Shown: positions 1-64,000 of the stretch, in pieces
How the letters are laid out: each line of letters starts with the position of its first letter
Position numbering within the stretch: the first letter of the stretch is position 1
Assembly (NCBI GenBank): GCA_016744705.1
Contig: JADGDU010000023.1
Coordinates: forward strand, 1 to 64,000
Direction: 5' to 3'
Length of the DNA: 64,000 nucleotides
From: Candidatus Krumholzibacteriia bacterium
GTDB lineage: Bacteria > Krumholzibacteriota > Krumholzibacteriia > LZORAL124-64-63
The notes under the pieces: generated by a model
Told to the model about the DNA's origin: nothing
Databases searched by the model: none
What the model saw: only the letters and a program-made list of their open reading frames with translations
Position numbers and translations under genes: made by a program

Positions 1-49
1 ATATTAGGATCATCGTCAAAGCATCCCAATCATTCCGGGGGTCCGGCCC

Positions 50-508
50 ATGTTTCCATTCAAAAAAATTCTTTGCCCCACAGACTTCAGTGAGGCCGCG
101 CTCTGCGGTGTCAAAATGGCCCGCGAAATGGCCCTTCGTTTCGAGTCGGAGGTCATTCTGCTGAATGTGCACAAACCCATTCCCCATTTGCCATCGCCTC
201 GCATGGAAGCTTCGGATATCACCTTTGATATCTCTTCCTATGAGAAGGCCGTCATTCTGGATGCCCAGCATTCTCTGGCAGAAATCAGGGACGAATTCCT
301 GGAGGGTGTCTCCAAGACCAAACTCAAAGTTCACATTGGCCATCCCTCCAAAGGCATTCTGCATGTAGCCGAAGAAGAGGGTGTGGATGCGATTTTCATG
401 GCCACCCACGGCCGCACCGGGCTCTCCAAAATCATGTTTGGATCCACGGCCCAGCGGGTGCTGCGGCGAGCCACCTGCCCGGTGATGAGCATCCGGTCCT
501 GCTCCTAG
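50..508 (+). CDS. Universal stress protein, UspA family
   Basis: Small soluble protein of 152 residues with a single Usp domain over nearly its whole length, the usual size for the family. It opens with the typical KKILCPTDFS strand and ends with an ATP-binding loop of the form A-x2-G-x9-G-S (ATHGRTG...GS) followed by CPVMSIR. Usp proteins bind ATP or dimerise and help cells survive stress, but the specific role cannot be read from sequence. The ATG follows a GGGGGT ribosome-binding sequence. Its 3' end overlaps the convergent membrane-protein gene by 4 bases. Confidence 0.93.
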   Translation: MFPFKKILCPTDFSEAALCGVKMAREMALRFESEVILLNVHKPIPHLPSPRMEASDITFDISSYEKAVILDAQHSLAEIRDEFLEGVSKTKLKVHIGHPSKGILHVAEEEGVDAIFMATHGRTGLSKIMFGSTAQRVLRRATCPVMSIRSCS

Positions 509-2244
509 AAGCGGTACATCTCGTAACCAGCCTGGGGCCACGGTTCATCCCGTACGGCCCCGGCTTGAACAAGCGCGTCACGCCAAAACATGGCGCGCTT
601 TTCATCATCTGGCCTGAGTGCAATTTCAACCCGGTCCATTCCCAGGGCATTCATTTCCCTTAAAAAAGCTCCGGCTTTTTCTCGCCCTTCTTCGCAGTCC
701 AGCAAACGTTTGCGCAGTAGACGAACCTCTGGAGGAACCCACCCACTGGCGCCACCAGTTACGGGCAGGCCCGTTTTCAAACTGCGCAAAAGCCACAAAG
801 CTTCCGTGCGATCCTCTGCATCTTCATGGGCCGGCGCCGGCAAAGTGAGCACCGCACCAGCAGTGGCCGCCTCCGGGCTTAACCGTCCATCCATGGGAAC
901 AAGCTGCGCTGGTATGGCGGCGGGCAAGGATAACAGAAAGAGCAATCCCAGAGGCAAAAGCGGCGCGGCCCAGCGGCGATATCCGGTCTGGTATTTCATG
1001 ACCAACTGCTCCACCCCCACGGCAGACCACCAGGCCAGAGCCACCACCATCAACCAGGAAAAGCGCCACACCATACGAAAGGCTTTGAAGGGTGACACCA
1101 GATCCCGGACCCAATCAAAGGGTAAGGGCAAACGAAAACTTGTGCCCGGCAATCCCATGGATGACCCAAACGCAAAGACCAGACCGATGACTCCCAGAAC
1201 CAAAAGGGAGCGGCCAAAACGGCGGCGCTGGAAGGGCAGATACCCCCGCCTCCACCAACCCACGGCAAACAAAGCCAAGGCCAGCCAACCGGGGTGAAGC
1301 ACCTGACGATCACGCCCCAAATAACGTTCTTCTCCTGAAATCCCTTGCCCAATCCAATCGGCAGGGCCACTGCGATACACCCCGCGATTGAAGAAATGCT
1401 GGATGTCTGCACTCCCGGCCAGGACTTCTTTGTCACCCCTTTGAAATTCCGCGTACCGCTGTCCCAGCTGCAACTGGGGCTGGGCTAAAAAGCCCACCGC
1501 CACCACTGTCACAGCCAAAGGCAACATTGTATTTTTGAGCACTGAAAGAATGAGTCCCCTGTTGGCAGTTCTCCTGCGAAAGCGATGAACTAGCCATGCC
1601 GTTTGCAAAACCGTCACACCCATCACCGCATAGGCAAACCCATGCCAGCCCCAGGCGGCTTGCATAACCAGCGAACCACCCAGCAGCCACCAAAACTTCC
1701 CGTTGGAAAGGCCGGCGTTTTGACGGCGCAAAGCCGCGGTCAGAGCGGCCAGACTGAAGAGTACAAAAGGGGGAGGAAGTTGATTCAGATGCCCCAGTTG
1801 GGCATGGGTATAAGGAGCACCGACCAGAGCCAGGGCCGCCACGCCCGCAGCCCAGCGTGATCCACCCGAAGCCAACCAGAGAGTGGCCATGCCTGCAGCC
1901 GCTAATAACAGACTGCCCAGATAAGCAGCGTTGTACAAGCCAGCGGCCGAAGGAGAGAACAGCCAGCGCACCGGCATCACCATCCAGACTTGGCCCAAGA
2001 GAGAGTCCATGAACCCGATGGTCCCGGCAATCGGGTAGAAAACAGGCAAATTCATCCAGGTGGAAACATGAGGCCAGTGGCGAGCACTCCATTCCAGGAT
2101 GCCCACTTGCAACAAGGCATCAATGCCGCCAAAAGGTCCCACCACAGAGCCGGAAAAATTTTTCCACACGGGCCCCAAAAACGAAGCAATCAAAAAAACG
2201 ACGCCCAGCCAGGAAAGCACTGCAATGGATTTTTCCCTGCTCAT
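505..2244 (-). CDS. Polytopic membrane protein, GT-C-like
   Basis: Protein of 579 residues with about ten hydrophobic membrane segments between residues 8 and 450, then a soluble tail of roughly 130 residues that would lie in the periplasm. An early loop with charged and aromatic residues followed by many membrane helices resembles the GT-C glycosyltransferase or YfhO-like architecture, but I recognise no catalytic motif, so the function is unassigned. GGGGG precedes the ATG. Convergent with the stress protein and about 190 bases downstream of citF, so it could be read through from the citrate lyase operon. Confidence 0.75.
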   Translation of the reverse strand: MSREKSIAVLSWLGVVFLIASFLGPVWKNFSGSVVGPFGGIDALLQVGILEWSARHWPHVSTWMNLPVFYPIAGTIGFMDSLLGQVWMVMPVRWLFSPSAAGLYNAAYLGSLLLAAAGMATLWLASGGSRWAAGVAALALVGAPYTHAQLGHLNQLPPPFVLFSLAALTAALRRQNAGLSNGKFWWLLGGSLVMQAAWGWHGFAYAVMGVTVLQTAWLVHRFRRRTANRGLILSVLKNTMLPLAVTVVAVGFLAQPQLQLGQRYAEFQRGDKEVLAGSADIQHFFNRGVYRSGPADWIGQGISGEERYLGRDRQVLHPGWLALALFAVGWWRRGYLPFQRRRFGRSLLVLGVIGLVFAFGSSMGLPGTSFRLPLPFDWVRDLVSPFKAFRMVWRFSWLMVVALAWWSAVGVEQLVMKYQTGYRRWAAPLLPLGLLFLLSLPAAIPAQLVPMDGRLSPEAATAGAVLTLPAPAHEDAEDRTEALWLLRSLKTGLPVTGGASGWVPPEVRLLRKRLLDCEEGREKAGAFLREMNALGMDRVEIALRPDDEKRAMFWRDALVQAGAVRDEPWPQAGYEMYRF

Positions 2245-2434
2245 TCATCCCCCTGATCAGGCAATGTGTAACCACGCCGCTCCAAATATCACCGCATGAT
2301 GCTGGAAGTCAGAATAACCAGAGGGACAGAGACCAGCAACCACACAAGGGAAAAGCCTGCCCCGTTTTGCGGCGACCGGCGGCAGCCAATACCAAATGAA
2401 CTGCCGCCGACACGACATACAGAGCCATCAAAAA
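2245..2434 (-). other. Gap with only tiny ORFs, possible remnant
   Basis: This 190-base gap between citF and the membrane-protein gene holds no complete gene of normal size. On the minus strand a 40-codon ORF starts six bases after the citF stop (MALYVVSAAVHLVL...), and in another frame a membrane-like stretch (VWLLVSVPLVILTSSIMR) ends at a stop. Together they read like a small membrane protein broken by a frameshift, but chance cannot be excluded. Confidence 0.25.
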
Positions 2435-3991
2435 TCAGTCGCCAACCTGGCGCACACTATCAATGACCGTTCCGTCCACCCACTTGATGGCCGCCACAAC
2501 TTTTTTGCCCAGGTGGGGCTTGTCTGCCGGGCCACCGCAAATATCTTCCACTTCGGATTTGATTTCCGTCAAAGTGCGCAAAGGCAGGCTGCTGCCCCGC
2601 AGCTTCTCCAGCAGATCTCGCCGCAAGGGATTGATGGCGATGCCGCGCTCAGTGACGATCACATCGACCAATTCTCCTGGTCCACACAGAGTGGTCACCT
2701 CATCGACCACCACCGGAATGCGGTCACGGAAGCTGGGAATGGGCAGAATGGTGCACTTGCTGGCCAGGCAGTTTTGCCAACCACCAATGCCATGCAACAG
2801 GCGGCCGTCACTGTGCGTCACCACGTTGGCATTGAAATGGGTGTCCACTTCTGTAGCGCCCAAAACCACCGCATCCAGCATAGAGGCGAAGTTACCTTTG
2901 CCATGCCAGTTGTAACTGGTGAACGGCGAAGTGTCCAGGTGGCCGGGATTTTCCCGCATGGAGCGCACCCCTTCGAGGTCAAAAGTTTGGCCATCGAGGA
3001 TGTAATCCGTCAGCCCTTCTTCCAACATATCCACCAGATACTGGGTGGAGCCGCCACGCACAAAGCGGGCTTTGATGTTGCGTTCGCGCATCATGTCCCG
3101 TAGGAAGAGTGCGAAGCTCAGTGCGGTGCCACCGGCGCCAGCCTGGAAGCTGAACCCGTCCTGCACAATGCCGGCTTCATCACAGAAACGGGCGGTCAAT
3201 TCGGCGATGAGCAAACGGTCCGGAGATTTGGTGATCTGGGTGGTTCCACTGACGATTTTACTGGCATCGCCAATGCTATCCATGACCACAACCTGATCCA
3301 CATTGTTGCCCTGAATTTGCCAGGGCACACAGGGAAAGGGCACCAGATTATCAGTGACGGCGATGACGTGATCAGCATATTCACTGTCGGCCAAGGCAAA
3401 ACCCAGCAACCCGCAAGCGGTGGGGCCGCGGTCGCCGGTGGCGTTGCCGAAAGGATCAGCAGTGGGAGCAGCGATGACTGCGATATCCACCTTCACATCC
3501 CCATCCTGAATGGCCTGGTAGCGTCCGCCATGACTGCGCAGAACGGCCATGCCTTTCATTTTGCCACGGGTGCAATAGTCGCCCAGAGGGCCGTTCATGC
3601 TACCTTCGATGTGGTGGATGACACCACTTTCCATCAAATCAATCATGCCGGCATGGCAAGGGAAACTGGCACTGGGAAACCAGCGCAAATTTTTGACGCC
3701 CAGTTCCGCTGCGGCGGCAAAGACGGCATTGGCCACATGATCGCCATTGCGCAAATGATGGTGCGTGCTGATGGTCATGCCATCGCGCAGGCCAGCGTTG
3801 ATCAAGGCGTCCTTGATGTTCGCCACGATCTTGTCGCCATCGGCAGGGTAATCGGCACTGCTGCGGATGGGGGCTCCCCGTTTGCGCCCTTCAGGCCTGT
3901 ATTTCCCCACGCCCTGATAAGGGACGGCGGCCTGACCATTGATCTCCACAGGCACCATGCGCCCGGCGGCGTTTTTTACCAGCCTGGTCAT
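2435..3991 (-). CDS. citF: Citrate lyase alpha subunit (citrate CoA-transferase)
   Basis: Full-length CitF-like protein of 518 residues. CitF exchanges the acetyl group on the acyl-carrier subunit for citrate, giving citryl-ACP, which CitE then cleaves to oxaloacetate and acetyl-ACP. The whole chain resembles the family, including GSTQYLVDMLEEGL and GPGELVDVIVTERG in the second half. The ATG shares one base with the stop codon of the upstream fused subunit and is preceded by GGGAGGAGAGTG, so an in-frame GTG one codon earlier is less likely. Co-transcribed with the fusion gene. No citC, citX or citG maturation gene is present in the window. Confidence 0.92.
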   Translation of the reverse strand: MTRLVKNAAGRMVPVEINGQAAVPYQGVGKYRPEGRKRGAPIRSSADYPADGDKIVANIKDALINAGLRDGMTISTHHHLRNGDHVANAVFAAAAELGVKNLRWFPSASFPCHAGMIDLMESGVIHHIEGSMNGPLGDYCTRGKMKGMAVLRSHGGRYQAIQDGDVKVDIAVIAAPTADPFGNATGDRGPTACGLLGFALADSEYADHVIAVTDNLVPFPCVPWQIQGNNVDQVVVMDSIGDASKIVSGTTQITKSPDRLLIAELTARFCDEAGIVQDGFSFQAGAGGTALSFALFLRDMMRERNIKARFVRGGSTQYLVDMLEEGLTDYILDGQTFDLEGVRSMRENPGHLDTSPFTSYNWHGKGNFASMLDAVVLGATEVDTHFNANVVTHSDGRLLHGIGGWQNCLASKCTILPIPSFRDRIPVVVDEVTTLCGPGELVDVIVTERGIAINPLRRDLLEKLRGSSLPLRTLTEIKSEVEDICGGPADKPHLGKKVVAAIKWVDGTVIDSVRQVGD

Positions 3992-5256
3992 CACTCTCCT
4001 CCCTTTTCAGTCATTTTCCCGTTCAGACGGGATCCGGGTTTGTCATGGGTGTCGCGCCAGTCAGGTGGGAGCAGGCCAACTTTGATGGCCACTTCAATGG
4101 TCGTCAGGGCTCGCTTCACCACGGGGGCATCAATCATTTTACTGCCCAGACTGACCACACCCAAGCCTTTGGCTTCGGCAATTTCAAAAGCCTTCACAAT
4201 TTTTTGGGCTCGATCCATTTCCGAGGCATCAGGGGCAAAAGCCTCATGCACCACCTGAATTTGTCGGGGATGGATGCAGCCCTTACCCACAAAGCCCAAG
4301 CTCTTGGCCTCAAGGATGGAATCACGTAAGGCATCCATATCGCTCACATCACTAAAGACGGTATCGACGGGCTGAATTCCTGCAGCCTTGGCTCCGTTAA
4401 TAACCTGGGCCCGGGCCCAGAAACTCTCTGTTCCCCGGTTGGTTCGCTGTGCACCGATGTCTGCGGTGTAATCTTCCAGGCCCACAGAAAGAGCAATGAC
4501 ATTTTTATGGGCCATGGCAATATCATAAGCCTTCCAAGCACCCAAAGCCGATTCGATAATGGGCATGAGATACACAGGAGACTGGTTGCCGATGCGGTGG
4601 TTGATGGCATCAATGCGTTCAGCCACCGCCGTGATCTGGTCGGGGTCTTCCACTTTGGGAATAAGCACCAGATTCACATGGTGAGGGATGATCCATTCCA
4701 AATCATCCAACCCACGGGACCCCTGGTTGATGCGCACCATGCGTTCGGAACCATAAAAGTTCACCGCTCGCAGAGCGTTGCGCACCAAGCAACGCGCAGA
4801 ATCTTTTTCCGTAGGTGCTACGGAATCTTCAAGATCAAGGATGATGCCATCGGGTTGATGAAGGCCAGCATTCACATAGAATTTGGGTTCGTTTCCCGGC
4901 AGGTACAGCCGGCTGCGGCGCAGGCGATCCGCCGAGCTGTCCGACAGGCAGTGCTCCTTCGTGGGCAAAAGAAACTCTGCGGCAGGCTCGTGCCCCGCCC
5001 GGCGCACGGCCGTTTCCAGTCTTGCTGCCAGAGCAAAAGGCAGTGCCCCCATATCCTGTACCGAGACAGTGGCATTCTCAACGCCCAATGCCTCGCACCC
5101 CTGAGCCATGAGGGCCCTGATGCGATCCCCGAACAATCCTTCGACCTTGGAATTCAGTTGGATTTGCAGGCCACCACTGGTTTTTAATTCCACTGCTACA
5201 TGGCAGTCGGAACGAACCTTGGGACCATGTTTTCCGGCGTCACCGATCGCTGGCAT
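3991..5256 (-). CDS. Fused citrate lyase gamma (ACP) and beta subunits
   Basis: Protein of 421 residues joining two citrate lyase subunits that are normally separate. Residues 1-95 look like CitD, the acyl carrier: Ser16 in the context VRSDCHV aligns with the serine that carries the phosphoribosyl-dephospho-CoA group, and SKVEGLFGDRI follows. From about residue 112 (RLRRSRLYLPGNEPKFY) the chain is CitE, with ILDLEDSVAP, the RINQ arginine segment and GLEDYTADIG as substrate and metal-binding regions. CitE cleaves citryl-ACP to acetyl-ACP and oxaloacetate. The ATG has an AAAGG sequence eight bases upstream. Overlaps citF by one base. Confidence 0.9.
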   Translation of the reverse strand: MPAIGDAGKHGPKVRSDCHVAVELKTSGGLQIQLNSKVEGLFGDRIRALMAQGCEALGVENATVSVQDMGALPFALAARLETAVRRAGHEPAAEFLLPTKEHCLSDSSADRLRRSRLYLPGNEPKFYVNAGLHQPDGIILDLEDSVAPTEKDSARCLVRNALRAVNFYGSERMVRINQGSRGLDDLEWIIPHHVNLVLIPKVEDPDQITAVAERIDAINHRIGNQSPVYLMPIIESALGAWKAYDIAMAHKNVIALSVGLEDYTADIGAQRTNRGTESFWARAQVINGAKAAGIQPVDTVFSDVSDMDALRDSILEAKSLGFVGKGCIHPRQIQVVHEAFAPDASEMDRAQKIVKAFEIAEAKGLGVVSLGSKMIDAPVVKRALTTIEVAIKVGLLPPDWRDTHDKPGSRLNGKMTEKGGE

Positions 5257-5303
5257 AGGACACGCCTTTCGAGTACAAATGATAGATGCTCAGGCCGCAC
5301 CCC

Positions 5304-5333
5304 GGCCATTTCCCTGTACTGTTAAAAATGGCC
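5304..5333 (-). repeat. Inverted repeat in the citrate lyase leader
   Basis: Perfect 8-bp arms GGCCATTT and AAATGGCC separated by 14 bases, ending 48 bases upstream of the citDE start. It may be an operator or an mRNA leader hairpin; no T-run follows it on the minus strand, so it is not a standard terminator. Confidence 0.45.
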
Positions 5334-5643
5334 CAGAAGAGTATGGGGGGCAAGGCAGAAGGGTAAATTCCACGGTATAACAGGATCTCGTTTCTCCAAT
5401 TTTTGCTGGCGGCTTTCCCGCAAGCAAGAGCCACGCCGAGCACCGTCGTAAAGATTTCTCGTACGCCACAACAGGCCAAAATGTAAAAGAGATTGCCAAT
5501 AGGGAACTTACCAACGATGAAGCTGTGGATTTGTTGGTAACTTGAGGGCTAAAAACTCGCCTTATTTTTAGCACTTTCGTGAGGTATCGCTAAACACGTG
5601 AAATGTAACAACTTAAACCCCGTCAACCTGTCAAGTTCAGCCT

Positions 5644-5672
5644 TGTGGAAAACCAACCAAACCTGTGGATAA
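5644..5672 (+). promoter_or_regulatory. Pair of consensus DnaA boxes
   Basis: TGTGGAAAA (5644-5652) and TGTGGATAA (5664-5672) both fit the reverse complement of TTWTNCACA; the second is the perfect strong box. Both have the same orientation, with near matches at 5524 (TGTGGATTT) and 5676 (CGTGGACAA). dnaA itself is not in the window. This could be a DnaA-regulated promoter, part of an origin, or chance. Confidence 0.4.
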
Positions 5673-5689
5673 CTCGTGGACAATCTCAC

Positions 5690-5736
5690 ATAAAAAACCA
5701 CGGGCGAAAAGTTTTGCTACTTTTTCGCCCGTGGTT
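5690..5736 (-). terminator. Rho-independent terminator of pepD
   Basis: A perfect 15-bp inverted repeat (5696-5710/5722-5736, GC-rich core CCACGGGCG) with an 11-base loop. Read on the minus strand it is followed at once by a run of six T, about 80 bases after the pepD stop codon. Confidence 0.88.
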
Positions 5737-5813
5737 GGCTTTCTCATTTACTTTTTTGCATTCCAGTGTTCACCACAAAACAGATAGGCTTACTCCGGGA
5801 TACAGTCCTTTTC

Positions 5814-7268
5814 TCAGCCCTTGGCCACCTCGGCCAGGGTGGCTGCAAAAAGCTTCCAGATCTTTTGCACGGAACTGATTTGAACTTTCTCATCGGGAGA
5901 GTGGGCTCCCCGAATGTTCGGTCCAAAAGAAACGATGTCCAGATCGGGATATTTCTCCGTCAGCAGCCCACATTCCAAGCCCGCATGAATGGCCAGCAAA
6001 TCGGCATCCGCACCAAAGGCGGCCTTGTATTTTTTGCGGGTGACGGCCAACAGCTGGCTCTTCATATTGGGTTTCCAGCCGGGGTAACCTTCAGGTTGTA
6101 TCACATCGGCCCCTGCCATGATGCCAATGGCCTTGTGCTGGGTCACCAAATTCTCCAGAGAAGGCATGATGGACGAACGGCTGCAGCATACGATGCGCAC
6201 CTTGGAGCCCTTGGTTGCCACAACACCCAGATTGGTGCTGGTCTCAACCAAACCGGCAATGTCCTGGCTCATACCCGTCACGCCGTTGGGAATGGCCGCC
6301 AACAGACGCAAAGTATTCAAACTGGTGGCCAGGCTGAAGCAGCGGGGAGCCTGCACTGCGCTGACTTTCCACTCGAAACCATCATCAATACCAGCCAGTT
6401 CATCAGCCAGGATCCGGGCCAGGAAGGTATCCACCAGTTTTTTGAACTTGCGGCCATCGGCTTTGGCGATCACCACTTTAACTTCAGATTCCCGGGGAAT
6501 GGCGTTGCGCATGCTACCACCATTGATCTCCACAAGGCGCAGATCCATCTCTTCAGAGACGGCCAGCAACACACGGGTGAGGATCTTGATGGCGTTGCCA
6601 CGGTTTTCATGGATGTTCAGGCCAGAGTGGCCCCCACGCAGCCCACCCAGAGTAATCTTGCGGCCACCACTGTCCTTGGGTGCCCGGGTGGCTTTGTTTT
6701 TCAGCTCGAAGACTGAGTCTCGGCCACCGGCGCAGCCAATAAAAATGGCGTCGTCGTCTTCAGAATCGAGGTTGATCATGGCACGGGATTCAAAAAATCC
6801 GGCTTCCACGCCGGCGGCTCCGGTCAGGCCGCGTTCTTCGTCCACGGTCAACAGAACTTCCACAGGACCGTGAGGTACTTTTTCGTCGGCCAAAGCCAAG
6901 CCCATGGCCACACCAATGCCATTGTCAGCGCCCAGAGTGGTGCCTTCGGCTGTGACCCAATCACCGTTGATTTTTAATTTCAGGCCATCGGTTTCAAAAT
7001 CGTGTTTGGTGGCGGAGTTCTTCTCGCAAACCATGTCCACATGACCCTGGATCAAAATGGGAGCAGCCTTTTCCAGACCTTTGGTAGCGGGAATGCGAAT
7101 CAGCAAATTTCCCACTTTGTCCGACGACCAGGACAGACCACGCTCGTCGGCCCAGCCCTGGAACATTTTCATCACGCCGGTTTCGTTACCGGAACCGTGA
7201 GGGATATCACACATTTTTTCGAAAATTTGCCAGACGGCTGCGGGCTGAAGTTTGTTCAGTTTGGCCAT
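5814..7268 (-). CDS. pepD: Aminoacyl-histidine dipeptidase (PepD, M20)
   Basis: Zinc exopeptidase of 484 residues, nearly the same length as E. coli PepD (485). It hydrolyses Xaa-His and other dipeptides in the cytoplasm. The M20 metal and catalytic residues are visible in order: the HVDMV histidine and aspartate, LGADNGIG with the bridging aspartate, the glutamate pair in VDEERG, NLDSED, and the late histidine in HAGLECG. There is no signal peptide. AAGGAG sits five bases before the ATG. Transcribed alone and ended by a strong hairpin terminator. Confidence 0.96.
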   Translation of the reverse strand: MAKLNKLQPAAVWQIFEKMCDIPHGSGNETGVMKMFQGWADERGLSWSSDKVGNLLIRIPATKGLEKAAPILIQGHVDMVCEKNSATKHDFETDGLKLKINGDWVTAEGTTLGADNGIGVAMGLALADEKVPHGPVEVLLTVDEERGLTGAAGVEAGFFESRAMINLDSEDDDAIFIGCAGGRDSVFELKNKATRAPKDSGGRKITLGGLRGGHSGLNIHENRGNAIKILTRVLLAVSEEMDLRLVEINGGSMRNAIPRESEVKVVIAKADGRKFKKLVDTFLARILADELAGIDDGFEWKVSAVQAPRCFSLATSLNTLRLLAAIPNGVTGMSQDIAGLVETSTNLGVVATKGSKVRIVCCSRSSIMPSLENLVTQHKAIGIMAGADVIQPEGYPGWKPNMKSQLLAVTRKKYKAAFGADADLLAIHAGLECGLLTEKYPDLDIVSFGPNIRGAHSPDEKVQISSVQKIWKLFAATLAEVAKG

Positions 7269-7314
7269 GATTGCTCCTTATGCGGTCAACGTTTCAGGGG
7301 TTGGGTCCATTTAA

Positions 7315-9114
7315 TTAATATCCATACTGTAGGACCAGGCCCCAATCCCCAGCAGCCACCAGGCTACCGCATGGGTCCAGATCCACTGCGTACAAGAGGT
7401 CGTGTCTTCCCGGATGCACGGGTTGCCAGTTCAGGCCATCATACATGACGACTGTTCCATTGTAACCCACAGCGTAGGTGTTGCCCTCACCGTCGCCGGT
7501 GACATCATACAGTGAAAACAGGGAAACGCCATCCTGCACTAGCCAGGGGGTATCCTCTCCCAGTTCATCGCCCTGGTTCAAGACCAGGCCGCCACTTCCC
7601 ACAACTACGGTTTGGCCGTCTTCCCGGCACCAAACACCATTCAAGGTGAGCTCGGTTCCACTGTCCAGGCTGCGCCAAGCGGAACCATTAAAAAAGAGAA
7701 TGCTACCATCGGCTCCCACTGCATAGACTTCCTGGGAGTTGCGACCGTGCACAGCCGACAGAGCCTGGGTGGTGCCACTGTCCATGGTCTCCCAACTGAC
7801 ACCGTCAAAATGAACGATGGTACCAGCATCGCCCGCAGCAAAAATATTTCCCGAATGAGTGCCCCAAATGCTTTCCAGGTTGGCTCCACTTTGCAGGCGC
7901 CAGGTTTCCCAGGGCTGGCCGTCACGATAGCGGGCAATGGTTCCTTCGGAGCCAACAACGAAGAAATCATCTTCGGTTTCACCCCAAATCCCTGAATAAG
8001 AGATGCCTTCCATGGAGGGAGCAATGTTTTGCCAGCCGCCGCCCAAGGATTGCAAGACCACTCCCTGCTTACCCACCGCAAAAACCTTTTGGCAGGACGG
8101 CGCCCACACATCATTGAACCAGCGAGTGTGCCCGACGCGCAAAATTTGCCAGGCCGGATCGGTCATGCGCTGCAGGAGGCCGTTGTACCCTGTCATCAGG
8201 ATGGCGCTGTCCTGGTCGTCCCACATTCCGTACATGTAACGGCCTTCGGCGATGGTTTGGGGATGCCAGTTATTGTCGCCTCGTGTCAGGAAAATACCGT
8301 TGGCACCGATGGCCACCGGGGGCTGCCCAGGCAGACCGCGCACGGACCAAAGACGTTCTGTAGTGCCGCTGTTCTCGGACGTCCACTCAACACCGTCGTA
8401 GTGGATGATTTGCCCCAAGCCGCCCACTGCGTAAATATCCGCAGGGCCGAAACCCCAGACACTGTCCAATGGCTCAGTGATGCCCGTGTCCTGAAATTCC
8501 CACTCCTGCCCATCAAAATGCAGCATGGTTCCCAAATTTCCACAAACATAGATATTGTCCGGGCCGGTGCCCCAGCAACTGTAAAGCTTAACGTTGGTGC
8601 CGCTGTCCAGAGCGCTCCAGTTTTCACCATCGAAGTGAACCAGAGAACCGGCGTTGCCCACGGCATAAACATCGTCCCAGCTGGAGCCCCAAATGCCATT
8701 GAGGGTGCTGCTTGAATGGGTGTACCGACCAGTCCACTCCTGGCCATCGTATTGGTAACAAATGCCATCATCCCCCACGGCCAGAACATGGTCGCCATCG
8801 GAACCCCAAATGCCCTTCAAAGTGGGGGAATAATCCAGCTGCCAGTGCTGCCAAGCCCCGTTTTCGAAATGGCGGATGCTGCCAAACTCGCCCACGGTGA
8901 AAAAATTGTCGGCAGTGAGGCCCCACACAGCGCGCAGGGTGTATTCGGGCTCAAGAGTGATGGTCCAGGCGAGATCGTTGTCTGGAGCGATGACGGGATC
9001 ATCATCGGAACAACCGGACAAGGTTGCCAATAAAAGGATTAGCAGAAAGAGAGAGAGTGAGAAGCTCCGGGCCTGGCCTGGGCATGATAAAAAAGATGTA
9101 CGGAATCTGTGCAT
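7315..9114 (-). CDS. Lipoprotein with two predicted beta-propellers
   Basis: Protein of 599 residues with a lipoprotein signal (hydrophobic run then LSGC) near residues 20-35, predicted to be outer-membrane anchored. The rest is about fourteen repeats of roughly 40 residues, each of the form L-x-x-V/I-W-G...D-x-Y-A-V-G-x-x-G-x-I-x-H-F-D-G-x-x-W, consistent with two seven-bladed propellers of the YCF48/BNR type. Repeats 6-8 and 12-14 are more degenerate. Such propellers are binding scaffolds; the ligand is unknown. The ribosome-binding site before the ATG is weak. No obvious operon partner. Confidence 0.85.
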   Translation of the reverse strand: MHRFRTSFLSCPGQARSFSLSLFLLILLLATLSGCSDDDPVIAPDNDLAWTITLEPEYTLRAVWGLTADNFFTVGEFGSIRHFENGAWQHWQLDYSPTLKGIWGSDGDHVLAVGDDGICYQYDGQEWTGRYTHSSSTLNGIWGSSWDDVYAVGNAGSLVHFDGENWSALDSGTNVKLYSCWGTGPDNIYVCGNLGTMLHFDGQEWEFQDTGITEPLDSVWGFGPADIYAVGGLGQIIHYDGVEWTSENSGTTERLWSVRGLPGQPPVAIGANGIFLTRGDNNWHPQTIAEGRYMYGMWDDQDSAILMTGYNGLLQRMTDPAWQILRVGHTRWFNDVWAPSCQKVFAVGKQGVVLQSLGGGWQNIAPSMEGISYSGIWGETEDDFFVVGSEGTIARYRDGQPWETWRLQSGANLESIWGTHSGNIFAAGDAGTIVHFDGVSWETMDSGTTQALSAVHGRNSQEVYAVGADGSILFFNGSAWRSLDSGTELTLNGVWCREDGQTVVVGSGGLVLNQGDELGEDTPWLVQDGVSLFSLYDVTGDGEGNTYAVGYNGTVVMYDGLNWQPVHPGRHDLLYAVDLDPCGSLVAAGDWGLVLQYGY

Positions 9115-9198
9115 TATTTAGGCGATCCTGACCTTCTAAACAACGGAAAATTCAGTTTGGGCTTTGACCTGAAAAAGGAATGAGCCCGCATCTGATGG

Positions 9199-9225
9199 GG
9201 ACGGCATTGTACCACAATACCGTCC
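9199..9225. repeat. 12-bp inverted repeat between the M1 and propeller genes
   Basis: GGACGGCATTGT and ACAATACCGTCC pair with one mismatch around a three-base loop. It lies downstream of the M1 peptidase and upstream of the propeller lipoprotein, both on the minus strand. No T-run follows, so it may be an operator or a weak terminator. Confidence 0.5.
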
Positions 9226-9262
9226 AAAGGTTGCACGGAATTGCGCGGCAATCACAAAAAAG

Positions 9263-11362
9263 TCAGTGGTTTTTCACCACCATTGGTGAATCACTGAGTT
9301 GCCAGTTGCCTTTGACCGGACTGCCCTGCCCCACAGGAAAGATCAGATAGCTATATTTGCCATAGTGCCCCAAGCGGCGAGACATGGCTTCCAGACGGTG
9401 GGGACTGTTACAGAGAATGACCATATCCGCCAAAGTAGGATCGGCCGGATTAGGCGCTGTGAACACGATGTCAAATTTGTCCAGACTGTACCGCTTCCCT
9501 CCCAGGAAGAAGGTCTTGCCACTGATGATCAGTTCGGAGTTTTTGTATTCAGCCAACAACTCTTTTCCAGGGTTGATCACCAGGTTGGCACTTCCTGCTC
9601 CGGTGGGAACATCAGTGCGCAGCTTTCCATCCTCAATGAAATCATACAAAGGGCCTTCGATGAAATCATCGGCAAAGGTCCTGGCTGAGGCCACCATCAG
9701 AGCCGGAGCATGATCCAGAATGACATTGGGTGCCTCTTCGGCCAAAACCTGACTGATAGTGGGTTCTATTTCCGCCTGGTGCAGGCGGCGGAAAAGATGA
9801 GTTCCCGGATCCACAGCCAGCACTTTGGCCCCCGCTACTTTCAATTCAAAACGATCGCTGTTTTTATCAAAATGAACCATGTGTTCTTCCGTGCCGGTTT
9901 TGGTCGTTACAACCACCGGCACCTGCAGATCATAAGGTTGATCGTCCTGACGAAGGCTGAAGGAGACTTTATTCTTCTCAAATTTTACATCATGAACCGA
10001 CAGAGTGGGTGCGCCGGTGCGGGCCAACCACTGCTCCTGATAGAACCCTAAATCCTGCCCGGAGGCATCGGAAAAGGCGGCAAAGAAATCGCTCCAGTTG
10101 GTTTTGATATACTTGTGTTCGGCGGCCACTGTTTGCAGGCCCTTCAGAAAGGCTTCCCGGCCAATCATCTGGTTCACCATGTGGAAGACCATCATGCTTT
10201 TGCCATAACCCACCGCGCGGGTGGCGCCACTGTGCCGGTTGATAAACTCGGTCAGGGGAAAATCATGAGATTCGTCCCGGGTGTAGGCCGCATAATCTTT
10301 CAACAGAGTGCGACGGTACTGCCGGGCCTGTTCGGCATCTTCCAGCTCTTTATAATGATAGTCGGCGCAATAGACCGTCAGACCTTCGCACCAGTTACCC
10401 TCAGAGGTGTCCACAAAAACCGAATTGCCCCACCAATTGTGACAAATTTCGTGGCCAAAGCTGGTGTATGGAATGAAAGGCAGGCGCAAAACCTGTCCAC
10501 CTAATAAGGTGTAGGAAGGCATGCCGTATCCCGTGGGGAACCAATTTTCCACGGTGGCAAATTTTTTGTAGGGATAAGGGCCGATCATCTCTTCGTACAT
10601 GGCGATGTAGGCCTTGGTGCGCTCCATGTAGGTGCCCCGCAAACGGGTGTCGTCTTCAAGGAAGAATGTCTGGCTCACCACGCCGCCACCCACGGGTTCT
10701 TCATGCACAAAATATTTATTGGCGATGAGATTCAAACCATCGGCAGGGTTGGCCGCCACCCAACGGGTGTGCAACCTTTCCCCACGAACTTCGTGCACGG
10801 TGCGCTCGCCCTGGGTTACGGTTTCAATACCCACAGGGGTGTCAATACTCAAATCATGGGTGACCAAAACGTTGCTGTTCCAAGCCAGCCATTCGGCCGA
10901 GCCGGACAGATAAATGCCTTCACCGCTGATGGTGGCGGTAATTTCTCCACCCACGTTTTCCCGGGAAAAAACTACATCTTCAACAGACTCGTAAAAGGTG
11001 CCGGAATATTTGAGGATCAACTCTCCGCCAGCATCAGAAAAACCACAGGCCGCCAAATCTATCTGTTGAAAAGAGCCATCTTCATCTGAGGCCTCCGTCA
11101 GGGCAAGGGCCATGTCAAACAGCGTGCCGTCGGGATGGGAAAGGCTTTCAATCTTCAAGGCCTCGCCAAGCCGCAGATTCAGAACTCCCGCCGGGACCAC
11201 CAGGTGGTCAGAGATTTGAACCGTGTGGGCATCGGTATTGAACACCAGTTGGGCCTGGTGGGACATGATCAGGGAGTCACCTGATCCAGCGAACACCGAT
11301 CCAGCCAATAAAGTAGCCCAGAGCACACACACCATCATCACCGAGACCAGAGGCTTCTTCAT
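9263..11362 (-). CDS. Secreted M1-like zinc metallopeptidase
   Basis: Protein of 699 residues from the ATG that follows AAGGAGTCGCTG; a longer reading adds 26 residues that would hide the signal peptide MKKPLVSVMMVCVLW...VFA, so the shorter start is preferred. It has the gluzincin motif HEICH (about 304-308) followed by NWWGN and the glutamate of WCEG (about 326). The spacing is 17 residues rather than the classic 18 of M1 enzymes, and there is no GxMEN motif before it. It probably trims peptides in the periplasm. The C-terminal 150 residues are unassigned and rich in beta-type sequence. Confidence 0.85.
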   Translation of the reverse strand: MKKPLVSVMMVCVLWATLLAGSVFAGSGDSLIMSHQAQLVFNTDAHTVQISDHLVVPAGVLNLRLGEALKIESLSHPDGTLFDMALALTEASDEDGSFQQIDLAACGFSDAGGELILKYSGTFYESVEDVVFSRENVGGEITATISGEGIYLSGSAEWLAWNSNVLVTHDLSIDTPVGIETVTQGERTVHEVRGERLHTRWVAANPADGLNLIANKYFVHEEPVGGGVVSQTFFLEDDTRLRGTYMERTKAYIAMYEEMIGPYPYKKFATVENWFPTGYGMPSYTLLGGQVLRLPFIPYTSFGHEICHNWWGNSVFVDTSEGNWCEGLTVYCADYHYKELEDAEQARQYRRTLLKDYAAYTRDESHDFPLTEFINRHSGATRAVGYGKSMMVFHMVNQMIGREAFLKGLQTVAAEHKYIKTNWSDFFAAFSDASGQDLGFYQEQWLARTGAPTLSVHDVKFEKNKVSFSLRQDDQPYDLQVPVVVTTKTGTEEHMVHFDKNSDRFELKVAGAKVLAVDPGTHLFRRLHQAEIEPTISQVLAEEAPNVILDHAPALMVASARTFADDFIEGPLYDFIEDGKLRTDVPTGAGSANLVINPGKELLAEYKNSELIISGKTFFLGGKRYSLDKFDIVFTAPNPADPTLADMVILCNSPHRLEAMSRRLGHYGKYSYLIFPVGQGSPVKGNWQLSDSPMVVKNH

Positions 11363-11456
11363 CAGCGACTCCTTGAAAGGGAAGCACAAGAGGAATTCAT
11401 ATATGACAGGAAAATAGCTGCCGAGGGTGGGGGTTGGCAAGGCCTAGACTGGAACC

Positions 11457-11496
11457 AAAAAGTGCGAGACCGCGCAAGGGGGTCGCGCGGCCTCGC
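11457..11496 (-). terminator. Terminator of the Met-rich membrane protein gene
   Basis: Inverted repeat GCGAGACCGCGC/GCGCGGCCTCGC (11464-11475/11485-11496, one mismatch) followed on the minus strand by five T. A second 7-bp repeat (GGTGGGC 11501-11507/GCCCACC 11525-11531) lies between it and the stop codon. Confidence 0.8.
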
Positions 11497-11547
11497 CAAA
11501 GGTGGGCTGATATTCTGTTCATCCGCCCACCCAATTTCATTTCTATT

Positions 11548-12045
11548 TCAAACCAACCTTGGTGAAGGTTGTTCCTTATCCAGGTTGCCCTTATGGTCCT
11601 TGTCCCCCAGTCCAAAGGTCCCGCTGAGGAAGCAATTCTCCGCCCGGTTGTAAACAAAACCCAGCACCAGGCCAAAGATCATGTGCCCCATCAGAGAGGG
11701 CAGCATGTTCTGGGCAGCCACCAGGTTCCAATTGGTTCCCAAGCCCATGCCCATCATCAATGGCATCATGGTCAGAGGTCCCAGCACCCACCAGAATGAA
11801 CCGTAGGCCAATCCTGCCATCAAGGCCTTAACCCTGCTATTGGCCATGGAATCCAGCAAAACACCGAAACTGGCGCCGATGCCTGAACTGATCACCATGT
11901 GAACCAAAAAGCCCACTATGGCATTGGGTTGCCCCACCATTTTGCCAATCATGGGGAGCATACCCATCATGCCCATCATCCCGCCAAAAACCAATCCGCC
12001 CATGATCCCGCCCATGGTTCCCCGCTTAATACGTGTTGCAAACAT
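11548..12045 (-). CDS. Methionine-rich small membrane protein
   Basis: Protein of 165 residues with about 21 methionines, mostly in four or so hydrophobic segments full of Gly-Met pairs (MGGIMGGLVFGGMMGMMGM). The C-terminal 35 residues are polar. I do not recognise a named family. Methionine clusters in membrane proteins can bind copper or silver, but no other metal motif is present, so this is only a possibility. Transcribed alone, divergent from the ECF sigma gene, with its own terminator. Confidence 0.75.
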   Translation of the reverse strand: MFATRIKRGTMGGIMGGLVFGGMMGMMGMLPMIGKMVGQPNAIVGFLVHMVISSGIGASFGVLLDSMANSRVKALMAGLAYGSFWWVLGPLTMMPLMMGMGLGTNWNLVAAQNMLPSLMGHMIFGLVLGFVYNRAENCFLSGTFGLGDKDHKGNLDKEQPSPRLV

Positions 12046-12198
12046 TGTCAGCCTCCTTATTCTATCTATGGCCCACCGTGCAGGTGGGGTTGTTGTTCCG
12101 GATTGACCGGTTGCTTCACAGAGTGAGTGCAGCCACAGCGGAATTTGTTACAGGATTTTTCATGTTTATTCTGGGGGAACCAAGGAGATCGCCACCAC

Positions 12199-12798
12199 AT
12201 GTTTTTTATGATGTCTTTTGATGCCTTTGCCGGGCCGCAATTTCTGTCCCGGTTGAAGGAGCGTCACGATGATACCCTGGCTGAGTTAACTCACGAATAC
12301 CTGCCGCAAATTTACCGGGCGGCCAGAGGTGCCGGGCTCACCGTTCAAAATGCCGAAGATGTGGCCCAGAATACATTCGTCACTTTCATGGAAAAGCTGG
12401 ACGACTTCGAGGGCCGATCTCATGTTCGCACCTGGCTGTTTGGCATTCTCTATCGTAAAATTTCAGAGATGAGGCGTGGCGCCGGCCGGGAAGAAGCCGC
12501 CGAAGATATTGATGAAGTGATGGAACACCGATTCAAGACCAACGGTTTCTGGGCCAAGCCCCCCCGCAATACTGACGCCGCCGCCTTTGATGATGAAATC
12601 CGCCAACATCTGGATGATTGTCTTGATGGCGTAAAAACTGACCAGCGCGTGGCCTTTGTTTTGCGCGAAGTGGAAGAAATGAACAGTGACGAAATTTGTG
12701 AGACCATGGGCGTGAGTCGTTCCAATCTGGGTGTGCTGCTTTATCGTGGCCGCAACAAACTGCGGGAATGTCTGGAACACCGGAACATCGAGGGGTAG
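12199..12798 (+). CDS. ECF-type RNA polymerase sigma factor
   Basis: Sigma-70 family protein of 199 residues containing regions 2 and 4 only. Region 2 includes AEDVAQNTFVTFMEKLDDFEGRS and VRTWLFGILYRK; region 4 includes ALREVEE-type sequence then EICETMGVSRSNLGVLLYRGRNKLRE, the helix-turn-helix for -35 recognition. The ATG lies 11 bases after AAGGAG; an upstream in-frame extension lacks conserved sequence. A CCCACC/GGTGGG hairpin (12072-12088) lies in the upstream region. Four bases separate its stop from a zinc-finger anti-sigma gene, its likely regulator. Confidence 0.9.
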   Translation: MFFMMSFDAFAGPQFLSRLKERHDDTLAELTHEYLPQIYRAARGAGLTVQNAEDVAQNTFVTFMEKLDDFEGRSHVRTWLFGILYRKISEMRRGAGREEAAEDIDEVMEHRFKTNGFWAKPPRNTDAAAFDDEIRQHLDDCLDGVKTDQRVAFVLREVEEMNSDEICETMGVSRSNLGVLLYRGRNKLRECLEHRNIEG

Positions 12799-12801
12799 GG
12801 A

Positions 12802-13041
12802 ATGCTGAAGTGTAATCAGGTATCACGCATAGTGAGCACTGACGACTACCTGGAGTTGGGCTTCATGAAGAAGATGGAATTCAAACTCCATCTGATGATG
12901 TGTTCCCATTGTCTGCGATATGTGAACCAGATAAAAAGCCTGGGTAGTGTCAGCCGTGAGAAGGCCCAGGCATTAGAGGCCAGTGAGGAGCAGTTGGTAC
13001 GTATGGAGGGGAAGATCCGGGAGGATGTTGGAGGTGCCTGA
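12802..13041 (+). CDS. Short soluble zinc-binding anti-sigma factor
   Basis: Protein of 79 residues with the H-x3-C-x2-C zinc-binding signature (HLMMCSHC) of ZAS/zf-HC2 anti-sigma factors near residue 30. No membrane segment is present, so it would be cytoplasmic, unlike the membrane-anchored partner at 54462. Its gene starts four bases after the sigma gene, with GGGGTAGGGA ahead of the ATG, so the two form an operon. Zinc coordination by the cysteines could make it redox or metal responsive, as in other soluble ZAS proteins; the signal here is unknown. Confidence 0.8.
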   Translation: MLKCNQVSRIVSTDDYLELGFMKKMEFKLHLMMCSHCLRYVNQIKSLGSVSREKAQALEASEEQLVRMEGKIREDVGGA

Positions 13042-13046
13042 CAATA

Positions 13047-13075
13047 GAAAAGGCCCCGACAATCGGAGCCTTTTC
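13047..13075. terminator. Bidirectional terminator between convergent genes
   Basis: GAAAAGGCCCCGA pairs with TCGGAGCCTTTTC (one mismatch, three-base loop). A-rich and T-rich flanks on the two sides let it serve both the anti-sigma gene (plus) and the lectin-like gene (minus). Confidence 0.85.
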
Positions 13076-13106
13076 TCAATCCATATTTCCATTCAAACTC
13101 AAAAAG

Positions 13107-13664
13107 CTATCGATACAGCGACTTAACCTCTCCCCAACTAGCATCTTCAATTGCCACCACATCATTGGAATATTCCACAATCATGGGCTTGGGATTGATG
13201 CTATGGTGGTCATTCCACATGCCACCTTGGCCAGGGCTGAACTGCAGGTACATTTCAGCATAGAGATGATGAAAATCGTTAGGCTCACCCGGTGCCCAGT
13301 TCACGAAATCAAACTCTTCTTCCGTGACCCAGTGCCAGTTCAAAGCGGGATCGCTATGATCGCTATCCTGGTAGCCACCAATCCAGGGGTCGCCGTAGGG
13401 AGCCGGGGCGTCGCCACCTAAAACAACATTATAAACAAAATCATTTTCTTCCTGGCTGGTCAAAGTGACCAGGTAACCAGGATTTCCACCAACAGAACGG
13501 CCTTCGGCAATGGTGTGGGCCTCTTCCCAGCTCACCAGGGGCTCCAAATATTCGTAATAGTGACCATTGCCATCCCAGTACACAGCTTCAGCAGAAGCCA
13601 GTTGGGGAACCATAACCGTGGCCAGCAAAGCCAATGTGATCAAGCAATTGTATCGAGTATTCAT
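13107..13664 (-). CDS. Secreted C-type-lectin-like protein with KSLY tail
   Basis: Protein of 185 residues from the ATG that follows GGAGG by seven bases. It begins with a signal peptide (MNTRYNCLITLALLATVMV...ASA). A C-type lectin-like domain follows: GHYYEYLEPLVSWEEAHTIAE at the start, then WIGGYQD, the EPN calcium/sugar motif in WAPGEPNDF, and WND near the end. The usual disulphide cysteines are missing, so the fold must be stabilised otherwise. The last ten residues, SWGEVKSLYR, resemble the tail of the secreted protein at 37845 and may be a sorting or attachment tag. Monocistronic. Confidence 0.85.
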   Translation of the reverse strand: MNTRYNCLITLALLATVMVPQLASAEAVYWDGNGHYYEYLEPLVSWEEAHTIAEGRSVGGNPGYLVTLTSQEENDFVYNVVLGGDAPAPYGDPWIGGYQDSDHSDPALNWHWVTEEEFDFVNWAPGEPNDFHHLYAEMYLQFSPGQGGMWNDHHSINPKPMIVEYSNDVVAIEDASWGEVKSLYR

Positions 13665-13788
13665 TCCACTACCTCCGTAGTCATCTTTTGTCGGGACCCA
13701 CTCCAAAGAAGTGGTCTTTTTCCTTAGACACCATGATCATACCAAAAGTCACTTTAATTTTCAAGCTCTTTTTTGCTGTTTGATGTTT

Positions 13789-14556
13789 TTATGCTTCGGC
13801 TTTTTGAGCTTTTATTTTCGCCGCTCCTGAATCAATATGGGTGATAACTGCCATTTGTTCTTCAATCCACTGCTCTGACTGGGTATTAATTTCACTGGCT
13901 TTCAAACCTTCAGACTGCAAAACAGGCCCAACCACCACTCTCACCGTGCCGGGTTTGATGTTAAAACTACCCGCAGACCAGAACTCACCGGCATTATGAG
14001 CCACCGGAACCACCGGATATCCACTGCGAGCGGCCAACATGGCTCCCCCGATGCTGTAATTCCCTTTACTGCCAGGCGGGATGCGGGTTCCTTCGGGAAA
14101 AATAACAACCCAGAGCCCCCGTTGCAACCGTTCGGTTCCCTGTTTGATCACCTGCATCAGAGCTTTCTTGCCACCCTTGCGGTCGATGGCAATGGAACCG
14201 ACCACTTTAAGCCCCCATCCAAAAATGGGAATCCACAGCAATTCTCTTTTCAGAACCCAAACCTGGGCGGGAAAAATGAACTGCAGGGCAAAAGTTTCCC
14301 AAGCCGATTGGTGCTTGCACAGGATGATGCCGTTTTCGGCCGGAATATTTTCCTGCCCGATGATTTCATGTTTGACACCACACACCACCCGCAAAACGCC
14401 CATGATGAAGGTGGACCAGCGGGCTATGATCCGGTTGCGCTTGGTTCCCGGCAAAACCAGGCACAGCAGTAACAAAGGCACCAAGCCAATGGTTCCCAAC
14501 CCCAGCAGGATATAAAATGTCAGACTCCGCAAAAATAACACGTCAGTCCTCTCCAT
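13789..14556 (-). CDS. plsC: 1-acyl-glycerol-3-phosphate acyltransferase (PlsC-like)
   Basis: Protein of 255 residues with an N-terminal membrane segment and the PlsC acyltransferase motifs. The catalytic block is HQSAWE, the H-x4-E form seen in some PlsC homologues instead of H-x4-D, and FPEGTR is the phosphate-binding block. It should acylate lysophosphatidic acid to phosphatidic acid at the inner membrane. The ATG (MERTDV...) comes seven bases after AAGGG and 16 bases after the M16 protease stop, so it is the last gene of the minus-strand run. A longer in-frame reading overlaps the protease gene and is less likely. Confidence 0.9.
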   Translation of the reverse strand: MERTDVLFLRSLTFYILLGLGTIGLVPLLLLCLVLPGTKRNRIIARWSTFIMGVLRVVCGVKHEIIGQENIPAENGIILCKHQSAWETFALQFIFPAQVWVLKRELLWIPIFGWGLKVVGSIAIDRKGGKKALMQVIKQGTERLQRGLWVVIFPEGTRIPPGSKGNYSIGGAMLAARSGYPVVPVAHNAGEFWSAGSFNIKPGTVRVVVGPVLQSEGLKASEINTQSEQWIEEQMAVITHIDSGAAKIKAQKAEA

Positions 14557-14572
14557 TATTGACCCTTGAGGA

Positions 14573-17338
14573 TCAGTCAGCCACCACTTCAACCATAAGC
14601 ATGGTTTTGAGGTATTTCTCCGCAGCGGCCTGCATGCTTTCCAAAGTGACTTGCTCGTACACGGTCAAAGCGTTGAGATAACTGGGAATGTCGTTGTTCA
14701 GCTCGGCCATGGCTAAATAATAAGCCTGCCCCATGGAGGAGAGACGGCGCATCATCAAGCGGCCCGTGCGGGCGCTGCGAATGGTGTCCAGCTCATCCTG
14801 GGTGATGGTCGAGGCATCAAAGTCGGCGATGAAGGATTTGATCGCTTCCAGGCCTTCATCCATGCGCTCCACTGGCGGGCTGATCCAGGCGTTGAATTCA
14901 CCCAAACCCCCACGCACAGAGAAACTGGCTCCCACGCTGTAACTCAGCCCGCGGGTTTCGCGCAGATCCATGGCCATGCGGCTGCTCATGAGAGAGGTGA
15001 CCAGTTTCAGAGATTCAGTATCCTGCGCATCAACGGGGACAATGCTGCCCAGGCGGATGGCGCTCAATTCCCCGCCTACGGTTTTGCGCACCTGCACCGC
15101 TTTGGTGGTCACGGGCAAGGGAGGAAAACCTTCCACTGATTTACCGCGACCAGGCAAAGATTCTTCAATGAGCTTGCGCATTTCCTCGTGGGGATAAGGC
15201 CCCACAATGGAGAAGATCAGATTCTCAGAAGAGAATGCTTTTCGGTAAACCTGGCGCACCTGGTTGAAATTGAGGGCGGCCAAACTCTCCGCGTCACCTT
15301 CTGCAGGTAGCACCAGAGGATGATCACCGTAGAGAAGTTCTTCCAGAGTGCGATTGGCCACACTGCGGGCGCTGGCGGTTTGGTCGCTCAGGCTCTCCAC
15401 CCGTTCGGCGCGAATCTTCTCAAAATCTTCATCATCAAAAGCCGCGTGCTGGATTTCCCGGATCAGCATGTCCAGCATTTCCGGACCGTACTGGCTGGCC
15501 AGCTCAATGCGGATGAAACTGAAGTGGCCGTTGGTGTAGTAGTTATCCATGGGGATGCGGTCGTCATCCACCAGCTTGACCACGGCGCCCAGTTCGCGCA
15601 ATTGCCGGGCCAGGCAGGTATGATCGCAACCTGCGTAACCTTCAGTGAGCATACGGTGCACCAGATCAAGAGCACCGGCGTGGGCATTTTCTTTGTCCAG
15701 CATGGCGCGGCCACGGATGGTCAGGTGGATGGCCATCAGTGGGCTATCGTCGTTGGTTTGACTCACCAGGACAGCACCATTGGTCAGCTCACTGCGATCC
15801 ACTTTCAGCACCGTGGGGACTTGAACCTTAGCAGCAGGTTTTTCGATTTCTGTGTTTTCTTCTTCCGTGCCACCCATGCTCATGCCCTGCTTTTTCATGG
15901 CAGCCATCATGGCCGGTGGCATCTTCATTCCTTCAGGCATTTTCATGCCCGCCGGCATGCCTGCGGTGGCCTCGCCCTCATCGCTGCTTTCCTTCTCAAT
16001 GAGCACAGCCAGGCAGGGAGAATCGATGAGCCAGTTGGTCATGCTGCGCGTCACTTCATCGGCGGTCACTTCGCGCAAGCGTTCCAGGTAGGACACAAAA
16101 AAGTCAGGTCCACCCAGGGCCACCGGCTCAGCAATGTAGATGCCGGTCATGCGCAGCTGTTCACGTTCCAAAAGCGTTTCCGTTTGGGACATGCGCACAA
16201 TGCCCAGAATGTCCTCATCCTTCACACCCATTTCAATGGCGCCCGTCAACGCATCCTGAACCAGGCGGTACAACACCGAAGCATCAGATTCATCCTTCAA
16301 AGTGAAGTGCAAAGTCAGGCGGCCAAAGCCAGGAGCTTTCTCCCATCCCCAACTGAAACTGGGGCGCACCTCTTCATCCATATCTTCCAGAGCACGGGTC
16401 AGAATGCCGCTGCCTTCAAGGTCCAGCAGCTGCGCCATGACCAGGAAGGAAAAGAATTCGGGCATGCCATAAGTGGGCGCATCAAAGGCCAGAGCCAAAA
16501 CGCGCTCATCCCCTGCCCGGCGTGTGATGGAAGTGGTGTGATTGAGATATTCGGGCAACTTCAGCCCCGACCGGTCCACCGTGCCGGGAGCGATGGAGCC
16601 ATAGTACTTCTCCAGCATTTTCAGGGCATCGTCTCTGTCAAAATTGCCCGCCAGAGTGAGAATCATGTTGTTGGGCACATACCATTTTTTATAGAAGTCG
16701 TACACATCGTCACGAACCATATGCTCGATGGTGCTTTTGGTCCCCAAAGTGGGCAGGCCCAAACTGGTGCCACCATAAAGAGCCTGGCGCATGGCCACTT
16801 CAGTCTCATGCCCGGGCCAGTCGCGCCCCTGAACCAATTCCCCCAGGACAATGCCCTTTTCCTTCTGGAATTTCTCTTCAGGAAGGATGGAATGGAACAA
16901 CATTTCAGACTGTAATTCCAAACCTGTTTCCAGCTCAGCAGCCGGAATCACCATCATGAAGTTGGTGAAAAAGTCAGTGGTGTTGGCGTTGTTATAGGCG
17001 CCGGCCCGATCCGCCATATCGTACTGCTCTTCCTGAGTGTACTTGGTGGAACCATTGAAGAGCAGGTGTTCAAGCATATGGCTCATGCCGCTGGTGCGGA
17101 AATCTTCCCAGGCCGACCCCACCTTCACCTGGGTGAAGATGCCCGTCATAGGCTGGGCCGGATTGTGCATGAGGATGACCTCAACCCCATTTTCCAAACG
17201 CAGAACTTCTACGTTCTCGGGCAAGGGGTAAAAGACCGGATCCAGATTGCGATCCTGATACTGACCATCCAGGGATGAGGCCCCTGACAAACAAATACAC
17301 GCCACCAGCAAGGCGGCGGGAAATAACAATTTCCGCAC
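14573..17338 (-). CDS. Secreted M16 zinc protease, two-domain, Met-rich linker
   Basis: Protein of 921 residues with signal peptide MRKLLFPAALLVACICLSGA. The N-terminal half is an active-type M16 domain with the inverted zinc motif HMLEH at 87-91 followed by LLFNGSTKY. The second half, from about residue 520, is a second M16 repeat without an HxxEH motif, as in other two-domain M16 proteins where it only helps form the chamber. Between them is a striking linker: ten methionines in 28 residues (461-488). Probably a periplasmic peptide-degrading enzyme. It lies 30 bases downstream of tpiA and 16 bases upstream of plsC. Confidence 0.92.
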   Translation of the reverse strand: MRKLLFPAALLVACICLSGASSLDGQYQDRNLDPVFYPLPENVEVLRLENGVEVILMHNPAQPMTGIFTQVKVGSAWEDFRTSGMSHMLEHLLFNGSTKYTQEEQYDMADRAGAYNNANTTDFFTNFMMVIPAAELETGLELQSEMLFHSILPEEKFQKEKGIVLGELVQGRDWPGHETEVAMRQALYGGTSLGLPTLGTKSTIEHMVRDDVYDFYKKWYVPNNMILTLAGNFDRDDALKMLEKYYGSIAPGTVDRSGLKLPEYLNHTTSITRRAGDERVLALAFDAPTYGMPEFFSFLVMAQLLDLEGSGILTRALEDMDEEVRPSFSWGWEKAPGFGRLTLHFTLKDESDASVLYRLVQDALTGAIEMGVKDEDILGIVRMSQTETLLEREQLRMTGIYIAEPVALGGPDFFVSYLERLREVTADEVTRSMTNWLIDSPCLAVLIEKESSDEGEATAGMPAGMKMPEGMKMPPAMMAAMKKQGMSMGGTEEENTEIEKPAAKVQVPTVLKVDRSELTNGAVLVSQTNDDSPLMAIHLTIRGRAMLDKENAHAGALDLVHRMLTEGYAGCDHTCLARQLRELGAVVKLVDDDRIPMDNYYTNGHFSFIRIELASQYGPEMLDMLIREIQHAAFDDEDFEKIRAERVESLSDQTASARSVANRTLEELLYGDHPLVLPAEGDAESLAALNFNQVRQVYRKAFSSENLIFSIVGPYPHEEMRKLIEESLPGRGKSVEGFPPLPVTTKAVQVRKTVGGELSAIRLGSIVPVDAQDTESLKLVTSLMSSRMAMDLRETRGLSYSVGASFSVRGGLGEFNAWISPPVERMDEGLEAIKSFIADFDASTITQDELDTIRSARTGRLMMRRLSSMGQAYYLAMAELNNDIPSYLNALTVYEQVTLESMQAAAEKYLKTMLMVEVVAD

Positions 17339-17368
17339 TCTAAATATCCTCCAAAAAAGTATCCCAAC

Positions 17369-18139
17369 CTAAGCCTGACTGGCCTCGGCACCTTCAATAA
17401 TTCCTACAAAATCTGCGGCCTTCAAAGCCGCGCCACCAATGAGGCCACCATCAACATCGGGTAAACCGATCAGTTCTCTGGCGTTGCCGGGTTTGCAGCT
17501 GCCGCCATAAAGAATGCGCATGTAGTCGGCCACTTCCTGGCCCATGATTTCCACCACAACCTTGCGGCTAAAGGCATGAATTTCCTGTGCTTGCTCTGGG
17601 CTGGCCGTCTCGCCGGTGCCGATGGCCCAAACCGGCTCATAGGCCAGTACAGTGTTATAAGCATTGGCAAATTCCAGCCTGGGCAGCACGCCTTCCAGTT
17701 GCTTGCGCACCACTTCTTCGGCCCGCCCATCTTTGCGCTCGCCCAACACCTCACCGAAACAGAAGATGGCCTTCAGGCCAGCTTCGTGAATGCGGTTGAT
17801 TTTGGCCACGAACATATCGTCGGTTTCTTTCTGGTATTCGCGGCGTTCGCTGTGGGCCACGATCACATACTGGACTCCTGCTTCTTTGAGCATATCCACC
17901 GAAACTTGACCCGTGTAAGCACCCTTTTCCTGGTCTGAGCAATTTTGAGCGCCCAACAACACAGGCTCGCCTTTGGCCACTTCACCCACAGCAGGGATGG
18001 TCACATAAGGAGGGCAAACCAAAACATCACCACGCAGCTGGCGGCCCTGCAACAGTTCCTGCAATCCGGCAGCCAATTCCCTACCGGCACTTGGTCCCAT
18101 GTTCATCTTCCAGTTTCCGGCGACAAGATAACGGCGCAT
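17369..18139 (-). CDS. tpiA: Triosephosphate isomerase
   Basis: Enzyme of 256 residues, normal for TIM, interconverting dihydroxyacetone phosphate and glyceraldehyde 3-phosphate in glycolysis. Active-site elements are all present: AGNWKMN (lysine), VIVAHSERRE (histidine), AYEPVWAIGTG (catalytic glutamate), and the phosphate-binding YGGSCKPGNA and LIGGAAL loops. The ATG of MRRYLVAGNWKMN follows GGGAG by six bases; an upstream in-frame extension of 21 residues is not conserved. It lies 156 bases downstream of punA and 30 bases upstream of the M16 gene. Confidence 0.97.
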   Translation of the reverse strand: MRRYLVAGNWKMNMGPSAGRELAAGLQELLQGRQLRGDVLVCPPYVTIPAVGEVAKGEPVLLGAQNCSDQEKGAYTGQVSVDMLKEAGVQYVIVAHSERREYQKETDDMFVAKINRIHEAGLKAIFCFGEVLGERKDGRAEEVVRKQLEGVLPRLEFANAYNTVLAYEPVWAIGTGETASPEQAQEIHAFSRKVVVEIMGQEVADYMRILYGGSCKPGNARELIGLPDVDGGLIGGAALKAADFVGIIEGAEASQA

Positions 18140-18239
18140 TTCAGACTCCCGTTCATGGCAGAGTTGTTCAAATGGGTGAGAATAGTGAGGCCAATATGGC
18201 ATTTTTTGGCAGGAATGTCCACCCGGCCTGGACGCAACA

Positions 18240-18263
18240 GGGGATGGCCCTTAGGCCATCCCC
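18240..18263. repeat. Perfect 10-bp hairpin between punA and tpiA
   Basis: GGGGATGGCC and GGCCATCCCC are separated by a four-base loop. On the minus strand it follows punA, but no T-run is present, so it may be an mRNA processing or stability hairpin that separates purine salvage from tpiA expression. Confidence 0.6.
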
Positions 18264-18295
18264 ACAATAATCTCGCAGTAAAGACGACCAGCCGG

Positions 18296-19204
18296 CTACA
18301 CTTTCGGCAAAAAGGCCAAAAGCAGCTTGGCCATGCGGGATCGCACCATGATCCCCACTTCCACCACATCCTGATGGGACAATTGGGGCTGGCCCGTTTC
18401 CCGGGCCGGGTTCGTAATGCACGACAAGCCCACGGGATTAACGCCCAAGCGCTTCAGAAGCACGGTTTCCGGAGCCGTGGACATACCCACCGCATCGCCG
18501 GCAATGCGCCGCAGCATGCCAATTTCTGCCTTGGCCTCATAAGGAGGACCATACATGCTCACGTAAGTTCCGCTGTGCATAGGCACACCGGACTCAGCTG
18601 CAGCCTCAACCAGCAATTTGGCCAGGTCCGGATCAAAGAGGTGAGAGACACCTCCACTGCGGCCAATGGCAGCCAAGGCTGCCAGTTCTTCCGCCGGAGG
18701 AAGCAAAGGCTGGCCCTTTTCGGGTACCGGAGCAAAAGGATGGGTCAACAATCCCCGCAGGGGGTCATTGAAATGAAAGTCGAGTTGGTCGCGGATGACC
18801 ATCAGATCGCCAGGAGTATAGAAGCGGTTCAACCCGCCGGCTGCATTGGTCACCACCGCCGTTTCAATGCCCAGACAAGCCAGAACGGCGGTGGGCAGCA
18901 ATAGCTCTTCAGAAGGAAGTCCTTCGTAGGGATGAAGGCGTCCCTGCATGACAATGACCGGCACACCCGCGGCGGTGCCACAAACCAAACGGCCGGTGTG
19001 TTCTGCAACAGAGGTGGTGGCGTATCCAGGAATGTCTCCATAATCCACGGCCCGGGGGTCATCCACGGCGTCAACAAAATTGCCGAGACCACTGCCCAGA
19101 ATCAGCCCCACTTTTCCGTGGAAACCTTCACCCTTCAGAAAATCTACGGCTTCGCCCACACGAGCTCGCCAGCTATCCGAGAGCAGATTCAAACGTTCGT
19201 TCAT
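18296..19204 (-). CDS. punA: Purine nucleoside phosphorylase
   Basis: Trimeric-type PNP of 302 residues that splits purine nucleosides with phosphate to base and ribose 1-phosphate. Typical elements are LILGSGLGNF (phosphate loop), MQGRLHPYEG, TNAAGGLN and GPPYEAKAEIGML with the purine-binding glutamate. The asparagine in SCITNPA matches the 6-oxopurine-selecting residue of this class, suggesting inosine and guanosine as substrates. The start overlaps the adenosine deaminase stop by four bases (ATGA), indicating translational coupling: deaminase product inosine would feed directly to this enzyme. Confidence 0.95.
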   Translation of the reverse strand: MNERLNLLSDSWRARVGEAVDFLKGEGFHGKVGLILGSGLGNFVDAVDDPRAVDYGDIPGYATTSVAEHTGRLVCGTAAGVPVIVMQGRLHPYEGLPSEELLLPTAVLACLGIETAVVTNAAGGLNRFYTPGDLMVIRDQLDFHFNDPLRGLLTHPFAPVPEKGQPLLPPAEELAALAAIGRSGGVSHLFDPDLAKLLVEAAAESGVPMHSGTYVSMYGPPYEAKAEIGMLRRIAGDAVGMSTAPETVLLKRLGVNPVGLSCITNPARETGQPQLSHQDVVEVGIMVRSRMAKLLLAFLPKV

Positions 19205-20310
19205 GAAGACCCTTCCTTCAGGCCATCGAGGGCAAATTTATCCCGTAGGCTGGTCATGGTAGCCAGAGCTTGCTGGACCATGGGACCTTTTTCAGCTTCC
19301 GGCAGGAAAGCACTTTTGAATCCATTGAGCAGCAGATGTTCCGTTTCCAACAAAGTCATATCGAAGGTATCCACCGCCAGGCGCAACTCCTTGAGAGGAC
19401 TGGTGTCGGCAAAGAGCGTATTGTCGCAATTGAGGCAGACACGCACCCCTTCCTTCAGATAAAAACGGAAGGGATGATGGGCCAGATCGGAAACCACACA
19501 GCTTTGCAGGTTGCTGCTGAGACAAACTTCCAGAGGAATCCGGTTGTCGGCCACATAGGCCATGAGATCGCGATCTTCTTCCAGCCTGGTGCCATGTCCA
19601 ATGCGGTTGGCACCGCAACGGTGCAGGGCCTGGTGGATGGATTCGGGCCCAAACCCTTCGCCTGCATGAATGGTCAGGTTCTGGTTGTTGTTCATGGCAT
19701 GGTAGAACGATTCCTGATGCAGCTTTGCCGGATGATCTTCTTCATCGCCAGCCAAATCGAAAGCCACCACGCCCCGGTTTTTCCAGGCCACCGCCAACCG
19801 GGAAAGCTCCAGAGAGCTGGCCGGGTCGATGGTGCGCAGACCAGTGACGATGATGCCAGTGCGAATTTCGGTTTCGGCTTCGGCCCGGACCAAACCCGCC
19901 TGGACCGCAGCCACGGCCCCATCGGCAGTCAGGCCCTCTTTGGTGTGCAGCAGGGGGCAGAAGCGGACTTCCAGACGCCATACTCCATCAGCGGAAAAGT
20001 CCATGGCCAGTTCGTAGGCCACCCTTTCCAGATTCTCCTCGTTTTGCAGCACAGCCAAGGTGTGTTCAAAGTGGAGAAGAAAATCATGCATGCTGCATTC
20101 ACGGTCTGAAGGGAAATACTTTTTTCGCACCTCGGCTGGATCCTCGGGCATATCCAGGCCTTCAGCCCGACCCAACTCCATGAATGTATCCATGCGCAAC
20201 GAGCCATCAAGGTGGCAATGCAAATCCGTTTTGGGCAAAGCCATGAGCAGTTCGTCGGGAATTTCAGTGCCCCGCAAAAGATCGCTGGGCCGGTACTGAC
20301 TGGTGTTCAT
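19201..20310 (-). CDS. add: Adenosine deaminase
   Basis: Zinc enzyme of 369 residues converting adenosine or deoxyadenosine to inosine or deoxyinosine. It shows the metal-binding HCHLDGS motif near residue 31, HAGEG (zinc histidine and proton-transfer glutamate), GHGTRL, SNLQSC and CDNTLF with the final zinc aspartate. The ATG follows AAAGGATCGAAA. It is second in a minus-strand purine salvage run, 25 bases after the deoxynucleoside kinase and overlapping punA by four bases. Confidence 0.96.
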   Translation of the reverse strand: MNTSQYRPSDLLRGTEIPDELLMALPKTDLHCHLDGSLRMDTFMELGRAEGLDMPEDPAEVRKKYFPSDRECSMHDFLLHFEHTLAVLQNEENLERVAYELAMDFSADGVWRLEVRFCPLLHTKEGLTADGAVAAVQAGLVRAEAETEIRTGIIVTGLRTIDPASSLELSRLAVAWKNRGVVAFDLAGDEEDHPAKLHQESFYHAMNNNQNLTIHAGEGFGPESIHQALHRCGANRIGHGTRLEEDRDLMAYVADNRIPLEVCLSSNLQSCVVSDLAHHPFRFYLKEGVRVCLNCDNTLFADTSPLKELRLAVDTFDMTLLETEHLLLNGFKSAFLPEAEKGPMVQQALATMTSLRDKFALDGLKEGSS

Positions 20311-20335
20311 TTTCGATCCTTTTGGGTAGAGGCCA

Positions 20336-21028
20336 TCAAGCCGTTTGGCTTCGGTTGTGTTTTTCCAGATGCAAGGTGCGGATCAAGCCCAACAAATCAG
20401 ACTGGGCCTCAAAATCGTCTCGCAAATTCACAACCTCAGTATCCAGAGTGCGAACGGGACAAAGGGCCGGTGCCCGTTCAATCCAGTCTCCGTAGGCAGC
20501 ATGCAGATCCTTCAGAAAATCCAGAGGGATATCCGACTCGCAATTGCGGGCCCGCTGCTTGATGCGGTTTAATGCTGTCTCCGGTTGGCAATCCAGATAG
20601 ATGATCAGATCTGGTGGCTGCAAAAAGGCTGCCATATTGCGGAAAATTTCCCGGTAGTTTTCGTAATCCCGATCATCCATGCAATCGCGGCGGTGCAGGG
20701 TGGGAGCAAAAATTTCCACATCTTCATAAATGGTCCGGTCCTGGATGGCGGACCCGGGCTGGTCCAGAATTTCTTTCTGCACCTCGAAACGCTTGCTCAG
20801 AAAATAAACCTGAAGATGGAAACTCCACCGTTTCATGTCCTGGTAGTAGTCATCCAGATAAGGATTGTTAATGACCGGTTCGTAGTACATGCGCCAGCCG
20901 AACACCTCGCCAATCATGGTGGTGATCATGCTCTTTCCCACGCCGATATTTCCGGCAATGGACACATAAAATGGTGTCTCGGGAATGTCTTTGCGGGGGA
21001 ATTGTTTTTTTAGGGAATTGATATTCAC
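20336..21028 (-). CDS. Deoxynucleoside kinase (dAdo/dGuo type)
   Basis: Protein of 230 residues from a GTG codon preceded by GGAG and a seven-base spacer. It has the P-loop GNIGVGKS near residue 27, the substrate-binding EPVINNPYLDDYYQD segment, the DRT form of the DRS motif (IQDRTIYED) and an arginine-rich lid, RIKQRARNCE, as in bacterial dAK/dGK enzymes. It phosphorylates salvaged deoxynucleosides to monophosphates. First gene of a salvage run with add and punA: the kinase retains deoxypurines while the other two degrade them, so the balance would decide their fate. Confidence 0.93.
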   Translation of the reverse strand: MNINSLKKQFPRKDIPETPFYVSIAGNIGVGKSMITTMIGEVFGWRMYYEPVINNPYLDDYYQDMKRWSFHLQVYFLSKRFEVQKEILDQPGSAIQDRTIYEDVEIFAPTLHRRDCMDDRDYENYREIFRNMAAFLQPPDLIIYLDCQPETALNRIKQRARNCESDIPLDFLKDLHAAYGDWIERAPALCPVRTLDTEVVNLRDDFEAQSDLLGLIRTLHLEKHNRSQTA

Positions 21029-21281
21029 GATCTGTCTCCGGGGGTATGATGAATCGGCCCAGAATAACTGGGCCGTTTCCTGATAAAGGTATTAAAGGAA
21101 TTGTACCTGTTTGAAGAGGGTCTTGCCAGTTTTTCATACAGAAAAATGATCCTGACAGGCACAAATTCTGCACGGTATGGCAGGAAAGCGGTATCTGTTG
21201 CCCAATATGCCTCGGTGTTTACTGTGAATCCGGGTGGTTCCCAGGAAGCATTGCATTTTTCCTGATCATGAAAGTTTGACC

Positions 21282-22028
21282 ATGGGTATTAAAGAATTTT
21301 CCCGCTGGCTACTGATGGCTTTGCCCATCATGTTGGCCGCGTGTGCCTCTGGCCCCCAGATGGAGTCCCAAACCAGGATCTTTCCGCCCTCTCCCCTTAT
21401 GCCTTTGGAAGTGGTCATCACTCAACCTCTAGTTCCTTTCTCCTATCAAGCCAGCCATGAGGCCCTTGAAGATTGGAATGAGAGCCCCAGCCAGCGGCGT
21501 AGGCTGATGAGTTGTGTGTGGCTGGGGGGACTACAGAATATGACAGAAATGATGATTCCCGGTACCAATTTCACGGCCTTGCCATCGGCCCGCAATCCCC
21601 TGTCTGCCATGGGGTCCCCAGTGGAATCCATTGTTGATTCACTGGGGCAGGTCACTTTTCAGCTATCGGGACATTCGGCCATAGATCTGGCACGTCGCCG
21701 GGGATGGACCCACCTGGTGGTGCCTTACGATTTGCATTACCAGGCTGATGAAAAGAAAAAAACGCTGTCCCTGGAAACCACGGCCGCCATCATTGATGTG
21801 CTGGAGCAAAAAATCGTCTGGCAGGGCACCATTGATAGCAAGCAAATAGCGGAAAAAAAGTTGGGCAGTGACGGAAAGCAGTTGCCGGCTCTGACGCCAT
21901 ATGAAGCCACCACCTACCGCTTCATCCTGGACCTGGCCAGAATTTTAGACCGCCGTCTGGCCCCAAGACCCGATACTCGACACCAGCTAGCCGCCCCCTG
22001 TCAGGACCCGCCACCGCTGCTGCAATGA
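21282..22028 (+). CDS. Putative lipoprotein, unknown family
   Basis: Protein of 248 residues starting MGIKEFSRWLLMALPIMLAAC; the LAAC lipobox puts the anchored cysteine near residue 21. The mature part has a conserved-looking block VVPYDLHYQADEKKKTLSLE and alternating strands and helices, but I do not recognise the family. The ribosome-binding site is weak; an upstream in-frame start would bury the signal peptide, so the later ATG is preferred. Divergent from the deoxynucleoside kinase across 253 bases and convergent with the PH-like gene. Confidence 0.75.
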   Translation: MGIKEFSRWLLMALPIMLAACASGPQMESQTRIFPPSPLMPLEVVITQPLVPFSYQASHEALEDWNESPSQRRRLMSCVWLGGLQNMTEMMIPGTNFTALPSARNPLSAMGSPVESIVDSLGQVTFQLSGHSAIDLARRRGWTHLVVPYDLHYQADEKKKTLSLETTAAIIDVLEQKIVWQGTIDSKQIAEKKLGSDGKQLPALTPYEATTYRFILDLARILDRRLAPRPDTRHQLAAPCQDPPPLLQ

Positions 22029-22034
22029 GAGATG

Positions 22035-22499
22035 TCAGGAGTTTTTTACCAACCCGCCATCCTGCCAGACAAGGTGGGGTGCGCGGGCGGCCATTTCCTG
22101 CAGGAAGTCGCCCCGCTCATCTGGAGAAACCATCAGCGTCGCATATTTTTGGTAGCGGATCAGGAACCGGTCCCGGGATAAGGCCGGGCTCGTCTGGGCA
22201 CTGCAAATGGGCTCAACAGAGGTGATATCATCCAGATAGATCTTGCTGCGCAAGGCCCCATGGTGAACCAGCAGTTGGGTGTCGGTTATTCGGTACTTGG
22301 TTCCGTACAGGCCCCAAAGAAGAAAGGGGCCGATCATCACGGTGGTCAGGAGGGTCAAGCCATTGACGACATTTCCGGAGGATTTGTCGAAAAAAACCAG
22401 AAAACAACAGCCAACCAGCAGAAGGCATGCTCCCCAAACCACCCAAAACATCCATAGGTCAACGCGGGAGCGAAACTCCACCATCTCAATATCAGTCAT
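22035..22499 (-). CDS. Membrane protein with bacterial PH-like domain (bPH_4)
   Basis: Protein of 154 residues with two membrane helices in the first 75 residues, then a cytoplasmic PH-like domain: KYRITDTQLLVHHGALRSKI, LDDITSVEPI, SPALSRDRFLIRYQKY and MVSPDERGDFLQEM fit the bPH_4 (formerly DUF1200) pattern. Function unknown. The ATG follows AGGGGGGCAAAA. It lies 42 bases after the five-gene surface operon on the same strand and might be its last gene. Confidence 0.8.
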   Translation of the reverse strand: MTDIEMVEFRSRVDLWMFWVVWGACLLLVGCCFLVFFDKSSGNVVNGLTLLTTVMIGPFLLWGLYGTKYRITDTQLLVHHGALRSKIYLDDITSVEPICSAQTSPALSRDRFLIRYQKYATLMVSPDERGDFLQEMAARAPHLVWQDGGLVKNS

Positions 22500-22540
22500 T
22501 TTTGCCCCCCTACAAAACCACACCTGGTGCCCAGCGGCAC

Positions 22541-23686
22541 CTAGGGCGTAAAAGGAATCCCTGGGTTTCTATCCTGGAATTCTTCTGATGAAATATATTT
22601 GAAGATGAGTCCATCATCCGGCACCATGACAAAAAGATAGGCAGCATAGAAGGTTGACGAGGGATTAACCTGCCGGTCCAGAACCGAGATGCTCACCGGA
22701 CGGCGATCCACATCGGCATCAACCACAAAGTGGAAATCATATAACCCGTCCTTAAAAATCTGAACACGACTGTTTTCTGTGTCGCAGACAAAGGATCGCG
22801 CGCTGCCGTCCATCCCCACACCAAAGGGTGAATGGAATTCACCAGGCTCCTCACTGGGCGCCCCCTCCCAACTGGTCTCTCCACATCCGGGAGCATTGCC
22901 CATCACATAAACGGCCGTGGGCTGGACCGCGCACCCTTCGTCCACACGGAAGGGAACGGCGAGCCCCCGCATGGGATCAATATCAGTTTCATCAGGTGTC
23001 GTGTCCAGAGTATCGGGAGTGCTGTCAAAACGAATGACCCAGTTGCGTTCCGGATCAGCATCGCAAACCAGAAGCCGGCCCTCAAGATCGACAGATAGTC
23101 CCCCGACTTCGTGAACAAAACGAGCCGACTGGCCCTCGCCATTGGCCAGAATACCAAAAGGGATCAACTCCCATGTTTCCAGGAAGGCATAGCGATGAAT
23201 CACGCCGCTGGTGGGGTCAGACAAATACAGGAACGTAATGCCCGAAGGAACCAATTCGATGCCACTGGACTGGGTCACCATGGAAACTGCTGAAAGCACT
23301 CCCGGCAACGTAGCCGAACCAAGAAAGGTCAAATCATCTGTCTGGTACCAACTCACACTGGTGTTGGCCTCGTCATAAACAAAGACCACATTCAGAGATG
23401 GCATTACGCACAGAGAGGTGGCATTGCCAAACCCAGTCACTGGAGTCACTCCTTCATTGGCCTGAAGGTATTGGTCCATTTTGCTGAGCGTATTGCCGTG
23501 GAGCAGGAACAAGGCTCCCAAATGATCCACCAACTGACGGGGATCATCAATGTGATCGTAGGCCGCAGCCTCTTTGTAGGCACTGACGGAGAACAATCCC
23601 TTAGGCTCGGGAATAGCAATCTTCTCTCCACAACCGGAGATCATCAGACCCATCATCAACAGTAAAAGCAGAGTTAGTTTTTTCAT
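22541..23686 (-). CDS. Lipoprotein with NHL-like propeller, surface operon gene 5
   Basis: Protein of 381 residues with a lipoprotein signal ending ISGC at residues 16-19. The mature chain has spaced repeats of the NHL/SMP-30 kind, for example GLSVDLEGRLLVCDAD and FGVGMDGSARSFVCDTENSRVQIF, which fit a single propeller. Its ATG shares one base with the stop codon of the PorV-like gene, so translation is coupled. It is the fifth gene of an overlapping set encoding surface and outer-membrane proteins, and its likely place is on the outer membrane with the receptor or barrel. No catalytic residues are evident. Confidence 0.85.
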   Translation of the reverse strand: MKKLTLLLLLMMGLMISGCGEKIAIPEPKGLFSVSAYKEAAAYDHIDDPRQLVDHLGALFLLHGNTLSKMDQYLQANEGVTPVTGFGNATSLCVMPSLNVVFVYDEANTSVSWYQTDDLTFLGSATLPGVLSAVSMVTQSSGIELVPSGITFLYLSDPTSGVIHRYAFLETWELIPFGILANGEGQSARFVHEVGGLSVDLEGRLLVCDADPERNWVIRFDSTPDTLDTTPDETDIDPMRGLAVPFRVDEGCAVQPTAVYVMGNAPGCGETSWEGAPSEEPGEFHSPFGVGMDGSARSFVCDTENSRVQIFKDGLYDFHFVVDADVDRRPVSISVLDRQVNPSSTFYAAYLFVMVPDDGLIFKYISSEEFQDRNPGIPFTP

Positions 23687-24732
23687 CAGTTTCTCCTTCG
23701 CCAGGCATCGTCGGCCTTACGCCTGAAAAGAGGGGACAAGTCCACCGAAATTTGGTGGGTGGTCCCAAAACTGCCGTTGTCGCTGTAAGCATAATCGATG
23801 CGCACCAGGAACTGCTTGCGCTTGAGTTGCATACCAAAGCCGGCCGCAAAGCCACCTTCCTGGCGACTGGTTTCGAAACCGGCCCGCAGGAAGAGAACTT
23901 GATTGATGCCAAACTCGGAGCCCATACGGAAGCTTTCCTTGAAGTCCGAAGGGTGGTTGAAATCGGCAGTGGTTAACACGGTCAACTTCCGAGCCAGTTG
24001 CCAGGTTTTGGCAGCACCAAAAGAGCCCACCGTTGGAGCCGGGAAACTTTGGAATTCCGAACTGGCGTCAGCACCACTGCCCGAAGAGGGAGGCGAACCG
24101 CCCGGTTGAAGATCGCCACCAAAATTCTTCACTGAAAATCCGATGCGCATATCTCCGAGACCCAGGAAATACAGAATTCCCAAGTCAGCCAGAAAGGCTT
24201 TTGTCTGGTACTCGTCCAAATTTTCCTGGAAGTATTTCGCCGTAATTCCAATGGAAAACTTGTCGGTCATAGATCGGGCTATAGAAGCGCCAATAAAGAA
24301 CTGATTGGCATTAAAATAGTGGCCGGTGCCTTCCTGGTGGAATTCATCCGTGCGTAAAATATCACCCGAGCGAAGGGAGCCCATGCTCAGACCAAAACCA
24401 AAACTCTGCCGGCGATGGTGCCAACTCAGATAATCCAAGTCGATGCCAGCAGTGTATTCACTGTGGCTGGCAAAATAGTTGGTCCGGCCCGGTGTGCGCA
24501 TGATACCCGCTGGGTTCCAATACGCAGCAGCGCCGTCCGTGGCACAGGCCACATAGGCCTTACCCAGAGCAATGCCCCGAGCGCCCACCGGAATGCGCAT
24601 GAAAAGACCAGATGCCGTCCCCACACTGTCTTCACCATAAAGGCGCAAAATATCACCGGCCTGGGCAGAGCCAGTCAACGTGGCCAAAGCCGCCACCAAA
24701 ACAATCAGTGTTTTTACAGTTCTGTTTACCAT
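23686..24732 (-). CDS. PorV/PorQ-family outer-membrane barrel
   Basis: Protein of 348 residues starting MVNRTVKTLIVLVAALA, a cleavable signal peptide, with GGGTGAG before the ATG and the ATG overlapping the receptor stop. The family signature is in the N-terminus: FMRIPVGARGIALGKAYVA, then DGAAAYWNPAGI and repeated amphipathic strands to the C-terminus. In Bacteroidota, PorV is the barrel that receives type IX secretion substrates and passes them to the sortase-like PorU. Here it is encoded between a TonB-dependent receptor and a lipoprotein, close to a protein with a FlgD-like C-terminal domain. No PorU, PorK, PorL, PorM, PorN or SprA homologue is in the window. Confidence 0.88.
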   Translation of the reverse strand: MVNRTVKTLIVLVAALATLTGSAQAGDILRLYGEDSVGTASGLFMRIPVGARGIALGKAYVACATDGAAAYWNPAGIMRTPGRTNYFASHSEYTAGIDLDYLSWHHRRQSFGFGLSMGSLRSGDILRTDEFHQEGTGHYFNANQFFIGASIARSMTDKFSIGITAKYFQENLDEYQTKAFLADLGILYFLGLGDMRIGFSVKNFGGDLQPGGSPPSSGSGADASSEFQSFPAPTVGSFGAAKTWQLARKLTVLTTADFNHPSDFKESFRMGSEFGINQVLFLRAGFETSRQEGGFAAGFGMQLKRKQFLVRIDYAYSDNGSFGTTHQISVDLSPLFRRKADDAWRRRN

Positions 24733-27665
24733 GAGTAACTCACCCCCCAAAGCAGCGTGAGAGGGTTCTCGATGTAACTGGGATCAACCACGCCCTTGGC
24801 ATAGTCTTCGCTGTTGGTGGAAGCAACGTAGGGGTTTTCCTGGTTCTCTGAATCGTCCCATGTTTCCACCCATTGGGGATTGTAATCGCCAACTTTATAA
24901 CCATCTCCGGTGAACGGGTTCACCCGGCGGAAGTTTTGGTGGTTCAACAAATTCCGAACTTCCAGATAGATGGTCAGTTTCTCCCGACCATGGAAACGCC
25001 AGTATTTGTTGAAGCGAATATTGATGCTGCTCTTGTAGGGGCCCAGTTCGCTGTTGATTCCCCCACGTTCGTAGTCTTCAAAACCATTGTATTTCATGGG
25101 CGTGTAACGTTGGCCAGCCTCGGCTCGAGCCAAGAGGTTGAAACTCCAGTTGGGCGGCATGCGCCAGCCAAAGAGCTCAGGCCGGTCGTCGTCGAAAACA
25201 GAGAAGTCGGCGTTGAAACTCACAGTCCAGGGTTTATCCCACAGCAGGGGCGACCGGGTCAGCCCGCCAATGCTGGCCGTGGGTGAATAAGAGTCTTCAT
25301 AAGACGCCACCAGATAAGCTTCATTGGCATTACTGTTGGTACCCGTGGTGTGCTGGAATTCCAGGCTACCGGAGCCACTCAACCAACGGGTTGTGCGCTT
25401 GGTCACGGTCATTTCGATACCCAGACTGCGGGCGGAATCGCCATTGAAATAGCGCACCGGACTGATGGTCACATTACCCGAATCATTAGGGTCAGGTGTT
25501 TCTTCGGCACCGATGACCACTTCGTCCAAACGGACACTTTTTGCGTAATCGTAAATGTCACGGTTGAAGAACGTAACACCAAAACTCCACAGCCCACCAA
25601 ACTCATGTTGCAGCCCGGTTTCGTATTCGATGGTCACCTTCGGGTCCAGATTGGGATTTCCCAGCAACTGCACTTCGGTGGCTGTTTGTGCTTCGAGTTG
25701 AGGATACACATAGGCAAACCGTGGCCACTGGCTGAAGTGCCCATAGTTGAAGAAGAACTTGTCCCGCTCGGTCACGGGGAAACTCAGCCCCAAACGGGGA
25801 GACAGGCGCATCTTCCAGTTGCGTCCAAAGGCGTCATGGGTTTTTTCGTAAAACTCATCGGCCATGTCACCGGTGACAAACAAATAGTCATCGTGATTGG
25901 CCATGACATTTTCCACTTCCTGACCAGGAGCCCACCAATCGGCCCGCAGACCAGCATTGATAATCAGCCCCCGGTAATCAAGAGTGTCCTGAAAATACAA
26001 AGCTCCAGTGATGGGATGGGCCAGGAAGATATCTTCTTTCACGCCCAACTTGCCTTCGGGTGGCACACCCAGATTGGTCTGCAAATCCACCAATTGCATT
26101 TCCGTAAAGCTGAGATCGATTCCGGTTTTGAACTCGTTATTGCCCAGGCTCATGAATGAGTAGGAGCTTTTCAGAGTGTAGCTTTCGGAATAGTGATCGT
26201 GCCAACGGTCAGCACCGCCGGGAACCTGTCCATCGGGCTGGGAGATATACTCGGCCGGCAGACTGGGGTCCAGAGGATCCCAACCACTGATGGGTTCGTA
26301 CGTGGTAAAATCATCATTGCCATTAACATTGGCGTGCATCCGGTTGAAGTTCCGGCCGAGGGTGACCTCGAACCAGGAGTTATCATTCAACACCTGGCGA
26401 TAATACACCTGGGACAGAATGTTCTCGTTGGTAAAGACCAGATACTCATCGAGGCTATCCATGAAGGGTTTGGCATAACCTTCACCCGGCAGAGTGAATC
26501 CCTGGCTGATACCGATCTGCCTGCTCATGTTGATGTTCAGTTTGTGGCTGGGAGTGATGTGCCAGGTCCACTTGGCCAAACCGTTCCAGTTGTTTTGCTC
26601 ACGGGGAGACCAGATGTCCCCTTGATAGATGGGAGATGTCAGCGATTTCTGCCGGCTATAAATAGGCAAGTGCCCATCTCGGATATCCATGGAACCACTC
26701 AACAGCCAATATTGCTGGCCAGGCAGAGTCAGCCCCAGGGAGCGCAGTCCAGCGCTGATAGGGTCGGGACCACTGACACTGGCTTTGACGATATCCACAT
26801 TTTGGGATTCGCTGAAGTTGGTGAAATCTTGCCAGCCCCGGTGGTCATTTTTAGGAATGGTATTTAAGAGGTAATCCCGCTTAAAGCTAACCTGGCCCTC
26901 CACCCGGTCGCTGCCTTCTTTGGTGGAAATATTCACCACACCACTGACGGCCTGACCGTGCTCGGCGTTGAACCCACCAGTCAGCACTTCAATTTCGTTG
27001 ATAATGGAGGGATCAATTTGATAACCGTACCCACCACCGGCCAGAGGATCGCTCACGTTCATGCCATCCACCACAAACATGGTATCGTCGGCCCGGCCAC
27101 CACGGATATGAATCTCATTATCCTGCATGGTCACACCAGGAGCCAAGGCGACCATATCCACCATCTGATCCAGAGGCATGGCTTCCATTTGCTTACTGGA
27201 TATAAAGTGAGAGCTGCCTGTTCGTTCCACTTCAATGATGGCGCGTTCGGCTGCCACATCAAAAGGCTCAGCCAAAATGGCGTGCACTTCCAGACGGAAA
27301 TCCAGGTTGGCCACTTCGCCCGGAGCCAGGGTCACCGTCTGGGTGCCCAAGGTGTAGGAAATGTAAGAAGCCTTCACCGTGTAAGTACCCGCGGGGAGAC
27401 CACGCATGATGTAAAAACCATCGGTGAACGCCATGGTGCCGATGTTTGTACCACTGATGTAGACGTTGGTGTAGGGCATGGTCTCCCCCGTCTCATCATC
27501 AAAAATACGGCCCTTGATGGCCACAGTGTTATCCACCGGTTGGTCAACTTCAATCACCTGGGCATCCACTTGCAGAGTGGTTTGTTGCGCCACAGCGGGA
27601 TAGGGTGCCAACACCAGAGCCGCCGTCATGAAGCCAAGAAGGACGGCGTATTGCATTCGGGTCAT
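24726..27665 (-). CDS. Large TonB-dependent receptor with CarboxypepD_reg-like domain
   Basis: Outer-membrane protein of 979 residues. After a signal peptide (cleavage near AVAQ, residue 26) comes a carboxypeptidase-regulatory-like beta sandwich (about 47-130, VAIKGRIFDDETGETMPYTNV...GTYTVKASYISY). The plug spans about 150-255 (MVDMVALAPGVTMQDNEIHIRGGRADD, MFVVDGMNVSDPL, VSGVVNISTK), and the rest is a 22-strand-type barrel. This is a SusC-like or OAR-like architecture. The ligand is unknown and no SusD gene is adjacent. Start and stop both overlap neighbours by a few bases, so the gene is embedded in the surface operon. Alternatively, it may take part in export rather than import. Confidence 0.92.
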   Translation of the reverse strand: MTRMQYAVLLGFMTAALVLAPYPAVAQQTTLQVDAQVIEVDQPVDNTVAIKGRIFDDETGETMPYTNVYISGTNIGTMAFTDGFYIMRGLPAGTYTVKASYISYTLGTQTVTLAPGEVANLDFRLEVHAILAEPFDVAAERAIIEVERTGSSHFISSKQMEAMPLDQMVDMVALAPGVTMQDNEIHIRGGRADDTMFVVDGMNVSDPLAGGGYGYQIDPSIINEIEVLTGGFNAEHGQAVSGVVNISTKEGSDRVEGQVSFKRDYLLNTIPKNDHRGWQDFTNFSESQNVDIVKASVSGPDPISAGLRSLGLTLPGQQYWLLSGSMDIRDGHLPIYSRQKSLTSPIYQGDIWSPREQNNWNGLAKWTWHITPSHKLNINMSRQIGISQGFTLPGEGYAKPFMDSLDEYLVFTNENILSQVYYRQVLNDNSWFEVTLGRNFNRMHANVNGNDDFTTYEPISGWDPLDPSLPAEYISQPDGQVPGGADRWHDHYSESYTLKSSYSFMSLGNNEFKTGIDLSFTEMQLVDLQTNLGVPPEGKLGVKEDIFLAHPITGALYFQDTLDYRGLIINAGLRADWWAPGQEVENVMANHDDYLFVTGDMADEFYEKTHDAFGRNWKMRLSPRLGLSFPVTERDKFFFNYGHFSQWPRFAYVYPQLEAQTATEVQLLGNPNLDPKVTIEYETGLQHEFGGLWSFGVTFFNRDIYDYAKSVRLDEVVIGAEETPDPNDSGNVTISPVRYFNGDSARSLGIEMTVTKRTTRWLSGSGSLEFQHTTGTNSNANEAYLVASYEDSYSPTASIGGLTRSPLLWDKPWTVSFNADFSVFDDDRPELFGWRMPPNWSFNLLARAEAGQRYTPMKYNGFEDYERGGINSELGPYKSSINIRFNKYWRFHGREKLTIYLEVRNLLNHQNFRRVNPFTGDGYKVGDYNPQWVETWDDSENQENPYVASTNSEDYAKGVVDPSYIENPLTLLWGVSYSW

Positions 27666-29215
27666 GGAGAGACCCCCATCTCTTCGCTCAGGGTATGTTG
27701 CATGGAGGCGATGACCTGGTCTTGAGAAAAATACTCCAGCTGCAGAGCGTAACTGATAACCTGAGCCGGCTGGGGATTGCCATCATTATCCAGGCGAGGT
27801 GGGCGGCGGAAGGCCACCACTGGGTCCCAGGGGTCGAAATCGTTGTAACAACGCACACAATTCTCCAGGCGGTAAATGGGCTCCGAATAAGCCAGCAAAT
27901 CCAAACCCCGGCCTGAACCAAAGTTGATGGCCTTGTACATGACAGGCATAGCGGGTGCCTCCACCGCGGCCATGGCTCGTTTGCCCATGGGAATTTGCAG
28001 ATCACCACGCGGCAAAGCCAAGTTGGGCTCAACACCCAGATAATTTCTGATGAAGACCGGAGAGAGTCCCGTTTCCGGGGCTGGCTCAGTGATGAGTTTT
28101 GAAACCAGCATCAAACGACCACCCACATCCAGGTACTGGGCCATGGCCCCATCCCGGGAAAAAGTAGTTTTCATGACGGTGCTGGTGGTGGACCCACCAT
28201 CAGTCCATAAGACGATTTCAAATAACTTCATGGTCTCTAAAAGAACAAACGGCCTATCGGGGAACCCAAACACAAATTCATATTGGTCCCAGTTGTCCAC
28301 ACCAAAGGTCTCATCCAGGAACGCATAATAAAGTTCCCGTCCCGGTCCGGAGGCATTGTCGAAGAAGTACAGAATGGAATTCTTGGGAGCCCGAACTTCC
28401 CACTCGTACTGGAACCAGGCATCGCCACCGGCTTCGTCCTGCACCGAAATGGTTAAAGTCTTCTGGCCCGGGTTCACATTCTTGACAAAGATTTCAAATT
28501 CATAGGATGCAATACCAGGCTCAAATTCGGCCCGTATCCAGCCCGTTTCCACATCGGCATCGGGATCGTCCACATCCCATTCCTGGTCCGGATCGCCTTC
28601 GGCCAGAGTGTAGCGAAAATGGCTGTCCATGGTATCAATGCCATCAGGGTCATAAACGCCCAGCCGGAAGTTGGTGGGTCCCCAATTCCAATAGGTGAAG
28701 GAGTCGGGCTCGGCCACCAGATCCCGCTGCATGTTCTGCTTGGGATCATAGTTGGACTTGAACTGCACCACAGGAGGATGATTCCTCATGGGGATAAACT
28801 GGGAAACCGTATCACTCAAAGCACCCCGGTTGTCCTGACAGACAATGGAGATGGTGGCACTGGCTTCACCGGTCAGAGGATCCGGAGCGAAGGTCATGGT
28901 CGTATCGGTGGCCGTGGTGGTGTCCCAGGGGGCCGGCACTCCATCTTCAGGGCTGATGGAAACGAAGAAAGTACTCACAAAACCATCAGCATCGGAACCG
29001 CTCCAATGGAAGGTACGGTGGAAGTAACTGGTGGGATTGAGTTCATCTTCATCTTCAGGCGTATCCACAAAGAGACGGGCCACCGGCTGTAAATTATCCA
29101 GAACCTCCGGATCGAATGGCTCGTTAGCGGTGCAACCAAGCAACCCGATAACAATCATTACCAGAGCCAACAACAACAAAGACCAACCACGATTTTTTTG
29201 TTTCCAGGATCTCAT
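27662..29215 (-). CDS. Lipoprotein, surface operon gene 2
   Basis: Protein of 517 residues with a lipoprotein signal ending LLGC near residue 28. Residues about 45-150 look like an Ig-like sandwich (FHRTFHWSGSDADGFVSTFF), and a second sandwich follows (RLGVYDPDGIDTMDSHFRYT). The C-terminal half contains a Rossmann-like stretch (KNSILYFFDNASGPGRELY, then GGSTTSTVMKT and DVGGRLMLVSKL) that resembles class I amidotransferase-like folds, without a recognisable catalytic triad. ATGA overlaps join it to both neighbours. Its position before the receptor suggests a cell-surface partner, comparable in place only to SusD. Confidence 0.8.
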   Translation of the reverse strand: MRSWKQKNRGWSLLLLALVMIVIGLLGCTANEPFDPEVLDNLQPVARLFVDTPEDEDELNPTSYFHRTFHWSGSDADGFVSTFFVSISPEDGVPAPWDTTTATDTTMTFAPDPLTGEASATISIVCQDNRGALSDTVSQFIPMRNHPPVVQFKSNYDPKQNMQRDLVAEPDSFTYWNWGPTNFRLGVYDPDGIDTMDSHFRYTLAEGDPDQEWDVDDPDADVETGWIRAEFEPGIASYEFEIFVKNVNPGQKTLTISVQDEAGGDAWFQYEWEVRAPKNSILYFFDNASGPGRELYYAFLDETFGVDNWDQYEFVFGFPDRPFVLLETMKLFEIVLWTDGGSTTSTVMKTTFSRDGAMAQYLDVGGRLMLVSKLITEPAPETGLSPVFIRNYLGVEPNLALPRGDLQIPMGKRAMAAVEAPAMPVMYKAINFGSGRGLDLLAYSEPIYRLENCVRCYNDFDPWDPVVAFRRPPRLDNDGNPQPAQVISYALQLEYFSQDQVIASMQHTLSEEMGVSP

Positions 29216-31203
29216 TTGATGATCACCAGCTTTCCACGCTGCACTTCGCCGGTTTCCAGATCCGTCACCGCGTATATATAAAGTCCTGTGGCAACAGCGC
29301 GACCGTATTCAGTAAGAGTATCCCAGGGGGCCATACCCAGAGCCGGATTATCATGATCAATGGTTTTGACCACTTCACCCACCAGATTGAAGACCTGGAT
29401 GGTGCAGCGGGCCGGCAAACGGGTGAACCAGATTTTACGGCCCAGTTCCTGTTCACCGGTGGGATTATCGAAGAGGCTTGAAGCCCGATAAGGATTGGGG
29501 TACACCCCGACTCCGCTTCCTGAACTGCTGCCCGAGGGGCTCGGACCAGGATACACAAGTTTCCCGTTCTCATTAAATCCGCTTTGGAATTCACCCAGAC
29601 CTTCCAAGGGATTGGGGGCGCTGTAAGAAACAACCGAATACCAATAGGGGAAACCATCAAGCAGGTTGGTGTCGATGAATTCTCGTTTGCCCTCGTCATT
29701 CAAAGGCGGCAGCCCGGTATCAAAACCAATGCCATCGACGATATCAAATTGGGCCACCAGTTCGGAAATTTCATAAGGTTCATCGGTGATGTTCAAACCC
29801 TGATAACGGAATACCCGGTAACCTTGAAAATCTTCCTGCCCCGTGGCTTCACTGATGTGATGTTCGGGAGAACGCAAAGGACTATCGGATACCAAATCAT
29901 TGCCGTCTGCATCCAGGCTATCTCCAGGGGTCCAGGACAGGACCACCGAGTTTTCTTCGAAGCCAAAATCCAGAATTGGCGAGGGTGGCCCGCCAGGAAC
30001 ATTGAAAGAATCGTCATAAGCCAGCTGGGCCACTTTAGAATTGGACAGTAGGCTCAGAGAATCGGCACCCGCCACCACAGCAAAAGTGATGCTGATGGTA
30101 TCGTTGGGAGCCAGTAAAGGGAAAGGTCCAGTGGAAAGGATGCTCACCCAGTTGGAGGCGATACCGTAGTTGGCCTCCTGGGTTTCACCCACATCAAAAT
30201 GGCGGTTGCTCATGATCTGGTATTTTCCAGGCAACTCCACGGTGGGGTCGTCGGGATCCAGGTACACATCATCGGCCTGGGGCACATGCCGGAAGCCCCA
30301 TTGGTTATAAGAGACCGGCGATTGTCCCGCCAATGGCTCGGCAGATTCACTGGTACCCAGAAGCCGGTAACCGATCCAACTGGTAGCCAGTCCATCTTCC
30401 CCATCATCATCATGTTCGTAAGCCATCCAGATACCAGGATCGTTATCGGGAGTATGAGACGGATCCACGTAACCTGCGCCACCCCAGGCACCATTAAAAT
30501 CATCGTAATAATTCCAGGGGATAGCGGCGCTGCCATCATAGGGGTCGGTTTGTTCGGTATTACCAACGGTGGTATCCATCCACAAGCCCAGATAAAGGTC
30601 ACGCAATTCCCAGGGGCTGATGTTGACAATCCGGTAATTCAGCATGACAAAATCATCGGCGTAAGGCGTACTCCAGGCCAGTACCCGCATGTTGATCTTG
30701 ATGCCCAACGGGACATGTCCCCCGCCTTCGGGATTTGCATAGTCGTTGAAATTGCACTCGATGTGCTGGGGAGCCAGAGCGCTCAGGTCATAGTTGAGAG
30801 CATTCTGCAGGTTGGACATGACTCGGACCGAATCGTCCTGACAGAAACCGATGAGGTCAAATTCACGGATTTCATTTCCCGCACCCACGCCGTTGGCATC
30901 CTGGCTGCCAGTGGAAACGCGGACCTGGCCATCGGCCATGACCGCACCCACCCAGATACCACCGCTGTAAACATGTTCGGTGTTACTGTTCAGATAGTAC
31001 TCACCGGAAGGCAGGCGGCTGCTGAAAGAATTTCCGAGATAACCAAGGTTGGTAAGGCCCAAGCCCAGCAGCCCAACATTGGTGTAAAGATCTGTCCTGG
31101 CTGGCGGCTGGTCGCAGGGCTCGTCAGCCCACACAAGGGGATTCCAAACGGACGTGAGGATGGCCACCAAAAACAGGGCGATCAGGGTGTTGTGCTTCCA
31201 CAT
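29212..31203 (-). CDS. Secreted surface protein with FlgD/type-IX-like C-terminal domain
   Basis: Protein of 663 residues from MWKHNTLIALFLVAILTSVW, a signal peptide; an in-frame codon 19 residues earlier would bury it. The central 450 residues hold no catalytic family that I recognise. The C-terminal 90 residues have the FlgD Ig-like form: GVYPNPYRAS, IWFTRLPARCTIQVFNLVGEVV, MAPWDTL, ATGLYIYAVTD, ending GKLVIIK. In the FCB group such domains act as type IX secretion signals or are left on surface proteins. It is the first gene of the overlapping set, so it is likely made in the largest amount and may be the operon's substrate. Confidence 0.85.
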   Translation of the reverse strand: MWKHNTLIALFLVAILTSVWNPLVWADEPCDQPPARTDLYTNVGLLGLGLTNLGYLGNSFSSRLPSGEYYLNSNTEHVYSGGIWVGAVMADGQVRVSTGSQDANGVGAGNEIREFDLIGFCQDDSVRVMSNLQNALNYDLSALAPQHIECNFNDYANPEGGGHVPLGIKINMRVLAWSTPYADDFVMLNYRIVNISPWELRDLYLGLWMDTTVGNTEQTDPYDGSAAIPWNYYDDFNGAWGGAGYVDPSHTPDNDPGIWMAYEHDDDGEDGLATSWIGYRLLGTSESAEPLAGQSPVSYNQWGFRHVPQADDVYLDPDDPTVELPGKYQIMSNRHFDVGETQEANYGIASNWVSILSTGPFPLLAPNDTISITFAVVAGADSLSLLSNSKVAQLAYDDSFNVPGGPPSPILDFGFEENSVVLSWTPGDSLDADGNDLVSDSPLRSPEHHISEATGQEDFQGYRVFRYQGLNITDEPYEISELVAQFDIVDGIGFDTGLPPLNDEGKREFIDTNLLDGFPYWYSVVSYSAPNPLEGLGEFQSGFNENGKLVYPGPSPSGSSSGSGVGVYPNPYRASSLFDNPTGEQELGRKIWFTRLPARCTIQVFNLVGEVVKTIDHDNPALGMAPWDTLTEYGRAVATGLYIYAVTDLETGEVQRGKLVIIK

Positions 31204-31233
31204 TCTCAAGTCGTTATCTCTTACCTTCAGGGT

Positions 31234-31281
31234 GGCGCCAAGATTGGTGCCGTGGTGCAAAAAGGGCCGATTGTACGGCCC
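31234..31281 (-). promoter_or_regulatory. Leader hairpins, terminator-like, before the surface operon
   Basis: On the minus strand a GGGCCG/CGGCCC stem (31264-31269/31276-31281) is followed by five T at 31259-31263, a terminator-like element 55 bases before the operon start. A second stem, GGCGCCAA/TTGGTGCC (31234-31241/31244-31251, one G-T pair), lies between it and the gene. This could be an attenuator or the end of an upstream short transcript. Confidence 0.5.
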
Positions 31282-31479
31282 CTCGCCTAAAGATTGCCTT
31301 TTCGGAGATCAGATTCAAGAGGCAAAGCCAATGATTTTACCATGGGCCACTGTAAACCGATAGACGAGCAGGGTTTCCATGTCCCTCCATCTGGACAATT
31401 CATGTGATATTTACCGGCTGACATGCTATTGTCCTTGTGCCGCGGAAATTGTTGCCTTCCATTGAACCATCGGCCTACC

Positions 31480-32961
31480 ATGAATTTGTTTATTCAAAGA
31501 ACTCCCATACACTCCAGCCAGCCATTCTGGCTTCTGGCCGAATTGTTTGCTGATCAGCCTTGCCGGTTCCTTCTGGATAGCGGGATGGACCCAGAAAAGC
31601 TGGGCCGTTTTTCCTTTCTGGGAAGCCGCCCAAGCGCCCTCTTGCATGCCAAACGCATATCCGGATCCAAGGGCCGGGATTTTCAGATCCATACACAACG
31701 CTGGCGATCCCCGGAGGGACTCCCTTTGGAAGGGGATGAAGCCTCCTTTCAAGGGGATCCATTCAGCGCCCTGGGTCAGCTTCAGGCTGATTATGGTATT
31801 TCGGAAGAGATGAGCCCTGGCGCCCCCTTCAGCGGAGGACTGGTGGGTTATATTGGATATGAAACAGCTCACGCGGTGGAAGATCTGCCGGATGAGGGGC
31901 TGGATGATCTGGACCTTCCGGATCTGGCGTTTATCGTGATCGATGAAGTGCTCGTCCACGATCATGTATCAGGTAAAACCCAACTGGTGGTCACTGGCCG
32001 CGGGCACACTGAAGAAGAGGCTTGCGCTAACGCCGAAACCCGCACCCGGGAATTGGAAAAGCTGGTGACTCAGTGGTCCCCATCACCTGAAACACCCCGC
32101 TCAGAACACCCCCCTGAAACCATCCGCGCCCACTTCACACGCGAAACTTACATGCTTGCAGTGGAGCGTTGCCGCCAACACATCCTGGCCGGCGACGTGT
32201 TTGAAATCTGCCTGACCCACCGGCTGGAAGCTGACCTGACGATGCACCCCTGGCAGCTATACAAACGTCTGCGAGCCATCAACCCGGCGCCTTTCGCTTC
32301 TTACCTGCATTTCCCCAACTTTCAGGTGGTCAGTGCCTCCCCCGAAAGATTTTTAAAGCTGGATGAAAACCGGCAAATTGAAAGCCGCCCCATCAAAGGA
32401 ACCCGCCCCCGCGGCGATAACCCCTGGGATGACCAACGGCTGCGCGACGAGCTGCAAAACTCGGAAAAAGACCGTTCAGAGAATGTGATGATCGTGGATT
32501 TGGTGCGCAATGATATCGGCAAAATGGCGGAGATTGGATCGGTGCAAGTGCCGGAGCTGTTGGTGGTCGAACCCTACGCCACCGTCTTCCAATTGGTCAG
32601 CACCATCACCGGCCAACTGCGACCTGACCAAAATCCCTTTGATTTGGTGCGGGCCTGTTTCCCCGGTGGATCCATGACCGGCGCCCCCAAAATTGAGGCC
32701 ATGAAAATTATTGATTCCATTGAGCCCGTAAAACGGGGAGTCTATGCCGGAGCCATCGGCTATTTTGATCGCAGCGGCATCATGGATCTGAGCATTGTCA
32801 TCCGCACCATGGTGTGTAAAGACGGTAAAGCCACCTTTGGAGTTGGCGGCGCAGTGGTGGCCGATTCGGACCCCGCGGCCGAATATCAGGAAACGTTGGA
32901 CAAGGCCCAGGCTTTGATCCAGGCCCTGGGAGGTGAACATGAGCACCATCATTCTGGATAA
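31480..32961 (+). CDS. pabB: Aminodeoxychorismate synthase component I (PabB-type)
   Basis: Chorismate-utilising enzyme of 493 residues. The C-terminal domain shows ERFLKLDENRQIESRPIKGTRPRG, EKDRSENVMIVDLVRND and CFPGGSMTGAPKIEAM. The PIKGT form carries the lysine of PabB enzymes; TrpE proteins have PIAGT. I therefore favour 4-amino-4-deoxychorismate synthesis for folate over anthranilate synthesis. The N-terminal 200 residues are the usual non-catalytic domain. The start MNLFIQRTP is preferred to an upstream codon that adds 19 unconserved residues. It overlaps the glutaminase gene by 23 bases. Confidence 0.88.
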   Translation: MNLFIQRTPIHSSQPFWLLAELFADQPCRFLLDSGMDPEKLGRFSFLGSRPSALLHAKRISGSKGRDFQIHTQRWRSPEGLPLEGDEASFQGDPFSALGQLQADYGISEEMSPGAPFSGGLVGYIGYETAHAVEDLPDEGLDDLDLPDLAFIVIDEVLVHDHVSGKTQLVVTGRGHTEEEACANAETRTRELEKLVTQWSPSPETPRSEHPPETIRAHFTRETYMLAVERCRQHILAGDVFEICLTHRLEADLTMHPWQLYKRLRAINPAPFASYLHFPNFQVVSASPERFLKLDENRQIESRPIKGTRPRGDNPWDDQRLRDELQNSEKDRSENVMIVDLVRNDIGKMAEIGSVQVPELLVVEPYATVFQLVSTITGQLRPDQNPFDLVRACFPGGSMTGAPKIEAMKIIDSIEPVKRGVYAGAIGYFDRSGIMDLSIVIRTMVCKDGKATFGVGGAVVADSDPAAEYQETLDKAQALIQALGGEHEHHHSG

Positions 32962-33520
32962 TTACGACAGCTTCACATTCAACCTCTATCAGTTGGTGGC
33001 CGGACTGCAAGATGGTGTGGAACCGCTGGTCTTTCGAAATGATGAAATCAATGTGGCGAGCCTGAGAGAGCGGCATCCCAAACACATCATCATATCGCCC
33101 GGTCCGGGCAACCCCGTGGACCACGCCAGTGTGGGAGTGTGCCGGGATGCCATCCTGGAATTGGGTGACTCGGTGCCTATTTTAGGCGTTTGCCTGGGCC
33201 ACTTGGCCATAATTGAAGCTTTGGGTGGAAAAATCGACCGTTCTCCCGAGCCCCGACACGGCAAAACCAGCTCCATTTTCCACCAGCAGGAAGGGATATT
33301 CAGCCAGCTGCCCAATCCTCTTGAAGCCATGCGGTATCATTCTTTAATTGGTTCAGAAAAACATATACCTGAGGATTTGCAGATTACGGCCAGAACCGCC
33401 GACGGCTTGGTCATGGGGCTCCAGCACCGCAAAAAGCCACTCTACGGGGTGCAGTTCCACCCTGAATCCATCGGAACACCCTTGGGTGTACAATTGCTGG
33501 GTAACTTCCTGCAGATTTGA
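32939..33520 (+). CDS. pabA: Glutamine amidotransferase subunit PabA/TrpG
   Basis: Class I glutaminase of 193 residues that would supply ammonia to the PabB partner encoded just upstream. It contains LDNYDSFTFNL, SPGPGNP, the nucleophile in GVCLGHL and the histidine-glutamate pair in QFHPES. The residue after GVCLGH is leucine instead of the glutamine found in nearly all family members, which may alter glutamine binding. GGGAGG lies six bases before the ATG, which is inside the pabB coding region. The same glutaminase could also serve anthranilate synthase, as in bacteria with one shared subunit. Confidence 0.9.
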   Translation: MSTIILDNYDSFTFNLYQLVAGLQDGVEPLVFRNDEINVASLRERHPKHIIISPGPGNPVDHASVGVCRDAILELGDSVPILGVCLGHLAIIEALGGKIDRSPEPRHGKTSSIFHQQEGIFSQLPNPLEAMRYHSLIGSEKHIPEDLQITARTADGLVMGLQHRKKPLYGVQFHPESIGTPLGVQLLGNFLQI

Positions 33521-33526
33521 GACAGA

Positions 33527-34750
33527 TTACAGGATGTGCTCGCGCCCACAACGGGGGCACCGCACCTTGGGCAGCTGGAATCCTGGGGGAATTTTCAGAA
33601 CGGCCCCACACTCGCATTCGTTGCGGCCATAGCCATCCTTCGCATAGAAAAAATTGTCCACCCGGCGGGCTTTGCCCTTGGGGTCATTGCGCACCCCGGC
33701 AGCAGTTCCCGCCTGGTCATCGCTCACGGCAGCGCGGCTGCCTTCCCGGGCACCGGCACCCTCCAAAGCGGACTTGGGAATGACACCACCTGAGCCTTTG
33801 ATCTTCTGATAGCTCTTGTCGTAATCGGCATAACCCGCCCCACCCATGGCCCGCAAAATTTTAATCCGCTCATCAATGGGAGGATGGGTGCTGGAACCGT
33901 TGGCCGCCATATGATCCTGGCGAGCCAGTGGGTTGATAATGTACATGGGAGCTGTGGCCTTGTTGGCCGAAGCCAGTTTCTCGGGAGACCGGCTGAGTTT
34001 CTCCAGGGCCGAAGCCAGCCCTTCAGGATAGCGGGTAAAAGAAGCCGCGGAAGCATCGGCCAAATATTCTCGTTTGCGGGAAACAGCGAAGTAAATAAGC
34101 TGGGCCATGATGGGAGCCAAAATCATCAGGACAATGGCCACAATCTGAATAATGCCCTGCCCGCCGCCATCACTGTCGCTTCTCCGGGAACGCCGGGCGC
34201 CGCCTCCAAACCACATGCCTCGCATGCCCACTTCGGCCAGCAGAACAATGGCCCCGGCCAGGACTCCGGCGAAGAGCATCAGCTGGATGTCCCGGTTGCG
34301 CACATGAGCCAATTCGTGGGCAATGACCCCTTGCAGCTCATCCCGGTTCAAGCTTTTCAGCAGACCACTGGTGACGGCCACGGCCGCTGTCTCCGGAGTG
34401 CGGCCCGTGGCAAAAGCATTGGAGGCTGGGTCATCAATGACATACACGTCGGGAATTTTGGGGAGGCCCGCGGCGAGAGTCATCTCTTCCACCACATTGT
34501 ACAGCACTGGCAAATCTGATTTATCCACTTTGCGGGCCTTGGCCATGGTCAGGTAGATGCTATCACCTTTAAACCAGGCCACCAAGGTCATGACAAACCA
34601 CACAACAACCGCCAGAACCACACCCATGGGGCCATACCCCTGGCCCGCAAAATACTCTGCCAGGAAATAGCCCAGCACCACCAGCAGGAGGGCCATGCCT
34701 ATGACCAGCAGAGTAGATTTGCGACGGTTGGCGGCTATTTGTTCCCACAT
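33527..34750 (-). CDS. htpX: HtpX-like M48 membrane metalloprotease with zinc ribbon
   Basis: Protein of 407 residues. Two N-terminal membrane helices are followed by the M48 domain with HELAH in VIAHELAHVRNRD, and two further hydrophobic segments, as in HtpX, a quality-control protease of the inner membrane. Unusually, a linker of about 120 residues follows and the chain ends in a four-cysteine zinc ribbon (CEC...CPRCG). The gene directly abuts lemA, and a zinc-ribbon protein gene lies one further gene upstream. Confidence 0.92.
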   Translation of the reverse strand: MWEQIAANRRKSTLLVIGMALLLVVLGYFLAEYFAGQGYGPMGVVLAVVVWFVMTLVAWFKGDSIYLTMAKARKVDKSDLPVLYNVVEEMTLAAGLPKIPDVYVIDDPASNAFATGRTPETAAVAVTSGLLKSLNRDELQGVIAHELAHVRNRDIQLMLFAGVLAGAIVLLAEVGMRGMWFGGGARRSRRSDSDGGGQGIIQIVAIVLMILAPIMAQLIYFAVSRKREYLADASAASFTRYPEGLASALEKLSRSPEKLASANKATAPMYIINPLARQDHMAANGSSTHPPIDERIKILRAMGGAGYADYDKSYQKIKGSGGVIPKSALEGAGAREGSRAAVSDDQAGTAAGVRNDPKGKARRVDNFFYAKDGYGRNECECGAVLKIPPGFQLPKVRCPRCGREHIL

Positions 34751-35311
34751 TTAACTGAAGTCCACCTTGGGAGCTTCGCGTTCAGCCTCATTTTCAAGCT
34801 CGAAGTATTTTTCAGCCGTGAAATTGAACATGCCGGCCACAATGTTGCTGGGGAACATCTGCACTTTGTTGTTCAAACGCATGACCACTTCGTTATAAAA
34901 CTGGCGGGCAAAACTAATTTTATTCTCAGTGCTGGTCAGCTCTTCCTGGAGAGCCAGAAAGTTGGTGCTGGCCTTCAGGTCGGGATAAGATTCCGAAACC
35001 ATCATCAGGCGACCGAGGGCTCCACTTAAGCCAGACTCTGCAGCCATGCGCTGATCCATATCTCCACCGGCGCCACCCACCGCGGCCCGAGCCTTGGTCA
35101 CAGCCTCAAGAGTTTCACGCTCGTGGGACATGTAACCTTTTACCGTTTCCATCAGGTTGGGAATCAGGTCATACCGGCGCTTGAGTTGCACGTCCACCTG
35201 AGCCCAGGCTTCTTTGACTTGGTTGCGTACAGCTACCAACCCGTTGTAAAGGCCGACCACCCAACCCACGACAGCGATAATCAGTCCAAGGAGAATAAGA
35301 AGAGGAATCAT
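34751..35311 (-). CDS. lemA: LemA family protein
   Basis: Protein of 186 residues with one N-terminal membrane helix (LLILLGLIIAVVGWVVGLYNGLV) and a long helical domain: VAVRNQVKEAWAQVDVQLKRR, then DLIPNLMETVKGYMSHE and ARQFYNEVVMRLNN. These are the typical LemA blocks. LemA proteins often pair with HtpX or with YgcG-like proteins, but their role is unclear. The second ATG of MKMIP has AAAGG at seven bases and is preferred. It directly precedes htpX with no gap. Confidence 0.93.
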   Translation of the reverse strand: MIPLLILLGLIIAVVGWVVGLYNGLVAVRNQVKEAWAQVDVQLKRRYDLIPNLMETVKGYMSHERETLEAVTKARAAVGGAGGDMDQRMAAESGLSGALGRLMMVSESYPDLKASTNFLALQEELTSTENKISFARQFYNEVVMRLNNKVQMFPSNIVAGMFNFTAEKYFELENEAEREAPKVDFS

Positions 35312-35331
35312 TTTCATACCTTTCAGGAGAA

Positions 35332-35763
35332 TCAGTCAGGAAACATTCCACAGAGAAATTCCCGCACTTCGGGACGCACATGCCAACCTTCGTTTTTCAG
35401 ATCGTGGGTCAGGTCCGACAGTTCATTGGCGTCGAACCAAAGCCCGCACCCATTTGGGCACCTGTCAATCACTACCCGGCGACCGGGCCCAATATTCATT
35501 TTATCCATTTTGTGAGGACAGACAGGGCAAACTCTGGGCGCTTCTTCAATGTCTACCGGCTCGCAACTCACGGCGGCCTGGGACCCCAAAAGCAGCTCCA
35601 GCTCTCCACTGTCGAACCAGACCCCCTGGCACTCAGGACACAAGTCCAATTCGATGTCGAGATATTCCACCGCATAGGTGAGCACTTTGCAAACAGGACA
35701 CTTCAAGGTTTCGCCTTCCACAGAGCCGGGTTTCCAGTTCCGCTCAATGTGAACCAGTATCAT
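35332..35763 (-). CDS. Double zinc-ribbon protein (zf-TFIIB type)
   Basis: Protein of 143 residues with two zinc ribbons. The first runs CPVCKVLTYAVEYLDIELDLCPEC then GVWFDSGELELL, the second CPVCPHKM through DRCPNGCGLWFDANELSDL. The G-x-W/L-W-F-D-x-x-E-L tail after each is typical of zf-TFIIB proteins. The function is unknown. It is the first gene of an operon with lemA and htpX, and htpX itself carries a C-terminal zinc ribbon, so it may be an assembly or recruitment partner of that protease. Confidence 0.85.
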   Translation of the reverse strand: MILVHIERNWKPGSVEGETLKCPVCKVLTYAVEYLDIELDLCPECQGVWFDSGELELLLGSQAAVSCEPVDIEEAPRVCPVCPHKMDKMNIGPGRRVVIDRCPNGCGLWFDANELSDLTHDLKNEGWHVRPEVREFLCGMFPD

Positions 35764-35848
35764 GTTTCTGGCAACCTTCGTCTTGGCCTGGGCTTAAATT
35801 CGGGTTTGGCCAGGTGACAAAGTTCCTTTCTTCGGTTAGGCTTTGCCC

Positions 35849-36514
35849 ATGGACAATGCAGCCAAAAATTTGGGCGACTGCCGCCGCCCCGCCCCCAAGA
35901 ATGAGCTTCTTCTGGAGAGAGAGTGGCTCAATTCCGCTTTGCAAGATCCTGAAGAATTTCAGTTTTTCTACGACAAATACGCCGATCGCATTGGACGGTT
36001 CATCAGAGTTCGCACGGGCGATGCCGAATTGACCAAAGACCTCACAGCCCTCACTTTCACCAAGGCCCTCAGCCACCTGCATGAATTCCAATGGCAGGGT
36101 TTCACCTTGGGATCCTGGCTGTTTCGCATTGCCACCAACGAAATCCGTAAATATTTTGCCAGTGAATCGCGGCTCAGCACCGTGGCTGGAGATGGCACCC
36201 AGAATACGGCTGCCGACCCCCAAAGCGGCCAACTGGACAACCTCATTCACACCGAAGGCCACAATTTTATTTTTCAATGCCTGCACAACCTGCCGGAACA
36301 GGATCAGGATATTTTTATTCTGCATTACTGGGAAGGACAGAAGACCCGGGAAGTGGCCCAGACTCTTAATATCAGCGAAAACACCGTCAAAACCCGACTC
36401 ACTCGGGGGCGCCAACGCTTGCGCACCATGATGGAATGCCCCGATGCCCCTTCCAGCCCCGGGCCCGACCCGGACTTGCGTTTTGCCCAATGGGCCACCC
36501 CTGAAGCCGAATGA
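35849..36514 (+). CDS. ECF-type RNA polymerase sigma factor without anti-sigma partner
   Basis: Sigma factor of 221 residues with regions 2 and 4. Region 2: DAELTKDLTALTFTKALSHL and GSWLFRIATNEIRKYF; region 4: LPEQDQDIFILHYWEGQKTREVAQTL and NISENTVKTRLTRGRQRLR. The ATG of MDNAAKN is preferred to a TTG two codons earlier. No anti-sigma gene is adjacent, unlike the other two sigma genes in this window. Its last codons overlap the next gene (ATGA), so it is coupled to a D-amino-acid PLP enzyme, an uncommon partner for a sigma factor. Confidence 0.9.
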   Translation: MDNAAKNLGDCRRPAPKNELLLEREWLNSALQDPEEFQFFYDKYADRIGRFIRVRTGDAELTKDLTALTFTKALSHLHEFQWQGFTLGSWLFRIATNEIRKYFASESRLSTVAGDGTQNTAADPQSGQLDNLIHTEGHNFIFQCLHNLPEQDQDIFILHYWEGQKTREVAQTLNISENTVKTRLTRGRQRLRTMMECPDAPSSPGPDPDLRFAQWATPEAE

Positions 36515-37653
36515 AATCCACCAGCCAATTCCTGCGCCAACTGGGATTCACCGGTCCTGGTGTGTTGGTGAATGAACACCAGGCCCGGGCGAATATTCGG
36601 TCCATGGCGGAAAAAGCCCGGCGTGCGGGCGTCACTTTTCGGCCCCATTTCAAAACTCATCAGAGTGCCGATGTGGGCCAATGGTTTGCTCAGGAAGGCG
36701 TCACCGCCATCACCGTTTCATCTGTGTCCATGGCCGAATATTTTGCCTGCCATGGCTGGAGGGACATCACCATTGCCTTTCTATTGAATCCGCTGCAATG
36801 GCCTCGGATTGAGAGCTTGGCACATAAATTGGCAGAGCAGGGTGGTCAACTGGGTTTGACAGTAGACTCTCCCGCAGCGGCTGCCACTCTGGCCGAAAGG
36901 CCGGAATTGCCTTTACGCGTATGGCTCAAAATTGATACTGGCTATGGGCGTACAGGAGTTCCGTGGCAAAATGGCGTCACCATGCAGGAAATTGTAGAAG
37001 CCCTGGGCCCCCATCCTCTCACCGGATTGCTGACTCACAGCGGAGACAGTTATCAGGCCTCTTCCCTGGCCGATTTGAATTCCATCTGGATCCTAACCCG
37101 ACAACGGCTGGAGACAGTTTCCCAAAATTTAGGAGGGGAGAAGCAGCTGTCGCTCTCCGTTGGCGACACCCCGTGTTGTCATTCTATTGAAGACCTCTCG
37201 GGGGTGCAGGAAATCAGACCCGGCAATTTCGTCTTTTTTGATTTGATGCAATGGAGCCAGGGGGTGTGCCAGACCCAGGAGTTGGCCGCCGCTGCGGTAT
37301 GCCCTGTGGTAGGCCTGTATCCCGAACGAGGACATATGGTCGTGCACGGAGGGGCTGTGCATCTATCGAGGGAATCTTTGGTGGGAGAAAAGGGAAAAAC
37401 AGTGTTTGGATACCTGGGAACGTTATCCCGTCGTGACGATGGTTCGGTTAGTCAACAAGTGTTGACAGATTTCCCGGTCGTTTCCTTGTCTCAGGAACAC
37501 GGAACTGTGGAGATTTCCGCCCAGAATCAGACAATTTTTGAATCTTTTGAAATTGGCGACTTGGTTGTGGTGTGGCCGGTGCACTCTTGCTTAACCTGTG
37601 ATCTTTCAAGCGAATACATTTCTGAGCAGGGAAATGTTTTGACTAAAAAATAG
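36511..37653 (+). CDS. D-threonine aldolase/D-serine dehydratase-like PLP enzyme
   Basis: Fold-type III PLP enzyme of 380 residues. The PLP lysine is in RPHFKTHQS near residue 50, the N-terminal barrel includes LKIDTGYGRTGV, and the C-terminal H-x-C (VHSCLTC) matches the metal-binding pair of the DSD1/D-threonine aldolase family. Such enzymes deaminate D-serine or cleave D-threonine to glycine and acetaldehyde; which substrate applies cannot be told from sequence. It overlaps the sigma factor gene by four bases and is followed by an AT-rich intergenic region. Confidence 0.85.
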   Translation: MKSTSQFLRQLGFTGPGVLVNEHQARANIRSMAEKARRAGVTFRPHFKTHQSADVGQWFAQEGVTAITVSSVSMAEYFACHGWRDITIAFLLNPLQWPRIESLAHKLAEQGGQLGLTVDSPAAAATLAERPELPLRVWLKIDTGYGRTGVPWQNGVTMQEIVEALGPHPLTGLLTHSGDSYQASSLADLNSIWILTRQRLETVSQNLGGEKQLSLSVGDTPCCHSIEDLSGVQEIRPGNFVFFDLMQWSQGVCQTQELAAAAVCPVVGLYPERGHMVVHGGAVHLSRESLVGEKGKTVFGYLGTLSRRDDGSVSQQVLTDFPVVSLSQEHGTVEISAQNQTIFESFEIGDLVVVWPVHSCLTCDLSSEYISEQGNVLTKK

Positions 37654-37844
37654 ATTTTTATCCCGAAGTTTTATTAAGATAACGCAAATTTTTTTTGTTT
37701 TTGATCTTTTTTCTACCAAAAAGCCTTCAGAATTGGTACAATTAGGTCTGTAAATTCACAGATCCAAGACAGAAAAGGCCATGAGGGTCTTGTTTTGTCA
37801 CATCAGTCCGGGTCGCCCCGGTGCTTTCATTGAGGAGAACAATT

Positions 37845-38492
37845 ATGCGCTTGTTAAAGATCGCTCTGTTTACTGCTGTTATGCTGACTCTGCCCCTGGC
37901 TGCCAGCGCCCAGCTCATCGTCACTGGTACTTTTGATGGTCCTCTCACCGGCGGAACACCCAAGGGTGTCGAGCTTTATGTCACCAGCGATATCGCTGAC
38001 CTTTCCGTTTTCGGTCTGGGTTCCGCCAACAACGGTGGCGGCACCGATGGTGAAGAATATACTTTCCCCGCCGAAGCTGCTATGGCCGGTTCTTACCTGC
38101 ACGTGACTGCTGATGCTGAGAACTTCGAAGCTTTCTTTGGCTTTGCTCCCAGCCACATTGTTGAAGGTTATGCCATGTCCATCAACGGCGATGACGCCAT
38201 TGAATTGTTCCACAACGGCGTTGTGATCGACGTTTTTGGTGACATCAACGTAGACGGCACCGACGAACCTTGGGACCACGTTGATAGCTGGGCTTACCGC
38301 GTAAACAACACTGGCCCTGACGGTGAAATCTTCGCACTGGCAAACTGGACCTTCGGTGGACCCAACGTATTCGATGGTCTTACCACCAACGGCGAAGCTC
38401 TTCTGCCTATGCCCATCGGTACTTTCACCATGGAAACTGTTGGCAGCAGCAGCTTGAGCATGGATGCCATCAAGGCTCTGTATAACAACTAG
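37845..38492 (+). CDS. Small secreted protein, lamin-tail-like, with KALY tail
   Basis: Protein of 215 residues with signal peptide MRLLKIALFTAVMLTLPLAASA. The mature chain has the strand pattern of a lamin-tail-like sandwich: PKGVELYVTSDIADLSVFGL, EEYTFPAEAAMAGSYLHV, then SINGDDAIELFHNGVVIDVFG and DSWAYRV. It has no cysteines in the mature part. The last residues, SMDAIKALYNN, resemble the tail of the lectin-like protein at 13107. GAGGAG lies before the ATG. It is monocistronic, with a strong terminator and a leader of about 190 bases holding a possible -10 hexamer TACAAT at 37736-37741. Likely well expressed and surface exposed. Confidence 0.85.
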   Translation: MRLLKIALFTAVMLTLPLAASAQLIVTGTFDGPLTGGTPKGVELYVTSDIADLSVFGLGSANNGGGTDGEEYTFPAEAAMAGSYLHVTADAENFEAFFGFAPSHIVEGYAMSINGDDAIELFHNGVVIDVFGDINVDGTDEPWDHVDSWAYRVNNTGPDGEIFALANWTFGGPNVFDGLTTNGEALLPMPIGTFTMETVGSSSLSMDAIKALYNN

Positions 38493-38524
38493 TCTCTACT
38501 GGTTGCTATCGGTTATACCGATAA

Positions 38525-38555
38525 AAAGCGGGCTCCGAATTTCGGAGCCCGCTTT
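38525..38555. terminator. Strong bidirectional terminator
   Basis: AAAGCGGGCTCCGAA and TTCGGAGCCCGCTTT form an almost perfect hairpin with T-rich sequence on both sides. It ends the lamin-tail-like gene on the plus strand and can stop transcripts from the DUF3228-like gene on the minus strand, 190 bases away. Confidence 0.92.
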
Positions 38556-38747
38556 CTTATAAAAAAAACCCTCAATCTTCCGATCCCAGGCAAGAGCTGC
38601 CTTTTGCAGGTGCAGCACCTTTGTCGGGAACCTCTGAACCAAGGGTTTAATGATCGTTATTGAATTGACAATACTAAACCAACGCCCAAAGGTCAAAATT
38701 TTATGCCAAGGCCAAAAATCTAATTCCGCTCACCTGCAGCTTAGGTG

Positions 38748-39329
38748 CTACGATTCACCAATATGGGCAGTAGCCCTGGCACTCCAAAAATAAATGGCTT
38801 CCGCAAACTGCTCCGCCGTATAAGGAGCAAAAGTACCCCCAGGTTTTTCCAGCATATTGCGAGCCATTGTCAATGGATCCATAGGCTCATCCTCCACAGC
38901 ACCAGCCAAGAGGCACACCACCTCCCAATCATAATCACCGCTACGCTGGCCCTGGTTTTCGGAGAGAGTTGCAGCCGAATACATCACCACTGCTGCAAAA
39001 TCGGGTTTCTCTCGCCCACCCTCTGCGGTGATGCGTATAAAAGCATCCTCCCCCTGCTGGCGGCGATCCAGATGAGCATGAAGTACTGTTTTTTCCTGTA
39101 CCAGCACCGTACTGCTGACAAAGTGTTTTGGCGGGACAGGAACCAAGACCACCTGACTCAAATCAGTGCGTCCAGCCCCCGGGCGACGCTCATTCCAGCC
39201 TTTTCTCACTAATTCCAGCAACTCTTCAGGCTTTCCTTCGTACCAGGTATGTTTGCCACCAGGAAGATGCCGGCCCGCTGCAAAATCGCTCCAGCCCAGC
39301 TTCAGTTTGCTAAGGTCATCATTTTTCAA
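38748..39329 (-). CDS. DUF3228-like protein of unknown function
   Basis: Soluble protein of 193 residues without signal or membrane segment. Notable blocks are KPDFAAVVMYSAATL, DYDWEVVCLLAGAVE, EPMDPLTMARNMLEKPGGT and YTAEQFAEAIYFWSARA, which match my memory of the DUF3228 family. No function is known for it. No operon partner; 71 bases separate its start from the divergent hexapeptide acyltransferase gene. A 255-base gap on its 3' side holds the shared terminator and otherwise nothing I recognise. Confidence 0.65.
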   Translation of the reverse strand: MKNDDLSKLKLGWSDFAAGRHLPGGKHTWYEGKPEELLELVRKGWNERRPGAGRTDLSQVVLVPVPPKHFVSSTVLVQEKTVLHAHLDRRQQGEDAFIRITAEGGREKPDFAAVVMYSAATLSENQGQRSGDYDWEVVCLLAGAVEDEPMDPLTMARNMLEKPGGTFAPYTAEQFAEAIYFWSARATAHIGES

Positions 39330-39400
39330 GACGAATCCTTCTTCATGTTATATTTTCCACTAGGAGACTCAGAACTTAATCATGCCACTAAGGAGACATC

Positions 39401-39880
39401 ATGACCTATCCTGTTAACGACAAGCAACTGATTCGTGATTGCGAAATCGGTGAAGGCACCAAAATCTGGAATTTCGTAAACATGTACGGTTGCAAAATCG
39501 GTCGCGACAGTATGGTCGGCGGGTTTGTGGAAATCCAGGAGGGCGTCACCATTGGTGATCGCACCCGTGTCCAAAGTCATACCTTCATCTGTGACATGGT
39601 CAACATCGGCAACGATGTCTTCGTAGGCCACGGTGTCATGTTCATCAATGATACCATGCCCCCCCAGCCAGAAAAAGAGAAGTGGCTGCCAACGAACATT
39701 TGTGACGGTGCCAGCTTGGGTTCCAATAGCACCATCATGCCCGTGCGGGTGGGCAAAGACGCCGTAGTAGGCGCCGGAGCCACCGTGACCAAGGATGTTC
39801 CCGACGGGGCTATCGTCGCCGGTTGTCCTGCAAAAATCTTACGCTACAAAGACGGCTATGGGCCAGGAAGTAACGGATGA
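39401..39880 (+). CDS. Hexapeptide-repeat acyltransferase
   Basis: Protein of 159 residues made almost wholly of left-handed beta-helix hexads: CEIGEGTKIWNFVNMYGCKIG, VEIQEGVTIGDRTRVQSH, GNDVFVGHGVMFIND, then GASLGSNSTIMP, VRVGKDAVVGAGATVTKDVP and AGCPAKILR. It resembles WbpD/WlbB-type N-acetyltransferases acting on nucleotide sugars for surface polysaccharides. AAGGAGACATC precedes the ATG. Its stop overlaps the TonB receptor start by four bases (ATGA), an unusual partner since no sugar-nucleotide genes are near. Confidence 0.9.
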   Translation: MTYPVNDKQLIRDCEIGEGTKIWNFVNMYGCKIGRDSMVGGFVEIQEGVTIGDRTRVQSHTFICDMVNIGNDVFVGHGVMFINDTMPPQPEKEKWLPTNICDGASLGSNSTIMPVRVGKDAVVGAGATVTKDVPDGAIVAGCPAKILRYKDGYGPGSNG

Positions 39881-41862
39881 ATTTGTCTCTGATTTGCAAA
39901 GCGGTTGCCGTCACTCTGACGACTACCGCTTTTTTTTCCCCTGTTTGGGCAGCCACTGCTCCCGGCGATTCTGCTTTGGTGCAAATAGAAGAGCTGGTCG
40001 TCAGCGGAAATGCCGCCGCCGTCCCCGTGCCTGGCAGCACCAAGATCAATGCTCCCGCCGTATCCCTCCAGGACCCGGGGTCCTTGGCCGATATCGGTGG
40101 CATTTTGCCTTCCGTGCGGGTGGCCACCAATAGCCGGGGCGACAGCCACCTCATGATTCGCGGTGCACCCGAACGCCACAGCCAAGCTTTTCTGGATGGC
40201 ATTCCCCTGAATTTGCCCTGGGACGAACGTGTGGACCTTGAAACCATTCCCATCACCGGAGTAGGCCGCCTGGAAGGCCGGCGCGGACTGCCATCTCTGC
40301 TGGATGGTCCCGGTGTTCTGGCCGGCAGTGTGCATATTTTGCCTCCCCAATTGGCAGGACTCACGAAACACACCCAGATGTCTTTGGCTGCCGGAGAGCA
40401 TGGTCTGGCCCGTGCCAGCCTTACTCACCAAAATGAAGCAGGGAGTTGGAATCTACTGGGAGCCGGCAGTGTGCAAAAACGCAATGCCTGGCCTCTTCCT
40501 GAAGGGGGCCAGCCCAGACAAAATAGCGATCTGGAACAGTACTCAGTGCTGTTACGCGGCAGTCGGCCCGTGGCTGGCACTGGCCGCTTGAATCTTCTGG
40601 CCACCGGTTGGTCCGGTGAAAAAGGTGTGCCGGCTGAAATGCACCTCGGTGACGACGCTCGCTTTTGGCGCTACCCCGTGCGCAAGCGGGCATTGCTGGG
40701 AGCCTCGGTAACCTTACCTGTGGGCCAGTGGGATCTCTCATCTCTGATGGCTGCCGATTTTTACGCCCAGGAAGTTGACCCCCGAGGCCCTGACAACTGG
40801 GACGCACCCTTGACTGAAGGCGATGATTACGAAAAGGGTTTTGACCGCACCGGACATGGCCAAATTGGCCTGACTCGCTGGCTGGGCGCCAACAGCCGAA
40901 TTTCTTTCCAGGGCAATGTCCGCTACACCCAGCACCGGGAAATCCTGACCTACGGTGGCTCCACCAACAGCTACGCCCAATGGATGACCGGTCTGGTCCT
41001 GGAAGCTGAACATCATTTTGCTAAGGCATGGGGCGTGAGAGCTGGCGCCGGTTGGGATCATGCCGCCACACCCGAATCCGGTGATAAAGACCAAGCAGAA
41101 AGTTTCCACGCACCCGCCGTGAATCTGCGCTTGAGCCGCCAACTCAATGCCATCAGTGAGTTGTATGTTTCGGGAAGCCGGCGCAGCCGGTTCCCTTCTT
41201 TGCGAGAGTTGTACAGCGGAGCCCTGGGACGTTTTGTCCCCAACCCTGATCTGCGCCCGGAGCAACAGGACCTTCTGGAAGTCGGTTTTTCAGCCCAGGA
41301 AAGCCAATGGCATGTCACTGGCGCCGCCTTCCTGCAGTATCTGGAAGACGGCATTGAAAAGGAATCCGTCCCCGGCCCTGAAAGACAATTCATGCGAGTG
41401 AATCGCACCGCCATCAGAGTGCCCGGATTGGAGATATCTGGCGGATGGCGGATGGTTCACAATCTGCAGTTCACCGGCCAGCACACCATCATGGCCGCCC
41501 GGGTTAAAGTCGCAGGATCATACGACCAACCGGCCGAAGACCGCCCCGATTATCTTTCCCACCTGGGGCTCAACTGGCAGGGATACACGGGGCCTGGCGC
41601 TCTGGTCGAGGCAAGTATCACTGGTCCCCGCTGGAGTGCCGATGCCACCGATACCGATGATGGCCTGACCCGCCTGCCTGCTGGGGTCCACTGGAATATG
41701 CGTTTGAGTTGGCGTTGGGAATTGGGCAGCAACCAGGCCCAACCAAGAGAATTGGAAGCGCATCTGCGTTTGGACAACGTCTTTGATCAATGGACAAATT
41801 ATCAAGTGGGATTGCCGGAGCCTGGAAGGGTTATTTCGGGTGGGTTAAAGTTCTCGATGTGA
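39877..41862 (+). CDS. TonB-dependent receptor
   Basis: Outer-membrane receptor of 661 residues. A signal peptide (residues 1-26, ending VWA) is followed by a TonB-box-like segment (QIEELVVSG), a plug with DIGGILPSVRVATNSRGDSHLMIRG, AFLDGIPLN and DGPGVLAGSV, and a barrel with aromatic-rich strands ending in LKFSM. It resembles siderophore or cobalamin receptors in size, but the ligand cannot be assigned. It overlaps the acyltransferase gene, so the two are co-translated. Confidence 0.85.
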   Translation: MNLSLICKAVAVTLTTTAFFSPVWAATAPGDSALVQIEELVVSGNAAAVPVPGSTKINAPAVSLQDPGSLADIGGILPSVRVATNSRGDSHLMIRGAPERHSQAFLDGIPLNLPWDERVDLETIPITGVGRLEGRRGLPSLLDGPGVLAGSVHILPPQLAGLTKHTQMSLAAGEHGLARASLTHQNEAGSWNLLGAGSVQKRNAWPLPEGGQPRQNSDLEQYSVLLRGSRPVAGTGRLNLLATGWSGEKGVPAEMHLGDDARFWRYPVRKRALLGASVTLPVGQWDLSSLMAADFYAQEVDPRGPDNWDAPLTEGDDYEKGFDRTGHGQIGLTRWLGANSRISFQGNVRYTQHREILTYGGSTNSYAQWMTGLVLEAEHHFAKAWGVRAGAGWDHAATPESGDKDQAESFHAPAVNLRLSRQLNAISELYVSGSRRSRFPSLRELYSGALGRFVPNPDLRPEQQDLLEVGFSAQESQWHVTGAAFLQYLEDGIEKESVPGPERQFMRVNRTAIRVPGLEISGGWRMVHNLQFTGQHTIMAARVKVAGSYDQPAEDRPDYLSHLGLNWQGYTGPGALVEASITGPRWSADATDTDDGLTRLPAGVHWNMRLSWRWELGSNQAQPRELEAHLRLDNVFDQWTNYQVGLPEPGRVISGGLKFSM

Positions 41863-41891
41863 TGCCCCCCGGAACTGAACCGGGGAGCATC
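41861..41891. repeat. Hairpin between convergent TonB receptor and rubrerythrin genes
   Basis: GATGCCCCCCGG pairs with CCGGGGAGCATC (one mismatch, seven-base loop) starting at the receptor stop codon. Its position suggests a transcription stop for both genes, but no T-run is present on either side. Confidence 0.55.
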
Positions 41892-41900
41892 ACCCATCAA

Positions 41901-42398
41901 CTAAACCAATCCGAACTTCTCACCTTTGACGCCGCAAATGGGGCACTTATCCGGCGCGGATCCAAATTCAATATGTCCGCAGACGGGGCACAGATAGAAT
42001 TCAACTTCCGTCAAATCTTCACCCTTTGCTGCCGCTTCAAGTGCCAGAGCGTACAGCTTGGCGTGCACTTCTTCGGCTTCCACGGCGTAGGCAAACATGC
42101 GTTTTGCTTTGTGCCCTTCCAGCTTGGCTTGCTCCAGCATGGGAGGATACATTTTTTCAAACTCGAAGGTCTCGCCACCGATGGCGGCCTTCAGGTTTTC
42201 CACGGTGTCGCCCACACCATCAAGAGCTTTGAAATGACCGGCAGCATGGATGCGTTCGGCCTGGGCGGTGGTGCGAAAAAGACGGGCAATGTTGGGCTTG
42301 CCATCTTTTTCAGCAGCTTCGGCAAAGGAAGTGTACTTCTGGAACGCTTGGCTTTCCCCGGCAAAAGCTTCTTTCAAATTGTCATTTGTATTCGGCAT
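41901..42398 (-). CDS. rbr: Rubrerythrin
   Basis: Protein of 165 residues. The N-terminal ferritin-like domain has the di-iron ligands in NLKEAFAGESQAF, AQAERIHAAGH and FEFEKMYPPM through EAEEVHAKLY. The C-terminal rubredoxin domain has CPVCG and CPICG. Rubrerythrins reduce hydrogen peroxide with electrons from rubredoxin-type partners in anaerobes and microaerophiles. The ATG of MPNTNDNLKE lies six bases after GAAAGGA. It follows the ptb gene by 23 bases on the same strand. Confidence 0.96.
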   Translation of the reverse strand: MPNTNDNLKEAFAGESQAFQKYTSFAEAAEKDGKPNIARLFRTTAQAERIHAAGHFKALDGVGDTVENLKAAIGGETFEFEKMYPPMLEQAKLEGHKAKRMFAYAVEAEEVHAKLYALALEAAAKGEDLTEVEFYLCPVCGHIEFGSAPDKCPICGVKGEKFGLV

Positions 42399-42421
42399 CG
42401 AATTTCCTTTCGTGGTGCTGG

Positions 42422-43342
42422 TCAGCGGACCAGACGACATCCCATGGCTATACTCAGGAACTTGGATTCTTCATCATCAGCGCGGCTTGTCAAGACACAA
42501 GGTGCCGTGGTTCCCACCACAGCGGCGGCTAATCTGGCATTTGAGAGTAAGGTGGCTGATTTGTAAAAGACATTTCCCGTTTCAATGTTGGGAAAAACCA
42601 GAATATCAGCCTGCCCCCCTACAGGAGATTCCAGCCCCTTGATTTCACAGGCCTTGGGTGAGAGAGCCACATCCAGAGCCAAAGGACCGTCCACAATGCA
42701 GCCGGTGATTTCGCCCTCGGCATTGCGGCGTTTCAGCTCGGCGGCGTCCACCGTAGCGATCATCCGCTTGTTCACTTTTTCCGTGGCAGCCAGGATGGCG
42801 GCTCGGGGTTTTTCAATACCAAAACTGTGAGCTGCTTCCACGCAGTACTGCAGAATCTGAGCCTTGATCTCCACATCGGGAGCAGGAATAATAGCCACAT
42901 CTGCCACGAATAATAACTTGTCGTGGCTTTTGATGTAGGCTGGCAATTCCAGCACCGTCACATGGGAAAGAACATTTCCCACCGGCAAGAGCCCTGTCTC
43001 TTTGTTGAGGATCAGCTTCATATAATCGCTGGTGGCGATGAGGCCTTTCATCAAGACATCGGCCTCGCCTGAACGAACCATGGCCACAGCTTTGGCACCG
43101 GCCGTGACAGCATCTTTTTCATCTACAATCTGGAAAACGTTGGCATCCAAGCCAAACTCTTCACACAGAGCATTGATGCGCTCGCTATCACCAACCAAAG
43201 TCACTTCGGCGATGTTTTCACTGGCAGCACGGGCTGCTGCAGCGATGGTGTTGGGATCGTGACCGGCGGCAATGGCCACTCGGCGTGACGGTTTGTCTTT
43301 GAGATCCTGTACCAATTGGTCGAGATTTTTGATAGCTCCCAT
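42422..43342 (-). CDS. ptb: Phosphate butyryltransferase
   Basis: Acyltransferase of 306 residues exchanging the CoA of butyryl-CoA for phosphate. It matches the Ptb/Pta fold: ADVLMKGLIATSDYMKLILN, GNVLSHVTVLELP, FVADVAIIPAPDVE and PNIETGNVFYKSATLL. It lacks the distinct Pta signature NDLSRG. It is encoded three bases after a fused phosphotransacylase-butyrate kinase, so the cell makes two phosphotransacylases from one transcript. Together with the kinase it would convert butyryl-CoA to butyrate and ATP; a branched-chain acyl substrate is also possible. Confidence 0.93.
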   Translation of the reverse strand: MGAIKNLDQLVQDLKDKPSRRVAIAAGHDPNTIAAAARAASENIAEVTLVGDSERINALCEEFGLDANVFQIVDEKDAVTAGAKAVAMVRSGEADVLMKGLIATSDYMKLILNKETGLLPVGNVLSHVTVLELPAYIKSHDKLLFVADVAIIPAPDVEIKAQILQYCVEAAHSFGIEKPRAAILAATEKVNKRMIATVDAAELKRRNAEGEITGCIVDGPLALDVALSPKACEIKGLESPVGGQADILVFPNIETGNVFYKSATLLSNARLAAAVVGTTAPCVLTSRADDEESKFLSIAMGCRLVR

Positions 43343-43345
43343 GTT

Positions 43346-45568
43346 CTATCCTTCTACCTTTTCCGGGTTGTATTGTTGGGGTTCTTCCTTGCCATCCAGG
43401 ACCCGCAGGGCTCCTTTGACCAAGGCAAACATTTCGTTTTCTCCGGGGTAGGCCGTCAAACCGCAACCCAGAGCGCGCACTCCCGCTTCCACATCCCGCA
43501 CCAGGCGTTCGCTACGGGCCAAGCCACCGGTCAGCAAAACCTGGTCGATGGAATCGCCATTGAAGGCGGGCAACAATCCGGTGATGCTTTTGCAGATTTG
43601 GTAAACCATGGCCTCATAAACTTCACAAGCCAACTGCTCACCCTCTTCAACACGGCGCTCCACTTCCCGGAAATCGGCCGTGCCCAAAAGGTCAATCAAA
43701 CCACCACGACCTTTGTTCAATTTGAGCAACTCTTCAAAGGTGTATTCCCCACTGAAGCACAAACGAATGAGCTCTCCGGTGGGTTCGCTTCCTGAACGCT
43801 GGGGGCTGAAGGGGCCTTCTCCATCCAGACCATTGTTCACGTCGATATAACGGCCCTTGGCATGAGCACCCACCGTGATGCCGCCGCCCATGTGGCAGAC
43901 CACCAGGTTCAGGTACTCATAGAAAGTTTCGTGCTCTTCAGCATAACGTCGGGCCGTGGCAATCTGATTCAGAGCATGGCTGATGACCCTACGCCGAATG
44001 GCTTTCATGCCCGTGACACGCACCCGGTTGGGAACTTCATCCACCACCACGGGGTCCACAATGAAGGCCTGCTTATCACTGCCAGCGACCATCTCCCGGG
44101 CAATGAGGGCTCCCAGGTTTGAAGCATGATCAGCACCGGTACCGGCCATCAGATCATCCATCATGCGGGCATTCACCCGGTAGGTGCCGTGTTTGATGGG
44201 CTGCAACAACCCACCACGTCCACTGATGGCGTCCAAATCACTCACGTCAATGTTGTGGTTGGCCAGGGTGGCCATGATGATATCCTTGCGCATTTCGTAC
44301 TGCTTGACGATGCGCTGGCCTTCATAAGGTGCCAATTCTTCGGCACTGTGCTGGATTTCTTCCGTAAACCGTTCCAGATCACCTTCGTATACCGCAATCT
44401 TGGTGGAGGTGCTGCCGGGATTGATGGCTAACACACGGTGGCGGGGGAAAAAAGTATCCTTGGGAGTGCGGGACCAATGCCCAAAGCGGTGCATACGCAG
44501 CACGCTCGCTTTGACGCCGAGCATGGCATCTTCGGCGGTGCAATCCATGGGTAAATCCACACCCTGGAAACGGATGCCAAACATGACACTGAACTTTTTG
44601 GCGTCGGGATACCGGGTGGCGTACAAGTGGAACAGCAAATTGCCTGTGTCCAGGTTGGGGGCGATGATTACGTTGGTTCCACCCACAAAATTAGTGGCCT
44701 GTCCCCGGCGGTACAAAGTGGCACTGCGCTGGCTCAATGCCACACTGATCTTCACTTCACCTTCCACATTGATGGTCTCGTAGCGACGGCCCAACTTCGC
44801 TCGTTCAGCCAGGATTCCGGGAACCAGCTCGCTGGCTTGGCGTACCAACTCGGGGCTGGGGCCTTCATCGGACCCTTTGTTCGAATAGGAGACCATGGCG
44901 CCGTTGATCACCGGAAGCACATCTTCAGGGATGAGATCACGAGCCACCGCGCAGGTTCCCACCGCAATATTGGCCAACACTTCAGCGTCCATGGAACCAT
45001 TGGCTCCCACGTCGCCCACCACCATAATATTGTGAGGGAAAATTCCTTCCGGATGGCTGTCTGGCAATATGATGACCCCGGCCTCGCTCAAAACATCCTG
45101 TTTGGCGAGCAGGCGAATCATGGGCCGAAAATAGTCCCGTGGTTCGTGGGTGATGCCCCCCACAACCATATCCGCATGTCCCTGGCGTACGGCCATGATG
45201 CCGAAGCGAGCCGGCTGGGTGAGCAACTCGCGAGCTTCATCCAGGTTCTGAGTGCGGCTCATATTCTGAGGCAATTCGGTGCATGCTCTGGCAAATTCGT
45301 CCAATAGATCGGTGCGCTCGTTAGGGTCCACAAAGGCGCTCTCCGAAAGGGCAAATTCGATGCGGGTATGGTCCACATGGCGGAGTTCCCGGTGGATGAC
45401 TTCTTTGATGGCCTCTTCACTGGCCAAAAACACTGGTCGCACGAAACGCGGCAGATAACAAGCGGCCTCAATGATGCGCGCATCAGTGGGTTCGGTGAAA
45501 ATCACCGCCGGTTTGTTTTTCATGCATGCAAGGATCTGTTTGTCGAGGGCCGCCTCTATGTCGTACAT
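43346..45568 (-). CDS. Fused phosphotransacylase-butyrate kinase
   Basis: Protein of 740 residues joining two acyl-phosphate enzymes. Residues 1-365 are a Pta/Ptb-type domain: ADMVVGGITHEPRDYFRPMI, VVGDVGANGSMDAEVLANIA, PNLDTGNLLFHL and GIRFQGVDLP. From about 376 the chain is a full butyrate kinase of the acetate kinase clan: NPGSTSTK at 383-390, VDPVVVDEV, CHMGGGITVGAH, GEGPFSPQRSG and LTGGLARSE. The second ATG of MPMYD fits the TAGGA site and is preferred. The N-terminal domain resembles the one fused to malic enzymes. Direct channelling of acyl phosphate from transferase to kinase is an attractive inference. The separate ptb gene follows immediately. Confidence 0.9.
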   Translation of the reverse strand: MYDIEAALDKQILACMKNKPAVIFTEPTDARIIEAACYLPRFVRPVFLASEEAIKEVIHRELRHVDHTRIEFALSESAFVDPNERTDLLDEFARACTELPQNMSRTQNLDEARELLTQPARFGIMAVRQGHADMVVGGITHEPRDYFRPMIRLLAKQDVLSEAGVIILPDSHPEGIFPHNIMVVGDVGANGSMDAEVLANIAVGTCAVARDLIPEDVLPVINGAMVSYSNKGSDEGPSPELVRQASELVPGILAERAKLGRRYETINVEGEVKISVALSQRSATLYRRGQATNFVGGTNVIIAPNLDTGNLLFHLYATRYPDAKKFSVMFGIRFQGVDLPMDCTAEDAMLGVKASVLRMHRFGHWSRTPKDTFFPRHRVLAINPGSTSTKIAVYEGDLERFTEEIQHSAEELAPYEGQRIVKQYEMRKDIIMATLANHNIDVSDLDAISGRGGLLQPIKHGTYRVNARMMDDLMAGTGADHASNLGALIAREMVAGSDKQAFIVDPVVVDEVPNRVRVTGMKAIRRRVISHALNQIATARRYAEEHETFYEYLNLVVCHMGGGITVGAHAKGRYIDVNNGLDGEGPFSPQRSGSEPTGELIRLCFSGEYTFEELLKLNKGRGGLIDLLGTADFREVERRVEEGEQLACEVYEAMVYQICKSITGLLPAFNGDSIDQVLLTGGLARSERLVRDVEAGVRALGCGLTAYPGENEMFALVKGALRVLDGKEEPQQYNPEKVEG

Positions 45569-45655
45569 TGGCATTCCTAACCGTAGGATGGGTGAACGAT
45601 AATTCTTTAACGTATAAGTTGGTCGCCATAACCAGCAGGCGCAAGGTAGCACCAA

Positions 45656-46234
45656 ATGACCAGAAATGAAAGATCATCCAGAGAGATGGAAGCGCAACAA
45701 CTAGTCAGCCTAACTCTCAGTGGTTCAAAGAATTACACAACAACCCCACCAGCCAGATGGTTGTTGGTAGACACCCACGAACAACGTGTTTTTCTGGTCC
45801 GGGAAAGCACCGTTATTATCCAATGGCCCGTGTCCACAGCCGAGGTGGGATTGGACAACCGTGAAAACTCGGGTGGGACTCCCCCGGGATGGCACCGCGT
45901 GGCCCAAAAAATAGGTGCCCGAGCGCCTCTCGGAACTGTATTTGAAAGCCGGGAACCCACAGGAGAAATCTGGTATTCTACCTGGAACAAAGACGCAGAC
46001 TTGCAGCAAAGTGACCTGATTCTCAGCCGCATCCTTATTCTTGACGGCCTCGAACCTGGAATAAACCAGGGCCCAGGCCTCGACAGTCGGCAACGGTACA
46101 TTTACGTTCACGGCACCAACCAGGAAGATCTGATTGGGCAACCCGTCAGTGGCGGTTGTGTGCGCATGATCAACCAAAACATCATCGATCTTTTCGACCA
46201 GATTGAAGAAGGAGATCTCCTTGTCATCGTTTGA
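45656..46234 (+). CDS. L,D-transpeptidase (YkuD), no visible signal peptide
   Basis: Protein of 192 residues with a YkuD catalytic domain. It opens at ARWLLVDTHEQRVFLVRES, and the active site is HGTNQ followed by SGGCVRM, a form of the usual SHGC motif in which glycine replaces the histidine next to the catalytic Cys. No signal peptide or membrane segment is visible, odd for an enzyme that cross-links peptidoglycan outside the membrane. An ATG at 45686 is an alternative start. It overlaps the MurC-like gene downstream by 14 bases, which supports a peptidoglycan role. Confidence 0.82.
   Translation: MTRNERSSREMEAQQLVSLTLSGSKNYTTTPPARWLLVDTHEQRVFLVRESTVIIQWPVSTAEVGLDNRENSGGTPPGWHRVAQKIGARAPLGTVFESREPTGEIWYSTWNKDADLQQSDLILSRILILDGLEPGINQGPGLDSRQRYIYVHGTNQEDLIGQPVSGGCVRMINQNIIDLFDQIEEGDLLVIV
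46209..46214 (+). promoter_or_regulatory. Ribosome-binding site deciding a TTG start
   Basis: AAGGAG lies six bases before the in-frame TTG at 46221, inside the transpeptidase gene. The TTG at 46203 lies before this site, so the later TTG is the better start for the Mur ligase. Confidence 0.6.
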
Positions 46235-47669
46235 TCCCACCACCAAAACCACCGAAGACACCTGGCTTCACTTTGCCGGTGTCGCTGGCAGTGGCATGAG
46301 CGCCCTGGCCCAATTCCATGCTTTCGGAGGCGGTTTAACCACCGGCAGCGACCGCAGCTTCGATGAAGGCGGACGCCAGGATATTCGGCGTAAATTGGAA
46401 GGCCTGGGAGTGATCATCGTGCCCCAGGATGGTAGCTACGTGAAGGCCGGAGGCACGGGCCGCCAATGTGACGCCTTAGTGGTCAGCACCGCTGTGGAGG
46501 AGAAAGTTCCCGATGTACAAGCCGCCAGGCAATCAGAGATCCCCATCCTGCATCGCAGCGAACTGCTGGCCCATTATGTGAGTTCTCACCAAACCATTGC
46601 CATCACCGGCACCAGCGGCAAGAGCACAACCACCGCCATGGTCTACTCCCTTCTGCGCGGATGTGGCCGAAACCCCGCGCTGCTGACCGGCGGTGCTGTC
46701 AGTGAGCTTATAGAAGAAGGCCACATCGGCAACGCCTTCTCGCCCTGCTCCAGCAGCGGCACCCAAAACACCTTACTGGTCATCGAAGCCGATGAAAGTG
46801 ATGGCAGCGTGGTGCGATATCACCCCTGGGCGGGAGTGGTTTTGAATTTGGGACTCGACCACAAACAACCCGCAGAAATTATGGCCATGTTCCGCACTTT
46901 TAAAACCAACACCCAAGGTCCTTTTATTGTGGGTGACCAGGAAGCTTTGCAGGAATTGAATCAGTCGGCTGTGATGTTCGGCCTGGAGCCATCTGGCCAT
47001 ACCGTCGACCTCTTGGCTGAGAACATCAAACTGGACTCCAGAGGCTCCACTTTCAATCTGGGCCAGGTGGAATTTCGCCTGCCAGTGCCTGGCCGGCACA
47101 ATGTTGAAAATGCCACCGCTGCCCTGCTGGCCTGCCTGCAGGTGGGTCTGGAATTGCCTGAGATGGTGGAGGCCTTGGCCGCATTTCGTGGTGTTCAACG
47201 CAGATACCAATGGGTGGGACGCGCCGCGGGTGTGGATGTCATCGATGATTTCGCCCACAACCCCGATAAAATTGAAGCCGCTCTGGCCACAGCACGCCAA
47301 GGCAATGAAGGCCGTATCCTGGCTGTCTTTCAGCCCCATGGCTTTGGGCCCACAAGGTTTCTGAAAGAGGCCCTCATCAAAACCTTCAGCCAGCATTTGC
47401 GTGCTCAGGATATCCTTTGGATGCCTGAAATCTTTTTTGCAGGAGGGACGGTATCCCGGGATATTTCTTCAGGAGATTTGACGGCCGCTGTGGTTGAAAA
47501 CGGACGTGACGCCCGCTTTGCCCCCGCGCGTCAAAGCATTCCCCAAATGCTGGCTCAGGAAGCCAAACCGGGTGATATTATCCTGGTCATGGGGGCACGC
47601 GATCCCTCGTTGACAGAATTCTGCGAAAGCATTGTTCAGAAATTGGGACTAGAGAAGAAGTCGTCCTGA
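46221..47669 (+). CDS. Mur ligase family protein (MurC/Mpl-like)
   Basis: ATP-dependent ligase of 482 residues. The N-terminal UDP-binding domain has HFAGVAGSGMSALAQ, the central domain the P-loop TGTSGKSTTT and the EADESD/DH pair, and the C-terminal domain DDFAHNPDKI and FQPHGFGPTR. This is the order of MurC and Mpl, which join L-alanine or a peptide to UDP-MurNAc. I cannot separate these by sequence; the context with an L,D-transpeptidase would suit peptide recycling (Mpl). The start is a TTG after AAGGAG, within the transpeptidase gene. It ends directly beside the convergent REC-GGDEF gene. Confidence 0.88.
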   Translation: MSSFDPTTKTTEDTWLHFAGVAGSGMSALAQFHAFGGGLTTGSDRSFDEGGRQDIRRKLEGLGVIIVPQDGSYVKAGGTGRQCDALVVSTAVEEKVPDVQAARQSEIPILHRSELLAHYVSSHQTIAITGTSGKSTTTAMVYSLLRGCGRNPALLTGGAVSELIEEGHIGNAFSPCSSSGTQNTLLVIEADESDGSVVRYHPWAGVVLNLGLDHKQPAEIMAMFRTFKTNTQGPFIVGDQEALQELNQSAVMFGLEPSGHTVDLLAENIKLDSRGSTFNLGQVEFRLPVPGRHNVENATAALLACLQVGLELPEMVEALAAFRGVQRRYQWVGRAAGVDVIDDFAHNPDKIEAALATARQGNEGRILAVFQPHGFGPTRFLKEALIKTFSQHLRAQDILWMPEIFFAGGTVSRDISSGDLTAAVVENGRDARFAPARQSIPQMLAQEAKPGDIILVMGARDPSLTEFCESIVQKLGLEKKSS

Positions 47670-48647
47670 TCAGACAAGGACACCCAGGCTGCGTTTGTCC
47701 ATAAAGAGATTACTGCCGGTGATTTCCTTGGCTGCGTGTTTGACTTCGGCACAGGCCGTGGCCACTTCCACATAACGAGTGAATTGGCGCCGTTTGATAG
47801 CCAGACCACCCATGGAAATGGAAACCAGGGGGAATTTCTGAATGTTTCCGTTGCGGTCCGGTGCCACGATACCATGCTGTTTCCGGTCTTCTTCGTTGTA
47901 AAAACGGGGAGCTCCGGAATCGAACTTTCGCACGATGGCGGCCCCTACCTTTTCCATCTGGTCCAGCGGAACCATCAAGACAAAGTCATCGCCACCGATG
48001 TGACCCAGGAAACCGTCACCACCACATTCATCCTGCATGGCTTCCTGCAAAACTTCCGCAGTGAACATCAGAACATCATCCCCGGCACTGAAGCCGTAGG
48101 CATCGTTGTAACTTTTAAAATAATCCAAATCCGTATAAATCAGCCCCATGTCTAATTCGCAATCAATGCAATCCTGGATCATTTCCATGATGGTATTGTT
48201 GCCCGGCAGGTGGGTTAAGGGATTGGAATCGATGGCCACTTCCCGCAAACGTTCCACCTCCACCAAAAGGTTGTGCAAGTGGATGTGAGTGCGCACTCTC
48301 GCCAGGAATTCACTCAGGTGACAGGGCACTACAAGATAGTCCACCGCACCCACGGCATAGCTCCGGGCAATGGCAGCATCTTCCCGTTTGTGCGTGGTGA
48401 AAATTACCGGAACGTTCAAAAGGCGAGGGTCGGTTTTGATTTGCTCGCAAAGGGCAAAGCCATCCATGCCGGGAGTGTCTGCGGCTATGAGAAATAAGTC
48501 AGGCAAGCCCGCTTCCAAAAGGAAGAGAGCCTCTTCTCCCGATACGGCGGTGATCATTTCGTAACCCTGGGATGCCAAAGTCGAAGCATGAACTTGTCGT
48601 TCTTGCTTCGAAGGATTGACCACCAGGATTCGCGAATTGTTGATCAT
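47670..48647 (-). CDS. REC-GGDEF response regulator, degenerate features
   Basis: Protein of 325 residues: receiver domain (about 1-125) and GGDEF domain (about 150-320). The receiver keeps the aspartate in ADTPGMDG, but the usual KP is VP (DYLVVPCH), so phosphate signalling may be altered. The GGDEF domain has the LPGNNTI entry, TDLDYFKSYND with the metal aspartate, and GGDDF in place of GGDEF. Diguanylate cyclase activity is therefore possible but not certain. It is the last gene of a kinase-regulator operon; its ATG overlaps the response regulator stop. Confidence 0.85.
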   Translation of the reverse strand: MINNSRILVVNPSKQERQVHASTLASQGYEMITAVSGEEALFLLEAGLPDLFLIAADTPGMDGFALCEQIKTDPRLLNVPVIFTTHKREDAAIARSYAVGAVDYLVVPCHLSEFLARVRTHIHLHNLLVEVERLREVAIDSNPLTHLPGNNTIMEMIQDCIDCELDMGLIYTDLDYFKSYNDAYGFSAGDDVLMFTAEVLQEAMQDECGGDGFLGHIGGDDFVLMVPLDQMEKVGAAIVRKFDSGAPRFYNEEDRKQHGIVAPDRNGNIQKFPLVSISMGGLAIKRRQFTRYVEVATACAEVKHAAKEITGSNLFMDKRSLGVLV

Positions 48648-49030
48648 GACTCTCGCACACACTCCGTTCCCATCAATTCGTCAACGGCTTCCAAGAGCTG
48701 TTGTCTGTCCACCGGTTTGGTAAAGGTATGTTTTACTCCAAACCGCCGGGCCCAGTTCAGATAGTCATCTGGATTGATGCGACCGCCTCCACTGATGGCA
48801 ATGATTTTTACTGCCGGATCACCGCCGCGCAATTCCATGATGGTTTCAATGCCTTCTTTTTCAGGCATGACGATATCAGTGATCACCAAATCAATGGTGG
48901 CTGGATCGTACAGACGCACCGCCTGCACGCCATCTTTAGCCTCCACCACCTCATGGCCAGCTCTTTCCAGGGTTAATTTGAGCATGTCCCGTACTTGGTG
49001 GTCATCATCCGCCAGAAGAATTTTTGGCAT
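48644..49030 (-). CDS. Single-domain response regulator (CheY-like)
   Basis: Receiver domain of 128 residues: LADDD acidic pocket, VITDIVMP phosphoacceptor aspartate, ISGGG and TFTKPVDRQQ lysine. No output domain, so it probably relays a signal to another protein. GGGAGC precedes the ATG of MPKILLADD, one base after the hybrid kinase stop. It overlaps the REC-GGDEF gene by four bases and may relay phosphate between the kinase and that regulator. Confidence 0.93.
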   Translation of the reverse strand: MPKILLADDDHQVRDMLKLTLERAGHEVVEAKDGVQAVRLYDPATIDLVITDIVMPEKEGIETIMELRGGDPAVKIIAISGGGRINPDDYLNWARRFGVKHTFTKPVDRQQLLEAVDELMGTECVRES

Positions 49031-49031
49031 T

Positions 49032-51443
49032 TTAAGCTCCCTTGATGGGGATTGCCTGATTGTTGATCTCACACAACAAATCAGATAGTTCTTTTATTCG
49101 CAGAGGCTTGGAAAGGAAATGAGAGACGCCAGTATCTTGCAATTCGTTTTCCAGGCTTTCTTTACTGTAACCTGTAGACAATATGATCGGCAGTTCAGGC
49201 CGTATACTTGATAAAATTGCTGCCAATTCAAATCCCGTAATGCCCGGCATGGTTTGATCTGTGATCACCACATCGAAAGCGTCCGGATTTTCCTTGAAAA
49301 CTTTTAAAGCTTCCCGTCCATCGGTGAAACCTGTAACCTCGAACCCTCTTTTCTGTAATCCCCTTTCCACCACATTGATGATCATGAGTTCATCATCGAC
49401 AATCATCACCCGTCCAAGGTGCTGACTCTGGTCAGGGGCAGAGACTTCGGCACGGGTATCGAGCGCCACAGGAACACTGGGTTGGGCAGCCACCGGGAAG
49501 AACATGGTGAAACAACTTCCTTTGTTGGGAGTGCTGTCCACAAAAATACGACCCTCATGATTCCGCACTATGCCATGCACCGAAGCCAGGCCCAGCCCGG
49601 TTCCTTCATCTGGCTTTTTGGTGGTGTAGTAAGGCTCAAAAATCCTACTCAAGACATCGGCATCCATACCCTTGCCCGTATCCGAAACCTTCAAACACAA
49701 ATATTCACCAGGCAGGACTCCCAGAATGTCCTCCGGAGTGTCTTCCTTGATGGAGACAGGTTTCAACTGAAGCTTAAGAAGGCCTCCACCGCTTCTCATG
49801 GCGTGGGCCGCGTTGGTGCATAAGTTCAAAACAACTTGGTGTATCTGCCCTTCATCCAGCAAAATCTCGGGACAGTCTTCAGCCAGATCCAATTTAATGT
49901 CGATGGTTGTGGGCAAACTGGCTCGGGTCAGATCCATGACCTCAGTGAGGATGGGCCCCAGGGGACAAATATTCATTTCTCTTTCAGCCCGCTGGCCAAA
50001 AGTCATCATTTTCGCCACCAGCGCCGTGCCTCGGTCTCCGGCTTTGATAATCTCCGTCATGGGCAGGTGAGCGGGATGGTCTTCGGGGATATCATCCATG
50101 GCCAATTGGCTATTGCCCAACAAGGCGTAGAGAATGTTATTAAAATCGTGGGCAATGCCACCGGCCAACGCACCGATGGCCTCCAGCTTCTGTCCCTGCC
50201 GCAAGCGTTCTTCAAGCTTCAACTCGCTGGTGATGTCGTGCTTGACTCCCACAAAATGAGTGATGATTCCACTGGAGTCACGCACTGGTGAGATGGATGT
50301 CACTTCCCAATACTCTTCACCTGATTTTTTGCGGTTGATCATACGGCCCTTCCACGTTTCACCTCTGCGAATGGTGGACCACATCTGACGATAGAAGCTC
50401 TCATCATGTTTGGAACTTTTCAAAATCCGGGGATTGGCACCCAGAACTTCTTTGGCCGAATAACCGGTCAGTTTTGAAAAGGCAGGGTTCGTGTACTGGA
50501 TAAAACCGGAAGAATTAGTGATGAGAATGGAATCGGCCGTTTGTTCGATGGCTGTCTCCAGCCTCTCACGCTCTTTTTCCACAACCTGACGCCTGGTGAT
50601 ATCTCGGCATGTCAGGAAAAATGCCATTTGCCCCTGCCAGATGCCTTCTTTTATCAACACTTCCACCGGCATCAGGTGGCCGTCGTTTTTTATCAACCGG
50701 CTTTGATTGGAAATGTTGCCTGTAACATGGGTGGGGCCATGGCCACGGCATTTATTCAAAAACTGAATTCCGCCGGGAAGCAATGCATCCAGGCCCTCAT
50801 CTCTATCCTCAATTCCTACACTTGATAAATTCGAATCCAGGATTCGGCCGTCTGAATCCACAATGATCAATGGGTCATCCAAAGCCGCAAACACCCCATC
50901 CATATTCAATTGGGACTGAGCCAAACTATTGTTCAGTTCCAGCACTTCCAGGCACTGAGCAAAAAAGTTTAGCGTTTGCCCAATGGAGCCCAAAAACCGT
51001 TTATCATATTCTTCAGGGCTGCTGGAAGCAAAACCGAAAGCACCCACCAGCTTGTTCCCTGATTTCAAGGGTAAAACGACCACTTGCTGGAATCCAGACC
51101 TCTGAAATACGGCAGAAGCTTCAGGCCAGATCTCAGTCCATCCCTGAGCCACGGCCTGTCCCAGTCTTAAGTGGGTGGCCACCATCGTATTCGAATTGAA
51201 AGAACCCAGGACATGTTTGATGACTCCCGCGCCACCGGCCAGGCTTTCAAGCCTCCATTGATCCGCACGAGGTTCGCAAGTCCACAGCCATGCACAATCG
51301 AATTTGAGAAATTCCCGACAGGCTCTGGTCAGACTTTCCGCCAAGGCCGTCCTGTTTTGACCATCGCAGACTGCCTGGTTGATTGTTTCTTGTATCCGCA
51401 GCAAACTTGAAGGATCCGCTGCGCCATGTTTCTCAAAGGCCAT
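49032..51443 (-). CDS. Hybrid sensor histidine kinase (GAF-PAS-PAS-HK-REC)
   Basis: Protein of 803 residues, apparently soluble. Order: GAF-like domain (about 15-165), PAS (about 185-290), PAS (about 300-415, TNPAFSKLTGYS), HisKA with the phosphorylated histidine in GIAHDFNNIL near 440, HATPase (NLCTNAAHAM, DTGKGM, GTGLGL), and a C-terminal receiver with VITDQTMPG and SKPLR. With no membrane helix it senses an internal signal. First gene of an operon with a CheY-like regulator and a REC-GGDEF protein. The ATG of MAFEKHG is preferred to a GTG two codons earlier. Confidence 0.93.
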   Translation of the reverse strand: MAFEKHGAADPSSLLRIQETINQAVCDGQNRTALAESLTRACREFLKFDCAWLWTCEPRADQWRLESLAGGAGVIKHVLGSFNSNTMVATHLRLGQAVAQGWTEIWPEASAVFQRSGFQQVVVLPLKSGNKLVGAFGFASSSPEEYDKRFLGSIGQTLNFFAQCLEVLELNNSLAQSQLNMDGVFAALDDPLIIVDSDGRILDSNLSSVGIEDRDEGLDALLPGGIQFLNKCRGHGPTHVTGNISNQSRLIKNDGHLMPVEVLIKEGIWQGQMAFFLTCRDITRRQVVEKERERLETAIEQTADSILITNSSGFIQYTNPAFSKLTGYSAKEVLGANPRILKSSKHDESFYRQMWSTIRRGETWKGRMINRKKSGEEYWEVTSISPVRDSSGIITHFVGVKHDITSELKLEERLRQGQKLEAIGALAGGIAHDFNNILYALLGNSQLAMDDIPEDHPAHLPMTEIIKAGDRGTALVAKMMTFGQRAEREMNICPLGPILTEVMDLTRASLPTTIDIKLDLAEDCPEILLDEGQIHQVVLNLCTNAAHAMRSGGGLLKLQLKPVSIKEDTPEDILGVLPGEYLCLKVSDTGKGMDADVLSRIFEPYYTTKKPDEGTGLGLASVHGIVRNHEGRIFVDSTPNKGSCFTMFFPVAAQPSVPVALDTRAEVSAPDQSQHLGRVMIVDDELMIINVVERGLQKRGFEVTGFTDGREALKVFKENPDAFDVVITDQTMPGITGFELAAILSSIRPELPIILSTGYSKESLENELQDTGVSHFLSKPLRIKELSDLLCEINNQAIPIKGA

Positions 51444-51573
51444 CGCCACTCATTTCCGGATAAAGAGCCACTAATTTTTCCAAAATTGGTCCAATCCCAC
51501 TTTTCCCAAAGGCTCTTGTGATGTATCGTCAGCTTTCAGCGCCAATAAAGAAAAACCTAAAAGGAATTTCAAA

Positions 51574-52806
51574 ATGCCCAAAATATTGCATGTCTTGTCC
51601 CAACGCCCCGCTCTCACCGGCAGTGGTATCACTCTCGATGCCGTGGTTCGCCAGGCGGACCAGGCCCTTTGGCAACAAGCCGCAGTGGTGGGCATTCCGG
51701 CTGCAGATGAGACTCCATCTGTGGGACTTTTGCCCCGCCAAAACATTCATCCGGTACGTTTTGGTAAAACCGGCCCCGGCTCCCCGTTTGCAAATTTGGA
51801 TTTTCCTGTGCCCGGCATGAGCGACGTGATGCCCTATCCAAGCACTGTCTGGTCCACCCTGAGCTCAAAAGAATTGGTCGCTTATCGACAAGTGTGGAAG
51901 GCCCATCTGGAGCAGGTCATTTATAAATTTCAACCAGACGTGATCCACTCTCACCATATTTGGCTGGTCAGTTCCCTGCTGAAAGACATCGCCCCTTCTC
52001 TCCCTGTGGTCACCACCTGCCACGCCACGGGCTTGCGGCAGCTGAAACTTTGTCCCCACCTGGCTGATGAAGTGATTGCCGGCTGCCGGCGCAATGATCA
52101 TTTTCTGGTGCTGCACCAAGACCATGCTCTCCAACTGGAAAAAACCCTGGGCATTGAAAAGCAAAGAATCACTGTGACCGGAGTGGGCTACAGGGAGGAG
52201 ATTTTCCACCGCCCAACGCCAGAAGAAAAGATCACGCCTCAGGATTTGTTATATGTGGGAAAATTCAGTCATGCCAAGGGACTGCCCTGGTTATTGGATG
52301 CTTTCAAAGACCTGCAAAGACAATTCCCCCATCTGAAGTTGCACATTGCAGGCGGCGGCTCCGGACCCGAAGCTGAATCTCTCCGAACCCGTATGCAGGA
52401 AATGGCACCTGCTGTGGTCATGCATGGCCTCTTGGATCAGAAGAGCCTCGCCCAACTCATGCAGCGTTGCCGTGTCTGTATCCTGCCTTCATTCTACGAA
52501 GGAGTCCCCTTGGTGCTGGTAGAAGCCGCAGCTTGTGGATGCCGTTTGGTTTCCACCCAACTGCCGGGAGTAGTGGAACAAATAGCCCCCGTGTTGGAGG
52601 AAGCGCTGGATTTGGTTCCCTTGCCACGCTTGCATCAGGTGGACCAACCCCATGCGGATGATTTGCCGCTCTTCAAAACCCAGTTGGTGGCCGCCATGCA
52701 AAACAGCTTGCAGGCACCTCCACCGGCAGAACTAAATTTGAATTCTTTCACCTGGAACGCTGTCTTTAAAAAAGTAGAATCAATCTGGGAAAGTGTTTCA
52801 CTATAA
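51574..52806 (+). CDS. Glycosyltransferase, GT4 family
   Basis: Retaining GT-B glycosyltransferase of 410 residues. It shows DVIHSHHIWLVSSL in the N-terminal Rossmann domain, the nucleotide-binding LLYVGKFSHAKGLPWLL and, in the C-terminal domain, the E-x7-E motif (FYEGVPLVLVEAAACG). Such enzymes transfer sugars in polysaccharide or glycolipid synthesis; donor and acceptor are unknown. AAAGGA lies eight bases before the ATG. No other glycan gene is adjacent; it sits between kinase genes. Confidence 0.92.
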   Translation: MPKILHVLSQRPALTGSGITLDAVVRQADQALWQQAAVVGIPAADETPSVGLLPRQNIHPVRFGKTGPGSPFANLDFPVPGMSDVMPYPSTVWSTLSSKELVAYRQVWKAHLEQVIYKFQPDVIHSHHIWLVSSLLKDIAPSLPVVTTCHATGLRQLKLCPHLADEVIAGCRRNDHFLVLHQDHALQLEKTLGIEKQRITVTGVGYREEIFHRPTPEEKITPQDLLYVGKFSHAKGLPWLLDAFKDLQRQFPHLKLHIAGGGSGPEAESLRTRMQEMAPAVVMHGLLDQKSLAQLMQRCRVCILPSFYEGVPLVLVEAAACGCRLVSTQLPGVVEQIAPVLEEALDLVPLPRLHQVDQPHADDLPLFKTQLVAAMQNSLQAPPPAELNLNSFTWNAVFKKVESIWESVSL

Positions 52807-52902
52807 AGATTTACAGATAAACCTTACTCCACTTTTGTGAGAAACTGACGATACCTACCTAGTCTTTGAAAATAGCATAAATCCAAAACTTCGAGGTATT
52901 TG

Positions 52903-53907
52903 ATGACTGTACTCGCCCCTGTCGTCGATAATAAATTGCCAGATATACGGCAGAATTTGCACGCTATTCGCCAACAGCGCCTGCTGCTGACCCAATCGCC
53001 AATTTTTGAAAAACTTTGTCACAGTTTCCCCAAGCCGGTGGTAATTCTGAATCGCACCCGGCAAGTGGTGTGGGCCAACAAGCAGACAGTGACCCTGGTG
53101 GGCATCGATTCCGACAACCAATTGCGCGGTTCACGCCTGGCAGATTTCATCAACAATCCCCAGATGATTTCCGGCTCCGAACAAGACCCATTTGAAGTGG
53201 ATGATGAAATATTTTTTATGGTGATCCTGGAAGATTCCCGGTCACTATTCCAACGCCAAAGCCTGGAACGAACCTTCTTTCACGATCTTTTGAATACCGC
53301 TGGTGGCATGCAGGGTTTGACCGGAATTTTGCAGGAGGCCACCGATGACGAGCTCCCACAGCTCAAGGATTCCGTGCAGAATATGGCCGATCAGTTGGTA
53401 GAGGAAATTCTCAGCCAAAGAGATTTGTTGGCTGCAGAAATGGGCCAGTTAAAGGCCCACATCCAACCCCTGGCCAGCGTAGAAGTGGTCTCTTCAGTCA
53501 TCAGCAGTTACCAATCCCACAGCAGCACCGGGCCCCGGGATATTTTATGGGCCCCAGAGGCGGCAAAATTCACCTTCCACAGCGACCCCACTTTGATCAA
53601 AAGAGTCTTGGGAAACATGGTGAAAAATGCTCTGGAAGCGACAAACAGGTCAGATAAAGTGACCATCAATTGTGGCCAGAAGGGCGCAGAGAGCTGGTTC
53701 TCAGTTCACAATCCAGGCGCCATTCCCCTGGAAGTTCAACCGCAACTTTTCAACCAGTCCTTTTCCACTAAAGGCAATGGCCGGGGAACAGGAACCTTCA
53801 GCATGCAGCTCTTCACTGAAAAATACCTCAACGGCCGCATCAGTTTTAATTCCAATGCGGCCGCCGGTACAACATTCACTATTCATCTGCCTATTGGCGG
53901 CCCTTGA
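52903..53907 (+). CDS. PAS-type sensor histidine kinase, atypical
   Basis: Protein of 334 residues without membrane helices. A PAS-like domain (about 40-120, KPVVILNRTRQVVWANKQ) is followed by a divergent HisKA segment (ERTFFHDLLNTAGGM) and an ATPase domain with NMVKNALEAT (N box), VHNPGAIP, and STKGNGRGTG. The classic DxGxG box is replaced by NPGA, as in CitA/DcuS-like kinases. No response regulator gene is adjacent. The ATG follows GAGGT; a TTG one codon earlier is less likely. Its end overlaps the convergent gene by 17 bases. Confidence 0.87.
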   Translation: MTVLAPVVDNKLPDIRQNLHAIRQQRLLLTQSPIFEKLCHSFPKPVVILNRTRQVVWANKQTVTLVGIDSDNQLRGSRLADFINNPQMISGSEQDPFEVDDEIFFMVILEDSRSLFQRQSLERTFFHDLLNTAGGMQGLTGILQEATDDELPQLKDSVQNMADQLVEEILSQRDLLAAEMGQLKAHIQPLASVEVVSSVISSYQSHSSTGPRDILWAPEAAKFTFHSDPTLIKRVLGNMVKNALEATNRSDKVTINCGQKGAESWFSVHNPGAIPLEVQPQLFNQSFSTKGNGRGTGTFSMQLFTEKYLNGRISFNSNAAAGTTFTIHLPIGGP

Positions 53908-54427
53908 ACACCAACCAGCCACCCAGACCAATGAGTCCCACAGGCCACCAGCTTTCGATCCACTCCAGGGAGACGTCGAAGTTCAGATCCAGCAGAATCA
54001 GAATGCCGGCGATGACCAGCAGAATTCCCACCGGCTTATTCCCGCTCACCTTGGGCATTTCAAAATCCGGTGGAGTATCGCCACCTTCCAAGCCATCCAG
54101 AACTCGATTGTAATTGGCAGCCCGGCGGTTGGCATCAATCAGATTGAATATCCAAAAGAAGGCCAGCATGGGGCCAAAAAATGGCGCCATCACGTCATGG
54201 CTGAGAATGAGAATGGTCAGGGCCATGACCATCACATAAGTGAAGCCCAACTGATAGTAGCCTACATAAGCTTGTCCCAGACCCGGAAAAAGCGAAAGCA
54301 GGGTGGCCAGGCCCGGGGATTTGTAGGGCAAATTCGGGTTACGAACTTTGCGTCCGGCTGCGTAGACCCTGTCTTCCACTGAAGAATACTGTTGCTGGCT
54401 TTCCTGGTTGTGTTGTTTGTTGTTCAT
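53891..54427 (-). CDS. Membrane protein with TM2-like and LiaI/LiaF-like helices
   Basis: Protein of 178 residues with four membrane segments. The first pair (SPGLATLLSLFPGLGQAYVGYYQLGF) is a TM2-like hairpin, and the last pair (KPVGILLVIAGILILLDLNF... WWPVGLIGLGGWLVF) matches the LiaI/LiaF-like TM region (DUF5668). Such proteins often occur with envelope-stress regulators. It lies 34 bases downstream of the anti-sigma gene, so it probably belongs to the sigma/anti-sigma operon. Confidence 0.8.
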   Translation of the reverse strand: MNNKQHNQESQQQYSSVEDRVYAAGRKVRNPNLPYKSPGLATLLSLFPGLGQAYVGYYQLGFTYVMVMALTILILSHDVMAPFFGPMLAFFWIFNLIDANRRAANYNRVLDGLEGGDTPPDFEMPKVSGNKPVGILLVIAGILILLDLNFDVSLEWIESWWPVGLIGLGGWLVFKGRQ

Positions 54428-54461
54428 GATCTTACCTTTCTATGGTTCCTGATGATCCCGA

Positions 54462-55271
54462 TTAATTTTTTTCCTGATCCCGCCACCACTGATTCCAGGC
54501 GGTGCGGGTGTCTCTGGCGGCTTCCATGATTTGAAAACCGAACTGTCTCAACTGACCCTCCCGGCCCATTTGCCAGGCAAAGTCCCAATGATGTAAGGCT
54601 GCCCGTCCGGCCTCGTCAGACCGACTCAAACGACGGTCCCAATTCTCTAACAATTGTTGTCTTTTTCCTTGGGCCCCCTGCTGCACCTGAAGTGAAAAAC
54701 CATCCAGCTTGTTCTGGCCCCGATTGATGATGGGCCCCACCAATGGTATGGCCATGGGGCCGGCCTGGATCATTTCCTGAGCGCTGCGGGCTTCCTGTTT
54801 CAAAGGAGCGCCCGGCACCGTGGTCAACAGCACCAGAAGCACCGTGGCCACATAGGCAAATTCCAAAGCAAAACGGGGCCGGAAAATTTGCTTCTGCCAC
54901 CAATTCCCCAAACGCTCCACAAGTCCCAGGGGCCCCACGGTTTCACCTCGAAGGGCGGCCCGCGACAGAGGGTGAGCAGCGTCTGTTGTCCGTGAAACCA
55001 CTGCCTTGGTGAAAGCCGAGCCCGGGTCCAATTCGGCCAAATCCGTCAGCATGGGTTGCATCCAACCCAGAATCACGGCCACGCTGCGGCAGCCAGGACA
55101 GTTCTCCAAATGGGCCTGAACCAGTTGTCGGTCGATGTTCTCCAGGCCGCCGTCCATCAGACCAGGCAGTTGCTCACAGGCTCGGTCGCAGGCTGTCCCA
55201 CTGGTGCGGGACAGAACGTTGCGGACAAAATCGTTGTCACGGCGGCGGTCATCGGGAGTGGGAGATTTCAT
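54462..55271 (-). CDS. Membrane-anchored zinc-finger anti-sigma factor
   Basis: Protein of 269 residues. The N-terminal zf-HC2-type zinc finger has CDRACEQLPGLMDG and HLENCPGC (H-x3-C-x2-C), a single membrane helix lies near residue 150 (FAYVATVLLVLLTTVPG), and an extracytoplasmic helical region of about 100 residues follows. It would hold the ECF sigma factor at the membrane until an envelope signal arrives. Overlaps the sigma factor gene by four bases (ATGA) and is followed by the LiaI/LiaF-like protein. Confidence 0.9.
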   Translation of the reverse strand: MKSPTPDDRRRDNDFVRNVLSRTSGTACDRACEQLPGLMDGGLENIDRQLVQAHLENCPGCRSVAVILGWMQPMLTDLAELDPGSAFTKAVVSRTTDAAHPLSRAALRGETVGPLGLVERLGNWWQKQIFRPRFALEFAYVATVLLVLLTTVPGAPLKQEARSAQEMIQAGPMAIPLVGPIINRGQNKLDGFSLQVQQGAQGKRQQLLENWDRRLSRSDEAGRAALHHWDFAWQMGREGQLRQFGFQIMEAARDTRTAWNQWWRDQEKN

Positions 55272-55852
55272 GATGCCGCTCCCGCACTGTAGGGCCCGTC
55301 AGGTCCTGAAATCCAACTGGAGATCACCTTAGCTAATTCAATGCGCGCCCGGCTGGATCGAGATTTCACGGTGCCTACTGGCAACTTCAGAATGCCGGCA
55401 ATTTCATCCAGAGGTAATTCCTGGATATCTTTCAGCAGAATGATTTCCCGGTTGATTTCGCTGAGCTCCTGCATGGCCTGGAAGACAAGTTTTTTACGCT
55501 TTCCCCGCACCCAATCCTGCTCAGGGTTAGAACTGCCTCCGGCCAAATTGTGCATCTCATCGGCAGGAATATCCTGTCTTGGGGGCCGGGCTTTCATGCG
55601 GCGCAAGTGATCAAGGCAGGCGTTGCGAGCGATGCGGGTCATCCAGGAAAGGAATTTTTCCGGTTCTTCACAGGTGCTGAGGCGCTCATAAACACGGACG
55701 AAAATCTCCTGGGCGAGGTCAAAAGCCTCGTCCTGATCGCCAAGGTAGCCGTAGGCTATGGCGCAGATTCGTCCCTGATGCTGTCTCACAAGCACCTCCC
55801 AAGCCAGTTCATCACCCTGGCTGCAACGTTTTAGAAGTTCTGCAGGATCCAT
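55268..55852 (-). CDS. ECF-type RNA polymerase sigma factor
   Basis: Sigma factor of 194 residues from MDPAELLKRCSQGDELAWE, the typical start of the family; an ORF 32 residues longer begins near the divergent gene and carries no conserved sequence. Region 2 has GYLGDQDEAFDLAQEIFVRVYERL and SWMTRIARNACLDHLRRMKARPP; region 4 has LPLDEIAGILKLPVGTVKSRSSRARI, the TVKSR helix-turn-helix. First gene of an operon with its membrane anti-sigma factor and a LiaI/LiaF-like protein. Divergent from the hybrid kinase at 55973. Confidence 0.93.
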   Translation of the reverse strand: MDPAELLKRCSQGDELAWEVLVRQHQGRICAIAYGYLGDQDEAFDLAQEIFVRVYERLSTCEEPEKFLSWMTRIARNACLDHLRRMKARPPRQDIPADEMHNLAGGSSNPEQDWVRGKRKKLVFQAMQELSEINREIILLKDIQELPLDEIAGILKLPVGTVKSRSSRARIELAKVISSWISGPDGPYSAGAAS

Positions 55853-55972
55853 GAAAGTCGATCCAACTTCGGGTTTAAGGTTCTGTTGATTCACATTTGC
55901 TGATATATTGACGCATGATAGTGGCGGGAAGTTCGGTGGGAAATTCATTTTTTTGATCTAGAGGATATAGCC

Positions 55973-57577
55973 ATGGCAAAACCCACATATCAGGAATTGG
56001 AACAACGGATCCAGGAACTGGAACAAAAACACGCCGCCCACCTGAAAACTGCTATTGAATTACAAAAGAGCGAAGAACGCTTCAAAGCCCTGCACGACGC
56101 TTCCTTTGGCGGTATCATCATTCACGATCAGGGCCTCATTCTGGACTGCAACCAAAGCCTGTCCGATATAACCGGCTTCACCAATGATGAACTGGTGGGC
56201 ATGAACGGCCTGGAACTCATCGCCCCAGAATATCTTCAACAAGTCCTCAAAAATATCGAGAACGGATATGAACACCGATATGAGGTGGAGGGCCTTCGCA
56301 AGGATGGATCTATTTATCCGCTGTCCATCAAAGGGAAAAACATGCCCTTCAAGGACCACGAAGTGCGTGTCATCGAATTTCGGGACATCACCGAACGCCA
56401 ATTGACGGAAGCCGAAAATGCCCAGCTGGAAGCTCGTCTTCAACAGGCTCATAAAATGGAAGCTGTGGGAACTCTGGCAGGCGGCATTGCCCACGATTTC
56501 AACAATATTCTGGGCGTAATACTGGGATATGCAGACCTCGCCTATGAAGATGCTCCCGTTGGATCAGAATATAGCAACGACATATCCCAGATCCTGGTGG
56601 CTGCCAACCGGGCTAAAGATCTGGTGAAGCAAATCCTGGATTTCAGCCATCAGGCTCAGGTCACTGCGGTGCCCATCCGGCTCCAGCCCCTCATAAAAGA
56701 AGGCATGAAGATGCTGAGATCTTCGCTTCCTTCGACCATCACCATCGTTGATAAAATGGGAGATCCGCCAGGTACGATTCTGGCTGATCCCACCCAGATC
56801 CACCAACTACTCATCAATCTGTGCACCAACGCTCATCATGCCATGGAACCCGAGGGAGGGGTTCTCACCGTTGAGCTGAGAGAAACGTTCGTGAAACAGG
56901 GTCGCCAACCCTTGGCCGTGCATCTCACTCCGGGTCGGTATCTGGAATTCACATTGTCCGATACGGGTAGCGGCATCCAGCCAGATTTGGTTGAGAAAAT
57001 ATTTGATCCCTATTTTACCACCAAGGATACGGGCAAAGGCACCGGCATGGGCCTGGCTATCGTTCACGGAATCATGAAGAAATATGGTGGTACGATCACC
57101 GTTGAAAGCCAACTTTCTGCTGGTTCCACTTTCAGAGTATATTTCCCTGTAATAGACCATGATGCTCAAGAAGAAACACAGGAGATCCCCAAAACCTTTG
57201 GTGGGGCTGAGCGGATTTTATTGATTGATGATGAAGCTCTTCTGTGCGAATTGAGTCAGAATATTATGGAACGCATGGGCTACCAGGTAACAGCTCATAC
57301 CAACGTCACAGAAGCCCTGGCTGTTTTTCAGAAGTCACCTGCCGAATTTGATCTGATCATGACAGACCAGACCATGCCTGACATGACTGGGACCGAAATG
57401 GCCAAACAAGTGCTGTTGATTCGGCCGGACATTCCCATCATCCTCATGACCGGGTACAGCAATCTGGTTGATGAGAATTCAGCCAAATTGATGGGAATCA
57501 GGGAATTTGCGCTGAAACCCCTCACCCGGGATGACATCGGAGTTCTGATTAGAAAAGTTCTCGACTCTCAGGCTTAA
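55973..57577 (+). CDS. Hybrid sensor histidine kinase (PAS-HK-REC)
   Basis: Soluble hybrid kinase of 534 residues. It opens with a short coiled coil (about 5-40), then a PAS domain (about 40-140), HisKA with the phosphoacceptor in GIAHDFNNIL near 175, HATPase (NLCTNAHHAM, DTGSGI, GTGMGL) and a C-terminal receiver (LLIDDEAL, LIMTDQTMP, ALKPLT). All catalytic residues are present. No membrane helix is present, so it senses an internal signal. No regulator gene follows. Confidence 0.93.
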   Translation: MAKPTYQELEQRIQELEQKHAAHLKTAIELQKSEERFKALHDASFGGIIIHDQGLILDCNQSLSDITGFTNDELVGMNGLELIAPEYLQQVLKNIENGYEHRYEVEGLRKDGSIYPLSIKGKNMPFKDHEVRVIEFRDITERQLTEAENAQLEARLQQAHKMEAVGTLAGGIAHDFNNILGVILGYADLAYEDAPVGSEYSNDISQILVAANRAKDLVKQILDFSHQAQVTAVPIRLQPLIKEGMKMLRSSLPSTITIVDKMGDPPGTILADPTQIHQLLINLCTNAHHAMEPEGGVLTVELRETFVKQGRQPLAVHLTPGRYLEFTLSDTGSGIQPDLVEKIFDPYFTTKDTGKGTGMGLAIVHGIMKKYGGTITVESQLSAGSTFRVYFPVIDHDAQEETQEIPKTFGGAERILLIDDEALLCELSQNIMERMGYQVTAHTNVTEALAVFQKSPAEFDLIMTDQTMPDMTGTEMAKQVLLIRPDIPIILMTGYSNLVDENSAKLMGIREFALKPLTRDDIGVLIRKVLDSQA

Positions 57578-57609
57578 TCCCGCATTGGAAAAGCCAGCAA
57601 TGGCCGGTA

Positions 57610-58272
57610 TTATTGGGCCAGCAAACGAATATAACTGACCAGAGCTTCTATTTCTTCGTCACCCAAAATGCCCACCCAAGCCGGCATATATTGGCCATCG
57701 CCTTCCCTGATCGCCTCGGCAATGTCCTCGTTGCTCATGCCATTCATGACCACGGGATTGGTGTGGTCCATGGGCTCGAGATCCAGAATTTTCGTCATCA
57801 TGCCATCGCCGTATCCCTCTTCACCGTGACAGACGGCGCAATATTTTTGGTAGAGATCACGGCCTTCCACCGGGTCGCCCATCATCTCATGCTTGGCGGT
57901 GCTGAGAAAACGCAGATAGGCAATCAAGGCATCAATTTGGTATTCCGAAAGCACCTCTCCCCAGTTGGGCATGGCCTCGGTCAGAACATTATGGCGGTCT
58001 CTGCCGGAAATGGTCTGCCCCCCTTCACCGGAAATGATCTTCTTGAGAATGGTATCGCTGCGGGAGCGCAGGGTGCGCGTCATATCCACGGGGTTCAGGC
58101 CCATCTCCTGGGCCAGGGAGCCGCCCCCTTTGCCATCGGCCCCATGGCAAATCATGCAGTGAGAAACGAAGAGTCGCTGCCCTTCATAAGCGGCCGTGGG
58201 GTCACCCGCAAAAGCAGGTATTACCGCCACAAAGACCAGGCAAAGGGCCAAACAGTAATAGAAACGAGTCAT
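57610..58272 (-). CDS. Di-haem cytochrome c
   Basis: Periplasmic protein of 220 residues with signal peptide MTRFYYCLALCLVFVAVIPAFA and two c-type domains. Haem sites are CMICH near residue 41 and CAVCH near 138; downstream methionines in MPNWGEV and MPAWVG could be the axial ligands. It resembles small electron-transfer cytochromes rather than the CcoP or Cox subunits. The start after AGGAGAAACTGCA is preferred to an upstream codon that would lengthen the signal peptide. No oxidase or reductase gene is nearby. Convergent with the hybrid kinase across 32 bases. Confidence 0.92.
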   Translation of the reverse strand: MTRFYYCLALCLVFVAVIPAFAGDPTAAYEGQRLFVSHCMICHGADGKGGGSLAQEMGLNPVDMTRTLRSRSDTILKKIISGEGGQTISGRDRHNVLTEAMPNWGEVLSEYQIDALIAYLRFLSTAKHEMMGDPVEGRDLYQKYCAVCHGEEGYGDGMMTKILDLEPMDHTNPVVMNGMSNEDIAEAIREGDGQYMPAWVGILGDEEIEALVSYIRLLAQ

Positions 58273-58454
58273 TGCAGTTTCTCCTCTCAAAGCACAAAGG
58301 TTCACCAGAACGCCCTAAGTCATACCATTTATGTCCGCTTATTTCAAAAAATAATAATAAAAGGTGTAACACCGCGCCTAAAAAACCGTAGATTTCCTTC
58401 AATCTATTGGTTCAGCCTCTCACCTGGCTTCCCCCACCATAACCAGGAGCCCCG

Positions 58455-61094
58455 ATGTCTCGCCTGATCACCTCTATAGGTCTTTCCGTACTCTTTCTGC
58501 TTTTCTCAATGGCTTGCCACACATCCTCCCAAGCCACCGAACTGGCCGTGGATTTTGCGAACAAAGCCTCCAGCAGCCGGCATAAAGACCACAGCAATGG
58601 CACCACCAATCCCATTCCCACCATTGAAGCCCACTACCTGGACCAACAGGTGATCACTGTGGATGGGGTTCTGGATGAAAGCTTCTGGACCAATGCCGAG
58701 ACAGGTTGGGGATTCCGCCAGGCCAGTCCCTCCCGCTTTGCCGAGGCCTCTGTGCCCACCACCTTCAAGGTGGCCTATGACGATGATGCCATTTATTTCG
58801 CAGTGGCCAACTGGGAAGACGATGTGGATAACATCAGTAGTTTTCTCAGCCGACGAGACGAAATTGAAGCTTCCGATTTAGTCAGTATCTACATCGATCC
58901 CTACCACGACTACACAACGGGTTATAACTTCCGCGTCAACCCCGCTGGTGTGCAGCAGGATGCTTATGTGTACGACAACGGCAACCGTGACAGCGACTGG
59001 AATGCCGTATGGGATGCCGAAGTTTCCATGGATGACCGTGGCTGGTATGTGGAAATGCGAATCCCTTTTTCGGCCATTCGTTTCAAACCCGAAGATGATA
59101 TGACCTGGGGATTGCAGGTGTATCGCTGGCTGCACGGCCGGGGTGAAGATACAGGGTGGGTTGTCTGGGATCGTGAAGAGAGTGGATTTGTGAATCGCTT
59201 TGGCACCCTGACCGGATTGCGCGGTGTAGAAAACCCCAACAAACTGGAAGTGCTGCCTTACGTGGTGACCCGTCATACAGACCCGGCCGCCGAAGGGGAA
59301 GCCGACACCTGGAACCATTTCCAGAACATGGGCGCCGACTTCAAATACGGTGTGACTTCCAACCTCACCCTGAACGCCACCATCCAACCGGATTTTGGCC
59401 AGGTTGAAGCGGACCCCGCCACTCTGAACCTTTCCCCCTTTGAGACCTACTTTCAGGAAAAACGCCCATTCTTTGTGGAAGGAGCCCGCTTTTTCCAACA
59501 TCCGGATTTCAACCTATTCTATTCCCGACGCATTGGCACCGGTGACCCCAACTCCCGCATCCGGGCAGCCGGAAAACTGACCGGGAAAATTGGGGGCGAT
59601 TTTTCTTTGGCCGTTTTGGCGGCCACCACCGATGTCGGTGTACCGGGCAAGGTTCACAACCCTTTTGTAGTAGGCAACGGCAAAAGCAAATATGGCCTGC
59701 TGCGTGTCGGTAAGGAATTTGACGAGGGAAACCACAACATCAACTTCATGGGCACAGCCACCAAACGGGATGAGAGCTCATTCAGTGATATTGGATATTT
59801 CGACTCCCAGGCCCACCGTATCCTGCGCGATGGCTATACTGGGGGCATGGATTTCGAAATGAATTTCGACGACCGCATGTACCGCCTGAATGGCTCCATG
59901 GTGGGCTCCATAGTTGAGCCTTTTGAAAACCAGGACGACCCCACTCTCTCCAGGGAAACCCAGTACGGCACCGGTGGTCGCATGGAATTGCGAAAAACCA
60001 CCGGGACCTGGCGCGCAGAAGTGGCTGGCCGCTGGGAGTCCGACCAGCTGGACCTCAACGACATGGGCTTTCTTTCTGCCCCCGATGAAAAAATCGTGGC
60101 CACCGAAGGCAGTTATCATTTTGATGCTGACGGTTCAGACAGCCCCTTCAATCATGCCAACATTAAATTAGGAGCCTACCGCAGCTGGCTGTATGCCGGA
60201 AATTCGGCCACCGACATCAACACCGGTGAACAAGCCTGGAGTTATGACGGAAACCATCACCAGGGCGGTGGCTTTCACCTCAGCTCCTGGGCCGAGCATC
60301 GCAACTACCATCAAGGCTGGATATACCTCGGCAGGACCCCCGCGGGCACCGACAAATACGCCACCCGCGGGTACGGTGACCAACCCAATCGCCAACGGGG
60401 CCCCCTGATTTCAAGACCCGGCTGGACATCTTTGTCATTGGGCGGGACCACCGATTGGCGCAAGCCAGCCTCCCTCAACCTGGAATTCTATTACGACCAC
60501 GGAGACAAAGACCGCAAGGGCTACGGAGCCTCCACCTACCTGCGCTGGAATCAAAGTGAGCACCTGTCTCACAATATCGGCTTTAGCTGGAATGAATCGG
60601 AGAACAAAGACCAATGGATCACAAACGAAGCCAACGACGGGACCCAACCGGGGGTCACTGGAATTGGTGGTGTTGATTACATCTTTGGCAAGTTGGACCA
60701 GACCACATTTGATATCACCTTGCGCACCAATATCCTCTTTAACCGTGACCAATCCTTACAGATTTATCTCCAGCCCTTCCTGACCCGTGGCAACTACACC
60801 AACGCCTCCTGGTTGGCCACCGCCGACTCCTACGACCTACGCCCCTACGACCGGGATGCCTCTCTTTCCGATTTTGAATTTGGCGCTGTGAACCTGAACG
60901 TGGTATACCGTTGGGAGTACCGGCCCGGTTCCACTGTCTATCTGGTCTGGGCTCATGGCAAACAAAGGTATGACCAACGCGATGACGCGGCCGTTCCGGG
61001 AGATTGGAATAATGACTTTGATGCGGGCTATCCCTTCGACACCGAACCCGAGAATACGTTCATGGCCAAGGCCTCCTATTGGTTCAGCATCTGA
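58455..61094 (+). CDS. DUF5916 outer-membrane protein with CBM9-like domain
   Basis: Protein of 879 residues with an N-terminal signal (MSRLITSIGLSVLFLLFSMAC, possibly a lipobox). Residues about 45-230 are a CBM9-like sandwich (ITVDGVLDESFWTNAE, KVAYDDDAIYFAV, WGLQVYRW). The rest is the DUF5916 region with the hallmark FETYFQEKRPFFVEGARFF, then YSRRIG, followed by barrel-type strands ending in WFSI. DUF5916 proteins are predicted outer-membrane barrels of unknown role, frequent in Bacteroidota, Gemmatimonadota and related phyla. AGGAGCCCCG precedes the ATG. The next gene lies 12 bases downstream, so they form an operon. Confidence 0.9.
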   Translation: MSRLITSIGLSVLFLLFSMACHTSSQATELAVDFANKASSSRHKDHSNGTTNPIPTIEAHYLDQQVITVDGVLDESFWTNAETGWGFRQASPSRFAEASVPTTFKVAYDDDAIYFAVANWEDDVDNISSFLSRRDEIEASDLVSIYIDPYHDYTTGYNFRVNPAGVQQDAYVYDNGNRDSDWNAVWDAEVSMDDRGWYVEMRIPFSAIRFKPEDDMTWGLQVYRWLHGRGEDTGWVVWDREESGFVNRFGTLTGLRGVENPNKLEVLPYVVTRHTDPAAEGEADTWNHFQNMGADFKYGVTSNLTLNATIQPDFGQVEADPATLNLSPFETYFQEKRPFFVEGARFFQHPDFNLFYSRRIGTGDPNSRIRAAGKLTGKIGGDFSLAVLAATTDVGVPGKVHNPFVVGNGKSKYGLLRVGKEFDEGNHNINFMGTATKRDESSFSDIGYFDSQAHRILRDGYTGGMDFEMNFDDRMYRLNGSMVGSIVEPFENQDDPTLSRETQYGTGGRMELRKTTGTWRAEVAGRWESDQLDLNDMGFLSAPDEKIVATEGSYHFDADGSDSPFNHANIKLGAYRSWLYAGNSATDINTGEQAWSYDGNHHQGGGFHLSSWAEHRNYHQGWIYLGRTPAGTDKYATRGYGDQPNRQRGPLISRPGWTSLSLGGTTDWRKPASLNLEFYYDHGDKDRKGYGASTYLRWNQSEHLSHNIGFSWNESENKDQWITNEANDGTQPGVTGIGGVDYIFGKLDQTTFDITLRTNILFNRDQSLQIYLQPFLTRGNYTNASWLATADSYDLRPYDRDASLSDFEFGAVNLNVVYRWEYRPGSTVYLVWAHGKQRYDQRDDAAVPGDWNNDFDAGYPFDTEPENTFMAKASYWFSI

Positions 61095-61106
61095 CGGAGC
61101 CGGTCC

Positions 61107-62912
61107 ATGTGGCGGCGTATAAAATCACTATTGGGACTGGGGTCCCCGCAGCCCGGTCCCTATTTCATCATCCACCGGCGTTACCAAATGGATGCGCCGT
61201 TTATCCAATACGACCCCAGGCGGCCCTTTCGTATTCTCTCTTTTCTTGAGACCAGAAGCATGCTGCGCAGGGGCACCTTGTTGCGCCCTCGTCCCGCCAC
61301 CATCAAACAGTTGCAACTTGTGCATGACCCGGAATATCTGCGCTCTCTGGAGCTCGAAGGAGCCCTCAAACCTGTGTTGGGCTTCCCGGTGGATCTGCAA
61401 ACCCAGGACAAATTTCTTTGCTTCCAGCGCATGATGACCGGCGGCACCATCCGCGCGGCCCGGCTGGCCATGGAAAGAAACGATATTGCCGTCAATTTGG
61501 GTGGCGGCTTCCATCATGCTTCGGCCAATCATGGCTCCGGTTTTTGCGTATTCAATGACGTAGCCATTGCTGTGGCCACCCTGCGCCAAGAAGGTATTGA
61601 ATGCCCGATCCTGATCATCGACCTGGATCTGCACGACGGCGATGGCACCCGTTCCATCTTTGCCGATGACCCCACTGTGCACACCTTCTCCATCCACAAC
61701 AAAACTCTGGGCACCACTGAGGCCGTGGCCTCCACCTGCATTGAGTTGGGGCCCAACGTGCAAGATGAATTATACCTGGAAACCTTGAAAGCCCACCTGC
61801 CGGATGTGGTGCGTGATCTACAACCAGGCCTGGTTTTCTACCTGGCGGGAAGTGACCCCGGAGCCCGGGACAAACTGGGCAACTGGCGCATCAGCATGGA
61901 CGGGATGCTGGCACGGGATCGTTTTGTCATAAAATTGGTGAGGCAGGATACCACCCTGCCCTGCGTCATCATGTTGGCCGGTGGCTACGGCCGTCATGCC
62001 TGGCGGCCCGGCGCGGCCTTTTTCCATTGGCTGCTGGATGGAGACCACAACATCGACATCCCCCTGGAACTGGAACTGCCAGTGGGCCACTACCGCCGCC
62101 TAACACGGTTGATGAAAAACCCTGTGCTCATGGCCGATGAAAAAGGCACTGAGGAAAAAAGTGGCGATGACGACTGGGGGCTCCAGGAAGATGAACTGGG
62201 AATGCCAGGACAGGTCATGGAATCTCGTTTTTTGGGTACTTTTTCTCGCTACGCCGTGGAATTCGCCCTGGTGGAATACGGCCTCATGGACCGGTTGCTG
62301 AAATCGGGCTTTCCAGAGCTGCGAGTGGCCATTGATTTGGATGATCCTCTCGGGCATACCCTGCGGGTTCAAACCGGCGGCGCTGATCCTATGGTGGTTA
62401 TGGAAATCAAACTCCAGGTGGACCGGTACAGTGAACCAGGCCGTGGTTATCTCTCCATTGAATGGTTGTTAATTCAGAATGCACGCTCTCGTTTCGAGAT
62501 GTCGCGCCCCCTGCTGCCAGGACAGAAACACCCAGGATTGGGTTTATTGCGAGACACCGCAGCCGTCCTGGTGGTTCTGTGCGAAAGACTCGACCTGGAC
62601 GGTTTGATTTTCACTCCCAGCCATTATCACTTGGCAGCCATTTCCCGTCCTCTGGCAGCCTGCCCCGACCCACAGGTTGAAGGCCATTTTAAAGCCGTGC
62701 AAAAGGCTGTTTCCGGGATGGATTTGCGGCAGGCTTCGTTGGCCGTGGAATCCGGGCAGGTTTTGGACGAAATCACCGGACAACCCGTGCTCTGGACACC
62801 CGCCCGTTTGATCATTCCCGTCAGCGCAGAATTGAAGAGTGAGTTCTCGTCCCCCACGTTCCGGAAAGCAGTGGACAGGGCTGCCCACGCTCATCAATAT
62901 CGCTTGGTATAA
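61107..62912 (+). CDS. Histone-deacetylase-family enzyme with long C-terminal extension
   Basis: Protein of 601 residues. Residues 15-315 are a class I/II-type deacetylase fold, with all active-site residues that I can align to HDAC8: the histidine pair in GGGFHHAS (136-137), DLDLH with zinc ligands D174 and H176, the third zinc ligand D250 in AGSDP, and the catalytic tyrosine Y294 in GGYG. Bacterial members act on acetylpolyamines, acetoin-related substrates or unknown amides. About 270 residues follow (SRFLGTFSRYAVEFALVEYG through VPVSAE-type sequence) that I cannot assign. No signal peptide. Operon with the DUF5916 gene, 12 bases upstream. Confidence 0.85.
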   Translation: MWRRIKSLLGLGSPQPGPYFIIHRRYQMDAPFIQYDPRRPFRILSFLETRSMLRRGTLLRPRPATIKQLQLVHDPEYLRSLELEGALKPVLGFPVDLQTQDKFLCFQRMMTGGTIRAARLAMERNDIAVNLGGGFHHASANHGSGFCVFNDVAIAVATLRQEGIECPILIIDLDLHDGDGTRSIFADDPTVHTFSIHNKTLGTTEAVASTCIELGPNVQDELYLETLKAHLPDVVRDLQPGLVFYLAGSDPGARDKLGNWRISMDGMLARDRFVIKLVRQDTTLPCVIMLAGGYGRHAWRPGAAFFHWLLDGDHNIDIPLELELPVGHYRRLTRLMKNPVLMADEKGTEEKSGDDDWGLQEDELGMPGQVMESRFLGTFSRYAVEFALVEYGLMDRLLKSGFPELRVAIDLDDPLGHTLRVQTGGADPMVVMEIKLQVDRYSEPGRGYLSIEWLLIQNARSRFEMSRPLLPGQKHPGLGLLRDTAAVLVVLCERLDLDGLIFTPSHYHLAAISRPLAACPDPQVEGHFKAVQKAVSGMDLRQASLAVESGQVLDEITGQPVLWTPARLIIPVSAELKSEFSSPTFRKAVDRAAHAHQYRLV

Positions 62913-62956
62913 AACAAATTTTCAGAAGATGAAAGAGACCAACCCGGGAGTGCAAA

Positions 62957-64000
62957 TTGAAATTAGTTCAGGCCTTTATATTGGGATTGGCAGTACTGCC
63001 CGGGCTGTGTTTTGCAGCCGACGCCCAAGCCCCCCACCTGATCCACAACGATTCTCCGGCCCAAGGTGTCCAGCTGATGGATCTCCAAGAACTGTGGCGC
63101 GCCGGAGGGGATGATGAAGATGTTATTTTCGGCCGCATCGTTGATGTCAAAAGAGGCCATGGTGGTCACACATATGTGCTGGACAACCAACTCTGCCAGG
63201 TGGTTGTTTTTTCTCCTGAAGGCGAACACCTGCATGATTTGAGTAGAGAAGGTGACGGTCCGGGAGAATTGCGCCAGCCAGTGGAATTGGCCTTCCTCTC
63301 GGATGATGTTTTGGGCATCGGAATGGGGTTTCCAGGAAAGGTCATCTCCCTGAAATTGGATGGGACTCCTGACAAAACATTTTATCCCATCGGCGTTCCG
63401 GCTGAAGGAAACATTGGCCTTTTGATGGGCATGCAATTTCGCGACGGAGTGATGGCCGCCTGCGGAGGGCGCATGGTATTTGGCGAAGGCGGCGCAGGTC
63501 ACACTAACCGCTTCCTCTCCTTTTGCCAGGGGGATTGCACCGAAACACGACGGCTTCTGGAAAAATCGACCCCTCTGGATTTGACAGGAAGAAAATACGA
63601 AGAAGCTCCGGACCATTTTGTAGAGCGGAAATGGGCCCTCGGCCCCGACGGAATGCTTTTTGTTGCAGCCAAAAGAGACGCCTACGAGATTTCTGTTTTC
63701 GACCATGAAGGCCAATTGGTCCGGATCTTTGGACGAAAATACCAACCCAGAAAACGAACCGAGGCAGAGAAACAGGATGTCCGGCCGGTGATCAATTTCA
63801 ACAACCATGAGGACCTGGAAATCGTGGCCGAAGAAAATGACCCCTGTATTTCGCGTCTCCTCTACAATTCCGATCAAAACACCATCTGGGTTCAAACCCC
63901 CCAGGGTGCAAAAGACCAAACCCAAGAAATTCTGGAATCATGGGACGTCTTCAGTGTCGAAGGAGCCTACCTGAAACAGGTGGCGATCCCCCTGGGCCAC
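62957..64000 (+). CDS. Secreted 6-bladed beta-propeller protein, 3' partial
   Basis: The open frame runs through 348 codons to the window edge without a stop. The start is a TTG at six bases from GGGAG, giving signal peptide KLVQAFILGLAVLPGLCFAA. The mature part shows propeller signs: IFGRIVDVKRGHGGHTYVLD, QVVVFSPEGEHLHDL, the GDGPGELRQP motif typical of 6-bladed NHL-like propellers, then FDHEGQLVRIFGR. Such proteins are common secreted scaffolds in the FCB group. It lies 44 bases after the deacetylase gene, so it may be the third gene of that operon. The C-terminus is not visible. Confidence 0.85.
   Translation, partial: MKLVQAFILGLAVLPGLCFAADAQAPHLIHNDSPAQGVQLMDLQELWRAGGDDEDVIFGRIVDVKRGHGGHTYVLDNQLCQVVVFSPEGEHLHDLSREGDGPGELRQPVELAFLSDDVLGIGMGFPGKVISLKLDGTPDKTFYPIGVPAEGNIGLLMGMQFRDGVMAACGGRMVFGEGGAGHTNRFLSFCQGDCTETRRLLEKSTPLDLTGRKYEEAPDHFVERKWALGPDGMLFVAAKRDAYEISVFDHEGQLVRIFGRKYQPRKRTEAEKQDVRPVINFNNHEDLEIVAEENDPCISRLLYNSDQNTIWVQTPQGAKDQTQEILESWDVFSVEGAYLKQVAIPLGH

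Follow-up and report, generated by a model that had tools for sequence, protein, structure and literature searches.

A recurrent five-gene cluster of Krumholzibacteriota and other phyla encodes a CTD protein, a PorV-family barrel and a TonB-dependent receptor, and may specify a surface uptake complex

Introduction

In Porphyromonas gingivalis, two outer-membrane barrels of the PorV family hold surface proteins whose C-terminal domains (CTDs) are retained: PorQ anchors PorZ and PorV anchors PorU (PMC5562754, PMC10202324). Cargo with type-B CTDs is served by dedicated PorP/SprF carriers in Flavobacterium (PMC12618676, PMC9143113). The biology of the type IX secretion system (T9SS) has so far been worked out almost solely in Bacteroidota, where type-A cargo has been reported on a single PorV carrier. 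TonB-dependent transporters can also be involved in secretion: in Myxococcus, Oar is required for the secretion of one protein, PopC (PMC6434023). Our searches retrieved no literature on T9SS in Krumholzibacteriota, and nothing on modules of the kind presented below was found in the literature on PorV paralogues and PorV-like proteins. As far as these searches reached, the module is undescribed.

Results

Gene layout and flanking regions

The window, i.e. the whole stretch of 64,000 nucleotides that was analysed, was placed on contig 71 of a Candidatus Krumholzibacteriota genome (4.43 Mb, 155 contigs, 95% complete). Five overlapping open reading frames had been noticed by a model that saw only the letters of the window (henceforth the sequence-only reading), and they are indeed present on the minus strand, where the consecutive genes A to E run from 31203 to 22541:

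29212..31203, minus strand: gene A, predicted exported surface protein of 663 aa (682 aa from TTG 31260) with signal peptide, large beta-sandwich region, FN3-like region and C-terminal T9SS-like CTD (ORF, profile searches, AlphaFold, Foldseek)
29212..29544, minus strand: CTD of A, covering its C-terminal ~110 aa (positions conserved across 16 sequences; hhalign to canonical CTDs)
27662..29215, minus strand: gene B, predicted lipoprotein of 517 aa with lipobox LLGC, N-terminal Ig/FN3-like domains and a C-terminal alpha/beta domain (ORF, AlphaFold, Foldseek)
24726..27665, minus strand: gene C, TonB-dependent receptor of 979 aa with CarboxypepD_reg-like domain, Plug and OMP_b-brl_3 (profile search)
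23686..24732, minus strand: gene D, outer-membrane barrel of the PorV/PorQ family that may alternatively start at TTG 24750 (NF033709, PDB sequence search)
22541..23686, minus strand: gene E, NHL beta-propeller lipoprotein of 381 aa, lipobox Cys 19 (PF01436 over cut-off)

Genes A and B as well as B and C overlap by 4 nt, D and E by 1 nt. The overlap of C and D amounts to 7 nt if D starts at ATG 24732, which is the start kept in relatives, and to 25 nt if TTG 24750 is used. A promoter scan was uninformative (4 found vs 7.1 expected). ExbB and TonB genes are absent from the operon in the window, and none of its metabolic neighbours is conserved across phyla. Upstream of A (31423-35317) reside PabB/PabA-like and HtpX/LemA-like genes, named from sequence reading, that are retained in several relatives. 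Downstream of E (18296-21028), genes for purine nucleoside phosphorylase, adenosine deaminase and a deoxynucleoside kinase are found, and these purine salvage genes stay beside the module in the same family (f1) and in locus L062 of its sister family f5. They were considered as a clue to the cargo and dropped, since dNK-ADA-PNP after E is limited to f1 and some f5 members, with no counterpart in other phyla.

Conservation of the five-gene set

In families f1 and f5 the genes occur in the single order A-B-C-D-E on one strand, with short overlaps that are mostly identical. C orthologues are present in most genomes of the family, and strong orthologues of B were detected by profile in 33 of 38 f1 genomes and in all four f5 genomes; orthologues of B and C are jointly missing from the same five f1 genomes, several of which are incomplete. 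Elsewhere in the class, families f3, f6, f7 and f8 do not contain a strong B orthologue, and a role as a BAM-like assembly machine was rejected on this ground. Named Candidatus Krumholzibacteriota MAGs contain C orthologues at 85-86%. A scan of named genomes with the C alignment returned records from Neomarinimicrobiota, KSB1, Calditrichota and LCP-89, and the flanks of the C loci were typed with profiles of A, B, D and E. Complete five-gene clusters are present in genomes of Neomarinimicrobiota, KSB1 and LCP-89. Beyond f1 and f5, 21 loci show the order A-B-C-D-E and six the cyclic order C-D-E-A-B. Partial sets were seen at 20 loci, one of them (L153) from f1, and most are truncated at contig ends; L134, with C alone, is the sole such case among the typed loci. 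The five genes are a true unit that recurs across several little-known phyla. That the genes are neighbours by chance or through an assembly artefact, a notion for which we found no point in favour, is refuted by recurrence in dozens of independent assemblies from several phyla and retains a negligible probability. Homologues lying apart in related genomes, which would have spoken against the sequence-only reading, are not an issue either, the genes being clustered in f1, f5 and other phyla. Across 37 loci, correlations between the tree distances of proteins A to E lie at r = 0.90-0.97. This is the pattern expected of jointly inherited genes; it supports a common history and cannot single out a contact between A and D.

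Many loci of Neomarinimicrobiota and KSB1 contain an additional gene between A and B, here termed X, that encodes a further CTD protein. Besides a canonical CTD, X (L113:5422-8355, L119:5710-8352 and similar) has parts of OB-fold, DUF5689 or CBM_56 type, and in some Neomarinimicrobiota it features a cytochrome-c-like motif.

Gene D encodes a PorV-family barrel and A carries a CTD

The assignment of D to PorV, on which the sequence-only reading hinged, survives profile search at the level of the family: D reaches 159.5 bits against PorV_fam NF033709 (cut-off 90) and thus belongs to the PorV/PorQ family. It stays below the equivalog cut-offs in the ranking PorQ, PorV2, PorV (PorQ NF033711, 84.9 bits vs 220; PorV NF033710, 55.5 vs 250). 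The single significant match in a PDB sequence search is PorV in the SprA complex (6h3i, E 6.7e-15), followed by weaker matches to the FadL-family proteins TodX and CymD at E 0.06 or worse.

The tail of A had been described as FlgD/type-IX-like. Its scores against FlgD_ig, CHU_C and the type-A CTD model TIGR04183 (13.4, 13 and 14.0 bits, the last vs a cut-off of 23) are all below cut-off. In profile-profile comparison by hhalign, however, the tail matches the CTDs of X with 97.6% and C-termini encoded upstream of PorV genes with 99.1% probability, and it exhibits the CTD motifs PNPYR, G..V, W, SGLYIY-type and GKLVIIK at positions conserved in 16 sequences. On this comparison, the tail of A is a homologue of canonical T9SS CTDs. 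Its best partial NCBIfam match is PorZ. PDB sequence searches with A and with B gave no significant match. The AlphaFold model of A (pLDDT 78) is beta-rich; Foldseek gives the best E-value to PorZ (5m11) with a TM-score of only 0.13, while GH94/GH116-type enzymes score higher (TM 0.24-0.28). The model of B (pLDDT 83) matches Ig/FN3 folds and also shows an alpha/beta domain. For both proteins, these structural comparisons are weak guides to function.

PorV-family genes are usually paired with CTD genes

A pairing of PorV-family genes with CTD genes was analysed for 57 PorV-family loci from nine genomes of the class, 56 of which have an upstream ORF on the same strand, mostly at a distance of -50 to +90 nt. 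A CTD was called when the last 150 aa of this ORF matched TIGR04183 at E 0.01 or better. This was the case for 34/56 upstream ORFs vs 7/106 random long ORFs (p ~1e-13, and p 4e-10 in the worst case without the nine PorU), both p-values overstating the effect because orthologous PorV loci are not independent. The tree of D and its relatives falls into about a dozen clades, most but not all of which have a CTD neighbour according to our own reading of the C-termini; two to three clades lack an upstream CTD gene. The exceptions are L198/L220 and one clade (L171, L179, L186, L192, L205, L211, L216) that regularly follows a gene for an NtrC-like response regulator instead. On C122 of the genome carrying the window (L047:7681-17498), a PorV-family gene overlaps by 4 nt with one whose 2585-aa product contains DUF11 repeats and has a CTD-like end. 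The idea of a PorV protein dedicated to a single substrate is supported in a general form, the PorV-family genes of the phylum being usually paired with a CTD gene.

T9SS genes elsewhere in the genome

The statement that no other secretion gene is in view is correct for the window and does not extend to the genome, where SprA, PorU, a canonical PorV and 141 CTDs are encoded on other contigs. SprA and PorU, for which a search outside the window had been proposed, were both found. SprA is a 2182-aa frame on C68 that scores over cut-off, and the canonical PorV on C11 is immediately preceded by a C25-peptidase gene, forming a PorU-PorV pair; this PorU is among 14 C25-peptidase matches in the genome. 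Since these T9SS core genes reside elsewhere, with PorU beside the canonical PorV, D is a paralogue. The 141 CTDs, detected by TIGR04183 in a genome of 4.4 Mb, belong to an organism outside Bacteroidota. Only one type-B CTD was seen, and it is marginal (35.6 bits vs 35); searching the genome for PorP/SprF (TIGR03519) yielded nothing over cut-off, and D itself had no match. SprA is over cut-off in 53/58 relatives and in 25/27 module genomes of other lineages. Some SprA match occurs in every genome tested, so that SprA presence does not discriminate.

A could also be an ordinary T9SS cargo of the general PorV and PorU, with D residing in the operon for another reason, e.g. as a FadL-like channel for hydrophobic compounds. 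Such an explanation would draw on the PorU-PorV pair on C11, on the weaker matches of D to TodX and CymD and on the position of A, which is not adjacent to D but separated from it by B and C. We consider it unlikely: PorV-family genes of the phylum usually follow a CTD gene, the CTD of A falls below the very model that detects the canonical CTDs in the genome, and D scores with PorQ and PorV, with FadL relatives appearing far behind. It is likely that D holds A.

Receptor and lipoproteins

In C, CarboxypepD_reg, Plug (PF07715) and OMP_b-brl_3 (PF14905) are all over cut-off, identifying it as a TonB-dependent receptor, and in E the NHL repeat PF01436 is over cut-off. Neither B nor E shows an evident lipoprotein export signal of the Bacteroidota type. 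A SusC-like N-terminal carboxypeptidase-like domain followed by plug and barrel, together with adjoining lipoproteins, might suggest a conventional SusCD-type nutrient receptor of a polysaccharide-utilisation locus. This is very improbable given 40.2 bits of C against the SusC/RagA model TIGR04056 (cut-off 368.25), the absence of any SusD-family match in profile searches of A, B and E, and the neighbours examined, among which no glycoside hydrolase family was seen and which downstream are purine salvage genes. SusCD membership was rejected on the model scores, leaving only the sense of "works like".

A sister module next to TonB and ABC importer genes

Contig C75 of the same genome (12406-29999; L041:407-18000) harbors one cluster with homologues of C, A and D, here named C', A' and D'. 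It is preceded by OppB/OppC/OppDF-type ABC genes for a peptide-type importer and followed by genes for GWxTD, ExbB, two ExbD, TonB and an outer-membrane efflux protein. The cluster is class-wide: 14 genomes from eight families share the arrangement of C', D', ExbB and ExbD, and A', TonB and the upstream ABC genes are matched in most of them. It is mainly because of this cluster that import is preferred over export for C, and the import direction and ligand of the window module are extrapolated from it.

The sequence-only reading had offered two interpretations. A dedicated export module is weakened by the T9SS translocon and the PorU-PorV pair elsewhere in the genome, because of which the operon need not export A itself. 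It is conceivable that the module is nevertheless a dedicated export or surface-assembly device, with C exporting as Oar does for the protease PopC, a known precedent for a TonB-dependent transporter needed in secretion (PMC6434023); the extra CTD protein X beside A in many loci would fit, as would the lack of any hydrolase or transporter gene conserved beside the module across phyla. With SprA, the T9SS export channel, being present in the genomes and the sister module clustering with a peptide-type ABC importer and TonB/ExbBD, we regard this as quite improbable. The other interpretation, a SusC-like uptake complex with a self-encoded partner, gains from C'-A'-D' residing beside ExbB/ExbD/TonB and usually an ABC importer, while its SusC part is contradicted by the SusCD results given above. 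Overall, that reading is supported in part, and uptake fits better than dedicated export.

Discussion

The best reading of the whole module, via homology with the sister cluster, would be a TonB-powered uptake complex. We lean towards a model in which the five proteins form one outer-membrane complex. A, equipped with a signal peptide, would cross the outer membrane through the general T9SS of the cell (SprA). Its CTD would be received by D, a barrel of the PorV/PorQ family dedicated to A, and D would leave it uncleaved, so that A is moored on the surface as is the case for PorQ with PorZ and PorV with PorU in Porphyromonas. Moored A and the putatively surface-exposed lipoproteins B and E would be positioned over or beside C, and the captured ligand would be imported by TonB-powered C. 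What the sequences themselves show is the set of genes in its conserved order, the CTD homology and family assignments, the PorV-CTD pairing and a T9SS encoded elsewhere; that the proteins associate, that D retains the CTD, that B and E face the outside and that C imports are inferences.

The module fits no single known family in our tests and mixes features of the PorZ-PorQ pair with those of complexes of TonB receptors and surface proteins. Possibly, though with slightly less than even confidence on our part, it represents a distinct class of machine in Krumholzibacteriota, Neomarinimicrobiota, KSB1 and related phyla, i.e. a TonB-dependent transporter whose surface subunit is a T9SS cargo kept with uncleaved CTD on its own PorV-family barrel; more generally, the PorV family would there have diversified into substrate-specific carriers, the role taken by PorP/SprF in Bacteroidota. 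From the pairing one would predict that, beyond Bacteroidota, every barrel of the PorV family has a CTD protein of its own to serve. The module would link surface delivery by T9SS with TonB-dependent transport, two systems usually handled apart, and a gene set that recurs in several uncultured phyla would gain a function.

Comparison with known systems

As in PorU-PorV and PorZ-PorQ, a CTD-bearing surface protein is combined with a PorV-family barrel, D scoring best with PorQ and the tail of A with PorZ. In contrast to these pairs, the genes for the two proteins stand in one cluster with those for two lipoproteins and a TonB-dependent receptor, A has neither a sortase nor the PorZ propellers, and a separate PorU-PorV is present in the genome. 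The Flavobacterium type-B CTD proteins with PorP/SprF resemble the module in that a carrier barrel, thought to anchor its substrate, is encoded with its own CTD substrate; D, however, is of the PorV family and the CTD is type-A-like. Type-A substrates of Flavobacterium johnsoniae, unlike the pairing found here, are reported to use one common PorV. With SusCD, RagAB and BtuB-BtuG the module shares a TonB-dependent receptor encoded with surface proteins, and BtuG is a propeller lipoprotein, as is E. It differs from them by the lack of SusD, a score below the SusC model, one partner predicted to be delivered by T9SS and a PorV-type barrel in the set. Finally, in the Bacteroidota BAM with FadL-family BamG and surface lipoproteins BamH-K (PMC12578637), a FadL-type barrel likewise holds extracellular proteins beside another barrel, but our module includes no BamA, and the search of the class did not recover it in several of the families.
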